From: Microbacterium forte
GTDB lineage: Bacteria > Actinomycetota > Actinomycetes > Actinomycetales > Microbacteriaceae
NCBI RefSeq assembly: GCF_031885415.1
Contig: NZ_CP116871.1
Location: forward strand, 2,418,001 to 2,482,000
Direction: 5' to 3'
Length of the DNA stretch: 64,000 nt
Under the pieces are notes generated by a model. It saw only the letters and a program-made list of their open reading frames with translations, was not told the DNA's origin and made no database searches. The position numbers and the translations under genes are program-made. Below, in pieces: positions 1-64,000 of this stretch; within the stretch, counting starts at the first letter, position 1; every line of letters starts with the position of its first letter.

Positions 1-99
1 CAGGCGCGTGTGCTGGCCGAGGACCGCGGCATCCGCTGCCTCGTGCTCGACTACGACGACATGAAGGGCATCGAGTCCGGCATCCCCCGCCTCTTCTGA
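1..99 (+). CDS. nucS: Endonuclease NucS (EndoMS), C-terminal end only
   Basis: Only the last 32 residues and stop are in the window. They read in one open frame from the left edge and contain [18 protein letters not shown] and a terminal PRLF, the conserved tail of actinobacterial NucS/EndoMS. This family cuts DNA at mismatches and replaces MutS/MutL mismatch repair in actinobacteria. The C-terminal RLF-type motif of the family is its contact with the beta sliding clamp. The catalytic RecB-like core lies outside the window, so activity cannot be judged. Assignment rests on this short tail, which is very characteristic. Confidence 0.82.
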
Positions 100-149
100 G
101 GCGAGCTGCACAGATGTTCACGGCGTTCGGTCGCTTCGCGCACTGCCCA

Positions 150-155
150 TAGGCT
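150..155 (+). promoter_or_regulatory. -10 box (TAGGCT) for a leaderless HAD mRNA
   Basis: TAGGCT ends 7 nt before the ATG at 163, the spacing expected if transcription starts at or next to the start codon. No convincing -35 box is seen. Confidence 0.5.
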
Positions 156-162
156 GGAAGGC

Positions 163-828
163 ATGGCTTCTTCCCCTTACTCGTGCGTGCTCTGGGACGT
201 CGACGGCACCATCGCCGACGCGTCGGTCGGCATCCTCCGCCGCCTGAACGTCGCCCTCACGCACTTCGGTCACCCTGCTCCCACGCGCGAGCAGCTGGTG
301 CACTGGATCGGGCCGCCGATGTTCCAGTCGTTCCAGGCGCAGGCGGGCATGACTCCCGAGCAGTCGGCCGAGGCCGTGAGCTTCTACCGCACGCTCGGCA
401 AGGCCGACGGCTACACGACCGATGTCAGAACGTACCCCGGCGTGCCCGAGATCATCCGCGACCTGCACGACGCCGGCATCCCGCAGGCGACCGCGAGCTC
501 GAAGCCCGAGATCCAGGTCGACGCGATCATCGACTTCTTCGAACTCCGCCCGTACTTCGTCACGACCGTGGGCGCGACACCCGACGAATCGACCCTCGCG
601 TCGAAGACCGACATCGTCGCCGAGGCGCTGCGCCGACTGGCCGACCGAGGCGCCGACGTCTCGCGCCCGGTGCTGATCGGCGACCGTCACCACGATGTCG
701 AGGGCGGCAACGCGAACGGCGTCCCGGTGATCTTCGTCGAGTGGGGCTTCAGCGACACGCATGAAGGCGACGAGGCGGCCTTCCGCGCCGCATCGCCCGA
801 CGAGTTGCGCTCGCTTCTGCTGAACTGA
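163..828 (+). CDS. HAD-superfamily hydrolase, phosphoglycolate phosphatase-like
   Basis: A 221-residue cytoplasmic phosphatase of the haloacid dehalogenase superfamily. The nucleophile motif DVDGT is at residues 12-16, the substrate-specificity cap follows, and the Mg-binding loop GDRHHDVEGG lies near residue 173. Length and motifs fit Gph/PGP-type small-molecule phosphatases, which act on 2-phosphoglycolate or similar phosphate monoesters; the exact substrate cannot be read from sequence. The ATG is chosen because a TAGGCT box sits 7 nt upstream and the catalytic motif starts at the usual distance from the N-terminus. It stands alone between nucS and a repeat-rich gap, so it is probably monocistronic. 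Confidence 0.85.
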   Translation: MASSPYSCVLWDVDGTIADASVGILRRLNVALTHFGHPAPTREQLVHWIGPPMFQSFQAQAGMTPEQSAEAVSFYRTLGKADGYTTDVRTYPGVPEIIRDLHDAGIPQATASSKPEIQVDAIIDFFELRPYFVTTVGATPDESTLASKTDIVAEALRRLADRGADVSRPVLIGDRHHDVEGGNANGVPVIFVEWGFSDTHEGDEAAFRAASPDELRSLLLN

Positions 829-845
829 CCGGCGGGCCCGCCGCC

Positions 846-923
846 TCCGGAGTAGAACTCTCCCCGGGGAGGAGCCTCAGCCCGCAGATCTCCTCCTGAG
901 AGGCAGATCTCCTCCCGAGAGGG
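846..923. repeat. Copy A of a dispersed GC-rich palindromic repeat
   Basis: Holds AACTCTCCCCGGGGAGGA followed by two copies of GCAGATCTCCTCC. The same words recur in intergenic copies at about 34632, 35487 and 40865. It can fold back on itself and sits just after a gene end, like REP-type elements. Confidence 0.6.
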
Positions 924-980
924 TGTCCGGGCACGTCCGTCGAGCGAGCGTCAGCCCGCGAGATCAGCTCACAAAGCACA

Positions 981-1032
981 GAACTCCCCGCCGGAGGGTC
1001 GCAACGGGTGCGGGCCTCCGGTCGGGGAGTTC
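981..1032 (-). terminator. Hairpin terminator after the cold-shock gene
   Basis: GAACTCCCCG and CGGGGAGTTC, extended inward by a CCGGAGG/CCTCCGG pairing, form a long stem directly downstream of the minus-strand csp stop. No clear T-run follows. Confidence 0.6.
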
Positions 1033-1046
1033 TATGACGTCCGCTC

Positions 1047-1253
1047 TCAGAGCGGACGGATGTTCTCAGCCTGCAGGCCCTTGGGGCCCTGCGCCACGTC
1101 GAACTCGACTCGCTGGTTCTCTTCAAGAGAGCGGTAGCCGGATGACTCGATGGCGGAGTAGTGCGCGAAAACGTCAGCGCCGCCGTCGTCGGGGGAGATG
1201 AAGCCGAAGCCCTTCTCCGAGTTGAACCACTTAACCGTGCCCTGGGTGCTCAT
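1047..1253 (-). CDS. Cold-shock protein, CspA family
   Basis: A 68-residue single cold-shock domain. It starts [19 protein letters not shown], giving the RNA-binding motif RNP1 (KGFGFI, residues 14-19), and has RNP2 (VFAHY) near residue 28. The length is the usual 67-70. Such proteins bind single-stranded RNA or DNA and act as RNA chaperones in growth and cold adaptation. The gene is flanked by a terminator hairpin downstream and a perfect 9-bp hairpin in the putative 5' leader. No strong Shine-Dalgarno sequence is visible before the ATG, which may mean the leader structure controls translation, as in other csp genes. Confidence 0.95.
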
Positions 1254-1299
1254 GTACTGCCTGTTCTGCTGGAAAGAAGCCGACGCAGGATGCCCCGAC

Positions 1300-1321
1300 G
1301 TGCTCCACGCTAGTGGAGCAC
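1300..1321 (-). promoter_or_regulatory. Hairpin in the csp 5' leader
   Basis: GTGCTCCAC, a 4-nt loop GCTA, then GTGGAGCAC: a perfect 9-bp stem 47 nt upstream of the csp ATG. Its place suggests a leader structure for cold-shock control of translation or mRNA stability. Confidence 0.45.
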
Positions 1322-1506
1322 GCGCTGAGCGGAAGTCCCGAGGTCAGCCCGTAACCCAAATGTTGCATGAGCGGTCATCCGCGGTCACACGAGGGGGCAC
1401 ACGAACGCGCCCAGAAAATGGTGTGGCCCTCACCGCGGGGGGAGCGATGAGGGCCGAAGACGACCGGAGGGTGCGTCAGATTCCAGCCTAACCCCTCCGG
1501 CACGCG

Positions 1507-1530
1507 TTTGTCCCCCATTTGGGGGACAAA
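1507..1530. other. Perfect inverted repeat
   Basis: TTTGTCCCCC, loop ATTT, GGGGGACAAA: a 10-bp perfect stem. It could be a terminator without a T-run or a protein-binding site. Confidence 0.5.
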
Positions 1531-1564
1531 TCCGAAAACTTGTGAGAAGAAGACAAACGATAGC

Positions 1565-1610
1565 GGCCCTCTCGAGCAATCCGTTGGGGACAGAACTACT
1601 CGAGAGGGCC
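1565..1610. other. Perfect 12-bp inverted repeat
   Basis: GGCCCTCTCGAG and CTCGAGAGGGCC are exact reverse complements separated by 22 nt. The role is unknown; possible operator or terminator. Confidence 0.5.
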
Positions 1611-1784
1611 CAATCGCATGCACGAATCGCCTTTGCCTCTGGGGAAGGCAGCTCGTCTCTGGGGAAGACGAAGACGATCAATCCCCTGTGCATGCAGCTT
1701 CACCCTAGGGGAGGCGATCGGATCCCGCCAAGGGGGGTTGACGATCGCGGTCATCAGTGGGTCGGATGCAGCAGAGTCCCCGAG

Positions 1785-1790
1785 TAGCCT
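1785..1790 (+). promoter_or_regulatory. -10 box (TAGCCT) before the aroE-like gene
   Basis: TAGCCT ends 6 nt before the GTG at 1797. This spacing argues for that GTG, rather than the ATG at 1803, as a leaderless start. Confidence 0.5.
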
Positions 1791-1796
1791 GGTGCG

Positions 1797-2615
1797 GTGA
1801 CCATGCTGAACAAGGACATGACCCTGTGCATCTCGCTGTCTGCACGCCCGAGCAACAACGGCACGCGATTCCACAACTTCCTCTACGAAGAGCTCGGCCT
1901 CAACTGGATCTACAAAGCGTTCGCGCCGACCGACCTGGGCCAGGCGATCGCCGGCGTGCGGGGTCTCGGCATCCGCGGCTGCGCGATCTCGATGCCCTAC
2001 AAAGAGGACGTCATCGCGCTCGTCGACCGTATGGATCCCTCTGCGACCGCCATCGACTCGGTGAACACGATCGTGAACGACGACGGGGTGCTCACGGCCT
2101 ACAACACCGACTACAGCGCGATCGCCCAGCTGATCGAGCGCAACTCGCTCGACTCCTCGGCATCCGTGCTGCTGCGCGGCTCGGGCGGAATGGCGAAGGC
2201 CACGGCCGCCGCCTTCCGTGACGCAGGCTTCGCTCGTGTGACCATCGCCGCCCGCAACGAAGCGCGCGGTCGGGGGCTCGCCGACCTCTACGGGTTCGCC
2301 TGGAAGGCCGATGCGGATGCCGCGACCGCCGACATCATCGTGAACATCACGCCGATCGGCATGGCGGGTGGGGCGGACGAGCATGCGCTGTCGTTCACCG
2401 AGGAGCAGATCGCTGCGGCATCCGTCGTGTTCGACGTCGTCGCCCTGCCTGCCGAGACGCCGTTGATCGCGGCGGGGCGCGAGGCCGGGAAGACCGTCAT
2501 CACCGGCGCCGAGGTGGCGACGCTGCAGGCGCTCGAGCAGTTCGTGCTCTACACGGGCATCCGCCCGACCGCCGAGCAGGTCGCGGCGGCCGAGGAGTTC
2601 ATGCGGGCGCAGTGA
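1797..2615 (+). CDS. Shikimate dehydrogenase family protein (AroE-like)
   Basis: A 272-residue NAD(P)-dependent dehydrogenase. The N-terminal half has the substrate region ending in SMPYKEDV (catalytic Lys) and AYNTDYSA (Asp partner). The Rossmann half has a GSGGMAKA nucleotide-binding turn and NITPIGM, the family NxTPxGM motif. AroE reduces 3-dehydroshikimate to shikimate in the cytoplasm. This one stands alone, not with other aro genes, so it may be a paralogue acting on quinate or a related compound. The GTG at 1797 is preferred because of the TAGCCT box 6 nt upstream; an in-frame ATG at 1803 is the alternative. Confidence 0.8.
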   Translation: MTMLNKDMTLCISLSARPSNNGTRFHNFLYEELGLNWIYKAFAPTDLGQAIAGVRGLGIRGCAISMPYKEDVIALVDRMDPSATAIDSVNTIVNDDGVLTAYNTDYSAIAQLIERNSLDSSASVLLRGSGGMAKATAAAFRDAGFARVTIAARNEARGRGLADLYGFAWKADADAATADIIVNITPIGMAGGADEHALSFTEEQIAAASVVFDVVALPAETPLIAAGREAGKTVITGAEVATLQALEQFVLYTGIRPTAEQVAAAEEFMRAQ

Positions 2616-2645
2616 CCACCGCGCCCGCATGACCCGGCGGTGGCG

Positions 2646-3479
2646 TCAGCCGTTGAACTCGGCGGGGTGCGGGCCGGTGCGTCCGTCGCGCTCGAGGAGA
2701 TCGACGGCCGCGAGCTCGTCGGCGCTGAGCTCGAAACCGAACACGTCGAGGTTCTCCGCGATGCGGGCGGGGGTCACCGACTTGGGGATCACGACTCGCC
2801 CCTGCTGCAGATGCCACCGCAGCACGATCTGCGCAGGGGTCTTGCCGTGGCGGTCGGCGATCTCGATGACCGAGCCGTCGCCGAGAACGGCGCCCTGTGC
2901 GAGCGGGCTCCACGCCTCGGTGATGATCCCCCGCTGAGCATTCGCCGCCGCAACCGCACGGTTCTGCAGCGCCGGGTGCAGCTCGACCTGGTTGACCGCG
3001 GGCACGACGCCGCCCTCGGACACGAGCCGTTCGAGGTGCTCCGGCTCGAAGTTCGAGACCCCGATCGCCCGCACCCGTCCGTCAGCGTAGAGACGCTCGA
3101 GCGCGCGCCAGGTGTCGGGATACGTCGCCAGAGCCGGCGTCGGCCAATGGATCAGGTACAGGTCGAGGCTTTCGAGCCCCAGTCGCTCGAGCGATGCGTC
3201 GTAGGCGCGCAGCGTGGCATCGAATCCGTGATCGGAGATCCACACCTTCGACGTGATGAACAGCTCGTCGCGCGCGATGCCCGAGTCGGCGATCGCGCGC
3301 CCGACGCCCGCCTCATTGCCGTAGACCGCTGCGGTGTCGATGCTGCGGTATCCGGCGTCGAGGGCCGCGGCCACGGCATCCGTCGTCTCGGCATCCGGCA
3401 CCTGGAAGACGCCGTAGCCGAGCTGAGGCATCTCGATCCCGTTGTTCAGGGTGACTGTGGGGATTGCGGGGGTGTTCAC
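2646..3479 (-). CDS. Aldo/keto reductase, 2,5-diketo-gluconate reductase type
   Basis: A 277-residue (alpha/beta)8-barrel NADPH-dependent reductase. The catalytic tetrad is visible: Asp48 and Tyr53 in SIDTAAVYGNE, Lys78 in FITSKVW and His111 in LIHWP. IPKSV near the C-terminus contacts the NADPH phosphate in this family. The GTG start is chosen because GAAGGAA lies about 8 nt upstream and the protein then begins as the family does. It follows the MFS gene by 38 bp on the same strand, so they are probably co-transcribed and controlled by the divergent MarR regulator. A carbonyl or quinone detoxification role is inference. Confidence 0.88.
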   Translation of the reverse strand: MNTPAIPTVTLNNGIEMPQLGYGVFQVPDAETTDAVAAALDAGYRSIDTAAVYGNEAGVGRAIADSGIARDELFITSKVWISDHGFDATLRAYDASLERLGLESLDLYLIHWPTPALATYPDTWRALERLYADGRVRAIGVSNFEPEHLERLVSEGGVVPAVNQVELHPALQNRAVAAANAQRGIITEAWSPLAQGAVLGDGSVIEIADRHGKTPAQIVLRWHLQQGRVVIPKSVTPARIAENLDVFGFELSADELAAVDLLERDGRTGPHPAEFNG

Positions 3480-3517
3480 TGCTGATTCCTTCTCGTTCTG
3501 TCTGCGGGTGTGTGCGG

Positions 3518-4705
3518 TCATGCGGCGACGGTCTGGAGGGTGCCGGTCGCTGCGGGCGACGGCCGCCGGGCCGCGACGACGGCGATCACCATGACGATCA
3601 GAGCGGATGCCGTGATCGCGGCGCCGATCCAGATGGGCGAGGTGTAGCCGAGCCCCGCCGAGATGCCGAGGCCCCCCGCCCAGGCGCCGAGGGCGTTGCC
3701 GACGTTGAACGCGCCGATGTTGGCGCCGGAGGCGAGAGTCGGTGCTCCGCCGGCGTAGTGCATGATGCGGCTCTGCAACGCGGGCACCGTGCCGAATCCG
3801 AACGCGCCCATCAGCACGAGGATCGCCGTCGTCACGGGCTGCGACCAGGCGAAGAACCCGAACAGCACGAGCACGACCACCAGGGCCGAGATGAAGATGA
3901 GGAGGGTGCGGTCGATCGAGCGGTCGGCCAGGCGCCCGCCGATCCCGTTGCCCGCCACGAGCCCGACGCCGAACAGCACGAGCAGCCACGGCACGGCGGT
4001 GTCGGCGAATCCGGTGACGTCGGTGAGCGTGTAGGCGATGTACGTGAAGGCGCCGAACATCCCGCCGAACGCGAGGGCTGTGACGATGAGCGAGAGCCAC
4101 ACCTGACCCGATCGGAAGGCACGGAGTTCGCTGCGCAGACTCACCTGCGCACCGGCCGACCTCGGGGCGGTGACGAGCAGCGCGATGCCGGCGAAGGCGA
4201 CGACGCCGATGACCGAGATCACCCAGAACGTCGAGCGCCAGCCGAACTGCTGTCCGAGGAACGTGCCGAAGGGAACGCCGAACACGTTGGCCGCCGTGAG
4301 GCCGGTGAACATGATCGCGATCGCCCTGGCCTTCTTCTCGGGCGCGACGAGCTCGGCCGCGACGACCGATCCGATGCCGAAGAACGCGCCGTGGCACAGG
4401 GCGGCGATGATGCGGCCGATCATGGCCACCGAGTAGTCAGGGGCGAGGGCCGTGATCGCGTTGCCCACGATGAACAGCACGACGAGGCCGAGCAGCACGG
4501 GTTTGCGCGGCAGGCGCGTGGTGGCGGCGGTGAGGCCGAGGGCGCCGACGACGACGCTCAGCGCGTAACCCGAGATCAGCCAGCCGGCCGTGGCCTCGGT
4601 GACGCCGAAGTCGGTCGCGACCTCGGGGAGCAGGCCCATGATCACGAACTCCGTGAGTCCGATCCCGAAGGCGCCGATGGCGAGTGCGATGAGTCCGAGT
4701 GGCAT
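3518..4705 (-). CDS. MFS drug/metabolite efflux transporter, DHA1 family
   Basis: A 395-residue inner-membrane protein with about 12 hydrophobic segments. The opening GLIALAIGAFGIGLTEFV and the motif GRLADRSIDR between helices are typical of the AraJ/YdhP branch of DHA1 transporters, which export sugars, drugs or other small molecules using the proton gradient. The ATG at 4705 gives the usual N-terminus. It leads an apparent two-gene unit with the aldo/keto reductase and shares a 113-bp divergent region with a MarR gene. That region holds a perfect 10-bp inverted repeat, which suggests repression by that regulator and induction by a toxic substrate. Confidence 0.88.
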   Translation of the reverse strand: MPLGLIALAIGAFGIGLTEFVIMGLLPEVATDFGVTEATAGWLISGYALSVVVGALGLTAATTRLPRKPVLLGLVVLFIVGNAITALAPDYSVAMIGRIIAALCHGAFFGIGSVVAAELVAPEKKARAIAIMFTGLTAANVFGVPFGTFLGQQFGWRSTFWVISVIGVVAFAGIALLVTAPRSAGAQVSLRSELRAFRSGQVWLSLIVTALAFGGMFGAFTYIAYTLTDVTGFADTAVPWLLVLFGVGLVAGNGIGGRLADRSIDRTLLIFISALVVVLVLFGFFAWSQPVTTAILVLMGAFGFGTVPALQSRIMHYAGGAPTLASGANIGAFNVGNALGAWAGGLGISAGLGYTSPIWIGAAITASALIVMVIAVVAARRPSPAATGTLQTVAA

Positions 4706-4730
4706 GGGTGTGCTCCGTGGTCCTCTGCTA

Positions 4731-4807
4731 AAGTAGTTGCAGACGCGGGATATTGCGTCCGACGGATAATCATTGCACACGCAACTATCCAGCGCAAGCA
4801 ACTACTT
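4731..4807. promoter_or_regulatory. Divergent MarR operator region
   Basis: AAGTAGTTGC at 4731-4740 and its exact reverse complement GCAACTACTT at 4798-4807 flank the divergent promoters. A further GCAACTA at 4780-4786 repeats the half-site. Probable binding sites for the MarR protein. Confidence 0.6.
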
Positions 4808-4818
4808 CGGAGGTCACT

Positions 4819-5268
4819 GTGGGCATCTCAGACGACGCTGTCGAGATCCGCGCGCGCGGCTGGCGCACGCTCGCCGCACTGCACGGCATCATCGAGGCCG
4901 ATCTCGAGAAGGCGCTCGGCGCCTCGGTCGGCCTCTCGGTCGTCGAGTACACGGTGCTCGACGCCCTCAGCAGGCAGGACGGCTGGCACATGCGGATGCA
5001 GCAGCTCGCCCGCGCGACGGCGCTGAGCCCGAGCGCGACGACCAGACTCGTGACCCGTCTCGAAGACCGCGGGCTGCTCACCCGCATCCTCTGCGCCGAT
5101 GACCGCCGCGGCATCTACACCGAGCTCACCGCCGCCGGTCAGGCGCTCTACGAACAGGCGCATCCGATCCACGATGAGACGCTCGAACGCGCTCTCGGAG
5201 ACGCGGTCGCGCAGCCGGAGCTCGCGCCCGTCGTGCATGCTCTGCAGGCAGTGACCGTCGGCGCCTGA
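4819..5268 (+). CDS. MarR family transcriptional regulator
   Basis: A 149-residue winged-helix dimeric repressor. The recognition region MQQLARATALSPSATTRLV is followed by the beta-wing LEDRGLLTRI, then D-DRRG, the conserved wing-tip motif of MarR. The GTG start at 4819 has CGGAGG 5-6 nt upstream; a longer in-frame start at 4753 would lie inside the operator region. It is divergent from the MFS/aldo-keto reductase pair and most likely represses both that pair and itself through the repeated GCAACTA sites. The inducing ligand is unknown. Confidence 0.9.
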   Translation: MGISDDAVEIRARGWRTLAALHGIIEADLEKALGASVGLSVVEYTVLDALSRQDGWHMRMQQLARATALSPSATTRLVTRLEDRGLLTRILCADDRRGIYTELTAAGQALYEQAHPIHDETLERALGDAVAQPELAPVVHALQAVTVGA

Positions 5269-5285
5269 GCGCCCGCTCGCCGTCG

Positions 5286-6278
5286 TCAGTCGGTGGTCGA
5301 GAGCCGAACGGAGGGCATGTCACCCTCCCAGTCGAGCGGCAGGGCGGCGATACCCCGGTAGATGAAGAGGTCGTCCCATCCGTGGAAGACGAGCACATCG
5401 CCGTCGGGTGTGGAGACGACGTCCTGACCCCCCGGACCGATGTAGCGGTCGTCGGCGGACGAGGTGGAGAGGACGGGGTCCGGCAGCTTCTCGTAGGGTC
5501 CGAGCAGCGACGGGGACGTCGCCGCGCCGATCGCGTAGTCCTCGGAGCCGTAGTCGTTCGCCGAGTAGAGCAGGACGTAGGTGCCGTCACGCTCGACCAG
5601 CACCGGCGCCTCCACCAGATGCCCTTCCCAGGCCTCGGTCTGCATGACCAATCGGGTCGCCGGTCCCGCCAGCTGGGTGCCGTCGGCGGAGACGGGCGCG
5701 ATCTGGATCCACGTGTCGAGCTCGCAGCAGTTGCCGTCGTTCTTCCACAGGAGGAACCGCGACCCGTCGTCGTCGACGAAGGCGGCGGGGTCGATCGCGC
5801 CGCCCTCTTCGAGCGGGCAGATCATCGGCTCCGCGCCGACAGCGACATAGGGACCCGTGAGCGAGTCGGCGGTGGCGGATCCGATGCACTGCCTCCCGGA
5901 GTCGGCGTGCTCGGCCGAGAAGTACATCACGAAGCTCCCGTCGGCTCGTTCCGAGACGTCCGGCGCCCAGGTCCGCCCCGCGCTGGCCCATGCCGGAAGG
6001 ACCGGCAGCGCGTCATCGGTCGAGACGTCCCATGTGACCAGGTCGGTCGAGGTGGCGAACTGCACGTTCGCGCCCTGATTCTCGGTGGCGAAGGCGACGT
6101 ACCCGTCGTCGCCGTGGACGACGTCGGGATCGGCGAAGTCCTGATCGATGAGGAACGGCGCCCGCTCCACGGTCGCCTCGGGTTCGGCCTCGCCGGAGCA
6201 TCCCACGACACCGACGCCCAGAGCGAGGATGATGCTCGCGGCGACCGTGGACGCGAGCTTCTTCGCGACCTGGGTCAC
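5286..6278 (-). CDS. Glycoside hydrolase family 43 lipoprotein
   Basis: A 330-residue secreted lipoprotein. The N-terminus has a basic start, a hydrophobic stretch and a lipobox ending GVVGC near residue 26, so it should be anchored outside the membrane. The five-bladed propeller residues of GH43 are visible: base Asp in DFADPDVVHG near residue 48, the pKa-modulating Asp in GAIDPAAF near 161 and the acid Glu in VEAPVLV near 222. GH43 enzymes release arabinose, xylose or galactose from plant polysaccharides. The gene is last in the importer operon and overlaps the upstream permease by 4 bp (GTGA), so hydrolysis and uptake are coupled. Confidence 0.82.
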   Translation of the reverse strand: MTQVAKKLASTVAASIILALGVGVVGCSGEAEPEATVERAPFLIDQDFADPDVVHGDDGYVAFATENQGANVQFATSTDLVTWDVSTDDALPVLPAWASAGRTWAPDVSERADGSFVMYFSAEHADSGRQCIGSATADSLTGPYVAVGAEPMICPLEEGGAIDPAAFVDDDGSRFLLWKNDGNCCELDTWIQIAPVSADGTQLAGPATRLVMQTEAWEGHLVEAPVLVERDGTYVLLYSANDYGSEDYAIGAATSPSLLGPYEKLPDPVLSTSSADDRYIGPGGQDVVSTPDGDVLVFHGWDDLFIYRGIAALPLDWEGDMPSVRLSTTD

Positions 6279-7129
6279 CCCTTGACCGCCGATCCGGCGA
6301 CGGATTCGACGATCTGCCGCTGCGCGATCGCGAAGAGGATCAGGACGGGGACGGATGCGATCACCGCTCCTGCCATGACGATCGCGAAGTGCGTCGAGTA
6401 GGCGCCCTGCAATTGGCTGAGTCCCGGCTGCAACGTGAGGTTCTCGGGGCTCAGCAGCACGTACACCGGCCAGAGGAAGTCGTTCCAGTTGCCGAGGAAC
6501 GACAGCACCGCCAGAGTCGCCAACGCGGGTCGAGCGAGCGGAAGCACCACCTGCACGAAGATCCGGATGTCGCCGGCACCGTCGATGCGGGCGGCCTCCT
6601 CGATCTCGGGCGGCAGCCCGACGAAGAACTGTCGCAGGAAGAAGATTCCGAAGGCACCGGCGGCACCGGGCACCGTGATGGCCCAGATCGTGTCGAGCCA
6701 GCCGAGGTTCTGCACGATCAGGTAGTTCGGGATGAGGAAGACCACCGGAGGAACGAGAAGCGTCGCGATGATGACGCCGAAGATGATCCTCTTGCCCGCG
6801 AACTCGAGCCGAGCCAGTGCATACGCCCCCATCGACGCCGTCACGAGGATCAGGACGGTCTGCAGGGTCGCGGCGGCGAAGCTGTTCCAGAGCCAGAGGA
6901 AGATCGGCTGCTCTCCCGAGCCGAGCAGGCTCTGGTAGGCCTCGATCGAGAACGGGTCCGGCAGCGAGAACGGCGATCTGATCGCATCGGCATCGGTCTT
7001 GAACGACGTGATCAGCATCCACAGAAGCGGGAGGACGATCACGAGAGCCAGTGCGACGAGCGCGGCATAGAGGGCGACGCGCCCCCACGTGCGGCGAGCG
7101 GACGGGCGACGGGTCAGTGCTGTGGTCAT
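6275..7129 (-). CDS. ABC sugar transporter permease, MalG-like
   Basis: A 284-residue inner-membrane subunit with six predicted helices. The cytoplasmic EAA loop reads EEAARIDGAGDIRIFVQVVL, the docking site for the ATPase. Position as second permease and the length match CUT1-family carbohydrate importers. It overlaps the upstream permease by 4 bp and the downstream GH43 gene by 4 bp, so the set is translationally coupled. No ATPase gene is encoded in the operon; CUT1 systems in actinobacteria often share one MsiK-type ATPase encoded elsewhere, and that is assumed here. Confidence 0.92.
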   Translation of the reverse strand: MTTALTRRPSARRTWGRVALYAALVALALVIVLPLLWMLITSFKTDADAIRSPFSLPDPFSIEAYQSLLGSGEQPIFLWLWNSFAAATLQTVLILVTASMGAYALARLEFAGKRIIFGVIIATLLVPPVVFLIPNYLIVQNLGWLDTIWAITVPGAAGAFGIFFLRQFFVGLPPEIEEAARIDGAGDIRIFVQVVLPLARPALATLAVLSFLGNWNDFLWPVYVLLSPENLTLQPGLSQLQGAYSTHFAIVMAGAVIASVPVLILFAIAQRQIVESVAGSAVKG

Positions 7130-8100
7130 GATGCCTTCTCGACTCGTTCGCGCTGCAGCCGGAAATTGATCACGCTGACGATCGCGAGCGCGAGGAACAG
7201 GATGTAGCTCATGGCGGCAGCCGGTGCCATGTTGTTCTGCGAGAGACCCTGGTCGGCGATGTACATGATCACCGTCCGCGTCTCGGTGCCCGGGCCGCCC
7301 TTCGTGAGGAGGTAGGACTGGCCGAACATGTTCGCCGACGCGAGGATCGTGGTCGTGGTGATGAAGGTCATCACCGGACGGAGTCCTGGAAGGGTGACGC
7401 TCGAGAACTTCCGCATCGCTCCGGCGCCGTCGAGCGCGGCCGCTTCATAGAGGTCGCCGTTGATGCCCTTGAGGCCGGCCAGGAAGATGATCGTGTTGAG
7501 TCCCATGGTCCACCAGACGGTGACGCCGACGATGGAGACCCAGACCCAGGGGACGTCGACCGTCCACGGGATGTCCGAGGGGAGCCCGACCACGCCGAGC
7601 AGGTGGTTGAGGATGCCCGACTGCGTGTCGAAGATGTAGCCCCAGATCACGCCGATGACCGCGACGCCGAGCACATACGGCGCGAAGAAGATCGTGCGGA
7701 ACGTCGTGGCCGCGCGGATGCGCTGGTTCAGCAGGATCGCCACGAGAAGCGGGATGACGACGAGGAACGGCACGCTGATCACGATGAAGATCCCGGTGAC
7801 GCTCATCGACTTCCAGAAGTCGCTGGAGAGCACGTTGCCCGGGGTGAACAGATCGATGTAGTTCTGGAATCCGACGAACTCCTGCACGTCGCGGAACGGG
7901 CTCCAGTTGGTGAGGCTCATCCAGATGCCGAAGATCCCTGGGCCGGCGACGAAAGTCAGGAAGAGCACGAGGAACGGAGCGAGGAACAGATACGCGGTGA
8001 GCGTCTTGCGCCGAGAGGATGCGGAGCCCGCAGGTCTGCGCGGGTGTCGCCCCCCAGCGCTGCTGCGCTGGGGGGCGACGAGGGTGGCTGTCTCAGTCAC
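7126..8100 (-). CDS. ABC sugar transporter permease, MalF/UgpA-like
   Basis: A 324-residue inner-membrane protein with a basic cytoplasmic N-terminus and six helices after residue 30. The EAA loop contains YEAAALDGAGAMRKFSSVTL. It pairs with the MalG-like permease to form the channel of a CUT1 sugar importer. It starts with GTG and overlaps the end of the solute-binding protein gene by 8 bp (GTGACTGA shared in two frames), which indicates translational coupling. No substrate can be assigned from this subunit alone; the flanking GH43 and GH2 enzymes suggest an arabinose-, galactose- or xylose-containing oligosaccharide. Confidence 0.92.
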   Translation of the reverse strand: MTETATLVAPQRSSAGGRHPRRPAGSASSRRKTLTAYLFLAPFLVLFLTFVAGPGIFGIWMSLTNWSPFRDVQEFVGFQNYIDLFTPGNVLSSDFWKSMSVTGIFIVISVPFLVVIPLLVAILLNQRIRAATTFRTIFFAPYVLGVAVIGVIWGYIFDTQSGILNHLLGVVGLPSDIPWTVDVPWVWVSIVGVTVWWTMGLNTIIFLAGLKGINGDLYEAAALDGAGAMRKFSSVTLPGLRPVMTFITTTTILASANMFGQSYLLTKGGPGTETRTVIMYIADQGLSQNNMAPAAAMSYILFLALAIVSVINFRLQRERVEKAS

Positions 8101-9403
8101 CGTACTTGGCCCGGTTCTGCTCGAGGATCTGATCGGCCTTGGCCGCGGCGTCGTCGAGCGCGGTCTTCGGATCCTTCTTGCCGGTGAGGGCCTCGTTCAG
8201 CGCGAGGGTGATCTGCGCGTTGACCTCGGAGATCCCGGGCGAGACCGTCTCGTAGTGGGCGTACTCCAGCTGCTCCATGAAGGGGGCGAGGTTGGGGTAG
8301 GTCGAGAGCAGCTCCGGGTCTTCGCGCACCGAGTTCGCGGCAGGCAGCTCGCCGGTCTCGGCCCATCCGAGGGAGTTGTCGTTCATCCACTTCACGAAGA
8401 CCGATGCGGCCGCCGTCTCGTTCGCGTCCTGGCCCTTGTTGGCCGGGAACACCCAGTGGGTCGAGCTCGACCACACGGCCTTCTCGTCGCCGATCTGCGG
8501 CACGGGTGCCGGCGCCCAGTCGAGGTCGTCGAAGGCGGTGTTCGTCGTCTGCCAGACGCCGTTCCAGTTGAATGCGGTGTCGCCAGCGATGAGCGCCTTG
8601 ATGTTGCCGTCCTGTGCGACGTTCGCGGGGCTGTACCCCTTGTCGACCATGTCGGTCATCCAGGTGAGGGCCTTCACGCCCGCCTCTGAATTGAACGTGG
8701 CCTCGGTGACGTCGTCGTTGTAGAGGTCTCCACCGAACTGCCAGATCAGGCTCTGGAACTCGAACGTGCCGGTGAAGACGTAGCCGTCGACCCACTCGCC
8801 CTGGACTCCCGCACCCTTCAGCGCGTCGAGTGCGGCCAGATACGACGCCTCGTCGGTGGGGATCTCGCTGATGCCGGCCTTCGCGAGCACCGACTTGTTG
8901 GTGAACAGGCCCAGCGGCGTCACGCTCCACGGCACCGCGTACTGGGTGTCCTGGTAGTTGCCCTTGTCGAAGACGGTGGGCGGGAAGTCCTCCGCCGCAT
9001 ATCCGAGCCCGTCGATGATCTCGCCGGAGTCGAGCAGCAGGTTCTGCGCCGCATACGTGGCCAGGTCGTCTCCGTGCAGCACGGCGACGTCCGGCCCCTT
9101 GCCCGCCTTGATGGCGAGCGGCATCTTCGCCGTGATGTCCGCCCACTCCTGCGGGACGGCCTTCACCGTGATGTTGTCGTGCTCCGCGTTGAACTCCTTG
9201 ATGAGCTCGGGGACGATCTTGGGGGCTGCTCCACCCGTCCAGCCGTGCCAGAAGGTGATCTCGACATCGGGGCCGGTGTACTCCCCGTCGCCGGAGACGC
9301 CGCCCCCACCGGTGCCGGCCGACGCCGCGCACCCTGATGCCGTAATGCCGATGGCGAGTGCGATGCCTGCACCTATCGCTCGGCGAGCCCATGGACTGTT
9401 CAT
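8093..9403 (-). CDS. Extracellular sugar-binding lipoprotein of an ABC importer
   Basis: A 436-residue solute-binding protein of the family-1 type. The signal peptide ends with the lipobox ASGC near residue 24, followed by a Gly/Ser linker. The mature part begins VEITFWHGWTGG, the characteristic first strand of this family. It delivers a captured sugar to the two downstream permeases. The ATG at 9403 has AAAGGAGAG about 7 nt upstream; a longer in-frame start at 9436 lacks this. It is the first gene of the importer operon and is preceded by a TTGACA/TAAATT promoter with a LacI-type operator lying across it. Confidence 0.92.
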   Translation of the reverse strand: MNSPWARRAIGAGIALAIGITASGCAASAGTGGGGVSGDGEYTGPDVEITFWHGWTGGAAPKIVPELIKEFNAEHDNITVKAVPQEWADITAKMPLAIKAGKGPDVAVLHGDDLATYAAQNLLLDSGEIIDGLGYAAEDFPPTVFDKGNYQDTQYAVPWSVTPLGLFTNKSVLAKAGISEIPTDEASYLAALDALKGAGVQGEWVDGYVFTGTFEFQSLIWQFGGDLYNDDVTEATFNSEAGVKALTWMTDMVDKGYSPANVAQDGNIKALIAGDTAFNWNGVWQTTNTAFDDLDWAPAPVPQIGDEKAVWSSSTHWVFPANKGQDANETAAASVFVKWMNDNSLGWAETGELPAANSVREDPELLSTYPNLAPFMEQLEYAHYETVSPGISEVNAQITLALNEALTGKKDPKTALDDAAAKADQILEQNRAKYGD

Positions 9404-9472
9404 GTGATTGCTCTCCTTTGAGTGACTCCGGCGCACCGGAGCGGGATGACCGGATACCCCAGCCGTGTTCGC

Positions 9473-9501
9473 AATTTACAGCGCTGGAATTTTGTTGTCA
9501 A
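9473..9501 (-). promoter_or_regulatory. Sugar-importer promoter with LacI operator
   Basis: Read on the minus strand: TTGACA (9501-9496), a 17-bp spacer, then TAAATT (9478-9473). The palindrome TTTACAGCGCTGGAAT (9475-9490 on the plus strand) covers the spacer and the -10 box, so a bound LacI protein would block transcription. The same word recurs at 10595. Confidence 0.75.
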
Positions 9502-9544
9502 GGTAGTATCGCGGGTGACGACGTAGCGACCAATTGGAGACCGC

Positions 9545-10555
9545 ATGGGTGTGCGCTTGCAGGATGTCGCGGAGCTCGCCGGCGTCTCGATGAAGACCGT
9601 GTCGAATGTGGTGCGCGGATACGAGCACGTGAGCGCATCGACGCGCGAACGCGTGCAGCGCGCGATCGACGAGCTGGACTACCGGCCCAACCTCATGGGC
9701 AGACGCCTCGCGACCGGCCGGACGGGTCTTCTCGCCCTCGCCTTCGCGAACGTCGCCCTTCCGTACTTCGCCGAGCTCTCCCGCGCCGTCTCGGCGGCGG
9801 CCGGCGAGGCAGGCTATCGGGTGCTGCTCGAGGAGACCGACGGAACGTTGGAGGGCGAGCGCGCCGTGCTCACCAGCTCCGAGTCCGGGATGGTCGACGG
9901 CATCCTGTTCCAGCCGTCCACGATGTCGTCGGCCGAGATCTCCCGCCACCGCAGCGACCTGCCGATGGTGATCCTCGGAGAAGGGGCAGCACCCCTCCCC
10001 GTGGATCGCGTCATGATCGACAACTTCGAAGCCGCTCGCACCGCCACGGCGCACCTGGTGTCGCTGGGGAGACGGCGGATCGGCTTCGCCGGCCACGAGA
10101 CGCAGGAGATGTCGTCGACCTCCCTGCAGCGCATCGCTGGCTATCAGCAGGCCCTGGAGGATGCGGGCCTTCGGCCCGACCCCCTCCTCCTCTTCCCCAG
10201 CCGAGAGATCTCGCCGTCCGGAGCGGTCGAGGGCGTCGGCGGCGCGCTCGACGCCGGAGCCGACTTCGACGGGCTCGTCTGCCGCGACGACCTCGCCGCG
10301 ATCGGCGCCCTGCGCGCGCTGCACGAGCGCGGCCGCCGCATTCCCGACGACGTCGCCGTCACCGGCTGGGACGACATCGAGCTGAGCCGGGTGACCTTCC
10401 CGAGCCTCACCACCATCGCTCCCGATCTGCACGAGCTCGCCCGCCGCGCCGTCGAGATGCTCATCGAGCGGATCTCCGGGTTCTCCGAGGCCGGACGCCA
10501 CGAGCTGGTCGGCTACCGGCTGGCCGTCCGCGAGAGCGCGCCGTCCCCTCGGTGA
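9545..10555 (+). CDS. LacI family transcriptional regulator of the sugar-importer locus
   Basis: A 336-residue repressor. The N-terminal HTH starts at residue 4 (LQDVAELAGVSMKTVSNVVR) with the hinge helix near residues 50-58. The rest is a periplasmic-binding-protein-like effector domain ending in the usual TTIAPDLHELARRAVEML region. The ATG follows TTGGAGA. It lies between the minus-strand importer operon and the plus-strand GH2/GH43 genes, and the two TTTACAGCGCTG operators in front of both units are its likely targets. A sugar released from the substrate polymer is the expected inducer; its identity is not visible. Confidence 0.92.
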   Translation: MGVRLQDVAELAGVSMKTVSNVVRGYEHVSASTRERVQRAIDELDYRPNLMGRRLATGRTGLLALAFANVALPYFAELSRAVSAAAGEAGYRVLLEETDGTLEGERAVLTSSESGMVDGILFQPSTMSSAEISRHRSDLPMVILGEGAAPLPVDRVMIDNFEAARTATAHLVSLGRRRIGFAGHETQEMSSTSLQRIAGYQQALEDAGLRPDPLLLFPSREISPSGAVEGVGGALDAGADFDGLVCRDDLAAIGALRALHERGRRIPDDVAVTGWDDIELSRVTFPSLTTIAPDLHELARRAVEMLIERISGFSEAGRHELVGYRLAVRESAPSPR

Positions 10556-10594
10556 TCGGGATGCGTGTCGCACGCGGACTCGGATTCCGCGTGG

Positions 10595-10614
10595 TTTACA
10601 GCGCTGCATAAATC
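10595..10614 (+). promoter_or_regulatory. Second LacI operator, before the GH2 gene
   Basis: TTTACAGCGCTG (10595-10606) repeats the operator found at 9475. TAAATC just after it may serve as a -10 box 4-5 nt before the first in-frame ATG, implying a leaderless or nearly leaderless mRNA. Confidence 0.65.
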
Positions 10615-10618
10615 ATGC

Positions 10619-12469
10619 ATGCTGGACTGCATGCTGAGAATCGATCCGCCACTCCCGCCCATCGCGAGCCAGGGGGACGGAACCTACCCGCGCCCTCAGC
10701 TGGTCCGGAGCGAGTGGAGCGACCTGACCGGCCGCTGGGGCTTCGCCGTCGACGACGACGACCGTGGCATCCGCGAGCAGTGGTTCGCCAATCCCTCCTT
10801 CGACGCGTCGATCGTGGTGCCCTTCCCGCCCGAGTCGTCGGCGTCGGGAATCGGTGACCCCCGTCCGCACACGGCGCTGTGGTACCACCGCGCCCTCACG
10901 CACGACGAGGTGCTGGCCGCCGGCCATGGTGACGGGCGCCGACTGATCCTCCGCTTCGGGGCAGTCGACTACCGCGCCATCGTCTGGGTCGACGGGCAGC
11001 GAGTCGGCTCACACGAGGGCGGGCACACGCCGTTCGCAGTCGACATCACCGACGCTCTCGAGCGAGACGGCGGGGGCCATGTCGTGGTGCGGGTCGAGGA
11101 CCGGGCGACGGATGTCGCCCAGCCCCGCGGCAAGCAGGACTGGCGTGACGAGCCCCATGCGATCTGGTACCACCGGACGAGCGGAATCTGGCAGCCCGTC
11201 TGGCTCGAATCCGTACCCGCCGGCCCGGCGATCGAGTGGATCCACTGGCGCGCGGATCTGCCGTCAGGACGCGTGCACGCGCGCATCGGTCTGACCACCA
11301 CGCCGGCATCCGAGTGCGTGGTCGACGTCGAACTGCGTCATGGTGACACCCTGCTGGCACGCGCCTCGACTCTCGCTCGCGAATCCGAGATCGAGATCGA
11401 CATCCCGATTCCGAGCCAGGCGAACGGACAAGCGTACGAAGAGCTGGTGTGGTCGCCGGAGAACCCGCGGCTCATCGACGCCGTCATCCGGACATCGGAT
11501 GACGGGGCACCCCTGGACACCGTGTCGTCGTACCTCGGGCTTCGTTCGACGAGCGTCGATCGGCGCTGCTTCCTGCTCAACGACAAGCCGCGGTTCGTCC
11601 GTTCCGTCCTCAGTCAGGGATATTGGCCGGACACCCATCTCGCCGCCCCGTCGGCGCACGCCCTGCGCCAAGAGGTGGAGCTCATCAAGGAACTCGGGTT
11701 CAACGCCGCCCGGGTGCACCAGAAGTTCGAGGATCCGCGTTTCCTCTTCTGGGCCGACCGGCTCGGGCTCATGATCTGGGCAGAGGCGCCCGCCGTCTTC
11801 TCCTTCACACCGACGGCCGTCGAGCGCACGGTGCGCGAGTGGCTGGAGGTCGTCCACCGCGACGTCTCGCATCCCTCCATCGTCACCTGGGTGCCGCTGA
11901 ACGAGAGCTGGGGCGTGCAGCACATCGCGCACGACAGCCGCATGCTGCACCACGCTCTGGCGCTCGTGCACCTGACGAAAGCCCTCGACCCGACTCGCCC
12001 TGTCGTATCGAACGACGGGTGGGAGCAGGCCGAGACCGACATCGTGGCCATCCACGACTACGAGGGCGACGGCGAGGTGATGGGCGCCCGATACAAGGAC
12101 CGCGCCGCTGTCGACGAGATGATCACCGGCGTCGGGCCCGCGGGCAGACGACTCGTGCTCACAGGCGAGGTCGACGACGCGCCGGTGATGCTCACGGAGT
12201 TCGGCGGCATCTCGTTCGACGTGCACCGCACCGACCATGCCTGGGGCTATACGAGCGCCAGCTCCGACAGCGACTTCCGTGACCGACTGAGCTCGCTGAT
12301 GGCCGGCATCCACGACAGCACCGCCCTCGCCGGGTACTGCTACACGCAGCTCACCGACACCCTGCAGGAGACCAACGGCCTCGTCGGCGCCGACCGGGTC
12401 CCCAAGCTCCCCGTGGACGAGCTACGCGCGATCATGGTCGGTCCGAGAGGATCCCAGCCGTGGGAGTGA
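10619..12469 (+). CDS. Glycoside hydrolase family 2 (beta-galactosidase/glucuronidase type)
   Basis: A 616-residue enzyme with the GH2 order: N-terminal jelly-roll sugar-binding domain with WYHR and YRAIVWVDGQRVG segments, an immunoglobulin-like domain, then the catalytic barrel. The acid/base Glu sits in VPLNESWG near residue 429 and the nucleophile Glu in MLTEFGG near 525. GH2 members cleave beta-galactosides, beta-glucuronides or related bonds; the exact one is not clear. No signal peptide is seen, so it acts on imported oligosaccharides. The start is 10619 or the in-frame ATG at 10631. It overlaps the next GH43 gene by a few bases and is probably under the LacI operator just upstream. Confidence 0.88.
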   Translation: MLDCMLRIDPPLPPIASQGDGTYPRPQLVRSEWSDLTGRWGFAVDDDDRGIREQWFANPSFDASIVVPFPPESSASGIGDPRPHTALWYHRALTHDEVLAAGHGDGRRLILRFGAVDYRAIVWVDGQRVGSHEGGHTPFAVDITDALERDGGGHVVVRVEDRATDVAQPRGKQDWRDEPHAIWYHRTSGIWQPVWLESVPAGPAIEWIHWRADLPSGRVHARIGLTTTPASECVVDVELRHGDTLLARASTLARESEIEIDIPIPSQANGQAYEELVWSPENPRLIDAVIRTSDDGAPLDTVSSYLGLRSTSVDRRCFLLNDKPRFVRSVLSQGYWPDTHLAAPSAHALRQEVELIKELGFNAARVHQKFEDPRFLFWADRLGLMIWAEAPAVFSFTPTAVERTVREWLEVVHRDVSHPSIVTWVPLNESWGVQHIAHDSRMLHHALALVHLTKALDPTRPVVSNDGWEQAETDIVAIHDYEGDGEVMGARYKDRAAVDEMITGVGPAGRRLVLTGEVDDAPVMLTEFGGISFDVHRTDHAWGYTSASSDSDFRDRLSSLMAGIHDSTALAGYCYTQLTDTLQETNGLVGADRVPKLPVDELRAIMVGPRGSQPWE

Positions 12470-13419
12470 GCGTCCGGGGGCGGGCCGGCGGTGCCGGGCA
12501 TCGCCCCGTGCATCCCGGCTACTTCGCCGACCCCTTCGTGCTGCGTCTGCCCGACGACACCTACGCGGCGTACGGGACCAACCCGACGGCGAGGTCGACC
12601 GAGGAGGTCTTCGAGGTCCTGCTCTCACACGATCTCGAGACGTGGCGCAGTGCCGGTCTGGCACTGATGCGGCTCGACTCCGAGATGGGAGACGAGTACT
12701 GGGCCCCGGAGGTCTGCTTCCGCGACGGCTCGTGGTGGATGTACTACTCCGTCGGGCACGGCATCAGCGGTCATCATCTGCGCGTCGCCCGCGCGGCCGA
12801 GCCGACGGGTCCATTCCACGATCTGGGTGTCGATCTCACCCCTCACGAGACCTTCGCGATCGATCCGCACCCGTTCCAAGACGCGGACGGGGAGTGGTAC
12901 CTGTACTTCGCGCGGGACGTGCTCGATGCGGAGCGACCCGGCACGCATCTCGCTGTCGCCCGCCTGCCCGCGCCGGCGCAGCTCGCCGACACGCAGGCCG
13001 TGCTCGAGCCCTACGCCGATTGGCAGATCTACGAAAGAGAACGCCCGATGTACGGCGGGACGTTCGACTGGCACACGCTCGAAGGACCCGCGGTGGTGCG
13101 CAGGCAGGGCGGGTACTGGATGACGTTCTCCGGCGGCGCATGGACGGGCCCCGGCTACGCGGTGTCCTGGGCGTCGTCAGCGAGTCCGCTCGGCCCGTGG
13201 GTCGCCGCACCGCCGACGGCGCCTCCCCTTCTCTCGTCGGGTGCCTCGCTGATCGGCCCCGGCCACAACTCGCTCGTCGTCGGGCCCGACGGGGGCGACC
13301 GCATCGCGTTCCACGCATGGAATGCGGATCACTCCGAGCGACAGATGCACGTCGCGTCGATCGACTTCAGGTCCGAGGAGCCGGCGCTGCTCGCGACCAC
13401 CCCCGACAGCGGCGCCTGA
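12460..13419 (+). CDS. Cytoplasmic glycoside hydrolase family 43
   Basis: A 319-residue GH43 enzyme without a signal peptide. The catalytic base Asp is in YFADPFVLRL near residue 25, the modulating Asp in AIDPHPFQD near 136 and the acid Glu in LEGPAVVRR near 208. It is expected to remove arabinose or xylose residues from imported oligosaccharides, working with the GH2 enzyme. The start is GTG at 12460 or the in-frame GTG at 12466, which would give a 4-bp GTGA overlap with the GH2 stop; either way the genes are coupled. It differs clearly from the extracellular GH43 lipoprotein at 5286. Confidence 0.88.
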   Translation: MGVSVRGRAGGAGHRPVHPGYFADPFVLRLPDDTYAAYGTNPTARSTEEVFEVLLSHDLETWRSAGLALMRLDSEMGDEYWAPEVCFRDGSWWMYYSVGHGISGHHLRVARAAEPTGPFHDLGVDLTPHETFAIDPHPFQDADGEWYLYFARDVLDAERPGTHLAVARLPAPAQLADTQAVLEPYADWQIYERERPMYGGTFDWHTLEGPAVVRRQGGYWMTFSGGAWTGPGYAVSWASSASPLGPWVAAPPTAPPLLSSGASLIGPGHNSLVVGPDGGDRIAFHAWNADHSERQMHVASIDFRSEEPALLATTPDSGA

Positions 13420-13466
13420 CCCACGGCGGGATTCACCGGACCGGGATCAGCCCGCGGCGAGCGCGG

Positions 13467-15830
13467 TCACGAACCGGTGCGCGAGACCGTCACCTGGATG
13501 CTCTTCATCAGCGGCTGGTCGCTCTGCACGCTGAAGTCCTTGCGTCCGATCAGCACGTTCATCTCGGGCATGTAGCCGGCGGCGCTGCCGCGCGGCAGGT
13601 CGTAGGGCACGGCACGGAACGCGGTCAGCATCCGCGTCGATCCGTCCTTCGAGGTCGACACGATGTCGACGAGGTCGCCCTCGACGAGACCGCGGTCGCG
13701 CATGTCGTCCTCATGCAGGAACACGAGCTCTCGCAGGTTCTTCACGCCCCGGTAGCGGTCGTCATTCGAGTAGATCGTGGTGTTCCACTGATCATGCGAG
13801 CGCATGGTCTGCAGCACCAGGGTCTCGGACGACTCGGGGATGACGTTCGGCAGCGGCGCGTGCGAGAACTCGGCACGACCCGACGGGGTCTCGAACACCC
13901 GCTCCCGCGCCGGCTGGGGGATCCGGAACCCGTGCCTGTCGCGGATCAGCTCGTTGAACCCCTCGAACCCGGGCAGCACCTTCGCCATCACATCGCGGAT
14001 GTTGTCGTAGTCGCCGACATACCAATCCCAGGGCGTGGCCGTGTGGGGCAGCGTCGCCTTGGCCATCCCGGCGATGATCGCCGGCTCCGACCTCAGATAC
14101 GCGGATGCCGGCTGCTTGCGCCCCATCGAGAGGTGCACCATGCTCATCGCATCCTCGACCGTGACGCCCTGCGGGCCCTGAGCCTGCTGGTCGCGCTCGG
14201 TGCGACCGAGGCAGGGCAGGATCAGCGCCTTCTCGCCGTGCACGAGGTGACTGCGGTTGAGCTTGGTGCTCACCTGCACGGTCAGGCGGCACTTCTCGAG
14301 CCCCTGCGCCGTGAACGGGGTGTCGGGAGCCGCGAGCACGAAGTTGCCGCCCATGCCGACGAACACCTTCACGCGTCCGTCATGCATGGCCTCGATCGTC
14401 CGCACGGTGTCGAGTCCCGGATGCCGCGGCGGATCGATGCGGCAGGCGTCGGCGAGACGGTCGAGCCAGGCGTCCGTGGGGTGGTGGTCGATTCCGCACG
14501 TACGGTTGCCCTGCACGTTGCTGTGCCCGCGGATGGGTGAGGGGCCGGCGCCTTTGCGCCCGATGTTGCCGCGCAGGAACAGCAGGTTGACGATCTCGCG
14601 CACGGTGTCGACGCCGTGCTCGTGCTGGCTCACGCCGAGGCACCAGCTGATGATCGTGCGCTCCGACGCCAGGTAGACCGCGGCCGCCTGTCGGATCTGC
14701 TCTTCGCTGAGGCCCGACTGCGCGACCAGGTCGTCCCATGAGGTGGCGTCGACCAGCGCGCGGTACGCCTCGACCCCGTTCGTGAGGGTGCTGAGGAACC
14801 CGGTGTCGAGCACCGACGGGTCGGTGGCGGCGGCCTCGAAGACGACCTTCGACATGCCCCTGATGAGAGCGAGGTCGCCTCCAGGACGCACCTGCAGGTT
14901 CATGGTGCTCGTGCCCGTGGCCTTGAACCGCGCCATGTCGACGAAGTCGTGCGGCACGATGGTGCGGGTGGCGGCAGCCTCGACGAGCGGGTTGACGTGC
15001 ACGACCTGGGCGCCGCGCGTCACGGCATCCGCCAGCGCGGTGAGCATGCGCGGAGCATTGGAGGCCGCGTTCACGCCGAGCACGAAGAGCGCGTCGCAGT
15101 CGTCCCAGTCGTGAAGGTCGACCGTGCCCTTGCCGGTGGCGATCGACGCTTTGAGCGCGCGACCGGAGGCCTCGTGGCACATGTTCGAGCAGTCGGGCAG
15201 GTTGTTCGTGCCGTACTCGCGCACCATCAGCTGGTAGAGGAACGTGGCCTCGTTGCTGAGCCGCCCGGAGGTGTAGAACGACGCCTCATCGGGGCTGTCC
15301 AGCGCCTGCAGCTCGTCGCCGACGAGCGCGAACGCGTCGTCCCACGAGATCGGCACGTAGTGATCAGTCGCCGCGTCGTAGACCATCGGCTCGGTCAGGC
15401 GCCCCTGGTCTTCGAGATCGAAGTCGGGCCAGGTCGCGAGCTCCGTGACGGTGTGCTCGGCGAAGAACCGACGATCCACCCGCTTGCGCGTCATCTCCCA
15501 GGTGACGTGCTTGATGCCGTTCTCGCAGATGTCGAGCTTCAGATTGCCGGGGTCGTCCGGCCACGCGCATCCGGGGCAGTCGTAGCCCGAGACCGGGTGG
15601 TTCATCTGCAGCATCGCGAGGGGACCGGCGATCGGCTCGCTCTCCCTCAGCACGACTCGACCCACCGACACCGCCGCGCCCCAGCCGGCGGCGGGGTGAC
15701 CGTACGGCTTGCGCGACCAGGGCCGATCGGTGCGCGGACCGTAGCCGCCCTGACGCGGCTCGGCGGGCATCAGCCCGAAGGCCGTTCCGGCGGTTCCCGC
15801 GGTTCCGGCTGTTCCCCGGTCATCGAGCAT
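13467..15830 (-). CDS. YdeP-type molybdopterin oxidoreductase (formate dehydrogenase alpha-like)
   Basis: A 787-residue cytoplasmic protein of the FdhF/YdeP branch of the DMSO-reductase superfamily. Near residue 82 it has CPGCAWP and then a later Cys in DICENG, the reduced iron-sulfur ligand pattern of YdeP proteins. Molybdopterin-binding segments follow, including FVLGVNAASN and GHSNVQGNRTCG, and the C-terminal cofactor-binding domain includes LVEGDLVDIVS. The physiological substrate of this group is uncertain. The stop of fdhD and this start overlap by 11 bp, so both are one operon. The first 20 residues contain a Gly-Thr-Ala tandem repeat from a GGTTCCGGC-type DNA repeat; an internal Met near 21 could be the true start. 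Confidence 0.85.
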   Translation of the reverse strand: MLDDRGTAGTAGTAGTAFGLMPAEPRQGGYGPRTDRPWSRKPYGHPAAGWGAAVSVGRVVLRESEPIAGPLAMLQMNHPVSGYDCPGCAWPDDPGNLKLDICENGIKHVTWEMTRKRVDRRFFAEHTVTELATWPDFDLEDQGRLTEPMVYDAATDHYVPISWDDAFALVGDELQALDSPDEASFYTSGRLSNEATFLYQLMVREYGTNNLPDCSNMCHEASGRALKASIATGKGTVDLHDWDDCDALFVLGVNAASNAPRMLTALADAVTRGAQVVHVNPLVEAAATRTIVPHDFVDMARFKATGTSTMNLQVRPGGDLALIRGMSKVVFEAAATDPSVLDTGFLSTLTNGVEAYRALVDATSWDDLVAQSGLSEEQIRQAAAVYLASERTIISWCLGVSQHEHGVDTVREIVNLLFLRGNIGRKGAGPSPIRGHSNVQGNRTCGIDHHPTDAWLDRLADACRIDPPRHPGLDTVRTIEAMHDGRVKVFVGMGGNFVLAAPDTPFTAQGLEKCRLTVQVSTKLNRSHLVHGEKALILPCLGRTERDQQAQGPQGVTVEDAMSMVHLSMGRKQPASAYLRSEPAIIAGMAKATLPHTATPWDWYVGDYDNIRDVMAKVLPGFEGFNELIRDRHGFRIPQPARERVFETPSGRAEFSHAPLPNVIPESSETLVLQTMRSHDQWNTTIYSNDDRYRGVKNLRELVFLHEDDMRDRGLVEGDLVDIVSTSKDGSTRMLTAFRAVPYDLPRGSAAGYMPEMNVLIGRKDFSVQSDQPLMKSIQVTVSRTGS

Positions 15831-16704
15831 GCTGTGCCCCTTCTTCGGCGTAAGCAGACGACGCGTGGCCGTCGATGCGCACCCGATGCGCGTGCGAGTA
15901 GATGTTCATCGATCGTCCGCGGACGAATCCGGCGAGCGTCACCCCTGACTCCTCGGCGAGCTCCGCTGCCAGAGACGAGGGCGCCGAGACGGCACTGAGC
16001 ACAGGGATTCCGGCCATCGCGGCCTTCTGCACGAGCTCGAAGCTGGCCCGACCGGAGACCTGGAGGATCTGCCGGCGCAGTGGCAGCCGGTCGTTCAGCA
16101 GCGCCCAGCCGACGACCTTGTCGACCGCGTTGTGACGCCCGACGTCTTCGCGCAGCACGAGCAGTTCACCGGAGTCGGCGTCGAACAACGCCGCTGCGTG
16201 CAGACCGCCCGTCTTGTCGAATGCTGCCTGCTCCGCACGCAGTCGATCCGGAAGCGCGGCGATCTGCTCGGCATCGACCTGCACGTCATCCTGGTCGACC
16301 GGATGGCGAGACACCGTGCGCACCGCGTCGATGCTGGCCTTGCCGCAGACGCCGCACGAACTGGTGGTGTAGAAGCGTCGGGCAGCATCGGGGTCGGGAA
16401 GCGCCACGCCGCGAGCCAGGCTGATGTCGAGGACGTTGTACGTGTTCTCCTGGCCACCCGTACCCGGGCCGCCGCAGTGGATCGCCGAGTGGAGCTCGGC
16501 GCCGTCGGCGATGATCCCCTCGGACACGAGGAACCCGGCAGCCAGCTCGACGTCGTGCCCTGGAGTGCGCATCGTGACAGCGAGCGGCGAGCCCGCGACG
16601 CGGATCTCCAGCGGCTCCTCGACGGCCAGCGTGTCGGCGCGACGGCTCGCACCCTCGCCGAGGGTGAGCTTCAGAATCGGTCTCCGCGTCGTGATCCGCC
16701 CCAC
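15820..16704 (-). CDS. fdhD: Formate dehydrogenase accessory sulfurtransferase FdhD
   Basis: A 294-residue protein with the FdhD signature: EEPLEIRVAG near residue 29, GFLVSEGI near 57 and the conserved sulfur-carrying cysteine pair SSCGVCGK near residue 115. FdhD transfers sulfur from a cysteine desulfurase to the bis-MGD molybdenum cofactor, which activates formate-dehydrogenase-type enzymes. Its place immediately before, and overlapping, the molybdopterin oxidoreductase gene fits that role exactly. It is divergent from the VWA lipoprotein gene, with 77 bp between their starts. Confidence 0.95.
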   Translation of the reverse strand: MGRITTRRPILKLTLGEGASRRADTLAVEEPLEIRVAGSPLAVTMRTPGHDVELAAGFLVSEGIIADGAELHSAIHCGGPGTGGQENTYNVLDISLARGVALPDPDAARRFYTTSSCGVCGKASIDAVRTVSRHPVDQDDVQVDAEQIAALPDRLRAEQAAFDKTGGLHAAALFDADSGELLVLREDVGRHNAVDKVVGWALLNDRLPLRRQILQVSGRASFELVQKAAMAGIPVLSAVSAPSSLAAELAEESGVTLAGFVRGRSMNIYSHAHRVRIDGHASSAYAEEGAQHAR

Positions 16705-16769
16705 ACCAGCGAGCGTACTCCGCGGTCACGGGATCGGATCGATACGTCATCGGGAGGCCGATACCTGGG

Positions 16770-16775
16770 TACCCT
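16770..16775 (+). promoter_or_regulatory. -10 box (TACCCT) for a leaderless mRNA
   Basis: TACCCT ends 6 nt before the ATG at 16782, matching the leaderless pattern seen elsewhere in the window. Confidence 0.5.
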
Positions 16776-16781
16776 AAGCCC

Positions 16782-18611
16782 ATGAGCGCGCCTCGCAACG
16801 CACGTCGGACACCCGCAGCCCTCGCCATGGCGGCGATCGTCGCCCTGGCGCTCACCGCGTGCACCGGCGGTGGAGGCGAACAGGGCACGACGAGCGACGG
16901 CGGCCAGGGATTCCCCGACGACGGCTGCACGCACATCGCGGTCGCCACCTCGTCTGAGAAGGTCAACATGCTCGACGAGCTGGCCGAGGCGTTCAAGGAT
17001 TCACCTGAGCACGAGGGGCTCGAGACGTGCGCCACGGTGCGCCCGACCAACGTGTCGTCCGGCAACGCGACGCGCTTCCTGACCTCCGGCGAAGACTGGC
17101 CGAGCGATGACACGTCGCTCTGGCCCACCCTGTGGTCTCCGGCATCCACCGTCTGGACTGATCGCGTGGCGGCCGCCGCATCACCCAGCCTCGTGGGCGA
17201 ACCGAAGTCGTTCACGCGCACGCCCGTGGTGTTCGGCATGCCCGAGCCGATGGCCACGGCCCTCGGCTGGCCGAACACCCCCATCAGCATCACCGACCTC
17301 GAGACCCTGTGCCAGGACCCCGCGGGGTGGGGCAGCGTCGGCAAGGACATCTGGGGGGCCTTCAAGATCTCGAAGACCAACCCCAACACCTCGACCACCG
17401 GGCTCTCGACCATCCTGATGCAGTCGTACGAGGCGACCGGCAAGCTCGAGGGACTCACCTCGGCCGATGTCGAGGCCGCTGCGGACTTCTCCCGGGTGTT
17501 CGAGGAGTGCGTCATCCACTACGGCGACACCACCGGAAACGTGCTCTCGACGCTCTATGACGAGACGCAGAACGGCTCCAACGGCTCGGCCTACGTCTCG
17601 GCCGTGGCGCTGGAGGAGACCTCGCTGCTGAACTACAACCAGGGCAACCCCGACTCGCACACCGTGCAGCCGGGCGAGACTCTGACGCCGCCGAAGACCA
17701 AGCTCGTCGCCGTCTATCCCGAAGGTGGCTCCATGTGGTCGGACAACCCGATCACCGTGCTCGGGGCCGATTGGGTGACGGCCGAGCAGCGCACGGCCGG
17801 GGAGGCCTTCGCCGAGTTCGTGCAGACGACCGCGGCGCAGAAGATCCTGCCCGAGTACGGCTTCCGCCCGCTCGACGAATCGGTGCCGCTGGGCGACCTG
17901 TTCACCCCGAAGTACGGAGTCGATCCCGCTCAGCCCGCCGTGACGCTGCCGAAGCCCGAGGTCGACGTGATCTCGACGGCGATCGACCAGTGGACGCAGG
18001 TGCGCAAGCCCTCGTCGGTGCTCGAGCTCATCGACATCTCAGGGTCCATGGACGACCCGATCGGCGACGGACGCTCGCGCCTCGACGGAGCGATCGAGGG
18101 TGCGCAGTCGACGCTGAACCACTTCCGCTCCACCGATGAGATCGGCGTCTGGGCGTTCACGACCGGCATCTCCTCCGACGAGGGTGAGGGCATCCAGGTG
18201 CTCCGCGACGTGAGCGCGCTCGGCTCGGACGGCGAGAAGCTCGACTCGTCGCTCGATGACCTGCGCTACGCGCAGCGCAACGGCACTCCGCTCTACGACT
18301 CGATCCTGCTCGCGTACGAGGCGATGAGCGAGCGGGCCGAACCCGGTCGCATCAACGCGATCGTGGTGCTCTCGGACGGCGAGGACACCGACTCGAGCAC
18401 CTCGCTCGACTCGCTCATCGCCAAGATCGGCAAGAGCACGAAGGAGGGCGGAGATGACGCTCCCGTGCGTATATTCCCGATCGCGTATGGAGAGGGTGCT
18501 GACACCTCGGCACTGCAGCGCATCGCGGATGTGACGGGCGGACAGCTCTTCGACGCCTCGGACGCCGAACGCATCGACCTCGTCTTCGCCTCCGTGATCA
18601 ACAACTTCTGA
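16782..18611 (+). CDS. Substrate-binding and VWA domain lipoprotein
   Basis: A 609-residue exported protein. The signal peptide ends at lipobox ALTAC near residue 27. Residues about 45-400 form a type-2 periplasmic-binding-protein fold (segments such as TRTPVVFGMPEPMA and YPEGGSMWSDNPI). Residues about 410-605 are a von Willebrand factor A domain with the metal-site motif IDISGSMDD near 418 and later Thr/Asp positions including VVLSDGEDTD. The combination suggests ligand sensing or capture at the cell surface coupled to protein-protein contact. The next gene starts 10 bp after its stop and encodes a membrane protein, likely its partner. The ligand is unknown; proximity to a molybdoenzyme proves nothing. 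Confidence 0.82.
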   Translation: MSAPRNARRTPAALAMAAIVALALTACTGGGGEQGTTSDGGQGFPDDGCTHIAVATSSEKVNMLDELAEAFKDSPEHEGLETCATVRPTNVSSGNATRFLTSGEDWPSDDTSLWPTLWSPASTVWTDRVAAAASPSLVGEPKSFTRTPVVFGMPEPMATALGWPNTPISITDLETLCQDPAGWGSVGKDIWGAFKISKTNPNTSTTGLSTILMQSYEATGKLEGLTSADVEAAADFSRVFEECVIHYGDTTGNVLSTLYDETQNGSNGSAYVSAVALEETSLLNYNQGNPDSHTVQPGETLTPPKTKLVAVYPEGGSMWSDNPITVLGADWVTAEQRTAGEAFAEFVQTTAAQKILPEYGFRPLDESVPLGDLFTPKYGVDPAQPAVTLPKPEVDVISTAIDQWTQVRKPSSVLELIDISGSMDDPIGDGRSRLDGAIEGAQSTLNHFRSTDEIGVWAFTTGISSDEGEGIQVLRDVSALGSDGEKLDSSLDDLRYAQRNGTPLYDSILLAYEAMSERAEPGRINAIVVLSDGEDTDSSTSLDSLIAKIGKSTKEGGDDAPVRIFPIAYGEGADTSALQRIADVTGGQLFDASDAERIDLVFASVINNF

Positions 18612-18620
18612 GGTCTCGCG

Positions 18621-19622
18621 ATGCCGTATCTCTCCTCGTCGAACAACCCGTGGCTCGAGGATGCCGTCGCAGGCATATCCGGTCAGAACATCTACGTCGA
18701 CCCCGATGTGTCGGGCGGACAGGCGCTGACCGACGCCCTCGCCGGGGTCGTTCCCGGTGACGGATCGATCGCGGTGGTCGTGCTGCCGGCAGAGGCCGAC
18801 AAGACCACGCCCTACAGCAGCTACATCCTCGAGCGGCTGACTGCCGCGGGCGACCACGAGACCGTGATCCTCGCCGTCGGCGACGATCTGCAGGCGGCCT
18901 CAGCGGCGATTCCCAGCGATGACGCCCTGCGCATCGCGAACGAGAACGAGTCGTCAGGGGCGAATCTCCCAGACAAGCTCGTCGAAACGGTGCAGGAGAT
19001 CTCGGCCGAGACCCCGACCTCATCGGGGTCTGATTCCGGTGTCGCCGGGCCGGTGATCCCGCTGGTGATCGGAGGCGTGGTTCTCGTGGCAGCCGCCGTG
19101 ACCGCTGCCGGCCTGATTGCGCGTCGTCGACGTCGCACCCCGGCCGTCTCGATCGACCCGGTGCCCGCCGGCATCCGTCTGCGAGTGAACCGTCTGCGTG
19201 AACTCCGCGCCGACTACGCCGCAGTGCCGGGCAGCCCGGTGGCGGCCGAGACGGCGGCGGGGATCGACGCCCTCGCCTCGCACGTCGAGCAGCTGTTCAT
19301 CCGTCTCGACGCCAAGGCCGGCGAGGATCAGAGCGTGCTGGCCGAGGCCGAGTACTCCGACAAGCTCGCCCGCCTGGTCGCGGCCCTCGACCGCGACTAC
19401 CTGCTCGACCTGCTCACCCGGCCCGACCTGTGGGATGCCCCCGACGAGCGCATCTCCGAGGTGCGCGAGGCGCTGTCGTCGGTGACCACCCAGATCGTCG
19501 ACAACATCAAGCAGGTCAACGCCCGCAAGGGACTGCTGTTCCAGGTGTCGCTCGACTCGCTCATCGGTCGCAGCGAGCTGCGCGACTGGGAGCGTCAGTT
19601 CAAGCAGAGCTCCGGGGAGTAG
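18621..19622 (+). CDS. Single-pass membrane protein, partner of the VWA lipoprotein
   Basis: A 333-residue protein I cannot assign to a characterised family. Residues 1-140 look like an extracytoplasmic alpha/beta domain (NIYVDPDVSGG, GSIAVVVLPAEAD). One strong transmembrane helix follows (VIPLVIGGVVLVAAAVTAAG, about 146-165), then an RRRRR stop-transfer and a helical cytoplasmic C-terminal half rich in charged residues. No cleavable signal is seen, so the predicted topology is N-out, C-in. It begins 10 bp after the VWA gene and is surely in the same operon. The fold of the N-terminal part recalls TPM-type domains, but I would not name it so. Confidence 0.7.
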   Translation: MPYLSSSNNPWLEDAVAGISGQNIYVDPDVSGGQALTDALAGVVPGDGSIAVVVLPAEADKTTPYSSYILERLTAAGDHETVILAVGDDLQAASAAIPSDDALRIANENESSGANLPDKLVETVQEISAETPTSSGSDSGVAGPVIPLVIGGVVLVAAAVTAAGLIARRRRRTPAVSIDPVPAGIRLRVNRLRELRADYAAVPGSPVAAETAAGIDALASHVEQLFIRLDAKAGEDQSVLAEAEYSDKLARLVAALDRDYLLDLLTRPDLWDAPDERISEVREALSSVTTQIVDNIKQVNARKGLLFQVSLDSLIGRSELRDWERQFKQSSGE

Positions 19623-19629
19623 TCACCGC

Positions 19630-20325
19630 TCAGCGCATCCGAACGGCGGCGTCGACCACACGACCGTCGACGAGGTGCAGCACCCCGTGCATGCGCGGAA
19701 GGTGCACGAGATCATGCGTGACGAGCAGCGTCGAGGTGTTCCGTTCGTCGGTGAGCCGCAGGATGAGGTCGATGATCTTGGCGCCGCGTTCCTGATCGAG
19801 GGCACTGGTCGGCTCATCGACCAGGAGAACACTCGGATCGTTCATCAGCGCTCGTGCGATGTTGACTCGCTGACGCTGTCCGCCCGAGAGCTGGTGCGGC
19901 CTCTTGTGGCCGTGCTCGGCGAGGCCGACCGCGGCGAGCAGTTCATCCGCGCGAGCTGCCGCCGTGGCGCGATCGCGCCGGCTGTGCGGCGCCCCGAGTT
20001 CGTTCATGACGCTCAGCTGCTCGCGGGCGGTCAACGACGGGATGAGGTTGGGCTGCTGGAAGACGATCCCGATCCGGTCCCGCCGAAGACGCGTGGCCTC
20101 GGCCGGGCTGAGGGCCGTGACGTCACTCCCGTCGATGAGGATCTCGCCCGAATCCGGACGCAGAAGGGTGCCGGCGACGGCGAGCAGACTCGACTTGCCC
20201 GAGCCGCTCGGGCCCGTGATGCCGGTGACGGTTCCGGGATGGGCGGTGAGGGAGACGCCGTCCACGGCGGTCACCCGGGAGTCGCCGTCGGGGAAGGTCA
20301 GGGTGATGTCGTTCAGGCGGATCAT
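19630..20325 (-). CDS. ABC transporter ATP-binding protein, MacB/LolD-like
   Basis: A 231-residue ATPase. Walker A GPSGSGKSS is near residue 40, the signature LSGGQRQRVNIARAL near 138 and Walker B VLLVDEPTSAL near 160. It belongs to the LolD/MacB group that powers FtsX-like permeases, acting by pulling on substrates at the membrane surface. Its ATG overlaps the stop of the permease gene by 4 bp (ATGA), so both form one unit. The unit is divergent from a histidine kinase/response regulator pair that probably controls it. The role could be antimicrobial-peptide resistance or lipoprotein handling. Confidence 0.93.
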   Translation of the reverse strand: MIRLNDITLTFPDGDSRVTAVDGVSLTAHPGTVTGITGPSGSGKSSLLAVAGTLLRPDSGEILIDGSDVTALSPAEATRLRRDRIGIVFQQPNLIPSLTAREQLSVMNELGAPHSRRDRATAAARADELLAAVGLAEHGHKRPHQLSGGQRQRVNIARALMNDPSVLLVDEPTSALDQERGAKIIDLILRLTDERNTSTLLVTHDLVHLPRMHGVLHLVDGRVVDAAVRMR

Positions 20326-21392
20326 CGGTTGCTCCCGAGGGCGGTGAGGGGGTCGGCGGAGGTGACGGAGCGCAGGGCGAAAGCGGCGCCTGCGAGGCCG
20401 AGGGCGATCATGATGCCCCCAGGAAGGAGGGTCGTGATCGGACTCAGCAGGAACGGGAGGGCGGTGCCGGCGAGCAGGCCGAGCACGGTGACGAGCCCCA
20501 GACCGATGCCGATGCCCACCACCAGCACGATCAGCGCCTGACCCAACGCATCGCGGATCAGAGACGGCGTGCTCGCGCCGAGCGCCTTGAGGACCGCGAC
20601 GTCGCCCTTGCGCTGCATGGTCCACACGGTGAAGAAGGCCCCGATGACGAGTCCCGAGATGCCGAAGAGCATCGCCGCCATGAGCAGGAGGGAACCGATC
20701 TCGGAGCGGAAGGCGCTCAGCGCCGTCAGCGATCCGAGGGTCGTCTCCGAGATCGTGTCGTTCGCGGCATCCGCGGCATCCCAATCAGGGGCGCCTGTGA
20801 CGGCGAGCACCGTGGCGTAGGCATCGGGGTTTCCCGTGGATGCCGAGTAGGCCTGCCAGTCGTGCAGGGTCATCTGAACGACGGGCGTATGGCTGTACCA
20901 CGCGTCCCCCTCGACCGTCTCGACGTCGTAGGAGACGCCGGCGATCTCGATCTGCGCTCCGACCTTCACGCCGAGCGCATCCGCAGCGGGCACCGACAGG
21001 CGCAGCTGCCCGTCCCCGGAGGGCGCACCGGCGTCGAAGCCGGGCTCGACACCGAACACCGCGATCGCAGCACGGGTGTCGTCGGTCTCGGCGCGGGTCT
21101 GACTGATGCCGAGGGGGCGCGCGTCGGTCACGCCGGACGTCGCCGCCCAGTCGTTCGCCTGCTGCTCGGTGATCGTGGAGTCGGCGAAGCTCGCCGCATC
21201 GTCTCCGCCCGAGAGGGCGGAGAACACGATTCGGTCTGCGGGGAGCGCCAGCACGCCAGAGACGTTCTGGATGGCGAGGCCCCCGGTAAGTCCACTGAGG
21301 AACCCCACGAGAAGGGTGATGAGGGCGACGACGGAGCCGATGAGGATGAATCGCCCCTTGGCGAAGCGAAGATCGCGTAACGCGACGAACAT
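20322..21392 (-). CDS. ABC transporter permease, FtsX/MacB-like
   Basis: A 356-residue permease. One transmembrane helix near the N-terminus (FILIGSVVALITLLVGFLSG) is followed by a large extracytoplasmic domain of about 200 residues. Three C-terminal helices follow, the FtsX-like arrangement. The start ATG at 21392 has AGGAAAGG upstream; longer in-frame starts would extend into the divergent promoter. With the ATPase gene (4-bp overlap) it forms a MacB-like transporter. Adjacency to a NarL-type two-component system is typical of cell-envelope-stress or antibiotic-responsive exporters. Confidence 0.9.
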   Translation of the reverse strand: MFVALRDLRFAKGRFILIGSVVALITLLVGFLSGLTGGLAIQNVSGVLALPADRIVFSALSGGDDAASFADSTITEQQANDWAATSGVTDARPLGISQTRAETDDTRAAIAVFGVEPGFDAGAPSGDGQLRLSVPAADALGVKVGAQIEIAGVSYDVETVEGDAWYSHTPVVQMTLHDWQAYSASTGNPDAYATVLAVTGAPDWDAADAANDTISETTLGSLTALSAFRSEIGSLLLMAAMLFGISGLVIGAFFTVWTMQRKGDVAVLKALGASTPSLIRDALGQALIVLVVGIGIGLGLVTVLGLLAGTALPFLLSPITTLLPGGIMIALGLAGAAFALRSVTSADPLTALGSNR

Positions 21393-21543
21393 GACGGTTG
21401 CCTTTCCTGTCTCCGATGCGGCGACCATTCCACTCTCGTCGTCGGCGCCGTCGTGGTCATCGGCCACTCGGAGAGCGTTCCCCGGCCAGGATGAGTACGC
21501 CTCGATCGTCCTTTCGGACGATGCCGCGCTCGGTGCGTCGGCG

Positions 21544-21549
21544 TAGAGT
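21544..21549 (+). promoter_or_regulatory. -10 box (TAGAGT) for the histidine kinase gene
   Basis: TAGAGT ends 7 nt before the ATG at 21557, consistent with a leaderless transcript. Confidence 0.45.
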
Positions 21550-21556
21550 TCGATTC

Positions 21557-22741
21557 ATGGCGCATACCGCTCTGACCCCGGTGTTCGTGGGTCTGCGGAC
21601 GGGCCTCCACGTCCTCTTCTTCGCCCTGACGGGGGTCGTCATCGCCCGCGCCGTGCTCGACCCGTCGGAGTCGAGCGTCGCCGCGATCGTGCTGGCACTG
21701 ATCGTCGGCGTGACGTACGCCTCGGGTGTGCTGCTCGCCCGGCTCTCCCATGGTCGACGACCCGTGTCACTCGTCTGGTTGGCCCTGCTCTCGGCAGAGT
21801 GGCTCGGGTTGCTCTGGCAGAGTGCCGATGCCGCCTATCTCGTCTTCCCTCTGTTCTTCCTGTTCCTCCACCTGCTGGGACGCTGGGCGGGATCGGCCGC
21901 GATCCTCGTGTCGACGATCGTCGCGGTGTACGCCCTCGGCATTCACGGCGGGTGGAGCGTCGGCGGCGTGGTCGGCCCGTTCGTCGGTGCCGGCGTCGCA
22001 CTCCTGATCGGCCTCGGCTACCAGGCTCTGGCGAAGGAGGCCCAGCAACGCGAAGCGCTGGTCAGTGAGCTGCTCGCGACCCGCGGACAGCTCGCCGCGC
22101 GGGAGCATGAATCCGGCGTCCTCGCAGAGCGCGCCCGCCTCGCCCGTGAGATCCACGACACGCTCGCGCAGGGACTCTCCAGCATCCAGATGCTGCTGCA
22201 TGCCGCAGAGCGCGCCGACGACGCGCGCCCGGGGATCGAGCACATCAGGCTCGCTCGCGAGACGGCTGCTGCGAACCTCGTCGAGGCGCGGCGGTTCATC
22301 CGCGAGCTGACGCCTCCCCAGCTCGACGACCAGACCCTCGGCGGGGCGCTGCGCCGACTGGCCCGCACGCAATGGGCGACGCAGGGACTCGACGTGCAGG
22401 TGCGGGTGTCCGACACGGTCGTCCTGCCCATGCATCTGCAGACGGCCCTGCTGCGCATCACCCAGGGTGCGATCGCCAATGTCATCCAGCACGCTCACGC
22501 GAAGACGGCGACGGTCACGATCGGCATCGAGGACGACCACCTCCACTTCACCGTCGAAGATGACGGAACCGGGTTCGATGCGGAGATTCCTGCACCGGGG
22601 ACCGCCGAGAAGTCGGATTCCTTCGGTCTGCGCGCCACCGCCGAGCGGGTGCAGCAGTTGGGCGGGAGGCTCGAGATCGATGCGGCACCAGGACGGGGAA
22701 CGACGCTCACCGTCGACCTCCCTCTGACGGAGTTCGCATGA
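21557..22741 (+). CDS. NarL-type sensor histidine kinase
   Basis: A 394-residue kinase. The first 165 residues hold about six closely spaced transmembrane helices with little external domain, as in intramembrane-sensing kinases. A short coiled coil leads to the HisKA_3 phosphoacceptor box REIHDTLAQGLSS (His near residue 199), and the ATPase domain follows with the DDGTGFD motif. Its stop overlaps the response regulator start by 4 bp. It is divergent from the MacB-like transporter operon, and a membrane signal such as a cell-wall antibiotic sensed together with that transporter is a reasonable guess. Confidence 0.92.
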   Translation: MAHTALTPVFVGLRTGLHVLFFALTGVVIARAVLDPSESSVAAIVLALIVGVTYASGVLLARLSHGRRPVSLVWLALLSAEWLGLLWQSADAAYLVFPLFFLFLHLLGRWAGSAAILVSTIVAVYALGIHGGWSVGGVVGPFVGAGVALLIGLGYQALAKEAQQREALVSELLATRGQLAAREHESGVLAERARLAREIHDTLAQGLSSIQMLLHAAERADDARPGIEHIRLARETAAANLVEARRFIRELTPPQLDDQTLGGALRRLARTQWATQGLDVQVRVSDTVVLPMHLQTALLRITQGAIANVIQHAHAKTATVTIGIEDDHLHFTVEDDGTGFDAEIPAPGTAEKSDSFGLRATAERVQQLGGRLEIDAAPGRGTTLTVDLPLTEFA

Positions 22742-23364
22742 TCCGCCTCGTCATCGCCGACGATCACCCCATCGTCCGCGCCGGTCTCACCGCCCTGTTC
22801 GGCCTCGAACCGGACCTGGAGGTCGTCGCAGAAGCGTCGACACCCGACGAGGCCGTCGCCTGCGCCGAGCGCGAGAACCCCGACGTGGTGCTGATGGACC
22901 TGCAGTTCGGCTCGCAGTCCCAGGCCACGGGCGTGGACGCGACGCGACGCATCCGTGCGCTCGAGGCTCCGCCCTACGTTCTCGTGCTCACCAACTACGA
23001 CTCGGATGCCGACATCCTCGGCGCCGTCGAGGCCGGCGCGAGCGGCTACCTGCTGAAAGACGCCCCACCGCATGAGCTGACCGCCGCCGTGCGCGCGGCG
23101 GCAGCCGGAGAGAGCGCGCTCGCGCCGGTGATCGCCTCCCGCCTGCTCGACCGCATGCGCGCGCCCCGCGTCAGCCTCAGCAGTCGCGAGATCGAGGTGC
23201 TCGAGCTCGTCGCCGCCGGGCGATCGAACAGCGAGGTGGCAGAACAGCTCTTCGTCAGCGAGACGACCGTGAAGTCGCATCTCGCGCACATCTTCTCGAA
23301 GCTCGACGTCAGCTCACGCACCGCCGCGGTCTCGGAGGCCCGCCGGAAGGGCATTCTCCGCTGA
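22738..23364 (+). CDS. NarL/LuxR family response regulator
   Basis: A 208-residue two-domain regulator. The receiver domain has the acidic pair DD near residue 9, the phosphoacceptor Asp in VVLMDLQFG near 54 and Lys in YLLKDA near 109. The output domain has the LuxR HTH, with REIEVLELVAAGRSNSEVA and the recognition helix SETTVKSHLAHIF. It is translated together with the upstream kinase (ATGA overlap). The divergent ABC exporter operon is the most likely target. Confidence 0.95.
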   Translation: MIRLVIADDHPIVRAGLTALFGLEPDLEVVAEASTPDEAVACAERENPDVVLMDLQFGSQSQATGVDATRRIRALEAPPYVLVLTNYDSDADILGAVEAGASGYLLKDAPPHELTAAVRAAAAGESALAPVIASRLLDRMRAPRVSLSSREIEVLELVAAGRSNSEVAEQLFVSETTVKSHLAHIFSKLDVSSRTAAVSEARRKGILR

Positions 23365-23404
23365 GACCTGGAGCGTCCCGGGAGATCCGGGCCGGATCGA
23401 GTGC

Positions 23405-23815
23405 TCACACGGGAGCGAGTGGTTCACCCACCCCCGCAGGGATCTCCACCACGACCAGATCGCCGGGCTTCACGACACCGCCGGCGAGCACGACACCCAT
23501 CACTCCCGCCTTGCGCACCGTGCGACCTTCGGAGTCGGTCCCGACGACCTGCTTCAGCAGACCAGACTCGAAACGATCGATCTGCAGACACGGGTTCCTC
23601 AGCCCCGTCACCTCGACCACGGCGTCCGCTCCCAGCCGCAGCAGCGTTCCTCGGGTGAGGGCGAGCAGATCGATCCCCTCGGTGGTGATGTTCTCGCCCA
23701 GATCACCCGGAGAGACATCCGCGTCGACCTCATCGAACAGTTCTCGGTGCATGAGATGAACCTGGCGGAGATTGGGCTGCGTCGGGTCGCGTCGAACCCG
23801 GGAGAGATGCTGCAC
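23405..23815 (-). CDS. MOSC domain protein, N-terminally shortened
   Basis: A 136-residue remainder of a MOSC-domain protein. It begins within the family at the segment HLSRVRRDPTQPNLRQVHL and continues with LGENITTEGIDLLAL and the conserved Cys in LRNPCLQID. MOSC proteins carry or transfer sulfur with pyranopterin-molybdenum cofactors. The usual N-terminal strand and GDAH-type loop are missing. Upstream in the same frame a short sequence reading VCVVSRSAESPAE, which resembles the missing start, runs back to the stop of the SDR gene without any start codon. So either a GTG at 23815 starts a short protein, or the gene has lost an internal piece and is decaying. Confidence 0.65.
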   Translation of the reverse strand: MQHLSRVRRDPTQPNLRQVHLMHRELFDEVDADVSPGDLGENITTEGIDLLALTRGTLLRLGADAVVEVTGLRNPCLQIDRFESGLLKQVVGTDSEGRTVRKAGVMGVVLAGGVVKPGDLVVVEIPAGVGEPLAPV

Positions 23816-23860
23816 CTCAGCCGGGCTTTCCGCTGATCGTGAGACGACGCAGACGCGACC

Positions 23861-24586
23861 TCAGGCGGCGCCGAGCAGTTCCGTCATCTTGGCGTAGAAC
23901 ACGGCGGGGTCCCCCGCGAGCGATGCCTTCACCATCGCGCTCCAGTCGTCGACGATCACCTCGATCGAACCGTCCGCGAGGCCGTCGAGTGACCGACGGG
24001 CCACGTCGCGAGGATCGATCTTGGGCCCGTCGTAGTTCGCCATGAGATCCGTGTCGGCGGCACCGAGATGCACGCCCTGCACGAGGGTTCCCTGACCGGC
24101 GAGCTCCAGCCGAACCCCGTTGGTCATGTTCCATGCCGCAGCCTTCGCGGCGGCATACCCTCCGGCACCCGGAGACGCGAACCACGACAGCGCCGACAGC
24201 ACGTTCACGACCGCGCCGCCGCCGTTCGCAGAGAGGATGGGAGCGAACTCGCGGATCACGTCGAGGGTGCCCCAGAGGTGGGTGTCCATCTCGCGGCGCA
24301 GTTCCGACAGGTCGCCGGCCACCAGGCCGGCACCCGTGGAGATCCCCGCGTTGTTCACGACGACAGTCACGTCCTGGGCCACACCGGCCGCCGCGACGAT
24401 CGATTCGTGATCGAGCAGATCGAGCCGCAACGGCACCACGCGCCGGTCGTCGAAGTCGAGCGTGTCGGTGCGGCGGGCAGTCGCGTAGACGGTTCGGGCA
24501 CCGCGTTCGAGCAGTTCGAGCACGAACTGACGGCCGATTCCGCGGTTTGCTCCGGTCACGAGGGCGATCTGGTCGGTGACGTTCAT
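23861..24586 (-). CDS. Short-chain dehydrogenase/reductase
   Basis: A 241-residue NAD(P)-dependent oxidoreductase with a classical Rossmann fold. The cofactor motif is TGANRGIG near residue 13, the structural NNAG motif near 88, the catalytic Ser in VLSALSW near 136 and the Tyr-x3-Lys pair in GYAAAKAA near 149. The substrate cannot be inferred. It is divergent from a MerR regulator, and their shared 116-bp region holds a symmetric TTGACGTCAA element, so it is probably the regulated target of that MerR protein. Confidence 0.93.
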   Translation of the reverse strand: MNVTDQIALVTGANRGIGRQFVLELLERGARTVYATARRTDTLDFDDRRVVPLRLDLLDHESIVAAAGVAQDVTVVVNNAGISTGAGLVAGDLSELRREMDTHLWGTLDVIREFAPILSANGGGAVVNVLSALSWFASPGAGGYAAAKAAAWNMTNGVRLELAGQGTLVQGVHLGAADTDLMANYDGPKIDPRDVARRSLDGLADGSIEVIVDDWSAMVKASLAGDPAVFYAKMTELLGAA

Positions 24587-24652
24587 GGGTTCCTTGCTTC
24601 GCTGGGATTGTGCGCTCTCCGGCCCGATCGGGCCGACACCACTACGCTAGAA

Positions 24653-24676
24653 CTTGACGTTGACGTCAAGGTCAAG
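24653..24676. promoter_or_regulatory. MerR-type operator between SDR and regulator genes
   Basis: CTTGACGTTGACGTCAAGGT and the following CAAG form nested inverted and direct repeats of TTGAC/GTCAA around the palindrome TTGACGTCAA. TTGACC on the minus strand can act as a -35 box for the SDR gene with a long spacer, the geometry MerR activators use. Confidence 0.6.
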
Positions 24677-24702
24677 TCCCAGTCACGAACACGGAGGAAC
24701 GG

Positions 24703-25131
24703 ATGCGGATCGGCGAGGTCGCACGTCAGGCAGGGGTCAGCACGAGGGCGCTCCGCTATTACGAAGAGCAGGGGCTGCTCGCCTCGGAGCGCACGCCCAG
24801 CGGACAGCGCGAGTATGCCGTGTCGGCCGTTGAGCGCGTCCGACTCGTTCAGCAGTTCTTCACTGCGGGGGTGCCGAGCCGCACGATCGCGCAGCTGCTG
24901 CCCTGCGTCGACACCGGACACGGTTCCCCGGAGGCCTTCGCCCTGCTGGCAGCGGAACGCGATCGCATCACCGGCGCCATCGAGGGGCTCACGGCCGCCC
25001 GCGATGCCCTGGACCTCATCATCGACATCGCCCACAACCCCACGCCGGAACACTGCCCGGCCCTCCGGCACCCAGCGTGGGAACCACACGTCACCATCGA
25101 GGCGGCCGCAACCACGCACGCCCGGATCTGA
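24703..25131 (+). CDS. MerR family transcriptional regulator
   Basis: A 142-residue regulator. The N-terminal winged HTH reads RIGEVARQAGVSTRALRYYE, followed by the wing segment SGQREYAVSAVERV and a long dimerisation helix. GGAGGAA precedes the ATG by 4-5 nt. A single Cys (LPCVDTG) lies after the dimer helix, so a metal-binding pair is not evident; a redox or organic ligand is more likely. It is divergent from the SDR gene, whose promoter carries a fitting palindrome. Confidence 0.9.
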   Translation: MRIGEVARQAGVSTRALRYYEEQGLLASERTPSGQREYAVSAVERVRLVQQFFTAGVPSRTIAQLLPCVDTGHGSPEAFALLAAERDRITGAIEGLTAARDALDLIIDIAHNPTPEHCPALRHPAWEPHVTIEAAATTHARI

Positions 25132-25176
25132 GCTCGCTGAAGGGCCTCAGCGACCAGGTGCGACCGCGGCAGGCGC

Positions 25177-25440
25177 TCACATGTTGTAGACGGCGCGTCG
25201 GTGCGCGACACGTACGACCGTCACGAGCACCTGCTCATCGGTGACCTCGTAGAGAACCCGATAGTCGCCGACTCGGATTCTCCAGGCGTTGTCGTACCCG
25301 GCCAGCTTGCGGCATCCGTGTGGACGCGGATCGTGCTCGAGATCGGCCACCCCGCCGAGTATCCGTCGGCGAATCTGCGGGTCGAGCTTGCGGATGTCTC
25401 TGGCAGCCGCAGTCGTGAACTCGACCCGAAAGCGCGTCAC
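25177..25440 (-). CDS. RelE family toxin
   Basis: An 87-residue ribosome-dependent mRNA interferase of the RelE/ParE fold. The first strand is RVEFTTAAARDIRKL. The core holds AGYDNAWRIRVGDYRVLYEV, with the basic and aromatic residues used for mRNA cleavage, and the C-terminus carries VVRVAHRRAVY. It overlaps the antitoxin gene by 4 bp and is the second gene, the standard order for Phd/YefM-RelE modules. In these modules free toxin stops translation and the antitoxin neutralises it. Confidence 0.9.
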   Translation of the reverse strand: MTRFRVEFTTAAARDIRKLDPQIRRRILGGVADLEHDPRPHGCRKLAGYDNAWRIRVGDYRVLYEVTDEQVLVTVVRVAHRRAVYNM

Positions 25441-25697
25441 GCGACTTCTGCGCGCAGCTCATCCAGCGACACCCGCTGACCATCATCAGCCGCTCGAGCG
25501 ACCGCGAACTCGGCGGCGTCGCGGGCCGCCTCGAGTTCTTCGAGCAGCTCGAGGTCATCGACGCTGATCACCACGGCCGTCAGCTTGCCATGGCGCGTGA
25601 CGCCCACGCGCTCTGAGCCATAAGCGACCCCGCCGAGAACATCGGCAAGGCTGTCACGCAGATCCTTCGACGGTACGCTGCGGGTGATCGTGTTCAT
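25437..25697 (-). CDS. Phd/YefM family antitoxin
   Basis: An 86-residue antitoxin. The N-terminal DNA-binding part reads SVPSKDLRDSLADVLGGV with GERVGVTRHGKLTAVV-like strands, and the acidic C-terminal half (LELLEELEAARDAAEF) should wrap the toxin. It is the first gene of the pair. A TATTCT box 6 nt before the ATG and a perfect palindrome just upstream indicate a leaderless transcript repressed by the toxin-antitoxin complex. Confidence 0.9.
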   Translation of the reverse strand: MNTITRSVPSKDLRDSLADVLGGVAYGSERVGVTRHGKLTAVVISVDDLELLEELEAARDAAEFAVARAADDGQRVSLDELRAEVA

Positions 25698-25703
25698 ATG
25701 TCG

Positions 25704-25725
25704 AGAATATCACTTATGTACATAA
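25704..25725 (-). promoter_or_regulatory. Toxin-antitoxin promoter and operator
   Basis: On the minus strand TATTCT (25709-25704) ends 6 nt before the antitoxin ATG. The palindrome TTATGTACATAA (25714-25725) lies directly upstream of it and is AT-rich against a GC-rich background. Confidence 0.65.
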
Positions 25726-25767
25726 TGCCGACATTCTGCCTCGCCGGCTGTTGTGAAGACACGGCCC

Positions 25768-26733
25768 TCAGGAAGCGGAAGGAGCAGCGGTGGAGGCGCG
25801 CACGATCAGCTGCGAGCCCAGAGTCACGACGTCGTCGATCGCCGTGCCGTTCATCGCCTGCAGCAGCAGATCCACGGCGAGCGCACCGCTGCGTTCGATC
25901 GGCATCCGCACCGTGGTGAGCGCTGGCGTGACCGCGCCGGCCAGGTCGATGTCGTCGATGCCCACGATGCTGATGTCGGCGGGGCAGCGCTTGCCGAGCT
26001 CGAGCAGTCCTGCCTCGAGTCCGAGGGCGACGAGGTCGTTGTAGGCGATCACGGCCGTGGCGCCGCTCGCTGCGGCCGGGGCGGCGGCCGCTCGGCCACC
26101 CTGGATGGATGCGGCGTGGTGGCTGAGGCCGGTGAGACGGATGCCGTGGCGCTCGCATGCGCGGGCCACGGTGTCGGCGCGACGCACATCGGCCCACGAT
26201 CCGCGAGGACCCGCCGCGTACGCGATATGCGTGTGGCCGAGCGCTGCGAGGTGTTCGATCGCCTGCGCCGGCCCGTGCTCGGTGTCCATCAGCACGCAGG
26301 GGGCGCCGTCGATCTGGCGGTTCACCACGACGTAAGGGGTGTCGCCGACCAGTTCGAGCACGTCGGCATCGGGAAGGCGAGGGCTGCACAGCAGCATCCC
26401 GTCGAGCTTGCGGGCCTGCTCGATCTGCTCGCGCTCACGGCGCAGGTCTTCATCGGCGTCGAACAGCACGATGCGGTGACGCCCGTGCCACGCCTGCCCC
26501 TGGATCGCCTTGAGCAGGGTCGCGTAGACAGGGTTCGACACGTCGGGTACGACGACCCCGAACGTGCGGGTCGCGGTGGCTGACTGCGGGGTGGAGTAGC
26601 CGAGCTCCCCCGCGGCTTCGAGGACGCGACCGAGGGTGTTCGGCGCGAGACGATCCGGCTCTCCGAACGCGCGGGAGGCGGTCGCGATCGAGACGCCTGC
26701 TCGTCGTGCCACGTCCGTCAGCGTCGCTGCCAT
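25768..26733 (-). CDS. LacI family regulator of the hexuronate operon
   Basis: A 321-residue repressor. The HTH begins at residue 4 (LTDVARRAGVSIATASRAFG), followed by a hinge and the effector-binding domain (FGVVVPDVSNPVYATLL). The ATG at 26733 is preceded by GGGAGG with 5-6 nt spacing; longer in-frame starts run into the promoter. It is divergent from the fructuronate reductase operon and probably represses it. The 151-bp gap between the genes contains TTGACA and the palindrome TTTGTACAAA. A hexuronate or mannonate is the likely inducer, by analogy with UxuR/KdgR systems, though this is a LacI rather than a GntR protein. Confidence 0.92.
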   Translation of the reverse strand: MAATLTDVARRAGVSIATASRAFGEPDRLAPNTLGRVLEAAGELGYSTPQSATATRTFGVVVPDVSNPVYATLLKAIQGQAWHGRHRIVLFDADEDLRREREQIEQARKLDGMLLCSPRLPDADVLELVGDTPYVVVNRQIDGAPCVLMDTEHGPAQAIEHLAALGHTHIAYAAGPRGSWADVRRADTVARACERHGIRLTGLSHHAASIQGGRAAAAPAAASGATAVIAYNDLVALGLEAGLLELGKRCPADISIVGIDDIDLAGAVTPALTTVRMPIERSGALAVDLLLQAMNGTAIDDVVTLGSQLIVRASTAAPSAS

Positions 26734-26779
26734 CTTCACCTCCCGCTCTCGCAGCAATCCTACGATCCCCCACTCGGAT

Positions 26780-26798
26780 GTAAAACGTGTTGACAAGT
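26780..26798. promoter_or_regulatory. Operator/promoter of the hexuronate operon
   Basis: TTGACAAGTTTGTACAAA: a TTGACA box overlapping the 10-bp palindrome TTTGTACAAA (26789-26798). On the minus strand TTGTAC, 17 bp, TTACAT may drive the lacI gene. A likely LacI binding site. Confidence 0.5.
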
Positions 26799-26884
26799 TT
26801 GTACAAAAGATGCACACTGATTTGCATGACGATCAACGCCGATCACCCTCAGCGGTGCGCGGCCCCGAGCGAAGGAGCCACCGC

Positions 26885-28414
26885 GTGAGCATCCCAGCAC
26901 CGGCCCTGCGCCGCACGACCTCTGCGACCGCATCCCCCCTGGTCGCCCCGACTGCTGCAGGCATCCTGCACCTCGGACTCGGCAGCTTCCACCGCGCACA
27001 CCAGGCCGTCTACACCGCAGCAGCACTCCAGTCCGCCGGCGGCGACTGGGGAATCGTCGGCGTCGCATCGCGTTCACGCTCGATCGTCGACGCGATGCAC
27101 GCGCAGGACATGCTCTACTCGGTCGCGACCATCAGCCCCGGCAGCACGTCGCTGACCATCCCCGGGGTGCACACCGACGCGTTCGTCGGCGCCGAGCAGC
27201 CCGAGCGCGTGATCGCGCAGATCGCCGACCCCGGCATCCGCATCGTGACCCTCACCGTCACCGAGAACGGCTACAGCTACTCCCCCGCGACGCAGCGCCT
27301 CGATCTCGACGACGACACCGTGCGCGCCGACCTCCGTGGCGGTGCCGCTCGCTCGACGATCGGCCAGCTCGCCCGCGGCCTGCAGGCCCGTGCCGCTGCC
27401 GGCGGCGCACCGATCTCGATCCTCAGCTGTGACAACCTCTCGTCGAACGGCGCGCACACCGAGAAGCTCGTTCGCGAGTTCCTGCACGAGCTGCCGGGCT
27501 CGGAGGGCGCAGATGCGCTCGCGTTCCTCGACCGCTCCGTCTCGTTCCCCTCGAGCATGGTCGACCGCATCGTGCCCTCGACGACCGCCGAGCTGCGCAC
27601 CCGCGTGAGCGCCCTGCTCGGCGCCACCGACGACATCCCCGTGCCCGCAGAGCCCTTCACGATGTGGGCGATCGAAGACCGCTTCGCCGGCGGCCGCCCC
27701 GCCTGGGAGGCCGGCGGCGCCGTGTTCACCGACGAGGTCGGACGCTACGAGCAGATGAAGGTGCGGCTGCTCAACGGCACGCACTCCCTCATCGCCTACC
27801 TCGGTGCGCTCAGCGGAGTCGGCACGATCCCCGAGGCGATCGGACTCGACGGCATCGAGAGTGCCGCGCGCGCCGTGCTGCGTGACGAGTACGAACCCTC
27901 GATCGAGGTGCCGTCCGGCGTCGACATCCGCGCCTACGAGAGCGAGCTGTTCGAGCGCTGGGCCAACAGCGCCCTCGGCCACCGCACCAGCCAGGTCGGA
28001 ACCGACGGCTCGGTCAAGCTGCGTCAGCGCATCCCCGAGCCGGCCATGCTCGCCATCCGCAACGGGGGGATGCCGCACCTGATCGCCCTGACTGTCGCCG
28101 GCTACCTGTCGTGCCTCGCTCCCCTGCCGGGCTTCGACCCCGGCCCGCACGCCGCCGCGATGACCGACGGCGCCCGCGAACGCCTCGCAGGATACGCGGC
28201 GAGCGCTCGCGACGGACGCGAGCTCGCGCAGCGCGTGATCGGCGAACTGCACCTGTTCGGTGATGAACTCGGATCTCAGGATGCGTTCATCACCCGCGTC
28301 GGCGAGCTCGTCGACACCATCCAGCGACGCGGCGTCGATGCCGCGATCGCCGATGCCGTCTCGGCATCCCAGACCACATCATCACTCACCGGCGCAGAGG
28401 AGATGCAGCCATGA
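26885..28414 (+). CDS. Mannitol dehydrogenase family (fructuronate reductase-like)
   Basis: A 509-residue long-chain polyol dehydrogenase. The NAD-binding start LGLGSFHRAHQAVY lies near residue 25, and the family signature KVRLLNGTHSLIAYLG near 293 includes the catalytic Lys region. Given the neighbours (mannonate dehydratase, KDPG aldolase, KDG kinase), the best reading is D-mannonate oxidoreductase, which interconverts fructuronate and mannonate; mannitol dehydrogenase is the alternative. The GTG at 26885 has GAAGGAG about 8 nt upstream. It is the first gene of the hexuronate operon and overlaps the next gene by 4 bp. Confidence 0.85.
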   Translation: MSIPAPALRRTTSATASPLVAPTAAGILHLGLGSFHRAHQAVYTAAALQSAGGDWGIVGVASRSRSIVDAMHAQDMLYSVATISPGSTSLTIPGVHTDAFVGAEQPERVIAQIADPGIRIVTLTVTENGYSYSPATQRLDLDDDTVRADLRGGAARSTIGQLARGLQARAAAGGAPISILSCDNLSSNGAHTEKLVREFLHELPGSEGADALAFLDRSVSFPSSMVDRIVPSTTAELRTRVSALLGATDDIPVPAEPFTMWAIEDRFAGGRPAWEAGGAVFTDEVGRYEQMKVRLLNGTHSLIAYLGALSGVGTIPEAIGLDGIESAARAVLRDEYEPSIEVPSGVDIRAYESELFERWANSALGHRTSQVGTDGSVKLRQRIPEPAMLAIRNGGMPHLIALTVAGYLSCLAPLPGFDPGPHAAAMTDGARERLAGYAASARDGRELAQRVIGELHLFGDELGSQDAFITRVGELVDTIQRRGVDAAIADAVSASQTTSSLTGAEEMQP

Positions 28415-29415
28415 AGGCTCTCGCCATCCACGGCAAAGAAGACATCCGCTGGGAGGACCGCGAGGTTCCCACCCCCGGCGACGGCGAGGTGCGCCTCCGC
28501 GTGAACTACGTGGGCATCTGCGGATCCGACCTGCACTACTACTTCCACGGCGCCAACGGCGAGTACACGATCCAGGAGCCGCTGACCCCCGGTCACGAGC
28601 TCTCGGGTGTCGTCGACCTCGATCCGTCAGGTCGCCTCGCACCGGGAACCCCCGTCACCGTGCACCCCGCGCGCTACGGCCCCGAGGTGCCCGGTCTCGA
28701 GGACCGCCCGCACCTGCGCCCCGGCGGTGACTACTTCGGCAGCGCCGCGGCGAACCCGCACCGTCAGGGCGGAGCATCCGAGCTGCTGATCGTCGAAGAG
28801 CAGATGATCCGCGTGCTTCCGGCTTCGCTTCCCCTCGAGCGCGCCGCCCTCGCCGAGCCTCTGGCCGTCGCGATCCACGCCGTGAACCTCGCCGGCGACA
28901 TCGCAGGCAAGCGCGTGCTCGTGATCGGCGCAGGGCCCATCGGCCTCCTCGTCGTGGCCGCCGCCGTCAACGCGGGGGCATCGGTCGTCGGCGCCAGCGA
29001 CGTGCGCGAAGAGCCCCTCGAGCGGGCGAAGAACCTCGGCGCGACCGAGGTCTCGCTCGTCGGCCGCGACACGATCGACAACGAGTCGTACGACGTGGTC
29101 TTCGAGTGCTCCGGCGTCGGAGTCGCCCTCACGCAGGCCGTCCGCGCCGCCCGCCGTGCCGGCACGATCGTGCAGGTCGGGATGCTCCCGAACGCCGATA
29201 TCGGAGTGAACCTCGCCCCGATGCTCGCGAAGGAGCTGACCATCCGCGGCGCCTTCCGCTTCTCCACCGAGATCGACGACGCGGTCGCCCTGCTGGCCGA
29301 GTCCGACGCCCTCGACTCCGTCATCTCTCACGTCCTCCCGGCATCCGACGCCGTCCAGGCCTTCGAGCTCGCCCGCAACTCGTCCGCTTCGGCGAAGGTC
29401 CTGCTCTCCCTCTAG
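28411..29415 (+). CDS. Zinc alcohol dehydrogenase, L-idonate 5-dehydrogenase type
   Basis: A 334-residue medium-chain dehydrogenase. The catalytic zinc ligands appear in GICGSDLHYY (Cys near 39) and PGHELSG (His near 61), and the cofactor turn VIGAGPIGLLV lies near residue 171. The four-cysteine structural zinc loop of typical family members is missing in the 85-110 region; instead there is RPGGDYFGSAAANPH, as in the idonate dehydrogenase branch. It probably oxidises L-idonate or another aldonate to a keto acid feeding the same pathway. It begins inside the stop of the previous gene (ATGA). Confidence 0.82.
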   Translation: MKALAIHGKEDIRWEDREVPTPGDGEVRLRVNYVGICGSDLHYYFHGANGEYTIQEPLTPGHELSGVVDLDPSGRLAPGTPVTVHPARYGPEVPGLEDRPHLRPGGDYFGSAAANPHRQGGASELLIVEEQMIRVLPASLPLERAALAEPLAVAIHAVNLAGDIAGKRVLVIGAGPIGLLVVAAAVNAGASVVGASDVREEPLERAKNLGATEVSLVGRDTIDNESYDVVFECSGVGVALTQAVRAARRAGTIVQVGMLPNADIGVNLAPMLAKELTIRGAFRFSTEIDDAVALLAESDALDSVISHVLPASDAVQAFELARNSSASAKVLLSL

Positions 29416-29465
29416 CGACACCCCACCCGACACCCGCCTGTTCCTGGTCCGAAGGAGTACCTCCC

Positions 29466-30857
29466 ATGTCAGAACCGCAGACGACGGCCACCGCCGTCGA
29501 CCCCGCCGAGAAGAGGTCGGTCAAAGACCTCGTCCGCGCCGCCATCTCCGGATGGCTCGGCACGGCGCTCGAGTTCATGGACTACCAGCTCTACTCGCTG
29601 GCCGCCGCGCTCGTCTTCGCCGACCTGTTCTTCTCCTCCGAGAACCCGGCAGTCGCCGTGGTCGCCGCGATGGCCACCTACGGGGTCGGCTACGTCGCCC
29701 GCCCGGTCGGTGCGTTCTTCTTCGCTCGTCTCGGTGACAAGACCGGCCGCACGAAGGTGCTGTTCTACACGATCCTCCTGATGGGTCTCGCGACCACCCT
29801 GATCGGCTTCCTGCCGACCTACAACCAGGTGGGCGTCCTCGCACCGATCCTCCTCGTGCTGCTGCGCATCGCGCAGGGCTTCGGCGCGGGAGCCGAGATC
29901 TCCGGTGCCGGCGTCATGCTCGCCGAGTACGCACCGGCCAAGCGCCGCGGCATCATCGCCTCGCTCGTCGCCCTCGGCACCAACTGCGGCACGCTGCTCG
30001 CCTCGGGCATCTGGGCCATCCTCCTCGTCGCCTACAGCGAAGACGAGGTCATCGCCTGGGCATGGCGCATCCCCTTCATCGCCAGCGCGGTCATCATGCT
30101 CTTCGCGATCTGGGTGCGCTTCAACCTCAAGGAGACCCCGGTCTTCGAGGAGCGCGACGACGTCGTCGACGGCAAGGCGCTCTCTCGCGACGAGGTCGTG
30201 AAGCTCGCCACCGAGACCAACGACATCCGCACTCTCGAGGCGCTGCAGCGCAAGCCGTGGAAGGCGTTCTCGATCGCGCTCCTGCTGCGCTTCGGCCAGG
30301 CCGGCAACTCCGGCATGATCCAGACGTACCTGATCAGCTACATCACCGTCGTGCTGCTGCTCGACCGCTCGATCGGCGTCAACGCCGTGATCGTCTCGTC
30401 GCTCGTCGCCTTCATCACCGTGCCGCTGTCCGGTTGGCTCGGCGATCGCTTCGGCCGCAAGCGCATGTACATGGTCTGGTCGATCGTCGCGCTCATCGTC
30501 ATCGTCCCGACGATCCTCATGATCAGCAGCAAGGACACCGTGCAGGTCTTCGTCGGCTATGTCGTGCTGCACAACCTCGCGGTGATGAGCTTCGCATCGC
30601 TCGAGAACCTCACGCTGCCCGAGCTCTTCGGCTCCCGCAACCGCTACACCTTCACGGCCATGGCACGAGAGATCGCCGCCATCGTCGCGACCGGTGCGGG
30701 CCCCGTCATCGCCGCCGCATGGGTGTCGGCCGTCACCGGCTCGTTCATCCCGATCATCATCATGCTGTTCATCTTCACCCTGAGCGCGCTCGTCGCATCG
30801 ATCTGGATGCCCGAGGTCGCCGGTCGCGATCTGACGGACCCCCGCGACGCGATCTGA
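29466..30857 (+). CDS. MFS metabolite:H+ symporter (MHS family)
   Basis: A 463-residue inner-membrane transporter with 12 helices. The start GWLGTALEFMDYQLYSLAAA is the MHS first helix, and ARLGDKTGRTKVLF is the conserved loop between helices 2 and 3; a second copy, GWLGDRFGRKRMYM, follows helix 8. MHS proteins (KgtP, ShiA, ProP) import organic acids or osmolytes with protons. Within this operon a sugar acid such as a hexuronate, aldonate or mannonate is the expected substrate. GAAGGAG precedes the ATG. Confidence 0.88.
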   Translation: MSEPQTTATAVDPAEKRSVKDLVRAAISGWLGTALEFMDYQLYSLAAALVFADLFFSSENPAVAVVAAMATYGVGYVARPVGAFFFARLGDKTGRTKVLFYTILLMGLATTLIGFLPTYNQVGVLAPILLVLLRIAQGFGAGAEISGAGVMLAEYAPAKRRGIIASLVALGTNCGTLLASGIWAILLVAYSEDEVIAWAWRIPFIASAVIMLFAIWVRFNLKETPVFEERDDVVDGKALSRDEVVKLATETNDIRTLEALQRKPWKAFSIALLLRFGQAGNSGMIQTYLISYITVVLLLDRSIGVNAVIVSSLVAFITVPLSGWLGDRFGRKRMYMVWSIVALIVIVPTILMISSKDTVQVFVGYVVLHNLAVMSFASLENLTLPELFGSRNRYTFTAMAREIAAIVATGAGPVIAAAWVSAVTGSFIPIIIMLFIFTLSALVASIWMPEVAGRDLTDPRDAI

Positions 30858-30879
30858 CCGAACCGCTCATCACGACCCG

Positions 30880-30907
30880 GGGTGCGGGCGCCCGAACGCC
30901 CGCACCC
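30880..30907 (+). other. Hairpin inside the hexuronate operon
   Basis: GGGTGCGGGCG, loop CCCGAA, CGCCCGCACCC: a perfect 11-bp stem between the transporter and mannonate dehydratase genes. No T-run follows, so it may stabilise or attenuate the mRNA rather than end it. Confidence 0.55.
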
Positions 30908-30938
30908 CCACTTCGACCCGCTTCTTCAGGAGAACGAC

Positions 30939-32165
30939 ATGACCATCGAGATCGTCGACGTCAACATCACCAGCCCCGGACGCAACTTCGTCACGCTCAA
31001 GATCACGACCTCCGACGGCATCGTCGGCCTGGGTGACGCCACTCTCAACGGACGCGAGCTCGCCGTCGCCTCGTATCTCTCCGAGCACGTCGCCTCGATG
31101 CTCATCGGCCGCGACGAGGACCGCATCGAAGACACCTGGCAGTACCTCTACCGCGGCCCGTACTGGCGTCGCGGCCCGGTGACCATGGCGGCGATCGCCG
31201 CGGTCGACATGGCGCTCTGGGACATCAAGGCCAAGAAGGCCGGGATGCCGTTGTACCAGCTGCTCGGCGGCGCCAGCCGCGAGGGCGTCCGCGTCTACGC
31301 CCACGCGTCGGGCACCGACTACGCCGCACTCAAGAACGCCATCACCGGCTACGAGGAGCTCGGCTACACCGCGGTGCGCGTGCAGACCGGCGTGCCCGGC
31401 CTCGGCCAGATCTACGGCGTCTCGTCGACGGGCCCCGGCGTGCGTTACGACTACGAGCCCGCCAAGCGCTCGGGCGACCGCCCCAGCGAAGAGACGTGGG
31501 ACACCCGCAACTACCTCAACCACATGCCGGGGATCTTCTCGCAGATCCGCGAGGATTTCGGCGCCGACCTGCGCATCCTGCACGACGGACACCACCGGAT
31601 GTCGCCGATCGAGGCCGCGCGCTTCGCGAAGGACATCGAGCCCTACGACCTGTTCTGGCTCGAGGACTGCACCCCCGGTGAAGACCAGACCGCGCTGCGC
31701 CTCGTGCGCCAGCACTCGACGACGCCGCTCGCGATCGGCGAGGTCTTCAACTCGGTCTTCGACTACCAGACCCTCATCACCGAGCGCCTGATCGACTACG
31801 TGCGCTCTGCCGTCACCCACACCGGTGGCATCACGGCCATGAAGAAGCTGCTCGACTTCGCCGCGATCTACGGCATCAAGTCCGGCATCCACGGTCCGAC
31901 CGACATCTCGCCCGTCGGCATGGCCGCGGCGCTGCACCTCGACCTCGCGATCCACAACTTCGGCATCCAGGAGTACATGCCGCACAACGAGCAGACGCTC
32001 GAGGTGTTCCAGACCTCCTTCACGTTCGACAAGGGCTTCCTGCACCCCGGCGACAAGCCCGGACTCGGTGTCGACCTCGACGAGGATGCCGCGGCAGGCC
32101 ACGACTACACGAAGGCCTACCTGCCGGTGAACCGTCTGCTCGACGGGACCGTCCATGACTGGTGA
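30939..32165 (+). CDS. D-mannonate dehydratase (enolase superfamily, RspA/ManD)
   Basis: A 408-residue enzyme of the mandelate-racemase subgroup. Metal and catalytic residues are visible: Asp and His in LHDGHHRM near residue 213, Glu in FWLEDCTP near 240, Glu in AIGEVFNS near 266 and His in IHGPTDISP near 317. The N-terminal capping domain contains [14 protein letters not shown]. ManD converts D-mannonate to 2-keto-3-deoxygluconate with Mg2+. RspA-like members of low activity exist, but the operon context (KDPG aldolase and KDG kinase directly downstream) supports a true catabolic enzyme. Its end overlaps the start of the aldolase gene by 11 bp. Confidence 0.92.
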
Positions 32166-32197
32166 GGCCATGACTGGTGAGGCCATGACCGGCGAGC
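32153..32197 (+). repeat. 15-bp tandem repeat carrying three start codons
   Basis: CCATGACTGGTGAGG-type units occur three times in phase (ATGs at 32155, 32170 and 32185), each followed by GGTGAGG or GGCGAGC. They encode [14 protein letters not shown] at the aldolase N-terminus; each GGTGAGG could also serve as a ribosome site for the next ATG. Confidence 0.75.
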
Positions 32198-32838
32198 CGC
32201 GCCGGGTCGCCCTGCCGCAGCGCACGGTCGACTCGAGACTGATCGTCGTGGCACGGGCGAAGCGGGCGGAGGACTACGACGCCGTGCTCGACGTGCTCGT
32301 GGACGCCGACATCCGCAGTGTCGAGCTCACGCTCACGACTCCGGGTACGTTCGAGCACTTCCCCCAGCTGCTCGCGCGGTTCGGCGACACGGTCGACCTC
32401 GGAATCGGCACCGTCACCAACACGGCCGACCTGGCTCGGGCGATCGAGGTCGGCGCGGCGTACATCGTCACCCCGATCACGTCGACCGACTTCGTCACCC
32501 AGGCGACGGATGCCGGTGTGCCGATCGTCCCGGGCGGACTCACGCCGACCGAGCTGTTCGCCTCGTGGTCTGCGGGTGCGTCTGCGGTCAAGGTGTTCCC
32601 CGCGGGTCAGGTCGGCCCCGCATATCTGAAGGACCTGCGTGGGCCTTTCCCCGACCTCGTCGCGGTGCCTTCCGGCGGAGTCGACCTCGCGGGTGCTGAG
32701 GCCTGGCTGCGAGCCGGTGCGGTCGCGGTGAGCGTGGGCGGTCCGCTGCTCGGCGATGCGTTCAACGGTGGCGATCTCGCCGCGTTGCGCGAGCGCGCGG
32801 CCGCGTTCGTCGAGGTGTGCGCGCGGGACTCCGCGTGA
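32155..32838 (+). CDS. eda: KDPG aldolase (2-dehydro-3-deoxy-phosphogluconate aldolase)
   Basis: A class I aldolase of up to 227 residues. The catalytic Glu lies in [10 protein letters not shown] near residue 56, the phosphate/substrate turn GIGTVTN near 82 and the Schiff-base Lys in [10 protein letters not shown] near 144; PSGGV near 170 closes the phosphate site. It cleaves KDPG to pyruvate and glyceraldehyde 3-phosphate, the last step after KDG kinase. Three in-phase ATGs (32155, 32170, 32185) in a 15-bp tandem repeat make the exact start uncertain; the core enzyme begins near residue 20. The kinase gene overlaps its stop by 4 bp. Confidence 0.92.
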
Positions 32839-33788
32839 CCTCGCCGTCTGTCGTCACCCTCGGCGAGACCATGGCGCTCGTGCGCACGACCGAGATCGGC
32901 TCGCTGCGGCACGCGAACTCCCTGGCGTTCGGCATCGGCGGCGCCGAGAGCAACGTCGCGATCGGCCTCGTCCGGCTCGGCATCCCGACGTCGTGGCTCG
33001 GACGCGTGGGCGACGACTCCCTCGGTGAGCGCGTCGCGCGGGAGATCCGCGGCGACGGCGTCGACGTGCGAGCGATCGTCGACCCGGATGCCGCGACCGG
33101 CCTCATGGTGAAGGAGCGCCCGTCTGCGGCATCCACCGCCGTGCATTACTACCGCGCGGGGTCGGCCGGATCCCGGCTGCGGCCGGAGGATCTGCCGGAC
33201 GGATGGGTCGAACACGCCTCCCTGCTGCACATCACCGGCATCACTCCCCTGCTGTCCGACACGGCCGAGGCTGCCGTGCACCTCGCGATCGACCGGGCGC
33301 GTGCAGCCGGAACCAGGGTGAGCTTCGACATCAACTACCGTTCGGCGCTCGCCTCCCCCGCGGTCGCGGGCCCGGCGCTGCGCGACATCGCCGAGCGTTC
33401 CGATGTCGTCTTCGGCGGCGCCGAGGAGTTCGCCATCCTGTATCCCGGGATCTCGGTGGCGGATGCGGCGGCACGACTGCACGATGCCGGGTGCGCGACG
33501 ACCGTGCTCAAGCAGGGTCCCGACGGCGCCTCGGTCTTCACGGCCGGATCCCTGGTCGGCGCGCCCGGGTTCACGATCGACCCGGTCGACACCGTGGGTG
33601 CGGGCGACGCCTTCGTCGCCGGCTATCTCAGCGCTCTGCTCGACGGCCAGGATCTCGAGGCCGTGCTGCGGCGAGCGAACGCCTGCGGCGCGATGGCCTG
33701 CCTGGTTCCCGGTGACTGGGAGGCCGCTCCGACCCTGCGCGATCTCGAGCGGTTCGTCGACGGTGATTCCGACCCGGTGCGGCGCTGA
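32835..33788 (+). CDS. kdgK: 2-keto-3-deoxygluconate kinase, PfkB family
   Basis: A 317-residue sugar kinase. The N-terminal PfkB pattern GGAESNVAIGLVRLG near residue 36 and the C-terminal signature DTVGAGDAFVAGYL (catalytic Asp near 258) are clear. Segment LGRVGDDSLGERV is typical of KDG kinases. It phosphorylates 2-keto-3-deoxygluconate to KDPG for the aldolase encoded just upstream. It starts with GTG inside the aldolase stop (GTGA). It is the last gene of the operon; no terminator hairpin stands out in the 40-bp gap that follows. Confidence 0.9.
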   Translation: MTSPSVVTLGETMALVRTTEIGSLRHANSLAFGIGGAESNVAIGLVRLGIPTSWLGRVGDDSLGERVAREIRGDGVDVRAIVDPDAATGLMVKERPSAASTAVHYYRAGSAGSRLRPEDLPDGWVEHASLLHITGITPLLSDTAEAAVHLAIDRARAAGTRVSFDINYRSALASPAVAGPALRDIAERSDVVFGGAEEFAILYPGISVADAAARLHDAGCATTVLKQGPDGASVFTAGSLVGAPGFTIDPVDTVGAGDAFVAGYLSALLDGQDLEAVLRRANACGAMACLVPGDWEAAPTLRDLERFVDGDSDPVRR

Positions 33789-33816
33789 TCCGGCGTTGAA
33801 GCAGCCCGAGAACGCG

Positions 33817-33822
33817 TAGCCT
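33817..33822 (+). promoter_or_regulatory. -10 box (TAGCCT) for a leaderless mRNA
   Basis: TAGCCT ends 6 nt before the ATG at 33829. Confidence 0.5.
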
Positions 33823-33828
33823 CGAAGG

Positions 33829-34590
33829 ATGTCCAAAGCCGTCATCTCTCCGTCCACGGCTTCCGGCCTACCCGATGCAGAGCCCGCGCGCAGAGCGCTG
33901 TTCTCGCACGCTGCGGTGAACTCCCGACCGGTCGCGCTCGTCTACCGACTCCTGGCGCTGGCTGTCATCCTCACCGGTGTCATCCGGCACGCCAACCTCC
34001 TGACCGGCGACCCCTCGTGGACGACCGTGCTGTTCTACACGATGGTCAGCAATCTGCTCTGTCTCGCCTGGGTGCTGTTCCTCATCGTCCGGACCATCCG
34101 AGACCTGCGTCAGAGCGGCCCGTTCGGCACCTCGACGCCCAGTGCCAGGGGCAGCGGAGCGGTGATGTTCGCGATCACCGTCACGATGCTCATCTATCTC
34201 ATCGTGCTCGTGCCCACGCGGTTCGCCGACGGCGACGCCGAGATCTTCTCGCTCACCGACAACCTGATCCACATCATCACGCCGGTGCTGGTCATCGTCG
34301 ACTGGCTGCTCTTCGTGCCGAAGGGATCGTTCCGGTGGGTCGACCCGCTGCTGTGGACGCTCGTCCCCTACGCGTACCTGACGTGGGCGTTCGCCTATGG
34401 AGCGCTCGGCGGAGAGTTCACGCCCGGCCAGACGTATCCGTACCCCTTCATGGACGTCGACGCGCTCGGTCTCGGCGGCGTCGCCCAGTGGATCATCGCC
34501 CTGACGATCGCCCTCATCGCTGTCGGCTTCGTGTTCGTCATCATCGACCGCGCGCTCGGCGCACTCGCCCGACGGGTCGCACGGCACTGA
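33829..34590 (+). CDS. Pr6Pr family integral membrane protein
   Basis: A 253-residue protein with six to seven transmembrane helices after a polar 35-residue N-terminus. LVYRLLALAVILTGVIRHAN and LFYTMVSNLLCLAWVLFLI match the start of the Pr6Pr (FAR-17a/AIG1-like) bacterial family, and the DNLIHIITPVLVIVDWLLF segment with its His and Asp is also typical. The biochemical function of the bacterial family is not established. A TAGCCT box 6 nt before the ATG suggests independent, leaderless transcription after the hexuronate operon. Confidence 0.75.
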   Translation: MSKAVISPSTASGLPDAEPARRALFSHAAVNSRPVALVYRLLALAVILTGVIRHANLLTGDPSWTTVLFYTMVSNLLCLAWVLFLIVRTIRDLRQSGPFGTSTPSARGSGAVMFAITVTMLIYLIVLVPTRFADGDAEIFSLTDNLIHIITPVLVIVDWLLFVPKGSFRWVDPLLWTLVPYAYLTWAFAYGALGGEFTPGQTYPYPFMDVDALGLGGVAQWIIALTIALIAVGFVFVIIDRALGALARRVARH

Positions 34591-34631
34591 TCCGTTCCTC
34601 GCGGCGCCTGGGGAGGCTGCGCGCAGCACCG

Positions 34632-34713
34632 GCACTGCGCCTCGGGAGGAGAACTGCACCTAGGGAGGATGAATCCTCGCATTCCCTCCGCCCGAAGCGC
34701 AGATCTCCTCCCG
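34632..34713. repeat. Copy B of the dispersed palindromic repeat
   Basis: GGGAGGAGAACTGCACC and, further on, GAAGCGCAGATCTCCTCCC pair as the arms of a long imperfect hairpin with inner arms around GGAGGATGAATCC. It begins 42 bp after the Pr6Pr stop. The 34591-34848 gap holds this repeat and no gene. Confidence 0.7.
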
Positions 34714-34848
34714 ACGGCGCCTTGGGCCCAGGCCCGGTCACAGGCGACCCCCGGTCCGTCTGCAAGACCACGGCACGGATGCAGGACCGAACTCGAGCTC
34801 CTGCCCTGCATCCGTGCTTCGGTCCTGCAGATGTGCGAGGCCTGCGAG

Positions 34849-35265
34849 TCAGTTGATGATCTCGGCACTGTCGTCGGCGTGGAGTGCGGCGAGCCTCTCC
34901 CGCCAGGTGGCGAGCGCCTCCGGAGAGAGGCGGGTCCAGTCGAGCACTTCGCGGACGACCCTCAATGGCGCACTGCTGCGATAGGAGCGGGTCGGATTGC
35001 CGGGGAACTTCTTGTCCGTCACATTCGGGTCGTTCTCGAAGTCGCCGGTCGGCTCGACCTCGTACACGCGCGGCTCACGATCACCCGGCGCGAGCTCGGC
35101 GGCGAGACCCGCGCCATCAGCCACGGCCGTGAAGTAGATGTGATTCATCACGATCTCGGGGCGGTAGTTCGACGCGAACCCCGCCGTCAAGAAGTCGCCC
35201 GGGCGCAGATCCGCCTTGGTGCCGTGGAAGAAGGGCCCGTCATCCAGTGCGTCGCTCACCGGCAC
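34849..35265 (-). CDS. arr: Rifampin ADP-ribosyltransferase (Arr)
   Basis: A 138-residue NAD-dependent enzyme that ADP-ribosylates rifamycins and so inactivates them. The three active-site positions of Arr, His19-Tyr49-Asp84 in the mycobacterial enzyme, occur here as His14 (FFHGTKADL), Tyr44 (NHIYFT) and Asp79 (ENDPNVTDKKFPGNP) with identical spacing. Length and the RSYRSSAPLR tail also match. It is a single minus-strand gene between copies of a palindromic repeat and an 18-bp tandem array. The neighbours do not suggest a resistance cluster; chromosomal arr is common in environmental actinobacteria. Confidence 0.95.
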   Translation of the reverse strand: MPVSDALDDGPFFHGTKADLRPGDFLTAGFASNYRPEIVMNHIYFTAVADGAGLAAELAPGDREPRVYEVEPTGDFENDPNVTDKKFPGNPTRSYRSSAPLRVVREVLDWTRLSPEALATWRERLAALHADDSAEIIN

Positions 35266-35344
35266 AGCCTACGACTGCTCCGGATGCCGCGGAAGGGCAC
35301 TCTGCCCGGGCGCCGATCTACACGGGAGGGGGAGATCCGTGTGC

Positions 35345-35466
35345 GGGGAAGGCACTGCTCGTGGGGAGGACACTGCGCCCGGGGAAGGCACTGCGCCCGG
35401 GGAAGGCACTGCGCCCGGAGAAGGCACTGCGCCTCGGGACGGCACTGCCTCGGGACGGCACTGCCT
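35345..35466. repeat. 18-bp tandem repeat array
   Basis: Five head-to-tail copies of GGGGAAGGCACTGCGCCC with few changes (starts at 35345, 35363, 35381, 35399 and 35417) are followed by two 16-bp versions CGGGACGGCACTGCCT (35435 and 35451). It merges into the palindromic repeat at 35487. The 35266-35598 gap consists mostly of this array and that repeat. Confidence 0.85.
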
Positions 35467-35486
35467 GGGGAGAGCGCGATGCGCGT

Positions 35487-35575
35487 GGGGAGGAGATCTG
35501 CGCCTGGGGAGGACGAATCCTCGGATTCTCTCCTCCCGAAGCGCAGTCTTCCTCCCGAAGCGCAGTTCTCCTCCC
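35487..35575. repeat. Copy C of the dispersed palindromic repeat
   Basis: Left arm GGGGAGGAGATCTGCGCC; right arm present twice as GAAGCGCAGTCTTCCTCCC and GAAGCGCAGTTCTCCTCCC. The inner arms are GGACGAATCC and GGATTCTCTCC. Same family as copies A, B and D. Confidence 0.75.
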
Positions 35576-35598
35576 GGCGGAGCGCCTGCCTCAGTCCC

Positions 35599-35853
35599 TC
35601 AGTCGCCGGAGCGACGCGTGCCGACACCCGGCTCGTCGTTGTGGACAGACTCGTCTTGCACGGATGACTCCGAGGACGGATCGACCCGCACCGGACCCGA
35701 CCCTCCGGAGTCCGCGCCGGCGTTGCCCGCGGGAATCTCCCCGACCTGGTCAGGGTCGTCGGCATCCCGATCCTCGATGAGCGCCGCGATCCCGTCTTCG
35801 GAGGGTTCTGCGCCGCTCACATCCCGGCCGGACTTCTCACCGTCGCTGGTCAC
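35599..35853 (-). CDS. Small acidic hypothetical protein
   Basis: An 84-residue very hydrophilic protein rich in Asp, Glu, Gly and Ser, with no membrane segment or recognisable domain; probably disordered. I do not recognise it. It starts 4 bp inside the end of the gene upstream (ATGA overlap at 35850-35853). This coupling, together with the acidic low-complexity character shared by both products, is the main reason to accept it as real. No function can be proposed. Confidence 0.55.
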   Translation of the reverse strand: MTSDGEKSGRDVSGAEPSEDGIAALIEDRDADDPDQVGEIPAGNAGADSGGSGPVRVDPSSESSVQDESVHNDEPGVGTRRSGD

Positions 35854-36086
35854 TCGGTGCCGTCCCGCAGATCCGACGGCGCATCGCCGCTGTGCGGCAG
35901 GCCTTCGTCTTCCGGGGCGAGGTCGCCCTGTCCGTCCTCGCCGAGCTCGGCCTCGAGCGGCTCGTCGCCCTGTGTCTCAGGCTGCGAGGTGTCGGTGGGG
36001 AACGTCCCATCGGTGAAGTCGTCGACCGGGGGGACTCCCGGCATGTTCGGCGGGAAGCTGTTGGCGAATGCGTCGATGTTCGACAT
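35850..36086 (-). CDS. Small acidic hypothetical protein
   Basis: A 78-residue acidic protein with Pro-rich and Asp/Glu-rich stretches (NMPGVPPVDDFTDGTFPTD) and no predicted helix bundle or membrane segment. It is not recognised. The ATG is preceded by GAGGAGGG at good spacing, a strong ribosome site, and it is translationally coupled to the following acidic gene. Both proteins look intrinsically disordered. A stress- or osmolarity-related role would be a guess. Confidence 0.6.
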   Translation of the reverse strand: MSNIDAFANSFPPNMPGVPPVDDFTDGTFPTDTSQPETQGDEPLEAELGEDGQGDLAPEDEGLPHSGDAPSDLRDGTE

Positions 36087-36309
36087 GGTGCCCTCCTCTG
36101 ATTCGTCCGGACCATAATGATCCGTCCGATCCGCGGCGAGCGCAGGGCGGTTGACAGCTGACCTCGAGACGGGGAGGATTCCGCCACACCGGACCGGCGA
36201 TCGGGGTCGCGCTCGTGCTCGTGCTGTTCGGATTCAGCTGACCGCCGCCCCTGACCGCTCCGCACCGTGAGAGCATCGATCGCAGACCACGACACGAGGG
36301 AGTATTCGG

Positions 36310-37449
36310 ATGCTCGACACAGCAGACAGCGTGAGGCTCGGTCGCTCAGGACTCCGGATCTCCCCGGTGGTTCTCGGATGCATGAGCTTCGGCGCCCCGG
36401 ATCGCGGCACGCACGGGTGGTCCCTCGACGAAGAGGCCAGCCGTCCGCTGATCAGGCACGCGCTCGAAGCCGGGATCACCACCTTCGACACCGCTGACGT
36501 CTACTCCGACGGCACGAGCGAGGAGTTCGTCGGTCGCGCGCTGGCCGACTTCGCGAACCGCGACGAGATCGTGATCGCGACCAAGGTGCACGGGCGCATG
36601 GGACCGGGGGCGAACCAGGCCGGGCTCAGTCGCGCCCACATCCTTTCGGGCATCGACGCGAGCCTGAGGCGCCTCGGCACCGACCACGTCGACCTCTACC
36701 AGATCCACCGATGGGATCCGCAGACGCCGATCGAGGAGACGATGCAGGCTCTGCACGACGTCGTCCGCTCCGGCAAGGCGCGATATATCGGAGCGTCGTC
36801 GATGTGGGCATGGCAGTTCGCGAAGGCTCAGCACGTTGCGGCGCAGAACGGGTGGACGCCGTTCGTGTCGATGCAGGACCAGTACAACCTGCTGCAGCGC
36901 GAAGAGGAGCGCGAGATGCACCCCTTCTGCCTCGACTCCGGAGTCGGGGTGCTGCCCTGGTCGCCGCTCGCGCGCGGCAAGCTCACACGCGACTGGGACG
37001 AGAAGACCGCACGCACCGCGACGGATGCCTTCGGAGCGACGCTGTATCGCCGCGAAGAGGAGTCGAACCGCGCCATCGTCGAGGCGGTCGCTCGCGTCGC
37101 CGAGGCTCGAGGAGTCTCCCGCGCGCAGATCGCTCTCGCATGGGTCGCTCAGCAGAGCGCGGTCACGGCGCCGATCGTCGGCGCAACGAAAGCGGGTCAC
37201 ATCGAGGATGCCGTCGCGGCCGTCAGCATCCACCTCGAACCCGCCGAGCTCGAAGCGCTCACCAGTGTCTATACGCCTCGCGAGCCGGAGGGTTTCTGGC
37301 CCAGGTCGAGCGTTACTCGATCTGACCGATGGGCTCGCGCTTCTCGGCCTGGAACTGATCCTCTGCGCGGCCCCGTGCCCAGTAGGCCGAGATCGACAGT
37401 GACTCTCTCGGCACGTCGCGCTGCTTCAGCAGAGCCCGCACGGCCTTGA
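36310..37449 (+). CDS. Aldo/keto reductase with an overlapping C-terminal extension
   Basis: An NADPH-dependent reductase of the YhdN/AKR11 type. TTFDTADVYSDG near residue 60 holds Asp and Tyr of the catalytic tetrad, VIATKVHG the Lys and YQIHRWD the His; SPLARGKLTRDW near 220 and GATKAGHIEDAV near 295 are family segments. The barrel ends around residue 330 (YTPREPEGF). The frame then runs about 46 codons further, ending inside the convergent siderophore-interacting gene (137-nt overlap). Such enzymes normally stop near residue 330, and another frame gives a nearby stop at 37325, so a late frameshift is possible. GGGAG precedes the ATG. Confidence 0.85.
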   Translation: MLDTADSVRLGRSGLRISPVVLGCMSFGAPDRGTHGWSLDEEASRPLIRHALEAGITTFDTADVYSDGTSEEFVGRALADFANRDEIVIATKVHGRMGPGANQAGLSRAHILSGIDASLRRLGTDHVDLYQIHRWDPQTPIEETMQALHDVVRSGKARYIGASSMWAWQFAKAQHVAAQNGWTPFVSMQDQYNLLQREEEREMHPFCLDSGVGVLPWSPLARGKLTRDWDEKTARTATDAFGATLYRREEESNRAIVEAVARVAEARGVSRAQIALAWVAQQSAVTAPIVGATKAGHIEDAVAAVSIHLEPAELEALTSVYTPREPEGFWPRSSVTRSDRWARASRPGTDPLRGPVPSRPRSTVTLSARRAASAEPARP

Positions 37450-38110
37450 TGGTTCCGCGCTCGCCATGCGCGAAGACTCCGGGGTGACCCGCACCCCAGG
37501 GCAGCTCGGCGAGAACGGCCAGCAGCTCGTCATCCGAGTCGGTCCATCGAACCGTCACACCGGCCGGCGCCTCGGGCAGGAGGCGGTCGGCCGGGTCGGC
37601 GACGGTGAGGATGACGTGCCCGACGGCATCCGCGTCCATCGCTTCGACGGCCGACGAGATCGCGGGGAGGGCGGTGTGGTCGCCGATGAGCAGATGCCAC
37701 GGGGTTCCCGGCGCGGGCAGGTACCCGCCGCCTGCTCCGCTGACGACGAGCGTGTCGCCGATCTGGGCCGACCGAGCCCACGGGCCCGCGACGCCCTCGT
37801 CGCCGTGCACGACGAAGTCGATCACGAGACGCTGCTGCTCGGCATCCGCCGCGCGCACCGTGTAGGTGCGTCGGGTGGGCAGCTTCTCGGGGCTCTCCTC
37901 GCGCAGCTGCGCGAGATCGTACGGAGGAGTGAGCCCGTGGCGCGGGTCGGCGAACAGGATCTTCACGTACTTGTCGGAGAAGACGTTGTCGGTGAAGGCC
38001 TCGTACCCGTCGCCTCCGGCCGTGATGCGCACGAGGTCAGGACTGACCTGCTCCACCCGCTGCACGCTGAGCACGGCTTGGCTGGGGGTTCGACGAGGCT
38101 GGTCCGGCAT
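37313..38110 (-). CDS. Siderophore-interacting protein (flavin ferric-siderophore reductase)
   Basis: A 265-residue SIP-family protein. The FAD-binding domain includes RRTYTVRAAD near residue 80 (the RxYT flavin motif) and DFVVHGDEGVAGPWA with the HGD-G-A-PWA signature near 103. The NAD(P)H half holds LIGDHTALPAISSAVEAM near 141 and the C-terminal AYWARG. These enzymes reduce ferric siderophores in the cytoplasm to release iron. No siderophore transporter genes lie next to it. Its last 46 codons overlap the 3' end of the opposing aldo/keto reductase frame. Confidence 0.92.
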   Translation of the reverse strand: MPDQPRRTPSQAVLSVQRVEQVSPDLVRITAGGDGYEAFTDNVFSDKYVKILFADPRHGLTPPYDLAQLREESPEKLPTRRTYTVRAADAEQQRLVIDFVVHGDEGVAGPWARSAQIGDTLVVSGAGGGYLPAPGTPWHLLIGDHTALPAISSAVEAMDADAVGHVILTVADPADRLLPEAPAGVTVRWTDSDDELLAVLAELPWGAGHPGVFAHGERGTIKAVRALLKQRDVPRESLSISAYWARGRAEDQFQAEKREPIGQIE

Positions 38111-38180
38111 TTTGCGTCTCCTGACGGTGAGGAACGAAGTCCCCTCCAGTCTGCCCGGCGCAGCCCGGAGCGAGGGCCGC

Positions 38181-39605
38181 TCAGCCGGCGCAGAGGTCGG
38201 TGTCGGCGCTGCGGTTCACCGCGTCGACCGGGCGCGGCGGCACCGGCGTCGCGTGGGGCTGCGAGACGAGCGCTTCGTAGTCGCCACCGAGCAGCACCTG
38301 CACTCCTTCGACGTCCCCGACCTGAACGGTCACCGCGAGGCCCAGTTCGGCAGCCAGCGCCTGCGCCGTCTGCTGGGCGTCTGGGGTGTCCGCAGCGGTG
38401 ATCGTCGTCAGTTCGACCGGGTCGGCATTGGCGATGCTCGCGACCGTGTATCCGTAGCCGGTCGCATCCTCCGAGACGCGGGATGCCAGCCCGCTGATGC
38501 CCGCTCCGTTGAGAATCTGCACGGGGGCGGTGCGCACGGTGGCTGGGGGCTGCACCTCGTCGGTGGTCAGCACGATCGGCACGTCGTCGATCAGCGCCCG
38601 GAAGATGACGTCGGCATCGGCGGTGGGCACGACGCGGTTGGGATCCTCCGGAGCCTCGGTCGTCGGCATCGTGACGAACGTCACGCTGCTCAGGGGAACA
38701 TTCGCGACCCTCGCGGCGAGGCCGGCCAGATCGGTCAGGGCGCCGAGCCCCGGATCGACGGTCATCGACGAGGTGACCGCATCGAGAAACGCGTAGAGAC
38801 GGTCGGGGCGCACCAGCACGTCGGACTTCGTGGCCTTCTGCACGATCGCCGAGAGCACCATCTGCTGATGCCCGAGGCGAGCGATGTCGCTCTCTTCGGC
38901 GAGCGCATGCCGGGTGCGGGCGAGCGCGAGCGCCTGGTCGCCGTTGATCGACTGAGCGCCGGCCGGCAGGTCGAGCCTCGCGTGGCCGTCCTGCAGGGGT
39001 TCGGGCAGACACACGTCGATGCCGCCCATCGCATCGACCATGCCGATGAAGCCCTCGAAGTCCATCTGCACGAAATGATCGATCGTCATGCCCGTGAGCT
39101 GCTCGACCGCCGCGACCGAGCAGGCCGGCCCGTACTGCAGGGCCGAGTTCAGCATCCCGAAGCCGCCGTCGTACGACCCGCGTCCGTTGTCGTCGCAGGC
39201 GGGCAGGTCGCCGAGGGTGTCACGCGGAAGCTGCACGGCGTCGATCCGCGTGTTGTCGCTCGAGATGTGAGCGATGACCATCGCATCACTGCGCTCGGTG
39301 CCGTCGTCCTCGCCGAAGCCGTCCGATTCGAGTGCTCTCGAGTCGGATCCGAGCAGCAGGATGTTCAGATCCCCTGTCGCGAGCTCGGGTTCGGACTCCC
39401 CGTCGTCCGAGCGGATCGGCGCGGTCGTGACGTTTCCCTGCAGCTGCGCGTAGGCGATCGCACCGACGGCGACCAGCGCCACGACGACGGCAGCGCTGAT
39501 CCAGCCGATCACCCGGCCACGCCGCCGGCGAGGTCGTGGCACCGGTCCGGTCTCGGGCGATGCGTCGTTCTGGCCGTCACTGGGGGAGGATGCTGGCGGT
39601 CTCAC
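38181..39605 (-). CDS. LytR-CpsA-Psr (LCP) family glycopolymer ligase
   Basis: A 474-residue type II membrane protein. There is a cytoplasmic basic segment (residues 1-32), one transmembrane helix (about 33-53), an LCP domain from about 78 (LNILLLGSDSRA, then VQLPRDTLGDLP and LALARTRHAL with catalytic Arg residues) to 250, and a LytR_C domain near 370-455 (VQILNGAGISGLASRV). LCP enzymes attach teichoic-acid-like or arabinogalactan polymers to peptidoglycan outside the membrane. The start codon is GTG with a weak ribosome site. It is a single gene next to iron and hypothetical genes. Confidence 0.92.
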   Translation of the reverse strand: MRPPASSPSDGQNDASPETGPVPRPRRRRGRVIGWISAAVVVALVAVGAIAYAQLQGNVTTAPIRSDDGESEPELATGDLNILLLGSDSRALESDGFGEDDGTERSDAMVIAHISSDNTRIDAVQLPRDTLGDLPACDDNGRGSYDGGFGMLNSALQYGPACSVAAVEQLTGMTIDHFVQMDFEGFIGMVDAMGGIDVCLPEPLQDGHARLDLPAGAQSINGDQALALARTRHALAEESDIARLGHQQMVLSAIVQKATKSDVLVRPDRLYAFLDAVTSSMTVDPGLGALTDLAGLAARVANVPLSSVTFVTMPTTEAPEDPNRVVPTADADVIFRALIDDVPIVLTTDEVQPPATVRTAPVQILNGAGISGLASRVSEDATGYGYTVASIANADPVELTTITAADTPDAQQTAQALAAELGLAVTVQVGDVEGVQVLLGGDYEALVSQPHATPVPPRPVDAVNRSADTDLCAG

Positions 39606-39685
39606 CTGTTCACACCATCACGACTCAGCCGCCACCACCAACACGTGGAGGCGGCGAGTCCTGCGAGGGTGCTGTGAGCTCGGGC

Positions 39686-40042
39686 TCACACCGTGACGTA
39701 GCCGCGGGAGGAGTCATCGTGGATGAGACGGTAGTCCGGGCTCGTCCCACGGTGATCGGCAAGGCTCCACACCCGTGCCGATCTCGTCTGGTCGGAGGAC
39801 GAAGCGCCGTATTCGAGCACGAGTGCGGTCGGCATCCGCCCGTCGCGGTACTCGCCGACGAAATAGCGCGGGCTCCCCAGACCGCCCGAGTCCACCCGAC
39901 CGACGAAGTGACCGGGCTCGCTCGCGCGAGGCGGGGTGGCGAGCAGGTCGGCGGTCGTGATGCGCTGCACGGACTCATGCGGTGCGAACCGCAGCAGCGG
40001 GGCGGGCAGAGATCTGTACTCTGGGGCGTGTTCGTGACTCAT
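39686..40042 (-). CDS. Hypothetical protein
   Basis: A 118-residue soluble protein of unknown family, with mixed alpha/beta character, several Arg-Tyr pairs and a central stretch GSPRYFVGEYRDGRMPT. GGAGG lies at the right distance before the ATG, and base composition is like the neighbours, so it is probably expressed. The gene follows, on its own strand, a 160-nt region carrying a strong hairpin and an AT-rich palindrome that could regulate it. No function is proposed. Confidence 0.6.
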   Translation of the reverse strand: MSHEHAPEYRSLPAPLLRFAPHESVQRITTADLLATPPRASEPGHFVGRVDSGGLGSPRYFVGEYRDGRMPTALVLEYGASSSDQTRSARVWSLADHRGTSPDYRLIHDDSSRGYVTV

Positions 40043-40082
40043 GCGAGCCTCCTCAGTCAGGGATGGTGGTGTCTCACGGACA

Positions 40083-40112
40083 GTGGTGCCGGGGCTGCAA
40101 CCCCGGCACCAC
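40083..40112. other. Strong 12-bp hairpin between divergent hypothetical genes
   Basis: GTGGTGCCGGGG, loop CTGCAA, CCCCGGCACCAC, then GTTGTTCTT on the plus strand. It looks like an intrinsic terminator but lies upstream of both flanking genes, so it may be an attenuator or operator. Confidence 0.6.
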
Positions 40113-40131
40113 GTTGTTCTTCCACCGTACC

Positions 40132-40154
40132 TTATTTTGAGTCATTCAAAATAA
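40132..40154. promoter_or_regulatory. AT-rich perfect palindrome
   Basis: TTATTTTGA, GTCAT, TCAAAATAA: perfect 9-bp arms in a very AT-rich patch. A probable operator for a dimeric regulator controlling the divergent genes at 40042 and 40202. Confidence 0.6.
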
Positions 40155-40189
40155 CCGCCGCACTCGGCGCGTCAGACGCGAGCGGTGAG

Positions 40190-40195
40190 TAGCCT
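40190..40195 (+). promoter_or_regulatory. -10 box (TAGCCT) for a leaderless mRNA
   Basis: TAGCCT ends 6 nt before the ATG at 40202. Confidence 0.5.
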
Positions 40196-40201
40196 TCATC
40201 C

Positions 40202-40615
40202 ATGAGCTTCCACATCGAGCACACACTCGACGGCCGCCGCACGAGCACCGGCAGCTACGACACTCTCGGCGAGGCGGTGATCGCGGCGCTGGGCGTGAGG
40301 CGGGCGCCCGTGCTCGTCGTCGAGGACTCCGCGCCTGGAGATGCGGATGCCGTCGCCGTCGTCCTGAAGAAGGGTGAGGTGCTCACCGCAACGGCCGAGC
40401 CCGGGTGGTGGGGTCGAGTGACGAAGGCATCACAGCAGAAGCTCCTCGCCGGCGGCCGACTCGACGCCGCGGTCGTCACGGATCTCACCGACGCGGGTGG
40501 CGCTGTGGCCGCGACAGCATGGGAGAGCGGCCCCGTCGAAGAGTGGGAGCTGACCCCGGCATCCGACCATGACTGGGTGCGGTTCGAGGCGGCTCGGCGG
40601 GCGATTCGCGGCTGA
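40202..40615 (+). CDS. Hypothetical protein
   Basis: A 137-residue soluble protein, unrecognised. The pattern is alternating strands and helices: the start SFHIEHTLDGRR, the helix LGEAVIAALGV and the strand VLVVEDS are followed by a lone Trp-rich turn GWWGRVTKAS. The TAGCCT box 6 nt before the ATG supports this start and leaderless expression. A terminator hairpin follows 20 bp after the stop, which marks a monocistronic unit. The AT-rich palindrome upstream may regulate it. Confidence 0.65.
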   Translation: MSFHIEHTLDGRRTSTGSYDTLGEAVIAALGVRRAPVLVVEDSAPGDADAVAVVLKKGEVLTATAEPGWWGRVTKASQQKLLAGGRLDAAVVTDLTDAGGAVAATAWESGPVEEWELTPASDHDWVRFEAARRAIRG

Positions 40616-40634
40616 CACACCTCCGACGCATGCG

Positions 40635-40670
40635 AAAGGCCCGGCTTCCTCGAGAGGAACCGGGCCTTTT
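40635..40670. terminator. Bidirectional intrinsic terminator
   Basis: AAAGGCCCGG and CCGGGCCTTTT with an inner TTCCTC/GAGGAA pairing form a long stem ending in TTTT. It serves the plus-strand hypothetical gene and, on the other strand, tRNA-Leu. Confidence 0.85.
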
Positions 40671-40688
40671 CACATCTGCTTCTCGCTG

Positions 40689-40771
40689 TGCGCGAGGGGG
40701 GACTTGAACCCCCACGTCCATAAGGACACTGGCACCTGAAGCCAGCGCGTCTACCATTCCGCCACTCGCGC
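40689..40771 (-). tRNA. tRNA-Leu (CAG)
   Basis: 83 nt on the minus strand. The acceptor arms GCGCGAG/CTCGCGC pair fully, the anticodon arm is CTGGC-TTCAGGT-GCCAG with anticodon CAG, a long class II variable arm (TGTCC-TTAT-GGACG) is present, and the T-loop is GTTCAAGTC-like. The 3' CCA is not encoded. A terminator follows. Confidence 0.95.
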
Positions 40772-40864
40772 GAGTATGTCGGGCTCCCAAGAACTCAACT
40801 TCCCAAAGATATCACGCGTTTCGCCTCGCGAAGAAACCGAGGCCGCGGTGGACTCAGCACCGTC

Positions 40865-40933
40865 GGGAGGACTTCTGCCCCTGGGGAGGAGGATCCCCTC
40901 GATTTCCTCCTCCCCAGGGGCAGTTCTCCTCCC
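40865..40933. repeat. Copy D of the dispersed palindromic repeat
   Basis: Two 29-bp arms (40865-40893 and 40905-40933) differ at only a few positions and are separated by 11 nt. Core words are CTGCCCCTGGGGAGGAGGA and TTCTCCTCCC. It lies between tRNA-Leu and fhaA. The rest of the 40772-41089 gap is the fhaA promoter region, with no gene seen. Confidence 0.85.
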
Positions 40934-41089
40934 GAACGGCGCGCCCCCGGCCGCCGCGAGACACCACCCTCAACCCCGCACACCCCTCCCCACTCCCCCG
41001 GATTCTCGGCGCTTTCCCGCCTCGCGAGGGCGTTCACCCAGCACACCTGGCTACGATGTGCGTACCGGTCGGTATGCCAGAGGAGCCCA

Positions 41090-41818
41090 GTGGGACTACT
41101 TGACAGCTTTGAGAAGGGTCTCGAGCGCGCTGTGAACAGCGCGTTCGCGAAGACCTTCCGCAGCGGCATCCAGCCCGTGGAGATCGCTTCGGCCCTTCGG
41201 CGCGAAGCGGACACCAAAGCGGCTGTGGTGAGCAGGGACCGCATCATCGCGCCCAACAACTTCGTCGTGCGCCTCAGCACTGACGACGCCGAGCGGATGC
41301 AGGGGCTCGGCGGGGCCCTCACCGATGAGCTGCACGCACTGCTCACCAAGCACGCGAAGGCGCAGGGCTACAGCTTCTCCGGCCCGCTGTCGATCTCGCT
41401 CGAAGGCGACGACAAGATCGCCACCGGCACGATCAACGTCAGCTCGGGCACGGTCGAGGGCCGCGTCAACTGGCAGGCCGTCATCGACGTCGACGGCCGC
41501 CGCCATTCGCTCACCCGTGCCCGCACGGTCATCGGCCGCGGAACGGATGCCGACATCACGATCTCCGACGCGGGATCCAGCCGCAAGCACGTCGAGGTCC
41601 TCTGGGACGGCGAGCGCGCCATGATGCGCGACCTCGGCTCGACCAACGGCACCAAGGTCGACGGCCAGAAGGTGCGAGAAGCGGCCCTTCCCTCTGACAC
41701 CACCATCACCATCGGACGCACCGACCTGGTGTTCCGCATCGTTCCCGTCGCCACCCCGTCTCGCCCGCCGCGGCCGCGCGACGACGACGCGACCCGCGCG
41801 TTCGGAGCCATCTCGTGA
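41090..41818 (+). CDS. fhaA: FHA domain protein FhaA
   Basis: A 242-residue cytoplasmic signalling protein. The N-terminal DUF3662 domain begins GLLDSFEKGLERAVNSAFAK. After about residue 145 comes a forkhead-associated domain with RTVIGRGTDADI, the phosphothreonine-binding SSRKHVEV and STNGTKVDG. In mycobacteria FhaA binds phosphorylated MviN and PknB substrates and restrains peptidoglycan synthesis. It is the first gene of the cell-wall regulatory operon. The GTG start has GAGGAG about 8 nt upstream. Its end overlaps fhaB by 4 bp. Confidence 0.95.
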   Translation: MGLLDSFEKGLERAVNSAFAKTFRSGIQPVEIASALRREADTKAAVVSRDRIIAPNNFVVRLSTDDAERMQGLGGALTDELHALLTKHAKAQGYSFSGPLSISLEGDDKIATGTINVSSGTVEGRVNWQAVIDVDGRRHSLTRARTVIGRGTDADITISDAGSSRKHVEVLWDGERAMMRDLGSTNGTKVDGQKVREAALPSDTTITIGRTDLVFRIVPVATPSRPPRPRDDDATRAFGAIS

Positions 41819-42345
41819 GCACTCCCAGCGAGCTCGTCCTGCTCCTGCTGCGCATCGGCTTCCTGCTGATCCTGTGGTTCTTCGTGTTCGGAGTCGTCTA
41901 CTCGCTGCGCGCCGACCTGTTCGGCATGAAGGTGCGCAAGCTGCCGGCCGAGGCCGCTGCCGCGATGCCCGCCCCGACGAAGGCACCCGCCTCAGCACCG
42001 GCATCCCGCCCCGCATCGTCGAAGCCCAGCACCGGCCCCGCGACGGTCGCGACGGCCAAGCGCCTCGTGATCACCTCCGGCCCGAAGGCGGGGCTCGAAC
42101 TGCCCCTCGGCACCGAGACTCTGACGATCGGCCGCTCGAGCGAGTCGGCTCTCGTGATCCGCGACGACTACACCTCCAGCCATCACGCGCGCCTACTGCT
42201 CCGAGGCGACAGCTGGGCCATCCAGGATCTCGACTCGACCAACGGCACGTACGTCGCCGGCCAGCGGGTGACCGGCGGTCCTGTCGGCCTCGCCCTCGGC
42301 ACCCCGATCAAGGTGGGCGCCACGACCTTCGAGCTGCGAGCCTGA
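41815..42345 (+). CDS. fhaB: FHA domain membrane protein FhaB
   Basis: A 176-residue protein with an N-terminal transmembrane helix (LVLLLLRIGFLLILWFFVFG, about 7-26), an Ala/Pro-rich linker, and a C-terminal FHA domain with TLTIGRSSESALVI, SSHHARLL and STNGTYVAG. It corresponds to mycobacterial FhaB/FipA, which reads threonine phosphorylation by PknA/PknB and acts at division and growth sites. It is coupled to fhaA (GTGA) and lies 7 bp before the phosphatase gene. Confidence 0.93.
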   Translation: MSTPSELVLLLLRIGFLLILWFFVFGVVYSLRADLFGMKVRKLPAEAAAAMPAPTKAPASAPASRPASSKPSTGPATVATAKRLVITSGPKAGLELPLGTETLTIGRSSESALVIRDDYTSSHHARLLLRGDSWAIQDLDSTNGTYVAGQRVTGGPVGLALGTPIKVGATTFELRA

Positions 42346-42352
42346 CCCCGGC

Positions 42353-43648
42353 ATGGTCTTCGAAGGCTCGAGTGCCGCGATCTCCCACACCGGGAAGGTC
42401 CGCTCCAACAACCAGGACTCCGGATACTCCGGGGCGAACCTGTTCGTCGTCGCCGACGGCATGGGCGGTCACGCGGGCGGAGACGTCGCGTCGAGCATCG
42501 CGATCCACCGGCTCGAGCCGCTCGACCAGCCCTACACGTCGGTCGAAGACGCACAGGCCTCCCTTCAGGCCGCCGCGACCACGGCAGCCGGCGATCTGAT
42601 CCGCGCCGCCAAGGACCGCCCCGAACTCGCCGGCCTCGGCACGACGCTCAGCGCGATCATCATGGTCGACGACTATGCGGTCATCGGTCACATCGGCGAC
42701 TCGCGCATCTACCTCTACCGCGACGATGCGGTCACCCAGATCACCGCCGACCACACCTTCGTGCAGCGACTCGTCGACTCTGGTCGCATCACCCCCGAAG
42801 AGGCGCGATACCACCCGCGTCGCTCGGTGCTCATGCGCGTGCTCAGCGACATGGACGCCGACCCGGAACTCGACATGTTCGTCATGCACACCCAGCCGGG
42901 TGACCGCTGGCTGCTGTGCTCCGACGGGCTCTCCGGTGTCGTCGACGAGGCGCACATCCTCAAGGCGATGCGCATGGGCATGGCACCGGGGCGCACGGCC
43001 GACAACCTGCTGAAGCAGGCACTCGACGGCGGCGCGCCCGACAACGTGACGATCGTCCTCGTCGAGGTCGGCGGCCAGCACGCCATGCACTCCGGCACCG
43101 CGACGATCGTCGGATCGGCCTCGAACCCCGCCAACATCACCGTGCCACCCGTGCGCGCACCGCGCGGCAACTGGCTGCATCCTGTTCGGCAGGCAGCGAA
43201 TGAGCCCAGCCACTTCGAGCCGGCTCCCGAGTACCTCGAGGAGCTCATCGAAGAAGACCGCCGACGCGCCAAGCGCCGTCGTCTCGGCTGGATCGCCGGG
43301 ATGCTGGTGGTCGTCGCGATGCTCGTGTTCGCCGCCTTCGCTGCCTACAGCTGGACCCAGACCCGCTACTTCGTCGGCGCCGACGAGGACAGCGTCGTGA
43401 TCTACCAGGGCGTGCAGCAGAACATCGGCCCGATCACGCTGTCGACGCCGCTGCGCGACACCGACATCCTGCTCGCGAACCTCCCGCCCTACCAGCGGGA
43501 TTCCGTCGAGCGCACGATCACCGCCCGTTCCTTCTCCGACGCAGAGGCGATCGTCACGCGGCTCCAGGCCGGAGCCGACCGCGTGATCGGCGAGACTCCT
43601 CTCCCCACTCCCCTGCCCACCGAGACGCCGACGGAGGATGCGGGATGA
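42353..43648 (+). CDS. pstP: PP2C-type Ser/Thr phosphatase PstP
   Basis: A 431-residue membrane-anchored phosphatase. The PP2C metal-site motifs are VRSNNQDSGY-like at residue 16, VVADGMGGHAGGD near 33, GDSRIYLYR near 117 and CSDGLSGVV near 184. One transmembrane helix follows at about 313-334, then an extracytoplasmic tail of about 95 residues. It removes phosphate from the kinases and their targets encoded in the same operon. It overlaps rodA by 4 bp (ATGA). Confidence 0.95.
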   Translation: MVFEGSSAAISHTGKVRSNNQDSGYSGANLFVVADGMGGHAGGDVASSIAIHRLEPLDQPYTSVEDAQASLQAAATTAAGDLIRAAKDRPELAGLGTTLSAIIMVDDYAVIGHIGDSRIYLYRDDAVTQITADHTFVQRLVDSGRITPEEARYHPRRSVLMRVLSDMDADPELDMFVMHTQPGDRWLLCSDGLSGVVDEAHILKAMRMGMAPGRTADNLLKQALDGGAPDNVTIVLVEVGGQHAMHSGTATIVGSASNPANITVPPVRAPRGNWLHPVRQAANEPSHFEPAPEYLEELIEEDRRRAKRRRLGWIAGMLVVVAMLVFAAFAAYSWTQTRYFVGADEDSVVIYQGVQQNIGPITLSTPLRDTDILLANLPPYQRDSVERTITARSFSDAEAIVTRLQAGADRVIGETPLPTPLPTETPTEDAG

Positions 43649-45030
43649 GCACCGACGTCACGGCCGACACGAGCGTCATCAAGGCCCTCAAGAAGATGCG
43701 GATGCCGCAGACGCAGCGCAACCGCGAGTTCTGGCTGCTGCTGTTCGCCGTCGCGATCAGCGGCGCGTCCCTCACGCTCGTGCAGCTCGGCGCGCTCGGC
43801 CTGATCGACCCGATGATCCTCGCGATCGGCGGCGGTCTCGCCGTTCTCGCGTTCGCGGTGCACTTCGTGCTGCGCGCCGTGGCCTCCGCGGCCGATCCCT
43901 TCATCCTGCCGATCGCCACCCTGCTCACGGGTCTCGGCATCGCGATGATCTACCGCATCGACATCGCCCAGTCGCTGACCGGGTGGAACGCGTACTCGAC
44001 GAAGCAGCTCGCGTGGACCGCGATCTCGCTCGCGGGAGCGATCGCCGTCGTGATCCTGCTGCGCAACTATCGGGTGCTGTTCCGCTACACGTACATCTTC
44101 GGACTCTCCGGCATCCTGCTGCTGCTGCTGCCGTTCGTGCCCGGCCTGCGCATCCCCGACGCGAACGCCCAGGTGTGGGTGTCACTCGGCGGCATGTTCG
44201 CCTTCCAGCCGGGCGAGCTCGCCAAGATCTGCCTCGCCATCTTCTTCGCCGGCTACCTGGTGCGCACCCGTGAGAGCCTCACGTCGGTGGGCACGAAGTT
44301 CCTCGGCATCACCTGGCCGCGCATGCGCGAGCTCGGACCCGTGCTGGTGGTGTGGGCGATCTCGCTCGGAATCATCGTGATCCAGCGCGACCTCGGCACC
44401 GGAACCCTCATCTTCGGCATGTTCGTCGCGATGCTCTACGTCGCCACCGGCAAGACCAGCTGGGTGCTGATCGGCCTCGGCCTCGTCGCAGCCGGCGTCG
44501 CGGTCGCCACCCAGATCCTCAGCTACGTGCAGGGCCGCTTCACGAACTGGCTGTTCCTCTTCGATCCTGAGAAGGTCGACCCGGACGTCGCAGGGTTCCA
44601 GCCCATGCAGGGCCTGTTCGGCCTCGCACACGGCGGTCTGCTCGGCACCGGATGGGGTCAGGGTCGTCCCGAGGTCACCCCGCTCGCGCACAGCGACTAC
44701 ATCATCACCAGCCTCGGTGAGGAGATCGGCCTGATCGGGCTATTCGCCATCCTCTGCCTCTACATGGTGTTCGTCAGCCGCGGCGTGCGCATCGGGCTCG
44801 CCGGTCAGGACGACTTCGGCAAGCTCCTCGCCATCGGCCTCTCGTTCACCATCGCACTGCAGGTGTTCATCATGGTCGGCGGTGTGACCCGGCTCATCCC
44901 GCTCACCGGTCTGACCACCCCGTTCCTCGCCGCCGGTGGCTCGTCACTCGTGGCCAACTGGCTCATCGTGGCCATCCTGCTGCGCATCTCCGACGGTGTC
45001 CGCAGCCAACCCAGGGCGGTGATCGGCTGA
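43645..45030 (+). CDS. rodA: RodA/FtsW family peptidoglycan glycosyltransferase
   Basis: A 461-residue SEDS protein with about ten to twelve transmembrane helices. The conserved loop AHSDYIITSLGEEIG near residue 350 contains the Asp essential for glycosyltransfer in RodA. GWGQGRPEVTPLAHSD precedes it, and the C-terminal GLTTPFLAAGGSSLVANW is family-typical. It polymerises lipid II outside the membrane with its partner PBP, encoded next. It is placed as RodA rather than FtsW by operon context. Confidence 0.95.
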   Translation: MSTDVTADTSVIKALKKMRMPQTQRNREFWLLLFAVAISGASLTLVQLGALGLIDPMILAIGGGLAVLAFAVHFVLRAVASAADPFILPIATLLTGLGIAMIYRIDIAQSLTGWNAYSTKQLAWTAISLAGAIAVVILLRNYRVLFRYTYIFGLSGILLLLLPFVPGLRIPDANAQVWVSLGGMFAFQPGELAKICLAIFFAGYLVRTRESLTSVGTKFLGITWPRMRELGPVLVVWAISLGIIVIQRDLGTGTLIFGMFVAMLYVATGKTSWVLIGLGLVAAGVAVATQILSYVQGRFTNWLFLFDPEKVDPDVAGFQPMQGLFGLAHGGLLGTGWGQGRPEVTPLAHSDYIITSLGEEIGLIGLFAILCLYMVFVSRGVRIGLAGQDDFGKLLAIGLSFTIALQVFIMVGGVTRLIPLTGLTTPFLAAGGSSLVANWLIVAILLRISDGVRSQPRAVIG

Positions 45031-45105
45031 CATGACCGACTCTTCGACTCGTCGCTGCGCTCCGCACTCAGTGACCGGCGTGCACTCCGCCCGAGGGGGC
45101 GTCGC

Positions 45106-46560
45106 ATGACCAAAGAGCTCCGCCGTCTCAGCATCGTCATGCTGTTCATGTTCCTGTCGCTGTTCGCGGCGACCAGCTGGATTCAGGTCGTCGAGGCCGA
45201 TTCCCTCGGGCAGAACCCGAACAACAGGCGCACGCTGCTCGACAGCTACGAGATCCAACGAGGATCGATCATCGTCGACGACGTGGCGATCGCCTCCTCG
45301 ACGGCCTCCGACGACCGCTATCAGTTCCAGCGCGTCTACACGGATGCCGCGATGTGGGCGCCCGTCACCGGGTACTTCAACCCTGCGCTGCAGTCGGCGA
45401 CGGGGATCGAGCGGGCGATGAACGCCGATCTCTCCGGCACGGGCTCGAGCGCGTTCTTCGCCGAAATCGAGCGGATCCTCTCGGGCCAGCCGCAGAGCGG
45501 ATTCAGTGTGGAGCTGACCCTCGACGCCGCCGCGCAGCGAGCGGCCTACGAGGGCCTCCAGGGACTCAACGGCGCCGTCGTCGCCATCGAGCCGAAGACC
45601 GGGCGCATTCTCGCCATGGTGTCGACGCCCGGCTTCGACACCAACCTGCTCGCGACGCATGACGCGGATGCCGCGAACGCGACCTACGACCAGCTCGACG
45701 AAGACCCCACGAAGCCGCTCTCGAATCGGGCGATCGCCGGGGACCTCAACCCGCCCGGCTCGACGTTCAAGCTCGTGGTCGCCGCCGCGGCCTATGCGAG
45801 CGGCGACTACACCCCTGACTCGACGCTGCCGAACCCCGCTCGCTACCAGCTGCCGCAGTCGAACAACACGGTCTCGAACGCATGGGGCGGCACGTGCGGG
45901 CCGGGTGACACCGTGACGATCGCCGAGGCGATCCGGTTGAGCTGCAACATCCCGATGGCTGAACTCGCCGTGCAGCTCGGCGACGACAAGATCCGCGAGA
46001 TGGCGGAGAAGTTCGGGTGGAACCAGAGCTTCTCCACCCCTCTCGAGTCGACGCCCTCGAGCTACCCCCGCGCCCTCGACGACCCGCAGACCGGACTGAC
46101 CGGATTCGGACAGGGACAGGTCACCGCCACACCATTGCAGATCGCGATGGTGGCGGCGGGAATCGCGAACGAAGGCGTCGTCATGAACCCCCGTCTGGTC
46201 GACACGGTGATCGGCAACGACCTCTCGGTCATCCGTTCGTACGACGACACGCAGTTCGGCCAGGCGACCGATGCGACGATCGCCGATCAGATCACGGCGT
46301 CGATGGTCGCCAGCGTCTCAAACGGCGCTGCGCAGGGTGCAAGAATAGACGGGGTCGATGTGGCTGGAAAGACAGGCACGACCGAGAACGGTAACAAGCC
46401 CTACACGTTGTGGTTCACCGGTTTCGCGCCGGCGGACGACCCGGAAGTGGCAGTAGCGGTCCTCGTCGAAGACGGCGGCGGACAAGGGCAGTCAGGATCC
46501 GGCGACACCATCGCCGCTCCGATTGCAAAGAAGGTCATAGAGGCGGTGCTGGGCAGATGA
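45106..46560 (+). CDS. pbpA: Class B penicillin-binding protein PbpA
   Basis: A 484-residue transpeptidase. There is an N-terminal anchor helix (IVMLFMFLSLFAATSWI, about 7-23), a dimerisation region, then the catalytic domain with STFK (Ser near residue 220), SCN near 277 and KTG near 421. It cross-links peptidoglycan at the cell surface as partner of RodA. The gap of 75 bp after rodA has another in-frame-looking ATG in a different frame, but the ATG at 45106 gives the expected N-terminus. Its stop overlaps the pknA start (ATGA). Confidence 0.95.
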   Translation: MTKELRRLSIVMLFMFLSLFAATSWIQVVEADSLGQNPNNRRTLLDSYEIQRGSIIVDDVAIASSTASDDRYQFQRVYTDAAMWAPVTGYFNPALQSATGIERAMNADLSGTGSSAFFAEIERILSGQPQSGFSVELTLDAAAQRAAYEGLQGLNGAVVAIEPKTGRILAMVSTPGFDTNLLATHDADAANATYDQLDEDPTKPLSNRAIAGDLNPPGSTFKLVVAAAAYASGDYTPDSTLPNPARYQLPQSNNTVSNAWGGTCGPGDTVTIAEAIRLSCNIPMAELAVQLGDDKIREMAEKFGWNQSFSTPLESTPSSYPRALDDPQTGLTGFGQGQVTATPLQIAMVAAGIANEGVVMNPRLVDTVIGNDLSVIRSYDDTQFGQATDATIADQITASMVASVSNGAAQGARIDGVDVAGKTGTTENGNKPYTLWFTGFAPADDPEVAVAVLVEDGGGQGQSGSGDTIAAPIAKKVIEAVLGR

Positions 46561-48311
46561 GACCGACGCAGGGTGTGTCGTTCGGTGGTCGCTACGAGCT
46601 GCAGTCGCGTATTGCGATCGGCGGCATGGGCGAGGTGTGGGAGGCGACGGATCACGTCATCGGCCGCACCGTGGCCATCAAGATCCTCAAGGACGAGTAC
46701 ATGGGGGACCCCGGGTTCCTCGAGCGGTTCCGCGCTGAGGCGCGCCATGCCGCTCTCGTCAACCACGAGGGCATCGCGAGCGTCTTCGACTACGGCGAGG
46801 AGAACGGCAGCGCCTACCTCGTCATGGAGCTCGTGCCCGGCGAGGCGCTCTCTACCGTGCTCGAGCGCGAGGGCGCGCTGAGCGCCGACAAGACGCTCGA
46901 CATCGTCGCGCAGACGGCATCCGCTCTGCAGGCCGCCCACGCAGCAGGCCTCGTGCACCGCGACATCAAGCCGGGAAACCTGCTGATCACGCCCGACGGC
47001 CGCGTCAAGATCACCGACTTCGGCATCGCCCGCATCGCCGACCAGGTGCCGCTGACGGCCACCGGCCAGGTCATGGGCACCGTGCAGTACCTCTCGCCGG
47101 AGCAGGCTTCCGGGCACCCGGCATCGCCGGCGACCGACACCTACTCGCTCGGCATCGTCGCGTACGAGTGCCTCGCAGGCAAGCGCCCCTTCACGGGTGA
47201 GTCGCAGGTCGCGATCGCGATGGCGCAGATCAACGAGCAGCCTCCGCCGCTGCCGCCGACCGTGCCGATCCCGGTGCAGAACCTCGTCATGGCGATGATC
47301 GCCAAGAAGCCGGCCGACCGGCCCTCGTCCTCCGCGACGGTGGCACGCGCCGCCCAGGCACTGCGCCGAGGCGACCTGAACTCCGCGGCCATCGCCGTGC
47401 CGGCCATCGCGACCGGCGGCGTGGCATCAGACGACGCCACCCGACTGCTCACCGCATCCGGCGACGACGGCACGACTCGCATCCTCCCCACCACGGCCCA
47501 GCTGCCCACCGGCGAGCAGGCCGATGAGGGCGCCGAGAAGACGAAGAAGAAGCGCAGCCCCTGGACGTGGCCGCTCATCGCTCTGATCGCCCTGCTCGTG
47601 ATCGTGCTCGGCGGAACCGTGTTCGCTCTGATGAACCCGGGCGACCCCGAGCCCGAGCCGACGCAGTCGGAGACGGCTGTCCAGACGCCCAAGCCGACGC
47701 CGAGTGAGACCGAGACGCCCGAGCCCGAGCTGATCGATGTCGATGCTCTCGGGCTCGTCGGAATGCAGTGCGAGGCCGCGCAGGCCGCGGCGGTCAACGC
47801 CGGGCTGCAGGCCGAGTGCACCGTGGGCAACACCGTCGCCCCGAGCGCGAGTCAGGTCGGAACGGTCGAATCGGTCCAGCCGGGTGGGAACGTGCCGGAG
47901 GGCACGACCATCACCCTGACGACCTTCAAAGAGCAGGTGAAGGTGGGCAAGCCCTCGGGCACCCCGACCATCGCCGGCACCGCGACCGAGGGCGTTCCTG
48001 TGACGCTCAACTGGCCGAGCTTCGAGTGCCCCTCGGGCACCCCGGCGCGGTCCGCCTTCGAGGTCACGCTCACCAACGCGACCTTCTCCGGCGGCAACTC
48101 GGGCGAGTCCATCCGCAGCTTCGGACCGAGCGTCCTCTCGACGCAGATCGTCCCCGGCACGGCCGGCCAGACGATCACTGCCACGTTCCGTGTGTTCTGC
48201 GGAAGCGACATGCCGTCCGAGCAGTCCGACGCGATGCCGGGCGTCGCCATTCTGCCTGCCGCACCGGATCCCGGTGAGGGCGACACCGACGGCGGCGACT
48301 CAGGCGAATAA
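46557..48311 (+). CDS. pknA: Ser/Thr protein kinase PknA-like with one PASTA domain
   Basis: A 584-residue transmembrane kinase. Kinase motifs are IGGMGEVW near 21, ATP-binding Lys42, HRDIKPGN (Asp136), DFG (Asp154) and a TGQVMGTVQYLSPEQ activation loop. A transmembrane helix (about 339-360) leads to one PASTA-like domain (about 388-457) and a further beta-rich tail to 573, ending in an acidic Gly/Asp/Ser stretch. Mycobacterial PknA has no PASTA, so this outer part is different. It phosphorylates growth and division proteins and acts with PknB, encoded next. A TAGGCT-containing gap of 54 bp separates it from pknB. Confidence 0.93.
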   Translation: MRPTQGVSFGGRYELQSRIAIGGMGEVWEATDHVIGRTVAIKILKDEYMGDPGFLERFRAEARHAALVNHEGIASVFDYGEENGSAYLVMELVPGEALSTVLEREGALSADKTLDIVAQTASALQAAHAAGLVHRDIKPGNLLITPDGRVKITDFGIARIADQVPLTATGQVMGTVQYLSPEQASGHPASPATDTYSLGIVAYECLAGKRPFTGESQVAIAMAQINEQPPPLPPTVPIPVQNLVMAMIAKKPADRPSSSATVARAAQALRRGDLNSAAIAVPAIATGGVASDDATRLLTASGDDGTTRILPTTAQLPTGEQADEGAEKTKKKRSPWTWPLIALIALLVIVLGGTVFALMNPGDPEPEPTQSETAVQTPKPTPSETETPEPELIDVDALGLVGMQCEAAQAAAVNAGLQAECTVGNTVAPSASQVGTVESVQPGGNVPEGTTITLTTFKEQVKVGKPSGTPTIAGTATEGVPVTLNWPSFECPSGTPARSAFEVTLTNATFSGGNSGESIRSFGPSVLSTQIVPGTAGQTITATFRVFCGSDMPSEQSDAMPGVAILPAAPDPGEGDTDGGDSGE

Positions 48312-48365
48312 ACCGCTCTCGCCGTAGGCTAGAGCATCCACAAGGTCGTATCAGGGGGTCAGTAC

Positions 48366-50060
48366 GTGTCGACAGAGCCACGCGTTCTCGCGGGTCGCTA
48401 CCGCGTAGACGAGCTCATCGGGCACGGCGGCATGGCGAAGGTGTACCGAGGGTACGACCTCACGCTCGGTCGTGCGGTCGCGATCAAGATCCTCGACCCC
48501 GAGCTCGCACGGGACAACGCGTTCCGCACGCGCTTCCGTCTCGAGGCGCAGTCGGCGTCGCGCATGTCGCACCCGTCGATCGTCCGCGTCTACGACGCCG
48601 GCGACCCCTCGACCACCGACAGCAGCACCGATGAGCCTCCGTACATCATCATGGAGCTGATCAGCGGAACCCTGCTGAAGGACATCATCGCGAAGGGTCC
48701 GGTGCCTGTCGAAGACGCCGTGCGCTACGTCGACGGCATCCTCGAGGCGCTCGACTACTCGCACCGCGCGGGCGTCGTGCACCGAGACATCAAGCCGGGC
48801 AACGTCATGGTGACCGACAAGGGCCAGGTCAAGGTCATGGACTTCGGCATCGCCCGCGCCGTGTCCGACTCGTCCTCGACCGTTGCCGAGACCACGCAGA
48901 TCATCGGCACCGCCGCATACTTCTCGCCCGAGCAGGCCAAGGGCGAGCCGGTCGACGCCCGGGCCGACCTCTACTCCACCGGCGTGGTGCTCTACGAGCT
49001 GCTCACCGGTCGTCAGCCGTTCCGCGGCGAATCGCCGGTCGCCGTCGCGTACCAGCACGTCAGCGAGACCCCCGTGCCTCCGACCGAGGTGAACGAGGAC
49101 TCCCCCGGTGCGCTCGACCCGATCGTCCTCCGCGCACTCGCGAAAGACCCGTACCAACGGTACCCGGATGCCGCGCACTTCCGCGCAGCGCTCGACTCCG
49201 CGGTCTCCGGCCACGCGCCGAGCCGCAAGGAACTCGGCGCGCTCACCAGCGAGCTGTATGGACCGAGCCCGCGCGCCGCGCAGGAGACGGCCCGGTCGCT
49301 GCGCCAGCTGAGCACTGACACGACCATGGCTCGCACGCAGTCAGGTCCGCCGGTCGCGTGGATCTGGGCAGGTGTCGCGCTGCTCGCGGTGCTCCTCGCA
49401 TCCGTGCTGTTCTGGGTGTGGACGCTCAGCATGCGCCCGGATGACGTGCCGTCGAGCGCTCGCGTCGTGCCGGATCTCGTCAACGTCTCGTCCGAGCGCG
49501 CCCAGGACGATCTCGCCGAGCTCGATCTGACCACCAAGCTCGTGCTCGAGTCGAGCAACGACATCGTCGAGGGCAACGTGATCCGCACCGATCCGGAGAG
49601 CGGTACAGCCGTCAGCGAGGGTGATTCCGTCACCATCTACGTGTCATCAGGCAAAGAGACCGTGATGGTGCCGATTCTCGAGGGGCTGTCGTTGACGGCC
49701 GCCAAAGATGCTCTCGCGGCAGCGGGTCTCGAACTCGGCACGGTGATCCAGCGCAACGACAAGGGCCTGGCAGCAGAGACGGTGATGGAGGCGAGCGAGG
49801 CCGCCGAGAGCGAGGTCGCGCCGCAGACCGTCGTGAATCTCGTGGTCGCCAGCGGCCGGGTGACCCTCACCGATGTCACAGGGTGGACGATGGATGCCGC
49901 GCAGGCAGAGCTCGAACGCATCGGGCTCACACCGAGCCCGGTCGAGCTGATCGACTGCACGCCGACCGAGCCCCCCACCGTGTCGTCGATGTCGGCCGCG
50001 CCGGGCGATGTCGCGATCGGCTCGACCGTCGAACTGCGCTACTGCGTCGCCGCCGGCTGA
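48366..50060 (+). CDS. pknB: Ser/Thr protein kinase PknB with three PASTA domains
   Basis: A 564-residue receptor kinase. GHGGMAKVYRG near 19, ATP-binding Lys41, HRDIKPGN near 139, DFG near 158 and the activation loop TTQIIGTAAYFSPEQ make up the kinase. One transmembrane helix lies at about 330-352. Outside follow three PASTA repeats (about 365-430, 431-497 and 498-564), which bind muropeptides or lipid II. The start is GTG; a TAGGCT box stands about 35 nt upstream, so a separate promoter is possible. It is the master growth kinase of the operon. Confidence 0.95.
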   Translation: MSTEPRVLAGRYRVDELIGHGGMAKVYRGYDLTLGRAVAIKILDPELARDNAFRTRFRLEAQSASRMSHPSIVRVYDAGDPSTTDSSTDEPPYIIMELISGTLLKDIIAKGPVPVEDAVRYVDGILEALDYSHRAGVVHRDIKPGNVMVTDKGQVKVMDFGIARAVSDSSSTVAETTQIIGTAAYFSPEQAKGEPVDARADLYSTGVVLYELLTGRQPFRGESPVAVAYQHVSETPVPPTEVNEDSPGALDPIVLRALAKDPYQRYPDAAHFRAALDSAVSGHAPSRKELGALTSELYGPSPRAAQETARSLRQLSTDTTMARTQSGPPVAWIWAGVALLAVLLASVLFWVWTLSMRPDDVPSSARVVPDLVNVSSERAQDDLAELDLTTKLVLESSNDIVEGNVIRTDPESGTAVSEGDSVTIYVSSGKETVMVPILEGLSLTAAKDALAAAGLELGTVIQRNDKGLAAETVMEASEAAESEVAPQTVVNLVVASGRVTLTDVTGWTMDAAQAELERIGLTPSPVELIDCTPTEPPTVSSMSAAPGDVAIGSTVELRYCVAAG

Positions 50061-50080
50061 CCCGAGGCGTCACCGACGCT

Positions 50081-50716
50081 TCACACGCCCGAGAGCGGAT
50101 GCAGGTTCGCCGACAGGGCCACGGCGTCCGGGTCGCCGCAGAGGTCGAGCCAGTTCGCCAGCAGGCGGTAGCCGCCTTCAGTGAGCACGCTCTCGGGGTG
50201 GAACTGCACCCCGAGAATCGGCAGCCGGGTGTGCGCCAGGGCCATGACGGTGCCGCTCTCCGTGCGCGCGGTGACGACGACGTCGGCCGGCAGCGCCGAC
50301 TCCGCGAGGGCGAGAGAGTGATATCTGCCGGCATCGAACGGCGACGGGATGCCGGCGAAGAGAGCCGAGCCGTCGTGCGTGACCCGCGACACCATGCCGT
50401 GCATCAGCTCCGGCGCCTCCGACACGGCTGTGCCGAAGGCCGCGCCGATCACCTGATGCCCGAGGCAGACGCCGAGGAGAGGCATGCCGATCCGCGCGGC
50501 GAGGCGCACGGCATCGATCGATACCCCGGCGTCGGCTGGTGTGCCCGGGCCCGGCGAGAGGAGCAGCGCGTCGAAGGCGGGCAGCATCCCCTCGAGCTGC
50601 GCGGCGTCGGTGGCATCCGCTTCGATCAGGGTGACATCGGCGCCGAGCTCACGCAGGTACCCGACGAGGGTGTGCACGAAGCTGTCGTGGTTGTCCACGA
50701 CCAGCACGCGGGTCAT
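50081..50716 (-). CDS. pabA: Glutamine amidotransferase, PabA/TrpG type
   Basis: A 211-residue class I glutamine amidotransferase. The oxyanion and nucleophile motifs are LLSPGPGTPADAG near 50 and GVCLGHQ (Cys near 81); the His-Glu pair is in GVQFHPESVL near 174. It supplies ammonia to aminodeoxychorismate or anthranilate synthase. Location beside pknB matches the actinobacterial gene called pabA or trpG, with the synthase component elsewhere. The ATG at 50716 overlaps the small membrane gene upstream by 4 bp. Confidence 0.9.
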   Translation of the reverse strand: MTRVLVVDNHDSFVHTLVGYLRELGADVTLIEADATDAAQLEGMLPAFDALLLSPGPGTPADAGVSIDAVRLAARIGMPLLGVCLGHQVIGAAFGTAVSEAPELMHGMVSRVTHDGSALFAGIPSPFDAGRYHSLALAESALPADVVVTARTESGTVMALAHTRLPILGVQFHPESVLTEGGYRLLANWLDLCGDPDAVALSANLHPLSGV

Positions 50717-50868
50717 TCGAGATCGACCTCGCCCGGTGTGATCAGGGGGCTCACCCAGGGGAACACGAACCAGAACAACCCGTAGAGCACTGCTGCGATG
50801 AGCACGAGGAGGAAGAAGAGCTTCAGCCACCACGGACCGGGCAGCAGGCGCCAGAGTGCGGCATACAT
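50713..50868 (-). CDS. Small single-pass membrane protein (51 residues)
   Basis: A 51-residue protein starting MYAALWRLLPGPWWLKLFF and continuing with a long hydrophobic helix to about residue 42; it ends ITPGEVDLE. The gene lies exactly between srtE and pabA, overlapping pabA by ATGA, so it is translationally coupled. A short hydrophobic protein in this place is usual in actinobacteria. The function is unknown; it may assist the sortase or envelope machinery nearby. Evidence for it being real is the overlap, sensible amphipathic layout and coupling. Confidence 0.75.
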   Translation of the reverse strand: MYAALWRLLPGPWWLKLFFLLVLIAAVLYGLFWFVFPWVSPLITPGEVDLE

Positions 50869-50890
50869 GATTTCGTCTCGTTCCGTTCGG

Positions 50891-51685
50891 CTAGATCGAC
50901 GGCGCAGCCGGCGGAGGCGGGGGGTCGGTGAGCGCCGTGGGCGGGCCCTCGGCGCGGGGCTGGAAGCTGTCGAACACCCCGTAGGCGACGATGCGCTCAG
51001 CGAGTGAGTAGAGCGGCGAGCAGGCGGTCAGAGTGATGTACTTCTCGCCCGTCTCGACGCCCGGCATCTGCGGCACGTCGAGCAGCACGTCGGTCTGCGT
51101 CGGCTTCACGTACTCCAGCGTCCGGAAACGGTAGGTGAACCATCCGTCGGGGGTCTCGACGACGATCGCATCGCCGACCTGGAGCTTGTCGAGCTGGTTG
51201 AAGGGCTTGCCCCAGGTGGTGCGGTGCCCGGCCATCGCGAAGTTGCCGACCTCGCCGGGCATCTTCGAGTCGGTGTAGACGCCGATTCCCAGGTCGTCGA
51301 GAGTGCGTGCACGGCTCGTGCCCCCGTAGATGCCGACGTTGTAGTCAGCACCGAAACGCGGCACGTGCATCTGCGCGAACCACTGTGCGTCGGCGGGGGC
51401 GGCCGGTATCACGGGCTCGTAGTATGTCGTGCCGTCCTCCCCCTCGATCAGGGGCGGAGGCTCGGGTGCCGGAGCCTCGGCAAGCGTCTGCGACATGGCA
51501 GCGCCCTCGTCGTTCTTCTGCGCGGCGATGATGATGTCGCCGATCCACATCTGCCAGGCGACGAAGAGCAGCACGAGCACGCCACCGGTGAGCAACAGCT
51601 CGCCGAGCACGCTCGTGAAGGTCGCGCGCGATCGGGGGCGACGGCGTCGTGCGCGTCGCTCCCCCGAGACGACGGATGCAGTCAT
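50891..51685 (-). CDS. srtE: Class E sortase
   Basis: A 264-residue membrane-anchored transpeptidase. A basic N-terminus is followed by one transmembrane helix (about 24-46) and an extracytoplasmic beta-barrel. The catalytic His is in MAGHRTTWG near residue 152, the Cys in ITLTACSPLYS near 222 and the Arg in LAERIVAYG near 232. Class E sortases attach proteins with LAXTG-type signals to the cell wall in high-GC Gram-positives. Position between crgA and pabA is the usual one. Confidence 0.95.
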   Translation of the reverse strand: MTASVVSGERRARRRRPRSRATFTSVLGELLLTGGVLVLLFVAWQMWIGDIIIAAQKNDEGAAMSQTLAEAPAPEPPPLIEGEDGTTYYEPVIPAAPADAQWFAQMHVPRFGADYNVGIYGGTSRARTLDDLGIGVYTDSKMPGEVGNFAMAGHRTTWGKPFNQLDKLQVGDAIVVETPDGWFTYRFRTLEYVKPTQTDVLLDVPQMPGVETGEKYITLTACSPLYSLAERIVAYGVFDSFQPRAEGPPTALTDPPPPPAAPSI

Positions 51686-51759
51686 GGCCAGATCTTATCT
51701 TCCAGACCTGGACACCAGCCCTCTGGCCTTGCTTTTCCGCGCGATATGACACTCTTGGG

Positions 51760-51765
51760 TACACT
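51760..51765 (+). promoter_or_regulatory. -10 box (TACACT) for leaderless crgA mRNA
   Basis: TACACT ends 6 nt before the ATG at 51772. Confidence 0.55.
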
Positions 51766-51771
51766 GTGGGA

Positions 51772-52011
51772 ATGGCACGCGACCGCAAGACTGAAGAACC
51801 CGAAGCTCCGCGCAGCGAAGGCGAAGCCGCACCCAACGCCGTGTGGTTCAAGCCGGTGATGGTCGGCTTCATGCTCCTCGGTCTGGTGTGGATTCTCGTG
51901 TTCTACATCTCCGGCATGCAGTTCCCGATTCCCGGTCTCGACAACTGGAACCTCGCTATCGGTCTGGGCATCGCCCTGATCGGCTTCCTGATGACCACCC
52001 GCTGGCGCTGA
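51772..52011 (+). CDS. crgA: Cell division protein CrgA
   Basis: A 79-residue protein with two transmembrane helices (VMVGFMLLGLVWILVFYISG and NLAIGLGIALIGFLMTTRW) after a charged N-terminus. This is the CrgA family, which recruits septal wall enzymes and coordinates FtsZ-ring use in actinobacteria. The short loop QFPIPGLDNWN between helices is conserved. The TACACT box 6 nt before the ATG fixes this start against longer frames. A strong terminator follows. Confidence 0.95.
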   Translation: MARDRKTEEPEAPRSEGEAAPNAVWFKPVMVGFMLLGLVWILVFYISGMQFPIPGLDNWNLAIGLGIALIGFLMTTRWR

Positions 52012-52028
52012 CGCCAGCCCCCTCTCTT

Positions 52029-52070
52029 CGAAGAAGGCCCCTCTCGCTCAGGCGAGAGGGGCCTTCTTCG
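52029..52070 (+). terminator. Strong intrinsic terminator after crgA
   Basis: Two perfect 19-bp arms ending GCCCCTCTCGC and beginning GCGAGAGGGGC, loop TCAG. AAGAAGG and CCTTCTTC extend the stem. Confidence 0.9.
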
Positions 52071-52109
52071 TGTCGTCGACGAGCGATTCGGTCAACATGT
52101 CGTCCTGAG

Positions 52110-52186
52110 TTATCCACAGGTTATCCCCACCCTGGGGAGAATTACACCCATGTTATTCACAACGGTTAACAACCCTGTTAACAACT
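52110..52186. other. DnaA-box-like and GTTAAC site cluster 1
   Basis: Contains TTATCCACA (52110), TTATCCCCA (52121), TTATTCACA (52153) and two GTTAAC sites (52165 and 52177) in an AT-rich gap between crgA and the rhomboid gene. The 22 bp at 52165-52186 recur inverted at 58051-58072. Probable DnaA-binding cluster, not necessarily an origin. Confidence 0.65.
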
Positions 52187-52191
52187 CTTGA

Positions 52192-53094
52192 TCAGGAGTA
52201 AACCGTCGTGATCAGGAACGGCACCAGGAAGGCGACGATCAGGACGAGTGCCACGACCACCGCAGCGAGCAGCAGGATCTGCAGCGTGCGCTGCTCTCGC
52301 CTTCGGGTTCTCGTGAGGATGAATGCGACGAGTGCACCGACGATCGCTCCACCGAGGTGCGCCTGCCAGGCGATGTTCTGAGAGAACACGAATCCGACGA
52401 CGAAGTTGATGCCGAGGATCACGAGGATCCCCGTGACGTTCGCGCCGATGTGCCTGCCGATGATCAGCAGCGCGGCCATGAGGCCGAAGATCGCCCCGGA
52501 GGCGCCGACCGTCGCGGTCCCGGGCGCGAGCAGGGCGACGGCGACGGAACCGCCGAGTCCGCTGATCAGATAGAGCGCGAGGAAGCGGACCCGACCGAGC
52601 ATCGGCTCGAGGCTCTGCCCCAGCATCCACAGCGCAAGCATGTTGAGCGCGAGATGCAGGAAACCGCCGTGGACGAACACGGCGGTGAGAAGCCGCCAGG
52701 GCTCGAAGGTCATGAGAGACAGGTTCGGATACAGATATCCCGCCGCGAAGAGCAGCTGGCCCGTGATCGCGTCGCCGATCCCCGGGATCAGCTGCACCAG
52801 CCCGATGAACGACGTCACTGCGAGCAGTGCGTACGTGACTATCGGCTTGCCGCTGCGCACGGCGGCGGTCGCCGTGTTGCGGCCGCCCCACCGGCGCTCT
52901 GCACGCTTCTGGGCGGGAGTGCGGCTCTTGCGTTGCTCGGCCATGCACTCGGGGCAGATCACTCCGACCGGCGCCTGCGTCTGGCACTCGGGGCAGATCG
53001 TTCGCAGGCACCGCTGGCAGAGCACGAAGCTCTGCCGATCCGGATGCCGGTAGCAGAAGTTGTCGCGGTTGTCCGCGAACTCAGGCGTCGTCAT
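52192..53094 (-). CDS. Rhomboid family intramembrane serine protease
   Basis: A 300-residue protein. The N-terminal cytosolic zinc ribbon has CYRHP, CQRC, CPEC and another CPEC within the first 50 residues. A rhomboid core of six to seven helices follows, with the catalytic Ser in GASGAIFG near residue 196 and the catalytic His in HLGGAIVGALV near 246. WRLLTAVFVHGG is the family loop. It cleaves membrane proteins; targets are unknown. Placement between cyclophilin and crgA is common in actinobacteria. Confidence 0.93.
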   Translation of the reverse strand: MTTPEFADNRDNFCYRHPDRQSFVLCQRCLRTICPECQTQAPVGVICPECMAEQRKSRTPAQKRAERRWGGRNTATAAVRSGKPIVTYALLAVTSFIGLVQLIPGIGDAITGQLLFAAGYLYPNLSLMTFEPWRLLTAVFVHGGFLHLALNMLALWMLGQSLEPMLGRVRFLALYLISGLGGSVAVALLAPGTATVGASGAIFGLMAALLIIGRHIGANVTGILVILGINFVVGFVFSQNIAWQAHLGGAIVGALVAFILTRTRRREQRTLQILLLAAVVVALVLIVAFLVPFLITTVYS

Positions 53095-53115
53095 CCGGAT
53101 CGGCCAGCGTCGGCG

Positions 53116-53673
53116 TCAGGCCGCGACGATGTCGATCGACTGCAGCACGACGGGCTCGATCGGGCGGTCGCCCGCGGCCGTCGGCACTGCGGCGATCGCG
53201 TCGACGACAGCCTTGGAGGCGTCATCGGCGACCTCGCCGAAGATCGTGTGCTTGCCCTGGAGCCAGGGAGTGGGGTCGGTCGTGATGAAGAACTGCGAGC
53301 CGTTGGTGCCCTCGGGCTTGCCCGTGATGGCGTTGCGACGCAGGCCGGCGTTCGCCATGGCGAGGATGTAGGGCTCGTTGAAGTTGAGCTCCATGTTGAT
53401 CTCGTCGTCGAAGTTGTAGCCGGGGCCGCCGATGCCCTGTCCGAGCGGGTCGCCGCCCTGGATCATGAAGTTCGGGATGATGCGGTGGAAGACGACGTCC
53501 TTGTAGAGAGCGCCCTCGCCCGGCTTGCCGGTGGCGGGGTGCGTCCACTCCTGGGTGCCGTCGGCGAGGCCGACGAAGTTCTTGACCGTCTTCGGAGCGT
53601 GGTCGCCGAAGAGGTTGATGACGATGTCACCGTGGTTGGTGTGCAGGGTTGCGACATGAGAAGCATGAGCCAT
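53116..53673 (-). CDS. ppiA: Peptidyl-prolyl cis-trans isomerase, cyclophilin type
   Basis: A 185-residue cytoplasmic cyclophilin. It starts near VATLHTNHGDIVINLFGDHA and has the active-site segments VVFHRIIPNFMIQGGD (Arg and Phe), TNGSQFFITTDP and LQGKHTIFGEVAD. It catalyses proline isomerisation during folding. The ATG at 53673 gives the usual N-terminus; longer frames start in the upstream gap. Its neighbours (rhomboid, crgA) match the conserved origin-proximal order. Confidence 0.95.
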   Translation of the reverse strand: MAHASHVATLHTNHGDIVINLFGDHAPKTVKNFVGLADGTQEWTHPATGKPGEGALYKDVVFHRIIPNFMIQGGDPLGQGIGGPGYNFDDEINMELNFNEPYILAMANAGLRRNAITGKPEGTNGSQFFITTDPTPWLQGKHTIFGEVADDASKAVVDAIAAVPTAAGDRPIEPVVLQSIDIVAA

Positions 53674-53818
53674 GCGTCCATTCTCGCAGAGCTTCCCATG
53701 AGTTGGCCCGCGTCTAGCGTCGATCCGCCTTCGGCGCAAGGGTTCGGCGATTCCCTCGCCCCATCCAGGGTCGCGTGGCAAGATGGGGAATCCGTACTCC
53801 AATCGACAGGAGAGCATC

Positions 53819-54319
53819 GTGAGCATCAGCCGCAAGCGGAAGAAGGAGCTGCGTCGTCTTCAGAACGACGCGAACCAGCTCTGGGAGAACCAGCAGGTCC
53901 TGGTCGGCCACGCCGCCGACGTCGCCCGTGAGGCCGGACGCCAGCTCGGCCACTTCGGCCGCGAGCAGGTCGGTCCTGTCGTGCAGGACACCTACAACCG
54001 TCGCGTCGCCCCCGTCGTCGACCGTGGCGTGCGATTCGGCCACCACGTCGTCGACGACAAGGTCGTCCCGATCGTCGGCGGAGTCGTCGGAACCGCGCTC
54101 ACCGCGTGGGACGTGGCGAACGCCAAGCGCGAGGGTGTCGTTCGCAAGGTCCGGAAGGCCACCAAGCCCGAGCCGAAGGGCCCGGGCGTCGGCTCGATCA
54201 TCGCCCTGATCCTCGGAGTCGCCGCAGCAGCCGGTGTTCTCTACGCCGCCTGGCAGGCACTGCGCGCAGACGACGAGCTCTGGGTCGCCGACGACCCGCT
54301 CTCCGCACCTGACGCGTGA
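53819..54319 (+). CDS. Hypothetical protein with C-terminal membrane helix
   Basis: A 166-residue protein. A basic N-terminus (ISRKRKKELRRLQNDA) is followed by a long amphipathic helix region with repeated Val-Asp/His patterns, and one transmembrane helix at about 127-147 (SIIALILGVAAAAGVLYAAW) near the acidic C-terminus. I know of similar tail-anchored proteins in Microbacteriaceae but no function. The GTG start has AGGAG about 8 nt upstream. It overlaps the next gene by 4 bp, so the two are coupled. Confidence 0.72.
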   Translation: MSISRKRKKELRRLQNDANQLWENQQVLVGHAADVAREAGRQLGHFGREQVGPVVQDTYNRRVAPVVDRGVRFGHHVVDDKVVPIVGGVVGTALTAWDVANAKREGVVRKVRKATKPEPKGPGVGSIIALILGVAAAAGVLYAAWQALRADDELWVADDPLSAPDA

Positions 54320-54831
54320 CCTCGACACCGGAGCCCCCGGCCACTGAGCCGGGGGATCTCCATGCTCGGGTGAAGGATGCCGCGGCCGCGCGGGGCCTCG
54401 AGATCGAGATCCGTGAACGACCGGCGGCCCGCAGCCTCGTCGAAGCTGCGGAACTGCTCGGCATCCTGCCCTCCGGCATCGTGAAGACCCTCGTCGTCAA
54501 GCGCTCGGACGACACCTATCTGTTCGCGCTGGTTCCGGGCGGCAGGTCGATCTCGTGGCCCAAGCTGCGTGCGGTGGTGGGTGTAAACAAGCTGCGCCTG
54601 CCTGAGCCGGAGCTGGCCCTCGCGGCGACCGGATACGAGCGCGGCACGATCGTACCGATCGGCAGCACCACCGACTGGCCCGTCTTCGCCGACGAGTCGA
54701 TCGTCGGACAGCGGATCGCCATGGGCGCCGGTGCTCACGGCTACAGCCTGTTCGTGGACGCAGACGACCTCATCTCCGCCTACGGCGCGACGGTGGCCGA
54801 CATCTCGGTTCCCGAAGAGGCGCGCGACTGA
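54316..54831 (+). CDS. YbaK/EbsC-type aminoacyl-tRNA deacylase
   Basis: A 171-residue protein with the YbaK/ProX-like fold: RSLVEAAELLGILPSGIVKT near residue 42, FALVPGGRSISWPKL near 75 and the C-terminal GAGAHGYSLFVDADDL. Members hydrolyse misacylated tRNA such as Cys- or Ala-tRNA(Pro) in trans. Exact specificity cannot be told. The GTG start lies in the stop of the preceding gene (GTGA). Confidence 0.85.
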   Translation: MTSTPEPPATEPGDLHARVKDAAAARGLEIEIRERPAARSLVEAAELLGILPSGIVKTLVVKRSDDTYLFALVPGGRSISWPKLRAVVGVNKLRLPEPELALAATGYERGTIVPIGSTTDWPVFADESIVGQRIAMGAGAHGYSLFVDADDLISAYGATVADISVPEEARD

Positions 54832-54832
54832 C

Positions 54833-55255
54833 TCAGAGGATGCCGGCCATCCGCAGTGCGATGTCGACCAGCTTCACCCTCTGCAGCTCCTTCACTGCTT
54901 TGAGGGGGAACCACTCCGCCATGTCGGTCGAGCCGTCGGCCTCGAAGGTCAACTTCCCGCCCGTCACGGATGCGCGGTAGACGATGCGCAGCGTGTGCAG
55001 CGGCTGGTCCGACTCGCCCACCCGCTGACCGGCGGGGATCACCCGCGAGTGGATGCCGAGCAGCTCCCCGACTTTGACGCTGTAGCCGGTCTCCTCACGA
55101 AGCTCCCGCCGCACGGCGTCTTCGGGTTCCTCGCCGGCCTCGAGACCGCCACCGGGCATCGTCCAGGCGACTCGGCGTCCTTCGATCCAGCGCGCCAGAA
55201 GTATGCGTCCGTCGTCATCGGTGACGACCGCGTATGCCGCGACCCGCATGTCCAT
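54833..55255 (-). CDS. NUDIX hydrolase
   Basis: A 140-residue pyrophosphohydrolase. The Nudix box is complete: GGGLEAGEEPEDAVRRELRE followed by ETGY, from about residue 35 to 58, supplying the metal-binding glutamates. Such enzymes hydrolyse nucleoside diphosphate derivatives (NDP-X). The substrate is unknown. It converges with the YbaK-like gene, with one base between the stops. Confidence 0.92.
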   Translation of the reverse strand: MDMRVAAYAVVTDDDGRILLARWIEGRRVAWTMPGGGLEAGEEPEDAVRRELREETGYSVKVGELLGIHSRVIPAGQRVGESDQPLHTLRIVYRASVTGGKLTFEADGSTDMAEWFPLKAVKELQRVKLVDIALRMAGIL

Positions 55256-55410
55256 GCCCTCACACTAGCCCCCGCGCGATGACGTCCACCGCAGTGTGTC
55301 GAGCCGTCATGACAGAGGGGGCCGGATCGATCAGGAATCGAGAAGCACAGCCGGCCGTGGCATCCGTAGTGTGAAGTTCATCGCAGATCACGCCAGGAAA
55401 GGAACCCGTC

Positions 55411-55860
55411 ATGGCTGACAACGAGAAGAACTTCAGCGCCGAGGAACGCGAGGCGATGAAGGAGGCCGCGGCCGACAAGCGCAAGTCGCGCTCTCGAGCG
55501 AAGAAGAGTCCTGAGGAAGTGCGCGCCGAGGGGATCGCAGATCTCGAAGCGGCGGTGGCGAAGCTGCCGGACGACAAGGATCGCGAGTTGTCGCTGGCGC
55601 TGCATGCCCTCGTCACCGAGGTCGCTCCCGAGCTGATGCCGCGCACCTACTACGGCATGCCGGCGTGGGGCAAGGACGGCAAGGTGCTGTGCTTCTTCCA
55701 GCCGGCGAGCAAGTTCAAGGTCCGCTACGGCACCTTCGGGTTCGAGCCCATCTCGAACCTCGACGACGGCACGATGTGGCCGACCGCCTACGCGCTGCTC
55801 GACCTCACTGCAGCGAACCGCAAGGTGCTCACCGAGCGCATCCGCCTCGCCGTCAGCTGA
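55411..55860 (+). CDS. DUF1801 / YdhG-like protein
   Basis: A 149-residue protein. The first 45 residues are charged and Lys-rich. The rest has the DUF1801 features: ELSLALHALVTEVAPELMP, then TYYGMPAWGKDGKVLCFFQP and KFKVRYGTFGF. The family is related to frataxin-like YdhG iron-binding proteins, but its role is unclear. AAAGGAA precedes the ATG. Confidence 0.78.
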   Translation: MADNEKNFSAEEREAMKEAAADKRKSRSRAKKSPEEVRAEGIADLEAAVAKLPDDKDRELSLALHALVTEVAPELMPRTYYGMPAWGKDGKVLCFFQPASKFKVRYGTFGFEPISNLDDGTMWPTAYALLDLTAANRKVLTERIRLAVS

Positions 55861-55890
55861 GTCGTCGTTCCCTGTCGCAGGCCCGAGCAG

Positions 55891-55896
55891 TAGCGT
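55891..55896 (+). promoter_or_regulatory. -10 box (TAGCGT) for a leaderless mRNA
   Basis: TAGCGT ends 7 nt before the GTG at 55904. This favours that GTG over the in-frame GTG at 55895, which overlaps the box. Confidence 0.5.
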
Positions 55897-55903
55897 GGAT
55901 GCC

Positions 55904-57019
55904 GTGAGCACACTGCCGTTCCCCGCTTCCGTGTACGCCGCCCGACTCGACCGCGCCGCGTCTCTCGCCGCCGACTCCGGTCTCGACGGAATAGTCGTGG
56001 GCCCCGGCCCCGACCTCCAGTATCTGGTCGGCGTCGAAGGCGACACGATCGAACGCCTCACAGCACTCGTGCTCGGTCCCGGACTCGCTCCCACGATCGT
56101 CGTGCCGAGGATGGAGTTGGCGAAGGTGAGGACCACCGCTGTGGGGGCGCTCGGACTCGCGGTCTCCGACTGGGTCGACGGCGACAACCCCTACGACCTC
56201 GTGGCCGCGGCCCTCGGCACCGTCTCGAGGGTCGGCGTCTCCGACGCACTGCCGGCACTGCACGTCATTCCGCTGGCCGACCGGATCGATGTGCGCGTCG
56301 AGCTCGCGACGCCGGTGCTGCGTGAGGGTCGCATGATCAAGGATGCCGAGGAGATCGCCGAGCTGCGGCTGGCCGGCGAGGCGATCGACGCCGTGCACAG
56401 GCGCGTGCCCGAGTGGCTGCGTGCCGGGCGCACCGAGCGCGAGGTGGCGGCCGACATCGCCGAGGCCATCGTCGCCGAGGGGCACCGCACGGTCGAGTTC
56501 GTCATCGTCGGTTCCGGCCCCAACGGCGCCGACCCGCATCACGAGGTGTCGGACCGGGTGATCGGCGACGGAGAGATCGTGGTCGTCGACATCGGGGGAG
56601 CGGTGCCCAGCGGCTACAACTCCGACAGCACCCGCACCTACGTCGTCGGCGCCCCCGACCCCGACGCTGCCGATCGCATCGCGGTGCTCGTGCGCGCTCA
56701 GCAGGCCGCGGTCGACGCGGTGCGCCCCGGAGCGACGGCCGAGCAGATCGACGCCGCGGCGCGGTCCGTGCTCGCTGAGGCGAGGCTCGGAGAGGCCTTC
56801 CTGCACCGCACCGGTCACGGCATCGGCGTCTCGGTGCACGAAGAGCCCTACATCGCGCCCGGCAACGATCTGGTGCTGCGCGAGGGCATGGCGTTCAGCA
56901 TCGAACCCGGCATCTACTTCCCAGGCGAGTGGGGTGCACGCATCGAGGACATCGTCGTCGTGACCGCCGACGGATGCGAGCGCCTGAACATCGCACCCCA
57001 CGGACTCACCGCGGTCTGA
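55904..57019 (+). CDS. M24 family metallopeptidase (Xaa-Pro aminopeptidase-like)
   Basis: A 371-residue pita-bread-fold peptidase. The N-terminal creatinase-type domain precedes the catalytic domain, where metal ligands are seen: Asp in VVVDIGGAV near 226, Asp in YNSDSTRTY near 237, His in RTGHGIGVSVHEEP near 305, Glu in FSIEPGIYF near 336 and Glu in RIEDIVVV near 350. It likely cleaves N-terminal residues before proline. Start codon GTG, favoured by a TAGCGT box 7 nt upstream. Confidence 0.92.
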   Translation: MSTLPFPASVYAARLDRAASLAADSGLDGIVVGPGPDLQYLVGVEGDTIERLTALVLGPGLAPTIVVPRMELAKVRTTAVGALGLAVSDWVDGDNPYDLVAAALGTVSRVGVSDALPALHVIPLADRIDVRVELATPVLREGRMIKDAEEIAELRLAGEAIDAVHRRVPEWLRAGRTEREVAADIAEAIVAEGHRTVEFVIVGSGPNGADPHHEVSDRVIGDGEIVVVDIGGAVPSGYNSDSTRTYVVGAPDPDAADRIAVLVRAQQAAVDAVRPGATAEQIDAAARSVLAEARLGEAFLHRTGHGIGVSVHEEPYIAPGNDLVLREGMAFSIEPGIYFPGEWGARIEDIVVVTADGCERLNIAPHGLTAV

Positions 57020-57096
57020 ACCGCGCCGGCAGGTCGTCGGCGCGCGGTCGGTCAAGCCCCTTGGTCGACACGATCCCGGGTGGCAAGACTGTTCCC

Positions 57097-57612
57097 ATGG
57101 CATCCGACCACAGCACCGAGACCGGCGATGCACGCGGCCCGGAGCACACCGCAGACGGGCATCACGTCGTCATCGACGGCCGGCGATGGCGGGCGACGGA
57201 CCCGTCGATCCCCGACGCGTTCCGGCAGGAGCTCGTGGATGAGCTGATGGCTGCGCGTCGTGCCGTGAAGACGCAGGATTCCGATGCGCGACGGCGGGTG
57301 CAGGACGCGAAGACCGCGCTGGGTGAACGCGGGGAGCCCTGGTGGGAGGACCGCAGCGGCGACGGCTTCGACGAGAGGATCGCGGCCGCGCTGCGCGCGC
57401 TCACCCGCAAGCGGAACGAGTCCTCGATTTGTCCGAGTGACGTGGCGCGAACGGTGGGCGGTGAATCGTGGCGAGCGGTGATGCCGGACGTGCGGAGGGT
57501 CGCCGCCTCACTCGCAGACCGCGACGAGATCGTCGTGACTCAGAAGGGCGAACCGGTGAGCATCCGTGAGGCCAGAGGACCCGTGCGGATCATCCGCGGT
57601 CCGAAACTCTGA
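57097..57612 (+). CDS. DUF3253 domain protein
   Basis: A 171-residue protein. The N-terminal half contains HHVVIDGRRWRATDPSIP and a charged helical region. The C-terminal half matches DUF3253 (ICPSDVARTVGGESWRAVM, then EIVVTQKGEPV and GPVRIIRGPKL), a small winged-helix-like domain of unknown role often linked to DNA or stress genes. It appears to stand alone between the peptidase and a minus-strand hypothetical gene. Confidence 0.75.
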   Translation: MASDHSTETGDARGPEHTADGHHVVIDGRRWRATDPSIPDAFRQELVDELMAARRAVKTQDSDARRRVQDAKTALGERGEPWWEDRSGDGFDERIAAALRALTRKRNESSICPSDVARTVGGESWRAVMPDVRRVAASLADRDEIVVTQKGEPVSIREARGPVRIIRGPKL

Positions 57613-57643
57613 TCACGGGCGGTTCTGACGCCGCATCCCGGCT

Positions 57644-57925
57644 TCAGAGCTCGTCGTGATACCCGCTGTAGGGGAAGTCCACGTCGCCGGTGTCACGCGG
57701 GTCGTACGCCACGGAGGCCACGCTGATCGTCACCTGGGTGTTCGGGGTGATCAGCACGCTCACAGCCCTGTTTCCGACCACGACCAGGTCGACGAACGTA
57801 CCCGAGCTCCTCGTCGCCGACTCGATGCGTTCTCGCAGGTCGTCGACGTCCTGATCCTGGGAGAGCAGGAAGCTCGCTCCGTCGAACACGATCTCGGTCT
57901 GGATCATCGTCTCCCTGTCAGCCAT
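57644..57925 (-). CDS. Hypothetical protein
   Basis: A 93-residue soluble protein, unrecognised, with predicted strands EIVFDGASFLLS and FVDLVVVGNRAVSVLIT; possibly a small alpha/beta fold. It converges with the DUF3253 gene. A TAGCGT box on the minus strand ends 6 nt before the ATG, so a leaderless transcript is likely and the gene is probably real. Confidence 0.65.
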   Translation of the reverse strand: MADRETMIQTEIVFDGASFLLSQDQDVDDLRERIESATRSSGTFVDLVVVGNRAVSVLITPNTQVTISVASVAYDPRDTGDVDFPYSGYHDEL

Positions 57926-57931
57926 GCGTGC

Positions 57932-57937
57932 ACGCTA
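57932..57937 (-). promoter_or_regulatory. -10 box (TAGCGT) for a leaderless mRNA
   Basis: On the minus strand TAGCGT ends 6 nt before the ATG at 57925. Confidence 0.5.
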
Positions 57938-57986
57938 CGCCCTCGACCTGAGAGTGAGAAGGGGGGTTGATTACTAGACGATCTTC

Positions 57987-58081
57987 GAGTTGTTAACAGA
58001 TGCATCCACAGCTGTGGACTGGAAGAGCCCCTGGTCCGGCAAGCTCGGGCAGTTGTTAACAGGGTTGTTAACACCTGTGGA
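57987..58081. other. DnaA-box-like and GTTAAC site cluster 2
   Basis: Holds GTTAAC at 57992, 58055 and 58067, the 14-bp palindrome TCCACAGCTGTGGA at 58005-58018 with two inverted TCCACA cores, and a further TGTGGA at 58076. The 22 bp at 58051-58072 are the exact reverse complement of 52165-52186. No protein gene covers it. Confidence 0.65.
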
Positions 58082-58095
58082 GGAGCGCAGATCGC

Positions 58096-58239
58096 CTAAT
58101 CCAGGGCGGCCGTCTCGGCGATCAGGTCGAGTCGATCGAGAAGCAGCTGTCCTGTTCCACTCATCGCCGAGACGGCATTCACGGTGACCAGGAGGGCCAC
58201 GAATGCGAAGAAGATCCCCGCATCGTACCCGGGGAACAC
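58096..58239 (-). CDS. Possible small membrane peptide (47 residues)
   Basis: An open frame starting GTG and reading MFPGYDAGIFFAFVALLVTV, then an amphipathic tail with DRLDLIAE. One hydrophobic segment (about 8-26) is predicted. No Shine-Dalgarno sequence is seen, and it sits between site cluster 2 and the tRNA-Ala terminator. It could be a real small protein or the decayed end of a larger one. Confidence 0.4.
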   Translation of the reverse strand: MFPGYDAGIFFAFVALLVTVNAVSAMSGTGQLLLDRLDLIAETAALD

Positions 58240-58254
58240 ACGCGAAGGGAGAAA

Positions 58255-58287
58255 CGAGAAGGCCCCGCACGTGGCGGGGCCTTCTCG
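58255..58287 (-). terminator. Terminator of the tRNA-Ala locus
   Basis: CGAGAAGGCCCCGC, loop ACGTG, GCGGGGCCTTCTCG: a perfect 14-bp stem just downstream, on the minus strand, of the tRNA-Ala 3' end. It is the native terminator left behind with the displaced tRNA end. Confidence 0.8.
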
Positions 58288-58305
58288 AACTGTCTCAACA
58301 CAGTG

Positions 58306-58355
58306 TGGAGCCTAGGAGATTCGAACTCCTGACATCCTGCTTGCAAAGCAGGCGC
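58306..58355 (-). other. Attachment site: displaced 3' portion of tRNA-Ala (TGC)
   Basis: On the minus strand this gives GCGCCTGCTTTGCAAGCAGG (D-stem end and anticodon arm, anticodon TGC), a normal variable loop, T-arm AGGAGTTCGAATCTCCT and acceptor 3' strand AGGCTCC plus A. Beyond 58355 the sequence no longer fits a tRNA-Ala 5' half: the D-arm lacks the GG and A14, and T8 and the first acceptor pair are lost. It is therefore an att site, with the intact tRNA expected beyond the right edge next to the integrase. Confidence 0.75.
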
Positions 58356-58370
58356 TACGGCTCAACGAGA

Positions 58371-58388
58371 GGCCCGAACGCCCGAACG
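58371..58388. repeat. Tandem 8-bp repeat next to the att site
   Basis: CCCGAACG occurs twice head to tail, 16-18 bp inside the element edge. It may be an arm-type integrase or excisionase site. Confidence 0.4.
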
Positions 58389-58407
58389 CATAATGCCGAT
58401 GGACTGG

Positions 58408-58413
58408 CATACT
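58408..58413 (+). promoter_or_regulatory. -10 box (CATACT) of the cargo operon
   Basis: CATACT ends 6 nt before the ATG at 58420, the leaderless arrangement seen in host genes. It selects this start over an in-frame ATG at 58393. Confidence 0.45.
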
Positions 58414-58419
58414 CGCCGT

Positions 58420-58968
58420 ATGGGGGAAACACTCAACGAGGAGCCAGACGCCGAGATCGACTGGGACGCTATCATCGACCCGAAAACCGGCTGGCTGCGG
58501 CCTGGAACGCATGAGGTCGAGATAGAGGAGTTGCAGGAAGAGTTTGTCGCCAAGCCACGCGACCCTCTACGCGATCACACATGGACCGCGTTTCTCGCAC
58601 TGCTCTACCAAACTAAGGCGCTCTACCCGAGCGGACGCATGTTCCTCGCCGGAACTTTCGTATCTCGCCAGGTGAGCCCTTTGGACATTCTGTCCGTCGT
58701 CCTCGTGCCCGATGAGCCCACGACGGTTGAGGACTGGATCGAAGCAGAGTGGGATCGCTTCTATCAGCACATCTCGCTCTACGACGTGATCCTGGGGAGC
58801 ATCGGTCCCACTTACTTGCCTGTTCTCCATCCGTTCGGTGGTCGAATCGAGGTCATCGTCTGCCACCCCGACGAAGCCGACGACGTAGTGTCCTGGATAG
58901 GTGCTGTACTGCTAGGAGACGGTCGGGAAATCCCCGGCGCGCGAGGCGTGGCGGAGGTGATCTGGTGA
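58420..58968 (+). CDS. Cargo gene 1: DUF6932-like, degenerate nucleotidyltransferase
   Basis: A 182-residue acidic protein. The N-terminal segment GWLRPGTHEVEIEELQEEFV and the following helices, then FLAGTFVSRQVSPLDILSVV, follow the layout of DUF6932 proteins. In those a GSFVT...P-DiD pattern marks a minimal nucleotidyltransferase site. Here the second Asp of the D-x-D pair is replaced (PLDIL), so the transferase may be inactive or changed. It may modify or guard a target, as MNT-type antitoxins do. It is coupled to cargo gene 2 by a 4-bp overlap and opens a three-gene operon at the element edge. Confidence 0.6.
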   Translation: MGETLNEEPDAEIDWDAIIDPKTGWLRPGTHEVEIEELQEEFVAKPRDPLRDHTWTAFLALLYQTKALYPSGRMFLAGTFVSRQVSPLDILSVVLVPDEPTTVEDWIEAEWDRFYQHISLYDVILGSIGPTYLPVLHPFGGRIEVIVCHPDEADDVVSWIGAVLLGDGREIPGARGVAEVIW

Positions 58969-59852
58969 TCCGCGATGACATTGACCGCGCGCTCGGCAGG
59001 ATCGAGGGTGACACTCGTCTGGCGATGCTCAGGCGCACCGGCCTCATGGTGCTCCGTGAGAGATTCGCGCCGTCGGCCCCGCCCTTGCGCGTTCAGGTCA
59101 GCGAAGATCTGTCGGTGAGTGCGCTCGCGCATCTCACTCACGCCATTCAAAGAGCCACAACCCTGTCCGCGAAGGCACTTCTAGAGCCGCAGTCGGATTC
59201 GATTGTCCTAGGCAAGCACATCCGAGAAATGACGCCATTGGTGCCCCGGCTCCAGACGGGCCACATGCTCCTGTTCGGATTTCCGGAGCCATCGGTTAGC
59301 GCCAACCACCTTGACTTCCAGCGGCCCGAGCACCTCGCGGAGCGCGCTGTGCGCGAGTTCCTCTCCGTACTCCCGAGGGATGCCAGCGACACCGATTCGC
59401 TTGAGGCATTGCCAGCGCGCCGGTCTCAGTTCCGCGCCGCAGTCTCCGCTGTCGCCCGCGCAGTGTCCGACACGTCCTCGTCGCTATCTTTCAGCCTGCG
59501 CGATGATCGCGGCGAAGAGTCCGAGGAGGCCGTGCTCACATCAGAGCAGACAAGACGAGTACCGGAGGTCCTCAAGGACAGCCGGATTGATTCGACCCCG
59601 CTCACCGTGGAGGGGCTCATGGACGGGATGCGCACCCAGCGACGCGTGTTCTTCATTCTGGAGAATGAGACAGGTAAGGAGTACAAGGGAGCGATCGAGG
59701 AGCACCAACTGGAAGACGTGCGGGACGCGATCAACACTCAGGTACGGGCGCGACTGATCAAGGCAGTCCAGGTACGAGCGGACGGTTCACAGGGTCGCCC
59801 GTCTTACAGGCTGATCGGGCTAGATCCCCGTCCCGAGACGCTCGCGGAGTAG
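58965..59852 (+). CDS. Cargo gene 2: unrecognised 295-residue protein
   Basis: A 295-residue soluble protein of no family I know. Residues 1-60 are a charged helical region. The middle (about 60-190) is largely helical, with SALAHLTHAIQRATTL, FGFPEPSVSANHLDF and a helix from QFRAAVSAVARAVSDT. After an acidic linker (about 195-215) a compact C-terminal domain (about 220-290) has VEGLMDGMRTQRRVFFILEN and KAVQVRADGSQGRPSYRL, alternating strands and helices like a small binding domain. It starts with GTG in the stop of gene 1 (GTGA). A role as effector or target-recognition partner is inference only. Confidence 0.65.
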   Translation: MIRDDIDRALGRIEGDTRLAMLRRTGLMVLRERFAPSAPPLRVQVSEDLSVSALAHLTHAIQRATTLSAKALLEPQSDSIVLGKHIREMTPLVPRLQTGHMLLFGFPEPSVSANHLDFQRPEHLAERAVREFLSVLPRDASDTDSLEALPARRSQFRAAVSAVARAVSDTSSSLSFSLRDDRGEESEEAVLTSEQTRRVPEVLKDSRIDSTPLTVEGLMDGMRTQRRVFFILENETGKEYKGAIEEHQLEDVRDAINTQVRARLIKAVQVRADGSQGRPSYRLIGLDPRPETLAE

Positions 59853-59856
59853 GCCC

Positions 59857-60432
59857 TTGGATCCTATGCTCCTGGCCGGCCTCATCGTCAACGGCGGAGT
59901 ATTCGTTGCCTCAGCAGGTGCCGCCGCCGTCGCCTGGTGGCAAGCGATCGAAGCATCGAAGTCGCGGGACTCGGCGCTCGCCGCACAACAGTCCGCATTG
60001 TTGGCATGGCAGGAAGGAGCGTCCGCGCTCGTCCGCGCGAACGAGATCTCGGCCGGAGCTTTGCGCGCCCCATTCGCTTCACGGCTGCAACAGATGTCAA
60101 ACGACGTACTCTCTCAGCGTCTAGGCGGCGCTAACGCGGACACTATTTTTCAGATCATCGGTGAGAGACACACGCCGGGTCTTTCCCCACTTCAGTTAGC
60201 GACAAACGAGCGGACCGCTGGGAAGTTCTCACGCTGGCTCTCGACCTACGCCCGAACAGTGGATGTCTCGTCACCCTCGGCGATTATGTCCGCATTGTCA
60301 TTGGTCGATGCTCGAGTCCGAGGGTGGATCCGGGACCCTGAGGCCACGATGGCCGAGATTCGGGACGAGCCCGGCGTGCTCAACGACCTCCCGATCCTCG
60401 ATCCCGATCTGCACGACTACCGAGTTCCCTGA
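59857..60432 (+). CDS. Cargo gene 3: membrane-anchored protein
   Basis: A 191-residue protein with one N-terminal transmembrane helix (LLAGLIVNGGVFVASAGAAA, about 4-23). An amphipathic segment rich in Gln and Ala (SRDSALAAQQSALLAWQEGA), probably a coiled coil, follows, then a mixed helical cytoplasmic part ending DLHDYRVP. Start is TTG at 59857, 4 bp after the stop of gene 2, or ATG at 59866. No family is recognised. The membrane anchor together with two soluble partners is a layout often seen in abortive-infection systems, but nothing in this protein proves that. Confidence 0.6.
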   Translation: MDPMLLAGLIVNGGVFVASAGAAAVAWWQAIEASKSRDSALAAQQSALLAWQEGASALVRANEISAGALRAPFASRLQQMSNDVLSQRLGGANADTIFQIIGERHTPGLSPLQLATNERTAGKFSRWLSTYARTVDVSSPSAIMSALSLVDARVRGWIRDPEATMAEIRDEPGVLNDLPILDPDLHDYRVP

Positions 60433-60528
60433 CCGGGCGCGTCAACGGCCTGGACCGCTCGCTACACTCAGGACGATGCGGGACGACGGGCCCGAGACAT
60501 CTTCGGCATCGAACAGAAGGACTGACGA

Positions 60529-60696
60529 ATGGGATTCAAGGACGCTGCACTCCCCATGAAGGAGCAAGCGCTCGCGAAGCGGACGGCCGAGCTCGTGGGA
60601 GAGCAGATGCGCCGTGCGCTCGCGGAGGACAGACTGATCCGCGCGGGCAAGATCCCCGAGCCCTTCACTCCCGAGTCGCTCGCTTCGGGATCGTAG
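60529..60696 (+). CDS. Small hypothetical protein (55 residues)
   Basis: A 55-residue charged, largely helical protein starting MGFKDAALPMKEQALAKRTA with Glu/Arg-rich heptad-like spacing, ending PEPFTPESLASGS. AGAAGGA stands 8-9 nt before the ATG, a good ribosome site. It faces the minus-strand block of the element and could be a small regulator or satellite factor. The gap before it (60433-60528) holds no other gene. Confidence 0.6.
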   Translation: MGFKDAALPMKEQALAKRTAELVGEQMRRALAEDRLIRAGKIPEPFTPESLASGS

Positions 60697-60778
60697 GTGA
60701 TCGTTCCCCGTTCGCGATGGACGCGACGACTGCGCGCCCCGGCATCCGCAGACACCGGGGCGCTCAGTCCGGGTCAGG

Positions 60779-61468
60779 TCAGACCACAACCGCGTCGGCG
60801 GTGAAGTCCCCGCGCTCCTGCTCCCGATCCGAGCGTCGGAGAGCCTCCCCGAGTCCGTCGATCTCCGCCGCCTGTGCCTCCCGGTATCCGGCCTCGTCCG
60901 CGCGGTAGAGGGCCGTCCACGCTCCTACCGTTACGGGGCCGTCGAGCGCTTCCATCATCACTCGCGACCAGGCGGCATCCGGGGCGACGGCCTCCTCCTC
61001 TCTGATCCGCTCGACGGCTGGCTCGTAGCCGAGGGCGGCGAGACGATCGAAAGCGAGTGCCTCGAACTCAGCGACGATGTGCGCGCCCTCCGATGAGGCG
61101 AGCACCTCCGGGAGCGTCTCCAGACTGTCGAGTATTGCCCCGAGCCTGGCCGGGGATGCCCCGGTAATGATCTGGTCCAGGCGGCGACCGGCGTTCTGGA
61201 GAGCCTGGATCTTCTCCCGCTCGCGGGCCGCGACAGCGAGAGTGTCCGCGGTGGTCGGGCGGAGGCCGTCCAAGACCTCTGCCCGGGTGGGACCCGTGAT
61301 CTCCGGGACGGTGGGAATGCGTGCGGCAAGCGCGGAACGAGCCTGCTGGATTCCCTGGCGCTGGGCGCGTGCGTTCGCCTCGGGGGTCTTGTCCCGGTCC
61401 TGTTGGGAAAGTGCGGTGTGCGCGTCTCGAACGAACGTGGCGAATGCGGTGGCGTGGGCGGTGGTCAT
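60779..61468 (-). CDS. Element-encoded hypothetical protein (229 residues)
   Basis: A 229-residue soluble, almost entirely helical protein with many Ala, Arg and Glu. Long helices around EREKIQALQNAGRRLDQII and HIVAEFEALAFDRLAALGY suggest a coiled-coil or scaffold-like protein. No family is recognised. The ATG at 61468 has CAGGAGATC 6-7 nt upstream; a longer start would run through the direct-repeat region. It is the most downstream gene of the element's minus-strand block. By position in similar satellites it could be a packaging-interference or morphogenesis factor, which is inference. Confidence 0.65.
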   Translation of the reverse strand: MTTAHATAFATFVRDAHTALSQQDRDKTPEANARAQRQGIQQARSALAARIPTVPEITGPTRAEVLDGLRPTTADTLAVAAREREKIQALQNAGRRLDQIITGASPARLGAILDSLETLPEVLASSEGAHIVAEFEALAFDRLAALGYEPAVERIREEEAVAPDAAWSRVMMEALDGPVTVGAWTALYRADEAGYREAQAAEIDGLGEALRRSDREQERGDFTADAVVV

Positions 61469-61483
61469 GGTGATCTCCTGATC

Positions 61484-61530
61484 TGTGGATAGAGGTGGGG
61501 ATATGTGGATAGATATACGCATATCGTGGG
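61484..61530. other. Two DnaA-box-like direct repeats in an AT-rich patch
   Basis: TGTGGATAGA occurs at 61484-61493 and 61504-61513, 20 bp apart; the complement holds TATCCACA, the DnaA core. AT-rich GATATACGCATATC follows. A possible replication origin of the element. Confidence 0.5.
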
Positions 61531-61561
61531 GTCCCGTCCTCGCGGAATTCGTACATCCATC

Positions 61562-62071
61562 TCAGACGCCTCCTGGGCTCGTCTGCCGCGAGTTCTCGGC
61601 GTGCAGGGATACAGGGGGCGTCTTGGCGTCCTGATCCGGCAGATCGTCGTCCAGAGCTTCGTCCTCCTCGCGCACCTTCCCGAGCCATGCGCCGAGGACC
61701 GCCGTGATCTCCGCGATGCCAGTGTCAGGCTGAGGCTCGTAGAGGCCGAGCAACTTCGCACGGTGATCCATGATCCGGATGAGCCGGTCGATCGCACCGA
61801 GATTGCCGTGGACGATCTTGTCGGCAAGGGATCGCTGAGCCAGGTCTAGGCGCTCGAGTTCGATCTCGCGGAGTTGGATCGCCGCCTCCCTCGGGATCGC
61901 CGCGAGCGCGCGATCGATCGCCTTCTTGGCAGCACTCCGGTGCTGGTAGCCGAGTTCGCGGGCGATCCGCTCGTGCGAGTAGCCGAGGAGCCGCAGATCC
62001 AGCGCCTTCGCCTCTCGCGCCCGAGCCTCCGCCCGAATCTGGGTTTGGGTCTTGCCTTTGGTGGTCGTCAT
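61562..62071 (-). CDS. HTH protein resembling a small terminase subunit
   Basis: A 169-residue protein. A homeodomain-like HTH lies at about 25-55 (LDLRLLGYSHERIARELGY, then HRSAAKKAIDRAL). A helical region follows with ELERLDLAQRSLADKIVHGN and LGAIDRLIRIMDHRAKLLGL, a pattern found in actinobacterial phage proteins beside terminase genes and similar to small terminase DNA-binding subunits. The C-terminus is acidic (REEDEALDDDLPDQD). In a phage satellite, such a protein would direct helper packaging to element DNA. It overlaps the upstream gene by 4 bp. Confidence 0.6.
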   Translation of the reverse strand: MTTTKGKTQTQIRAEARAREAKALDLRLLGYSHERIARELGYQHRSAAKKAIDRALAAIPREAAIQLREIELERLDLAQRSLADKIVHGNLGAIDRLIRIMDHRAKLLGLYEPQPDTGIAEITAVLGAWLGKVREEDEALDDDLPDQDAKTPPVSLHAENSRQTSPGGV

Positions 62072-62343
62072 GGCTGAACCTCCGATGTGTCTTGCTCCAT
62101 GTGTGTCTTGCTCCCGGGCTCGGTCCGGGCGATCTCCTCCAAGCGGAGACGGTGGGTGCGGGCCTCGACCCGGTACGCCGCCGCCTCGGCGCGGAGCGCT
62201 GAGCAGTAGTCGCGGATCGCTTCGCGGACCCAGGCCGGGGAGGCGTCCATCGCCTTCTGGAACGCGGGCGTCCTTTGCTGGCGGTGACGGCTGGCATCCC
62301 GGACGGGCGCGTAGGCGTCGTCGGTACGGCGGGGGAGGTTCAT
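62068..62343 (-). CDS. Element-encoded hypothetical protein (91 residues)
   Basis: A 91-residue basic, helical protein containing QKAMDASPAWVREAIRDYCS and a long helix with AAAYRVEARTHRLRLEEIAR. It is unrecognised. The start overlaps the stop of the replication protein gene (ATGA), and its own stop overlaps the small-terminase-like gene in the same way, so all three are translated in sequence. Longer in-frame starts would overlap the upstream gene far more. Confidence 0.65.
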   Translation of the reverse strand: MNLPRRTDDAYAPVRDASRHRQQRTPAFQKAMDASPAWVREAIRDYCSALRAEAAAYRVEARTHRLRLEEIARTEPGSKTHMEQDTSEVQP

Positions 62344-63074
62344 GCTTCGACCGCCTTCCGTGCGGCGTGGGCTTGCCCCTCGGGCGTCTCCAGCCACGCA
62401 AGGTACTCCGCCGAGGGGCCTGTGATCTTGATCAGTTCCCAGCGCTTCTCGCGGAGCCACTTGTCGGCCTTCGGCACGTACTTGGGATCGGTCGTCGGGA
62501 TCCAGGCTCGGAGACGGGCAATGACATCGGCGGGCGGTGGGATCTCCTCCCAGGCCGCTCGTGTGGGCTTCTTCGCTCCTCGGCGGTGAGCCGGGTAGAG
62601 ATCCCAGAACTGTTCGAACTCATCGGCATCGGCCAGGGGCGGAGCCCCCTTGAAAGAGTTCTCTTCTAGATCGTCACCAGATTCTGGGGACTGAGGCACC
62701 AGATTCTGGGGAGTGCCCACCAGATTCTGGGGACTGAGATCTCCCGGTCCCCGATTATTGGTCACCAGATTCTGTGTACTGAGCGCCTCGGGGATCATGC
62801 CGACGCGGTACAGGTGGGGTCGGTTGATCCCGCGCTCATGGATCGCCACGACGCCCGCGCCGACGAGTCGCTTGATCGACGCCTCGGCGGTCGTCGCGGA
62901 CCTCATCAGCGCAAGCCGCGCAATCGTCGCCATGCTGACGCGGCGGGTGATCCCGCTCCTCCAGTCACACTCGTGGAGGAGCGCGGCGTAGACGCCGAGA
63001 TCCGCGCTCTGGAGTCCGAGCACGGAGCCGTGCTCTTGGAGCCAGTGCGGGATCCGTGACGTGTGCCCGCTCAT
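62340..63074 (-). CDS. Winged-helix replication initiation-like protein
   Basis: A 244-residue protein. The N-terminal 100 residues form a winged helix as in phage and plasmid replication initiators and DnaD-like proteins (SADLGVYAALLHECDW, MATIARLALMRSATTAEASI, LVGAGVVAIHERGI). A linker contains SPQNLV- and TPQNLV-type repeats. The C-terminal part (FEQFWDLYPAHRRGAKKPT, then YVPKADKWLREKRWE) is the helical domain found C-terminal in phage replication proteins. The DNA encoding the linker has four iteron-like repeats. It overlaps both neighbours by 4 bp. Confidence 0.72.
   Translation of the reverse strand: MSGHTSRIPHWLQEHGSVLGLQSADLGVYAALLHECDWRSGITRRVSMATIARLALMRSATTAEASIKRLVGAGVVAIHERGINRPHLYRVGMIPEALSTQNLVTNNRGPGDLSPQNLVGTPQNLVPQSPESGDDLEENSFKGAPPLADADEFEQFWDLYPAHRRGAKKPTRAAWEEIPPPADVIARLRAWIPTTDPKYVPKADKWLREKRWELIKITGPSAEYLAWLETPEGQAHAARKAVEA
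62675..62783. repeat. Four iteron-like direct repeats inside the replication gene
   Basis: CACCAGATTCTGGGGACT or close variants begin at 62675, 62697, 62718 and 62763, spaced 22, 21 and 45 bp, about two helical turns or a multiple. They may be initiator binding sites, or only the codons of the QNLV protein repeat. Confidence 0.65.
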
Positions 63075-63223
63075 CGGTCGCCCTCCTCGATCCCAGGAAG
63101 GTCGAACAGCGGCGGGCTCAGTCGCCGCGTCTGCTCTCGCTCGCGCGCCCCCTGGCGTTCGCGGGCGATTCGCTGGCGAGCTCTTTGGAACCGCTTCACG
63201 TCCTGGCGGCTTGACTTGTTCAT
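63071..63223 (-). CDS. Small basic protein (50 residues)
   Basis: A 50-residue protein starting MNKSSRQDVKRFQRARQRIA, extremely Arg/Gln/Glu-rich in its first two thirds, then PPLFDLPGIEEGDR. It is probably a nucleic-acid-binding helix or a small regulator. It overlaps the replication gene start by 4 bp (ATGA), which supports translation. No function is known. Confidence 0.6.
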   Translation of the reverse strand: MNKSSRQDVKRFQRARQRIARERQGAREREQTRRLSPPLFDLPGIEEGDR

Positions 63224-63289
63224 TATCGGCACCCCTGGTTGCTCGATCCGGACCGATCGGGGGCGGTCAGATGCGTTGGTTGGTCTTGG

Positions 63290-63511
63290 TCAGGCTTCTG
63301 CGCCAAGGAGGGCGCGGAGGCGAGGGACGGGGATGAGGATCCGCTTGCCGATCCGGAGGACGGGGATCTCTTCTCGCTTGATCGCCTCATAGGCACTCCA
63401 GGTGCCGATGCCGAGAATCTGCGCGGCTTCCGGGACGGTGCATGTCGCGCGCCCGTTGAGGTCCTCGATCGTTAGGACGTGCCGCTCGTTGGCGGGGGCA
63501 GTCGTGGTCAT
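63290..63511 (-). CDS. Excisionase/AlpA-like HTH protein
   Basis: A 73-residue DNA-binding protein with a MerR-like winged HTH of the excisionase (helix_turn_helix_17) type: CTVPEAAQILGIGTWSAYEA followed by IPVLRIGKRILIPVPRLRAL. It is the gene next to and divergent from the integrase, as expected for Xis or an AlpA-type activator that controls excision. The ATG at 63511 is preceded by GGAGCC and a 150-bp control region with several repeats. Confidence 0.85.
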   Translation of the reverse strand: MTTTAPANERHVLTIEDLNGRATCTVPEAAQILGIGTWSAYEAIKREEIPVLRIGKRILIPVPRLRALLGAEA

Positions 63512-63541
63512 CTCTTGGCTCCGTTCGTTCGGTTCGGACCG

Positions 63542-63575
63542 GTGTCCTGGGACCAGAATAGGGTGTCTTAGGGAC
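63542..63575. promoter_or_regulatory. Pair of operator-like direct repeats (xis/int control)
   Basis: GTGTCCTGGGAC (63542-63553) and GTGTCTTAGGGAC (63563-63575) are near copies about 21 bp apart, each with a GTCC/GGAC dyad. On the minus strand TATTCT between them may be the xis -10 box. Confidence 0.5.
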
Positions 63576-63606
63576 ATGGAAACCTCATCTGAACTGGGAT
63601 TTATAT

Positions 63607-63640
63607 GACTGGGCAGTCGTATGTATGCGACTACCCAGTC
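63607..63640. promoter_or_regulatory. Inverted repeat before the integrase gene
   Basis: GACTGGGCAGTCG and CGACTACCCAGTC pair at 12 of 13 positions around an 8-nt loop. It lies 22 bp before the integrase start; an operator or attenuator for int. Confidence 0.6.
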
Positions 63641-63661
63641 CTCTCAAGGTGAGATCCACCC

Positions 63662-64000
63662 ATGACGCAGGAAAGATCAGATCAGGGGCCAAAACCAGGC
63701 ACTCTTCGCGAAAGGCATCCCATGACCCAGACCAGCCGAAAGGCATCCAGAATCGACTTCGGATCAGTTCGAAAACTTCCCTCGGGTCGGTGGCAAGCCC
63801 GATATCTCGACCCGGCAGGACGACCGATGACCGGTCCTCAGACGTTCCAGACGAAGCGGGAGGCGCTCGACCATCTCGCTGCCGTCCGCTCCGACCGAAT
63901 GCGCGGAACCTACATCGACCATCGCGCGGGACTCGTCCCCTTCGGCCCCTACGCCGCCGACTGGATCGCTCACGGCGGACGCCGAGGAGCCCTCGCACCC
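63662..64000 (+). CDS. int: Tyrosine recombinase/integrase, N-terminal part
   Basis: The first 113 residues of an integrase cut by the window end. The arm-binding domain reads GSVRKLPSGRWQARYLDPA, PMTGPQTFQTKREALDHLA, then the start of the core-binding SAM-like domain (FGPYAADWI). The catalytic R-H-R-Y residues lie beyond 64000. AAGGTGAG precedes the ATG at 63662; an in-frame ATG at 63722 with GAAAGG upstream is a second candidate. It reads toward the missing right att site, consistent with integration at tRNA-Ala. Confidence 0.85.
   Translation, partial: MTQERSDQGPKPGTLRERHPMTQTSRKASRIDFGSVRKLPSGRWQARYLDPAGRPMTGPQTFQTKREALDHLAAVRSDRMRGTYIDHRAGLVPFGPYAADWIAHGGRRGALAP

Follow-up and report, generated by a model that had tools for sequence, protein, structure and literature searches.

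The window analysed here is a 64,000-nucleotide stretch of the Microbacterium forte genome in which an integrative element of 6.7 kb carries three closely spaced genes near one of its ends. The features of the element are as follows.

58289..58356, no strand assigned: distal att copy with a 3' tRNA-Ala fragment, a 68-bp perfect direct repeat
58420..58968, + strand: gene 1, a 182-aa DUF6932 protein with a predicted nucleotidyltransferase-like fold and a degenerate DxD
58965..59852, + strand: gene 2, a 295-aa partner protein (GTG start) with a predicted C-terminal OB-fold (about residues 209-293)
59857..60432, + strand: gene 3, 191 aa (TTG start), with one N-terminal hydrophobic segment; an optional passenger outside the core
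60530..60697, + strand: short 55-aa ORF after gene 3
60779..61522, - strand: 247-aa element ORF without a Pfam, PHROG or NCBIfam match
61562..62401, - strand: phrog_645 protein, helix-turn-helix-like (E 1.8e-25)
62340..63074, - strand: replication-initiation-like protein, phrog_270 (E 6.3e-16)
63290..63577, - strand: excisionase-like HTH_17 protein (PF12728, E 4.6e-07; phrog_66, E 0.0011)
L002:7663-8928, equivalent to window positions 63662-64927 and extending beyond the window: integrase of phage type (PF00589, E 5.6e-11)

Genes 1 and 2 overlap by 4 bp and a 4-bp gap separates genes 2 and 3, an arrangement of open reading frames that bears out the three coupled genes of the preliminary description. 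The set was also said to be less GC-rich than its host, and its GC content is indeed 0.619 versus 0.680 outside the element, below all 113 tiles of the same size (minimum 0.644). The membrane anchor proposed for gene 3 agrees with our analysis in its hydrophobic N-terminal part, where a single stretch is found near residue 4 (KD 1.82, seven windows above 1.6). Genes 1 and 2 have no hydrophobicity window above 1.6, and neither core protein contains a TM-like segment.

The second copy of the 68-bp repeat lies at 64988-65055, beyond the window end. The tRNA-Ala call at 58305-58376 corresponds to the att copy with its tRNA fragment, whereas the intact 74-nt tRNA-Ala (65004-65077), followed by tRNA-Ile, stands at the integrase end of the element, outside the window. 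The three genes therefore occupy the distal att end and not, as originally stated, the tRNA end. The att repeats, the integrase, excisionase and replication genes, and the small size together suggest, as judged from sequence, that the element is satellite-like. The phrog_645 family carries the label 'Rnase E', and by eye the 61562-62401 product may be a small-terminase-like satellite protein. Inside the replication-initiation-like gene, at 62673-62783 (L002:6674-6784), a 23-nt repeat with the core CACCAGATTCTG occurs four times with a spacing of 21-45; these repeats could form an iteron-type origin of the element.

Gene 1 matches PF22014 (DUF6932) with an E-value of 1.5e-10 and 42.1 bits, above the Pfam gathering cut-off of 27, so the DUF6932-like assignment made at first sight holds, with coverage of profile positions 6-90 of 142. 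The predicted structure (pLDDT 80) has mostly nucleotidyltransferases among its top structural matches. In alignments read by eye, the metal-binding DxD that follows GS/GG is present in none of the nine Microbacterium-type rows (the window, P0022-P0026 and L024-L026) and in all 10 distinct other relatives. The absence of the second Asp, first noticed in gene 1, thus extends to every Microbacterium-type row aligned, and on this evidence the active site of the Microbacterium type is degenerate. Searches of viral contigs and of phages with gene 1 gave no match.

Gene 2 has no family match at E ≤ 10 in Pfam, PADLOC, PHROGs or NCBIfam, in line with the earlier view that it belongs to no recognisable family. 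A HEPN identity was considered and rejected: neither Pfam nor NCBIfam gives a HEPN match, and the model has the OB-fold at its C-terminus. A structural search of BFVD returned three matches below 1e-3, every one with an rmsd above 15. Profile comparison with hhalign gives a probability of 96.7 (94.5 with fewer rows) between gene 2 and the partner proteins of mycobacterial/Gordonia type, which on this profile similarity are homologous to gene 2. Among 11 proteins searched with the gene 2 HMM, E-values were 2.9e-10 for Rhodococcus qingshengii, 1.4e-6 for L049 and 7.8e-5 for Gordonia phage Holliday, with weaker values for L052 (5e-4), R. gordoniae (2e-3) and M. kansasii (0.1). Plasmid searches with gene 2 and its relative P0008 found nothing, and scans of genome contigs for relatives of genes 1 and 2 were likewise empty.

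Gene 2 is found in full in four of 366 Microbacterium genomes, our own included, and gene 1 directly precedes it in all four. More widely, a DUF6932 gene stands directly before gene 2 in 7/7 lineages with readable DNA (the four Microbacterium genomes, the phiT46-1 group, and viral contigs L037 and L048), a count that covers the loci whose DNA was read, excludes the contexts of P0004 and P0006-P0012 apart from L036/L037, and includes one locus (L048) that was itself found via DUF6932. L036 and L037 are identical in sequence and carry a P0006-type protein beside the DUF6932 gene. Gene 3 accompanies the pair in two of the four Microbacterium genomes, and the copy in G149 has an internal TAG that leaves a 134-aa ORF. 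A tblastn search for gene 3 in 26 fetched loci, most of them with a DUF6932-partner pair, found it only in G149. The conserved unit consists of genes 1 and 2, to which gene 3 is only loosely attached. The notion of all three genes as one unit fails with gene 3 (two of four genomes, 0/25 other fetched loci); the co-occurrence expected of such a unit is seen for genes 1 and 2 but not for gene 3. Two metagenome contigs, 6837 and 4762 in length, may hold gene 1 together with gene 3, as judged only from the equal size of the contigs on which the two genes have matches. The counts leave out weak partial matches, which gene 2 has in G145, gene 1 in G333, G306 and G353, and gene 3 in G084, G147, G196, G198, G276, G307 and G346. 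A tblastn comparison of the window proteins with nine of these 11 loci (all except G147 and G198) detected no cargo gene; it gave a single integrase match, close to G306.

The rarity of gene 2, which in an even phylum sample occurs in one of 396 genomes (our own), and the poor conservation of gene 3, interrupted in G149, would fit passenger genes that have no joint function and whose three-gene layout at the element end is an insertion accident. Genes 1 and 2, however, are coupled across genera and phage families, which already disfavours this reading for the pair, and we regard it as very improbable.

The pair stands in varied surroundings in the other Microbacterium genomes. In the G149 genome it is flanked by two perfect 53-nt att-core copies at tRNA-Ile/tRNA-Ala, a type of site shared with the window element, and the 4-kb remnant that holds it (L024:7037-11047) yields no integrase by tblastn. 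Near this pair is a sequence partially related to the 60779-61522 ORF, and between that sequence and the remains of gene 3 there is a 304-aa ORF (7724-8638, HIRAN-like by eye). In G051, the genes near the pair include what we take to be a recombinase and a TnpC-like gene. The pair of G331 is preceded by a 180-aa ORF (L026:9103-9645) with an RNRLAH motif, HEPN-like by eye and without a Pfam match.

Beyond the genus, the phiT46-1 group of M. abscessus phages (phiT46-1 is treated in the accessible part of PMC9934374) has the order HTH-like gene, DUF6932 gene, gene 2 homologue and integrase, and the HTH-like gene is annotated as an 'immunity repressor' in several records. The M. abscessus elements prophi58-1 (L038) and phiT46-1 (L039) have the pair in common, while their upstream proteins differ N-terminally and agree elsewhere; an exchange of the DNA-binding part is one possible origin of this pattern. 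Diverged DUF6932 and partner genes occur in Gordonia phage Holliday, on plasmids of M. kansasii, R. gordoniae and R. qingshengii, and in viral contigs L049, L052, L073 and L074. The downstream partner at these actinobacterial loci has 316 to 362 aa, or 227 aa in L074, where the frame is broken. A match in M. avium scores like that on the M. kansasii plasmid. In the enterobacterial phages mEpX1, PhiR30_1 and vB_EhrS_59, cI is followed by a DUF6932-type gene and then by a 310-aa partner; DNA resembling the mEpX1 pair is present in 18 of 5426 E. coli genomes. In Streptococcus satellite phage Javan304, an unannotated open DUF6932-like frame (L056:about 4010-4500) lies directly before the 294-aa JavanS304_0003, for which PADLOC gives no match and the gene 2 profile none either (E 0.17). 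In unrelated temperate phages, relatives thus adjoin integrases and genes for repressors or HTH proteins; plasmids and a satellite phage carry others, and a recombinase is near another. This placement supports well the accessory module of mobile elements proposed initially.

A repressor or HTH-like gene lies directly upstream in 11 of 21 DUF6932-partner loci, a hand tally with duplicates merged that is no estimate for a population, because the loci were found largely by searching viral collections. The 21 loci comprise the four Microbacterium genomes (G000, G149, G051 and G331), the phiT46-1 group, L037, L048, L049, L052, L070, L073, L074 and L083, phages Holliday, mEpX1, PhiR30_1 and vB_EhrS_59, the plasmids of M. 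kansasii, R. gordoniae and R. qingshengii, and Javan304, whose partner was counted as a putative homologue. Six of the 11 upstream proteins are annotated repressors or exceed the Pfam HTH cut-off (the phiT46-1 group, counted by annotation only, Holliday, mEpX1, PhiR30_1, vB_EhrS_59 and L073). Three have a sub-threshold HTH match (L048, L049 and L052), and two have no HTH match and were included for their position and shared tail only (L074 and the M. kansasii plasmid). An HTH protein is near the pair without adjoining it in Javan304 and L037; six of the 21 have none, and L070 and L083 were left uncalled. A similar C-terminal tail (about MTDEEL..AA..D..W..YI.T) ends six of the eight actinobacterial upstream proteins, those of L041, L043, L049, L052, L073 and L074, whose N-terminal parts differ; conceivably it forms a contact to the pair.

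The adjacency to repressors in unrelated phages, the shared tail and the predicted OB-fold of the partner would all suit a pair that does not target foreign phages but, together with the repressor, influences the choice between lysis and lysogeny, for instance if it binds phage DNA that is early or replicating. We consider such a role improbable, since no repressor adjoins the pair in the four Microbacterium loci or on the two Rhodococcus plasmids, and defence pairs are known from the same slot.

A DUF6932 gene alone is insufficient to define the module. PF22014 was found in 14 of 296 genomes of a phylum sample, and a protein like gene 2 or M63B follows it in only two of these (L083 and our own locus, L085). 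An XRE-type HTH protein follows in four (L076, L077, L080 and L082) and other or fused sequence in three (L078, L079 and L081); four more (L086-L089) look like ordinary MNT proteins, and L084 is unassigned. The four XRE-type proteins are similar to one another ('MIKND/MIRSE...') and coupled to DUF6932, and may represent a second, toxin-antitoxin-like DUF6932 module. These pairings keep a toxin-antitoxin or addiction role in view for genes 1 and 2 as well: the nucleotidyltransferase-fold protein would restrain a toxic partner, or the reverse, so that the element is kept, and anti-phage effects would be secondary. Nucleotidylating antitoxins need DxD, however, which every Microbacterium-type row lacks, and gene 2 has no toxin family match and is modelled with an OB-fold. 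On balance, this role is rather unlikely.

In our preferred interpretation, to which we give about an even chance, genes 1 and 2 form a mobile, often repressor-coupled module for exclusion or abortive infection. The frequent position of the pair directly behind a lysogenic repressor in temperate phages suggests that it is made in the lysogen, and we infer an exclusion role from its placement in a slot that in lambda and CarolAnn holds exclusion genes (rexAB and 43/44, respectively). The DUF6932 subunit and its OB-fold-bearing partner would form a permanently present complex that is silent in its carrier and stops the growth of a competing phage. The OB-fold protein would most likely touch nucleic acid, either to sense it or to act through it. 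It would be controlled by the nucleotidyltransferase-fold protein, by nucleotide transfer where the active site is intact and in Microbacterium by binding alone, because the active site of gene 1 is degenerate. A satellite-like element would gain from a pair that excludes competing phages, and a protective role in Microbacterium is a plausible candidate. More tentatively, and with some doubt on our part, a single ancient DUF6932 and OB-fold exclusion module may have passed between actinophages and lambdoid phages as 'rex position' cargo of lysogenic operons, with the actinophage repressor tail as a third component; in the Microbacterium satellites it would have escaped the repressor, with a catalytically dead nucleotidyltransferase.

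Several known systems can be compared with the pair. MNT/HEPN (MntA-HepT) likewise combines a small nucleotidyltransferase-fold protein with an adjacent partner, but the model of gene 2 contains an OB-fold, its sequence gives no HEPN match, and gene 1 lacks the DxD. Among named phages, the nearest relative of gene 2 is found in phiT46-1 genes 39-38-37 (26% identity, 96% covered). There the gene 2 homologue follows a DUF6932 gene with 4-bp overlaps and lies beside the integrase, and the upstream gene is labelled an immunity repressor in sister prophages. Unlike the window locus, phiT46-1 is a full prophage with an intact DxD and without gene 3.

The preliminary description knew of no described system of this make-up, which is only partly right, because the core of two genes is laid out like PDC-M63AB, a PADLOC phage defence candidate (the PDC name is treated in PMC11514479). 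In PDC-M63AB, too, a DUF6932-type gene overlaps slightly with the next gene on the same strand, which encodes a partner of about 300 aa, and the two are carried by phages; mEpX1 042-041 match PDC-M63A (1.8e-41) and six M63B models (best 7.5e-45). In contrast, gene 1 matches M63A weakly and in part (E 8.7e-4, 17.3 bits), its active site is degenerate and no cI gene lies upstream. The M63B models at E ≤ 10 match none of gene 2, phiT46-1 gene 37, P0005 and P0011, and mEpX1_041 has no match to the gene 2 profile (E 0.4). The hhalign probability between gene 2 and M63B is 0.45%, rising to 58.6% (E 9.5e-5) with the bridging L083 protein, and that between the mycobacterial-type partners and the M63B set is 24.6%. 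L083 itself matches the M63B-type profile at 8.4e-10, the mycobacterial-type profile at 8e-4 and the gene 2 profile weakly, at 0.012. The sequences suggest a shared ancestry of gene 2 and M63B only when L083 serves as a bridge. Deletion of PDC-M63AB in one E. coli strain is described in the accessible part of PMC12409345 as causing no change for 10 phages, a result that limits our confidence in exclusion. In our literature search, PDC-M63 was named in one text and DUF6932 in none, and no function for the pair came up.

Lambda rexAB, CarolAnn gp44-gp43 and Sbash gp30-gp31 are two-gene cassettes, like the pair. CarolAnn 43/44 are co-transcribed with the repressor, expressed in the lysogen and shown to defend, as set out in the accessible part of PMC6426606, and Sbash 30/31 defend as well, according to the corresponding part of PMC6426596. 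In lambda (cI-rexA-rexB) and CarolAnn the cassette stands behind the repressor, the slot that the DUF6932 pair occupies in other phages, and in the three lambdoid phages mEpX1, PhiR30_1 and vB_EhrS_59 the pair takes the place of rexAB. No repressor stands beside the window pair, although several of its phage relatives do lie behind one. The M63B profile shows no similarity to lambda RexA (probability 0.05). The RexAB, CarolAnn and Sbash pairs include a four-TM membrane partner, whereas genes 1 and 2 are free of TM-like segments. Our analysis provides an orphan operon with a hypothesis that can be tested on relatives tractable in the laboratory, those of mEpX1 (E. coli K-12) and Holliday (Gordonia terrae), and groups it with a two-gene passenger that recurs in the repressor operons of enterobacterial and actinobacterial phages. 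If phage exclusion proves to be its function, the pair would be a non-membrane counterpart to RexAB, of which a satellite-like element uses a pseudo-nucleotidyltransferase version.
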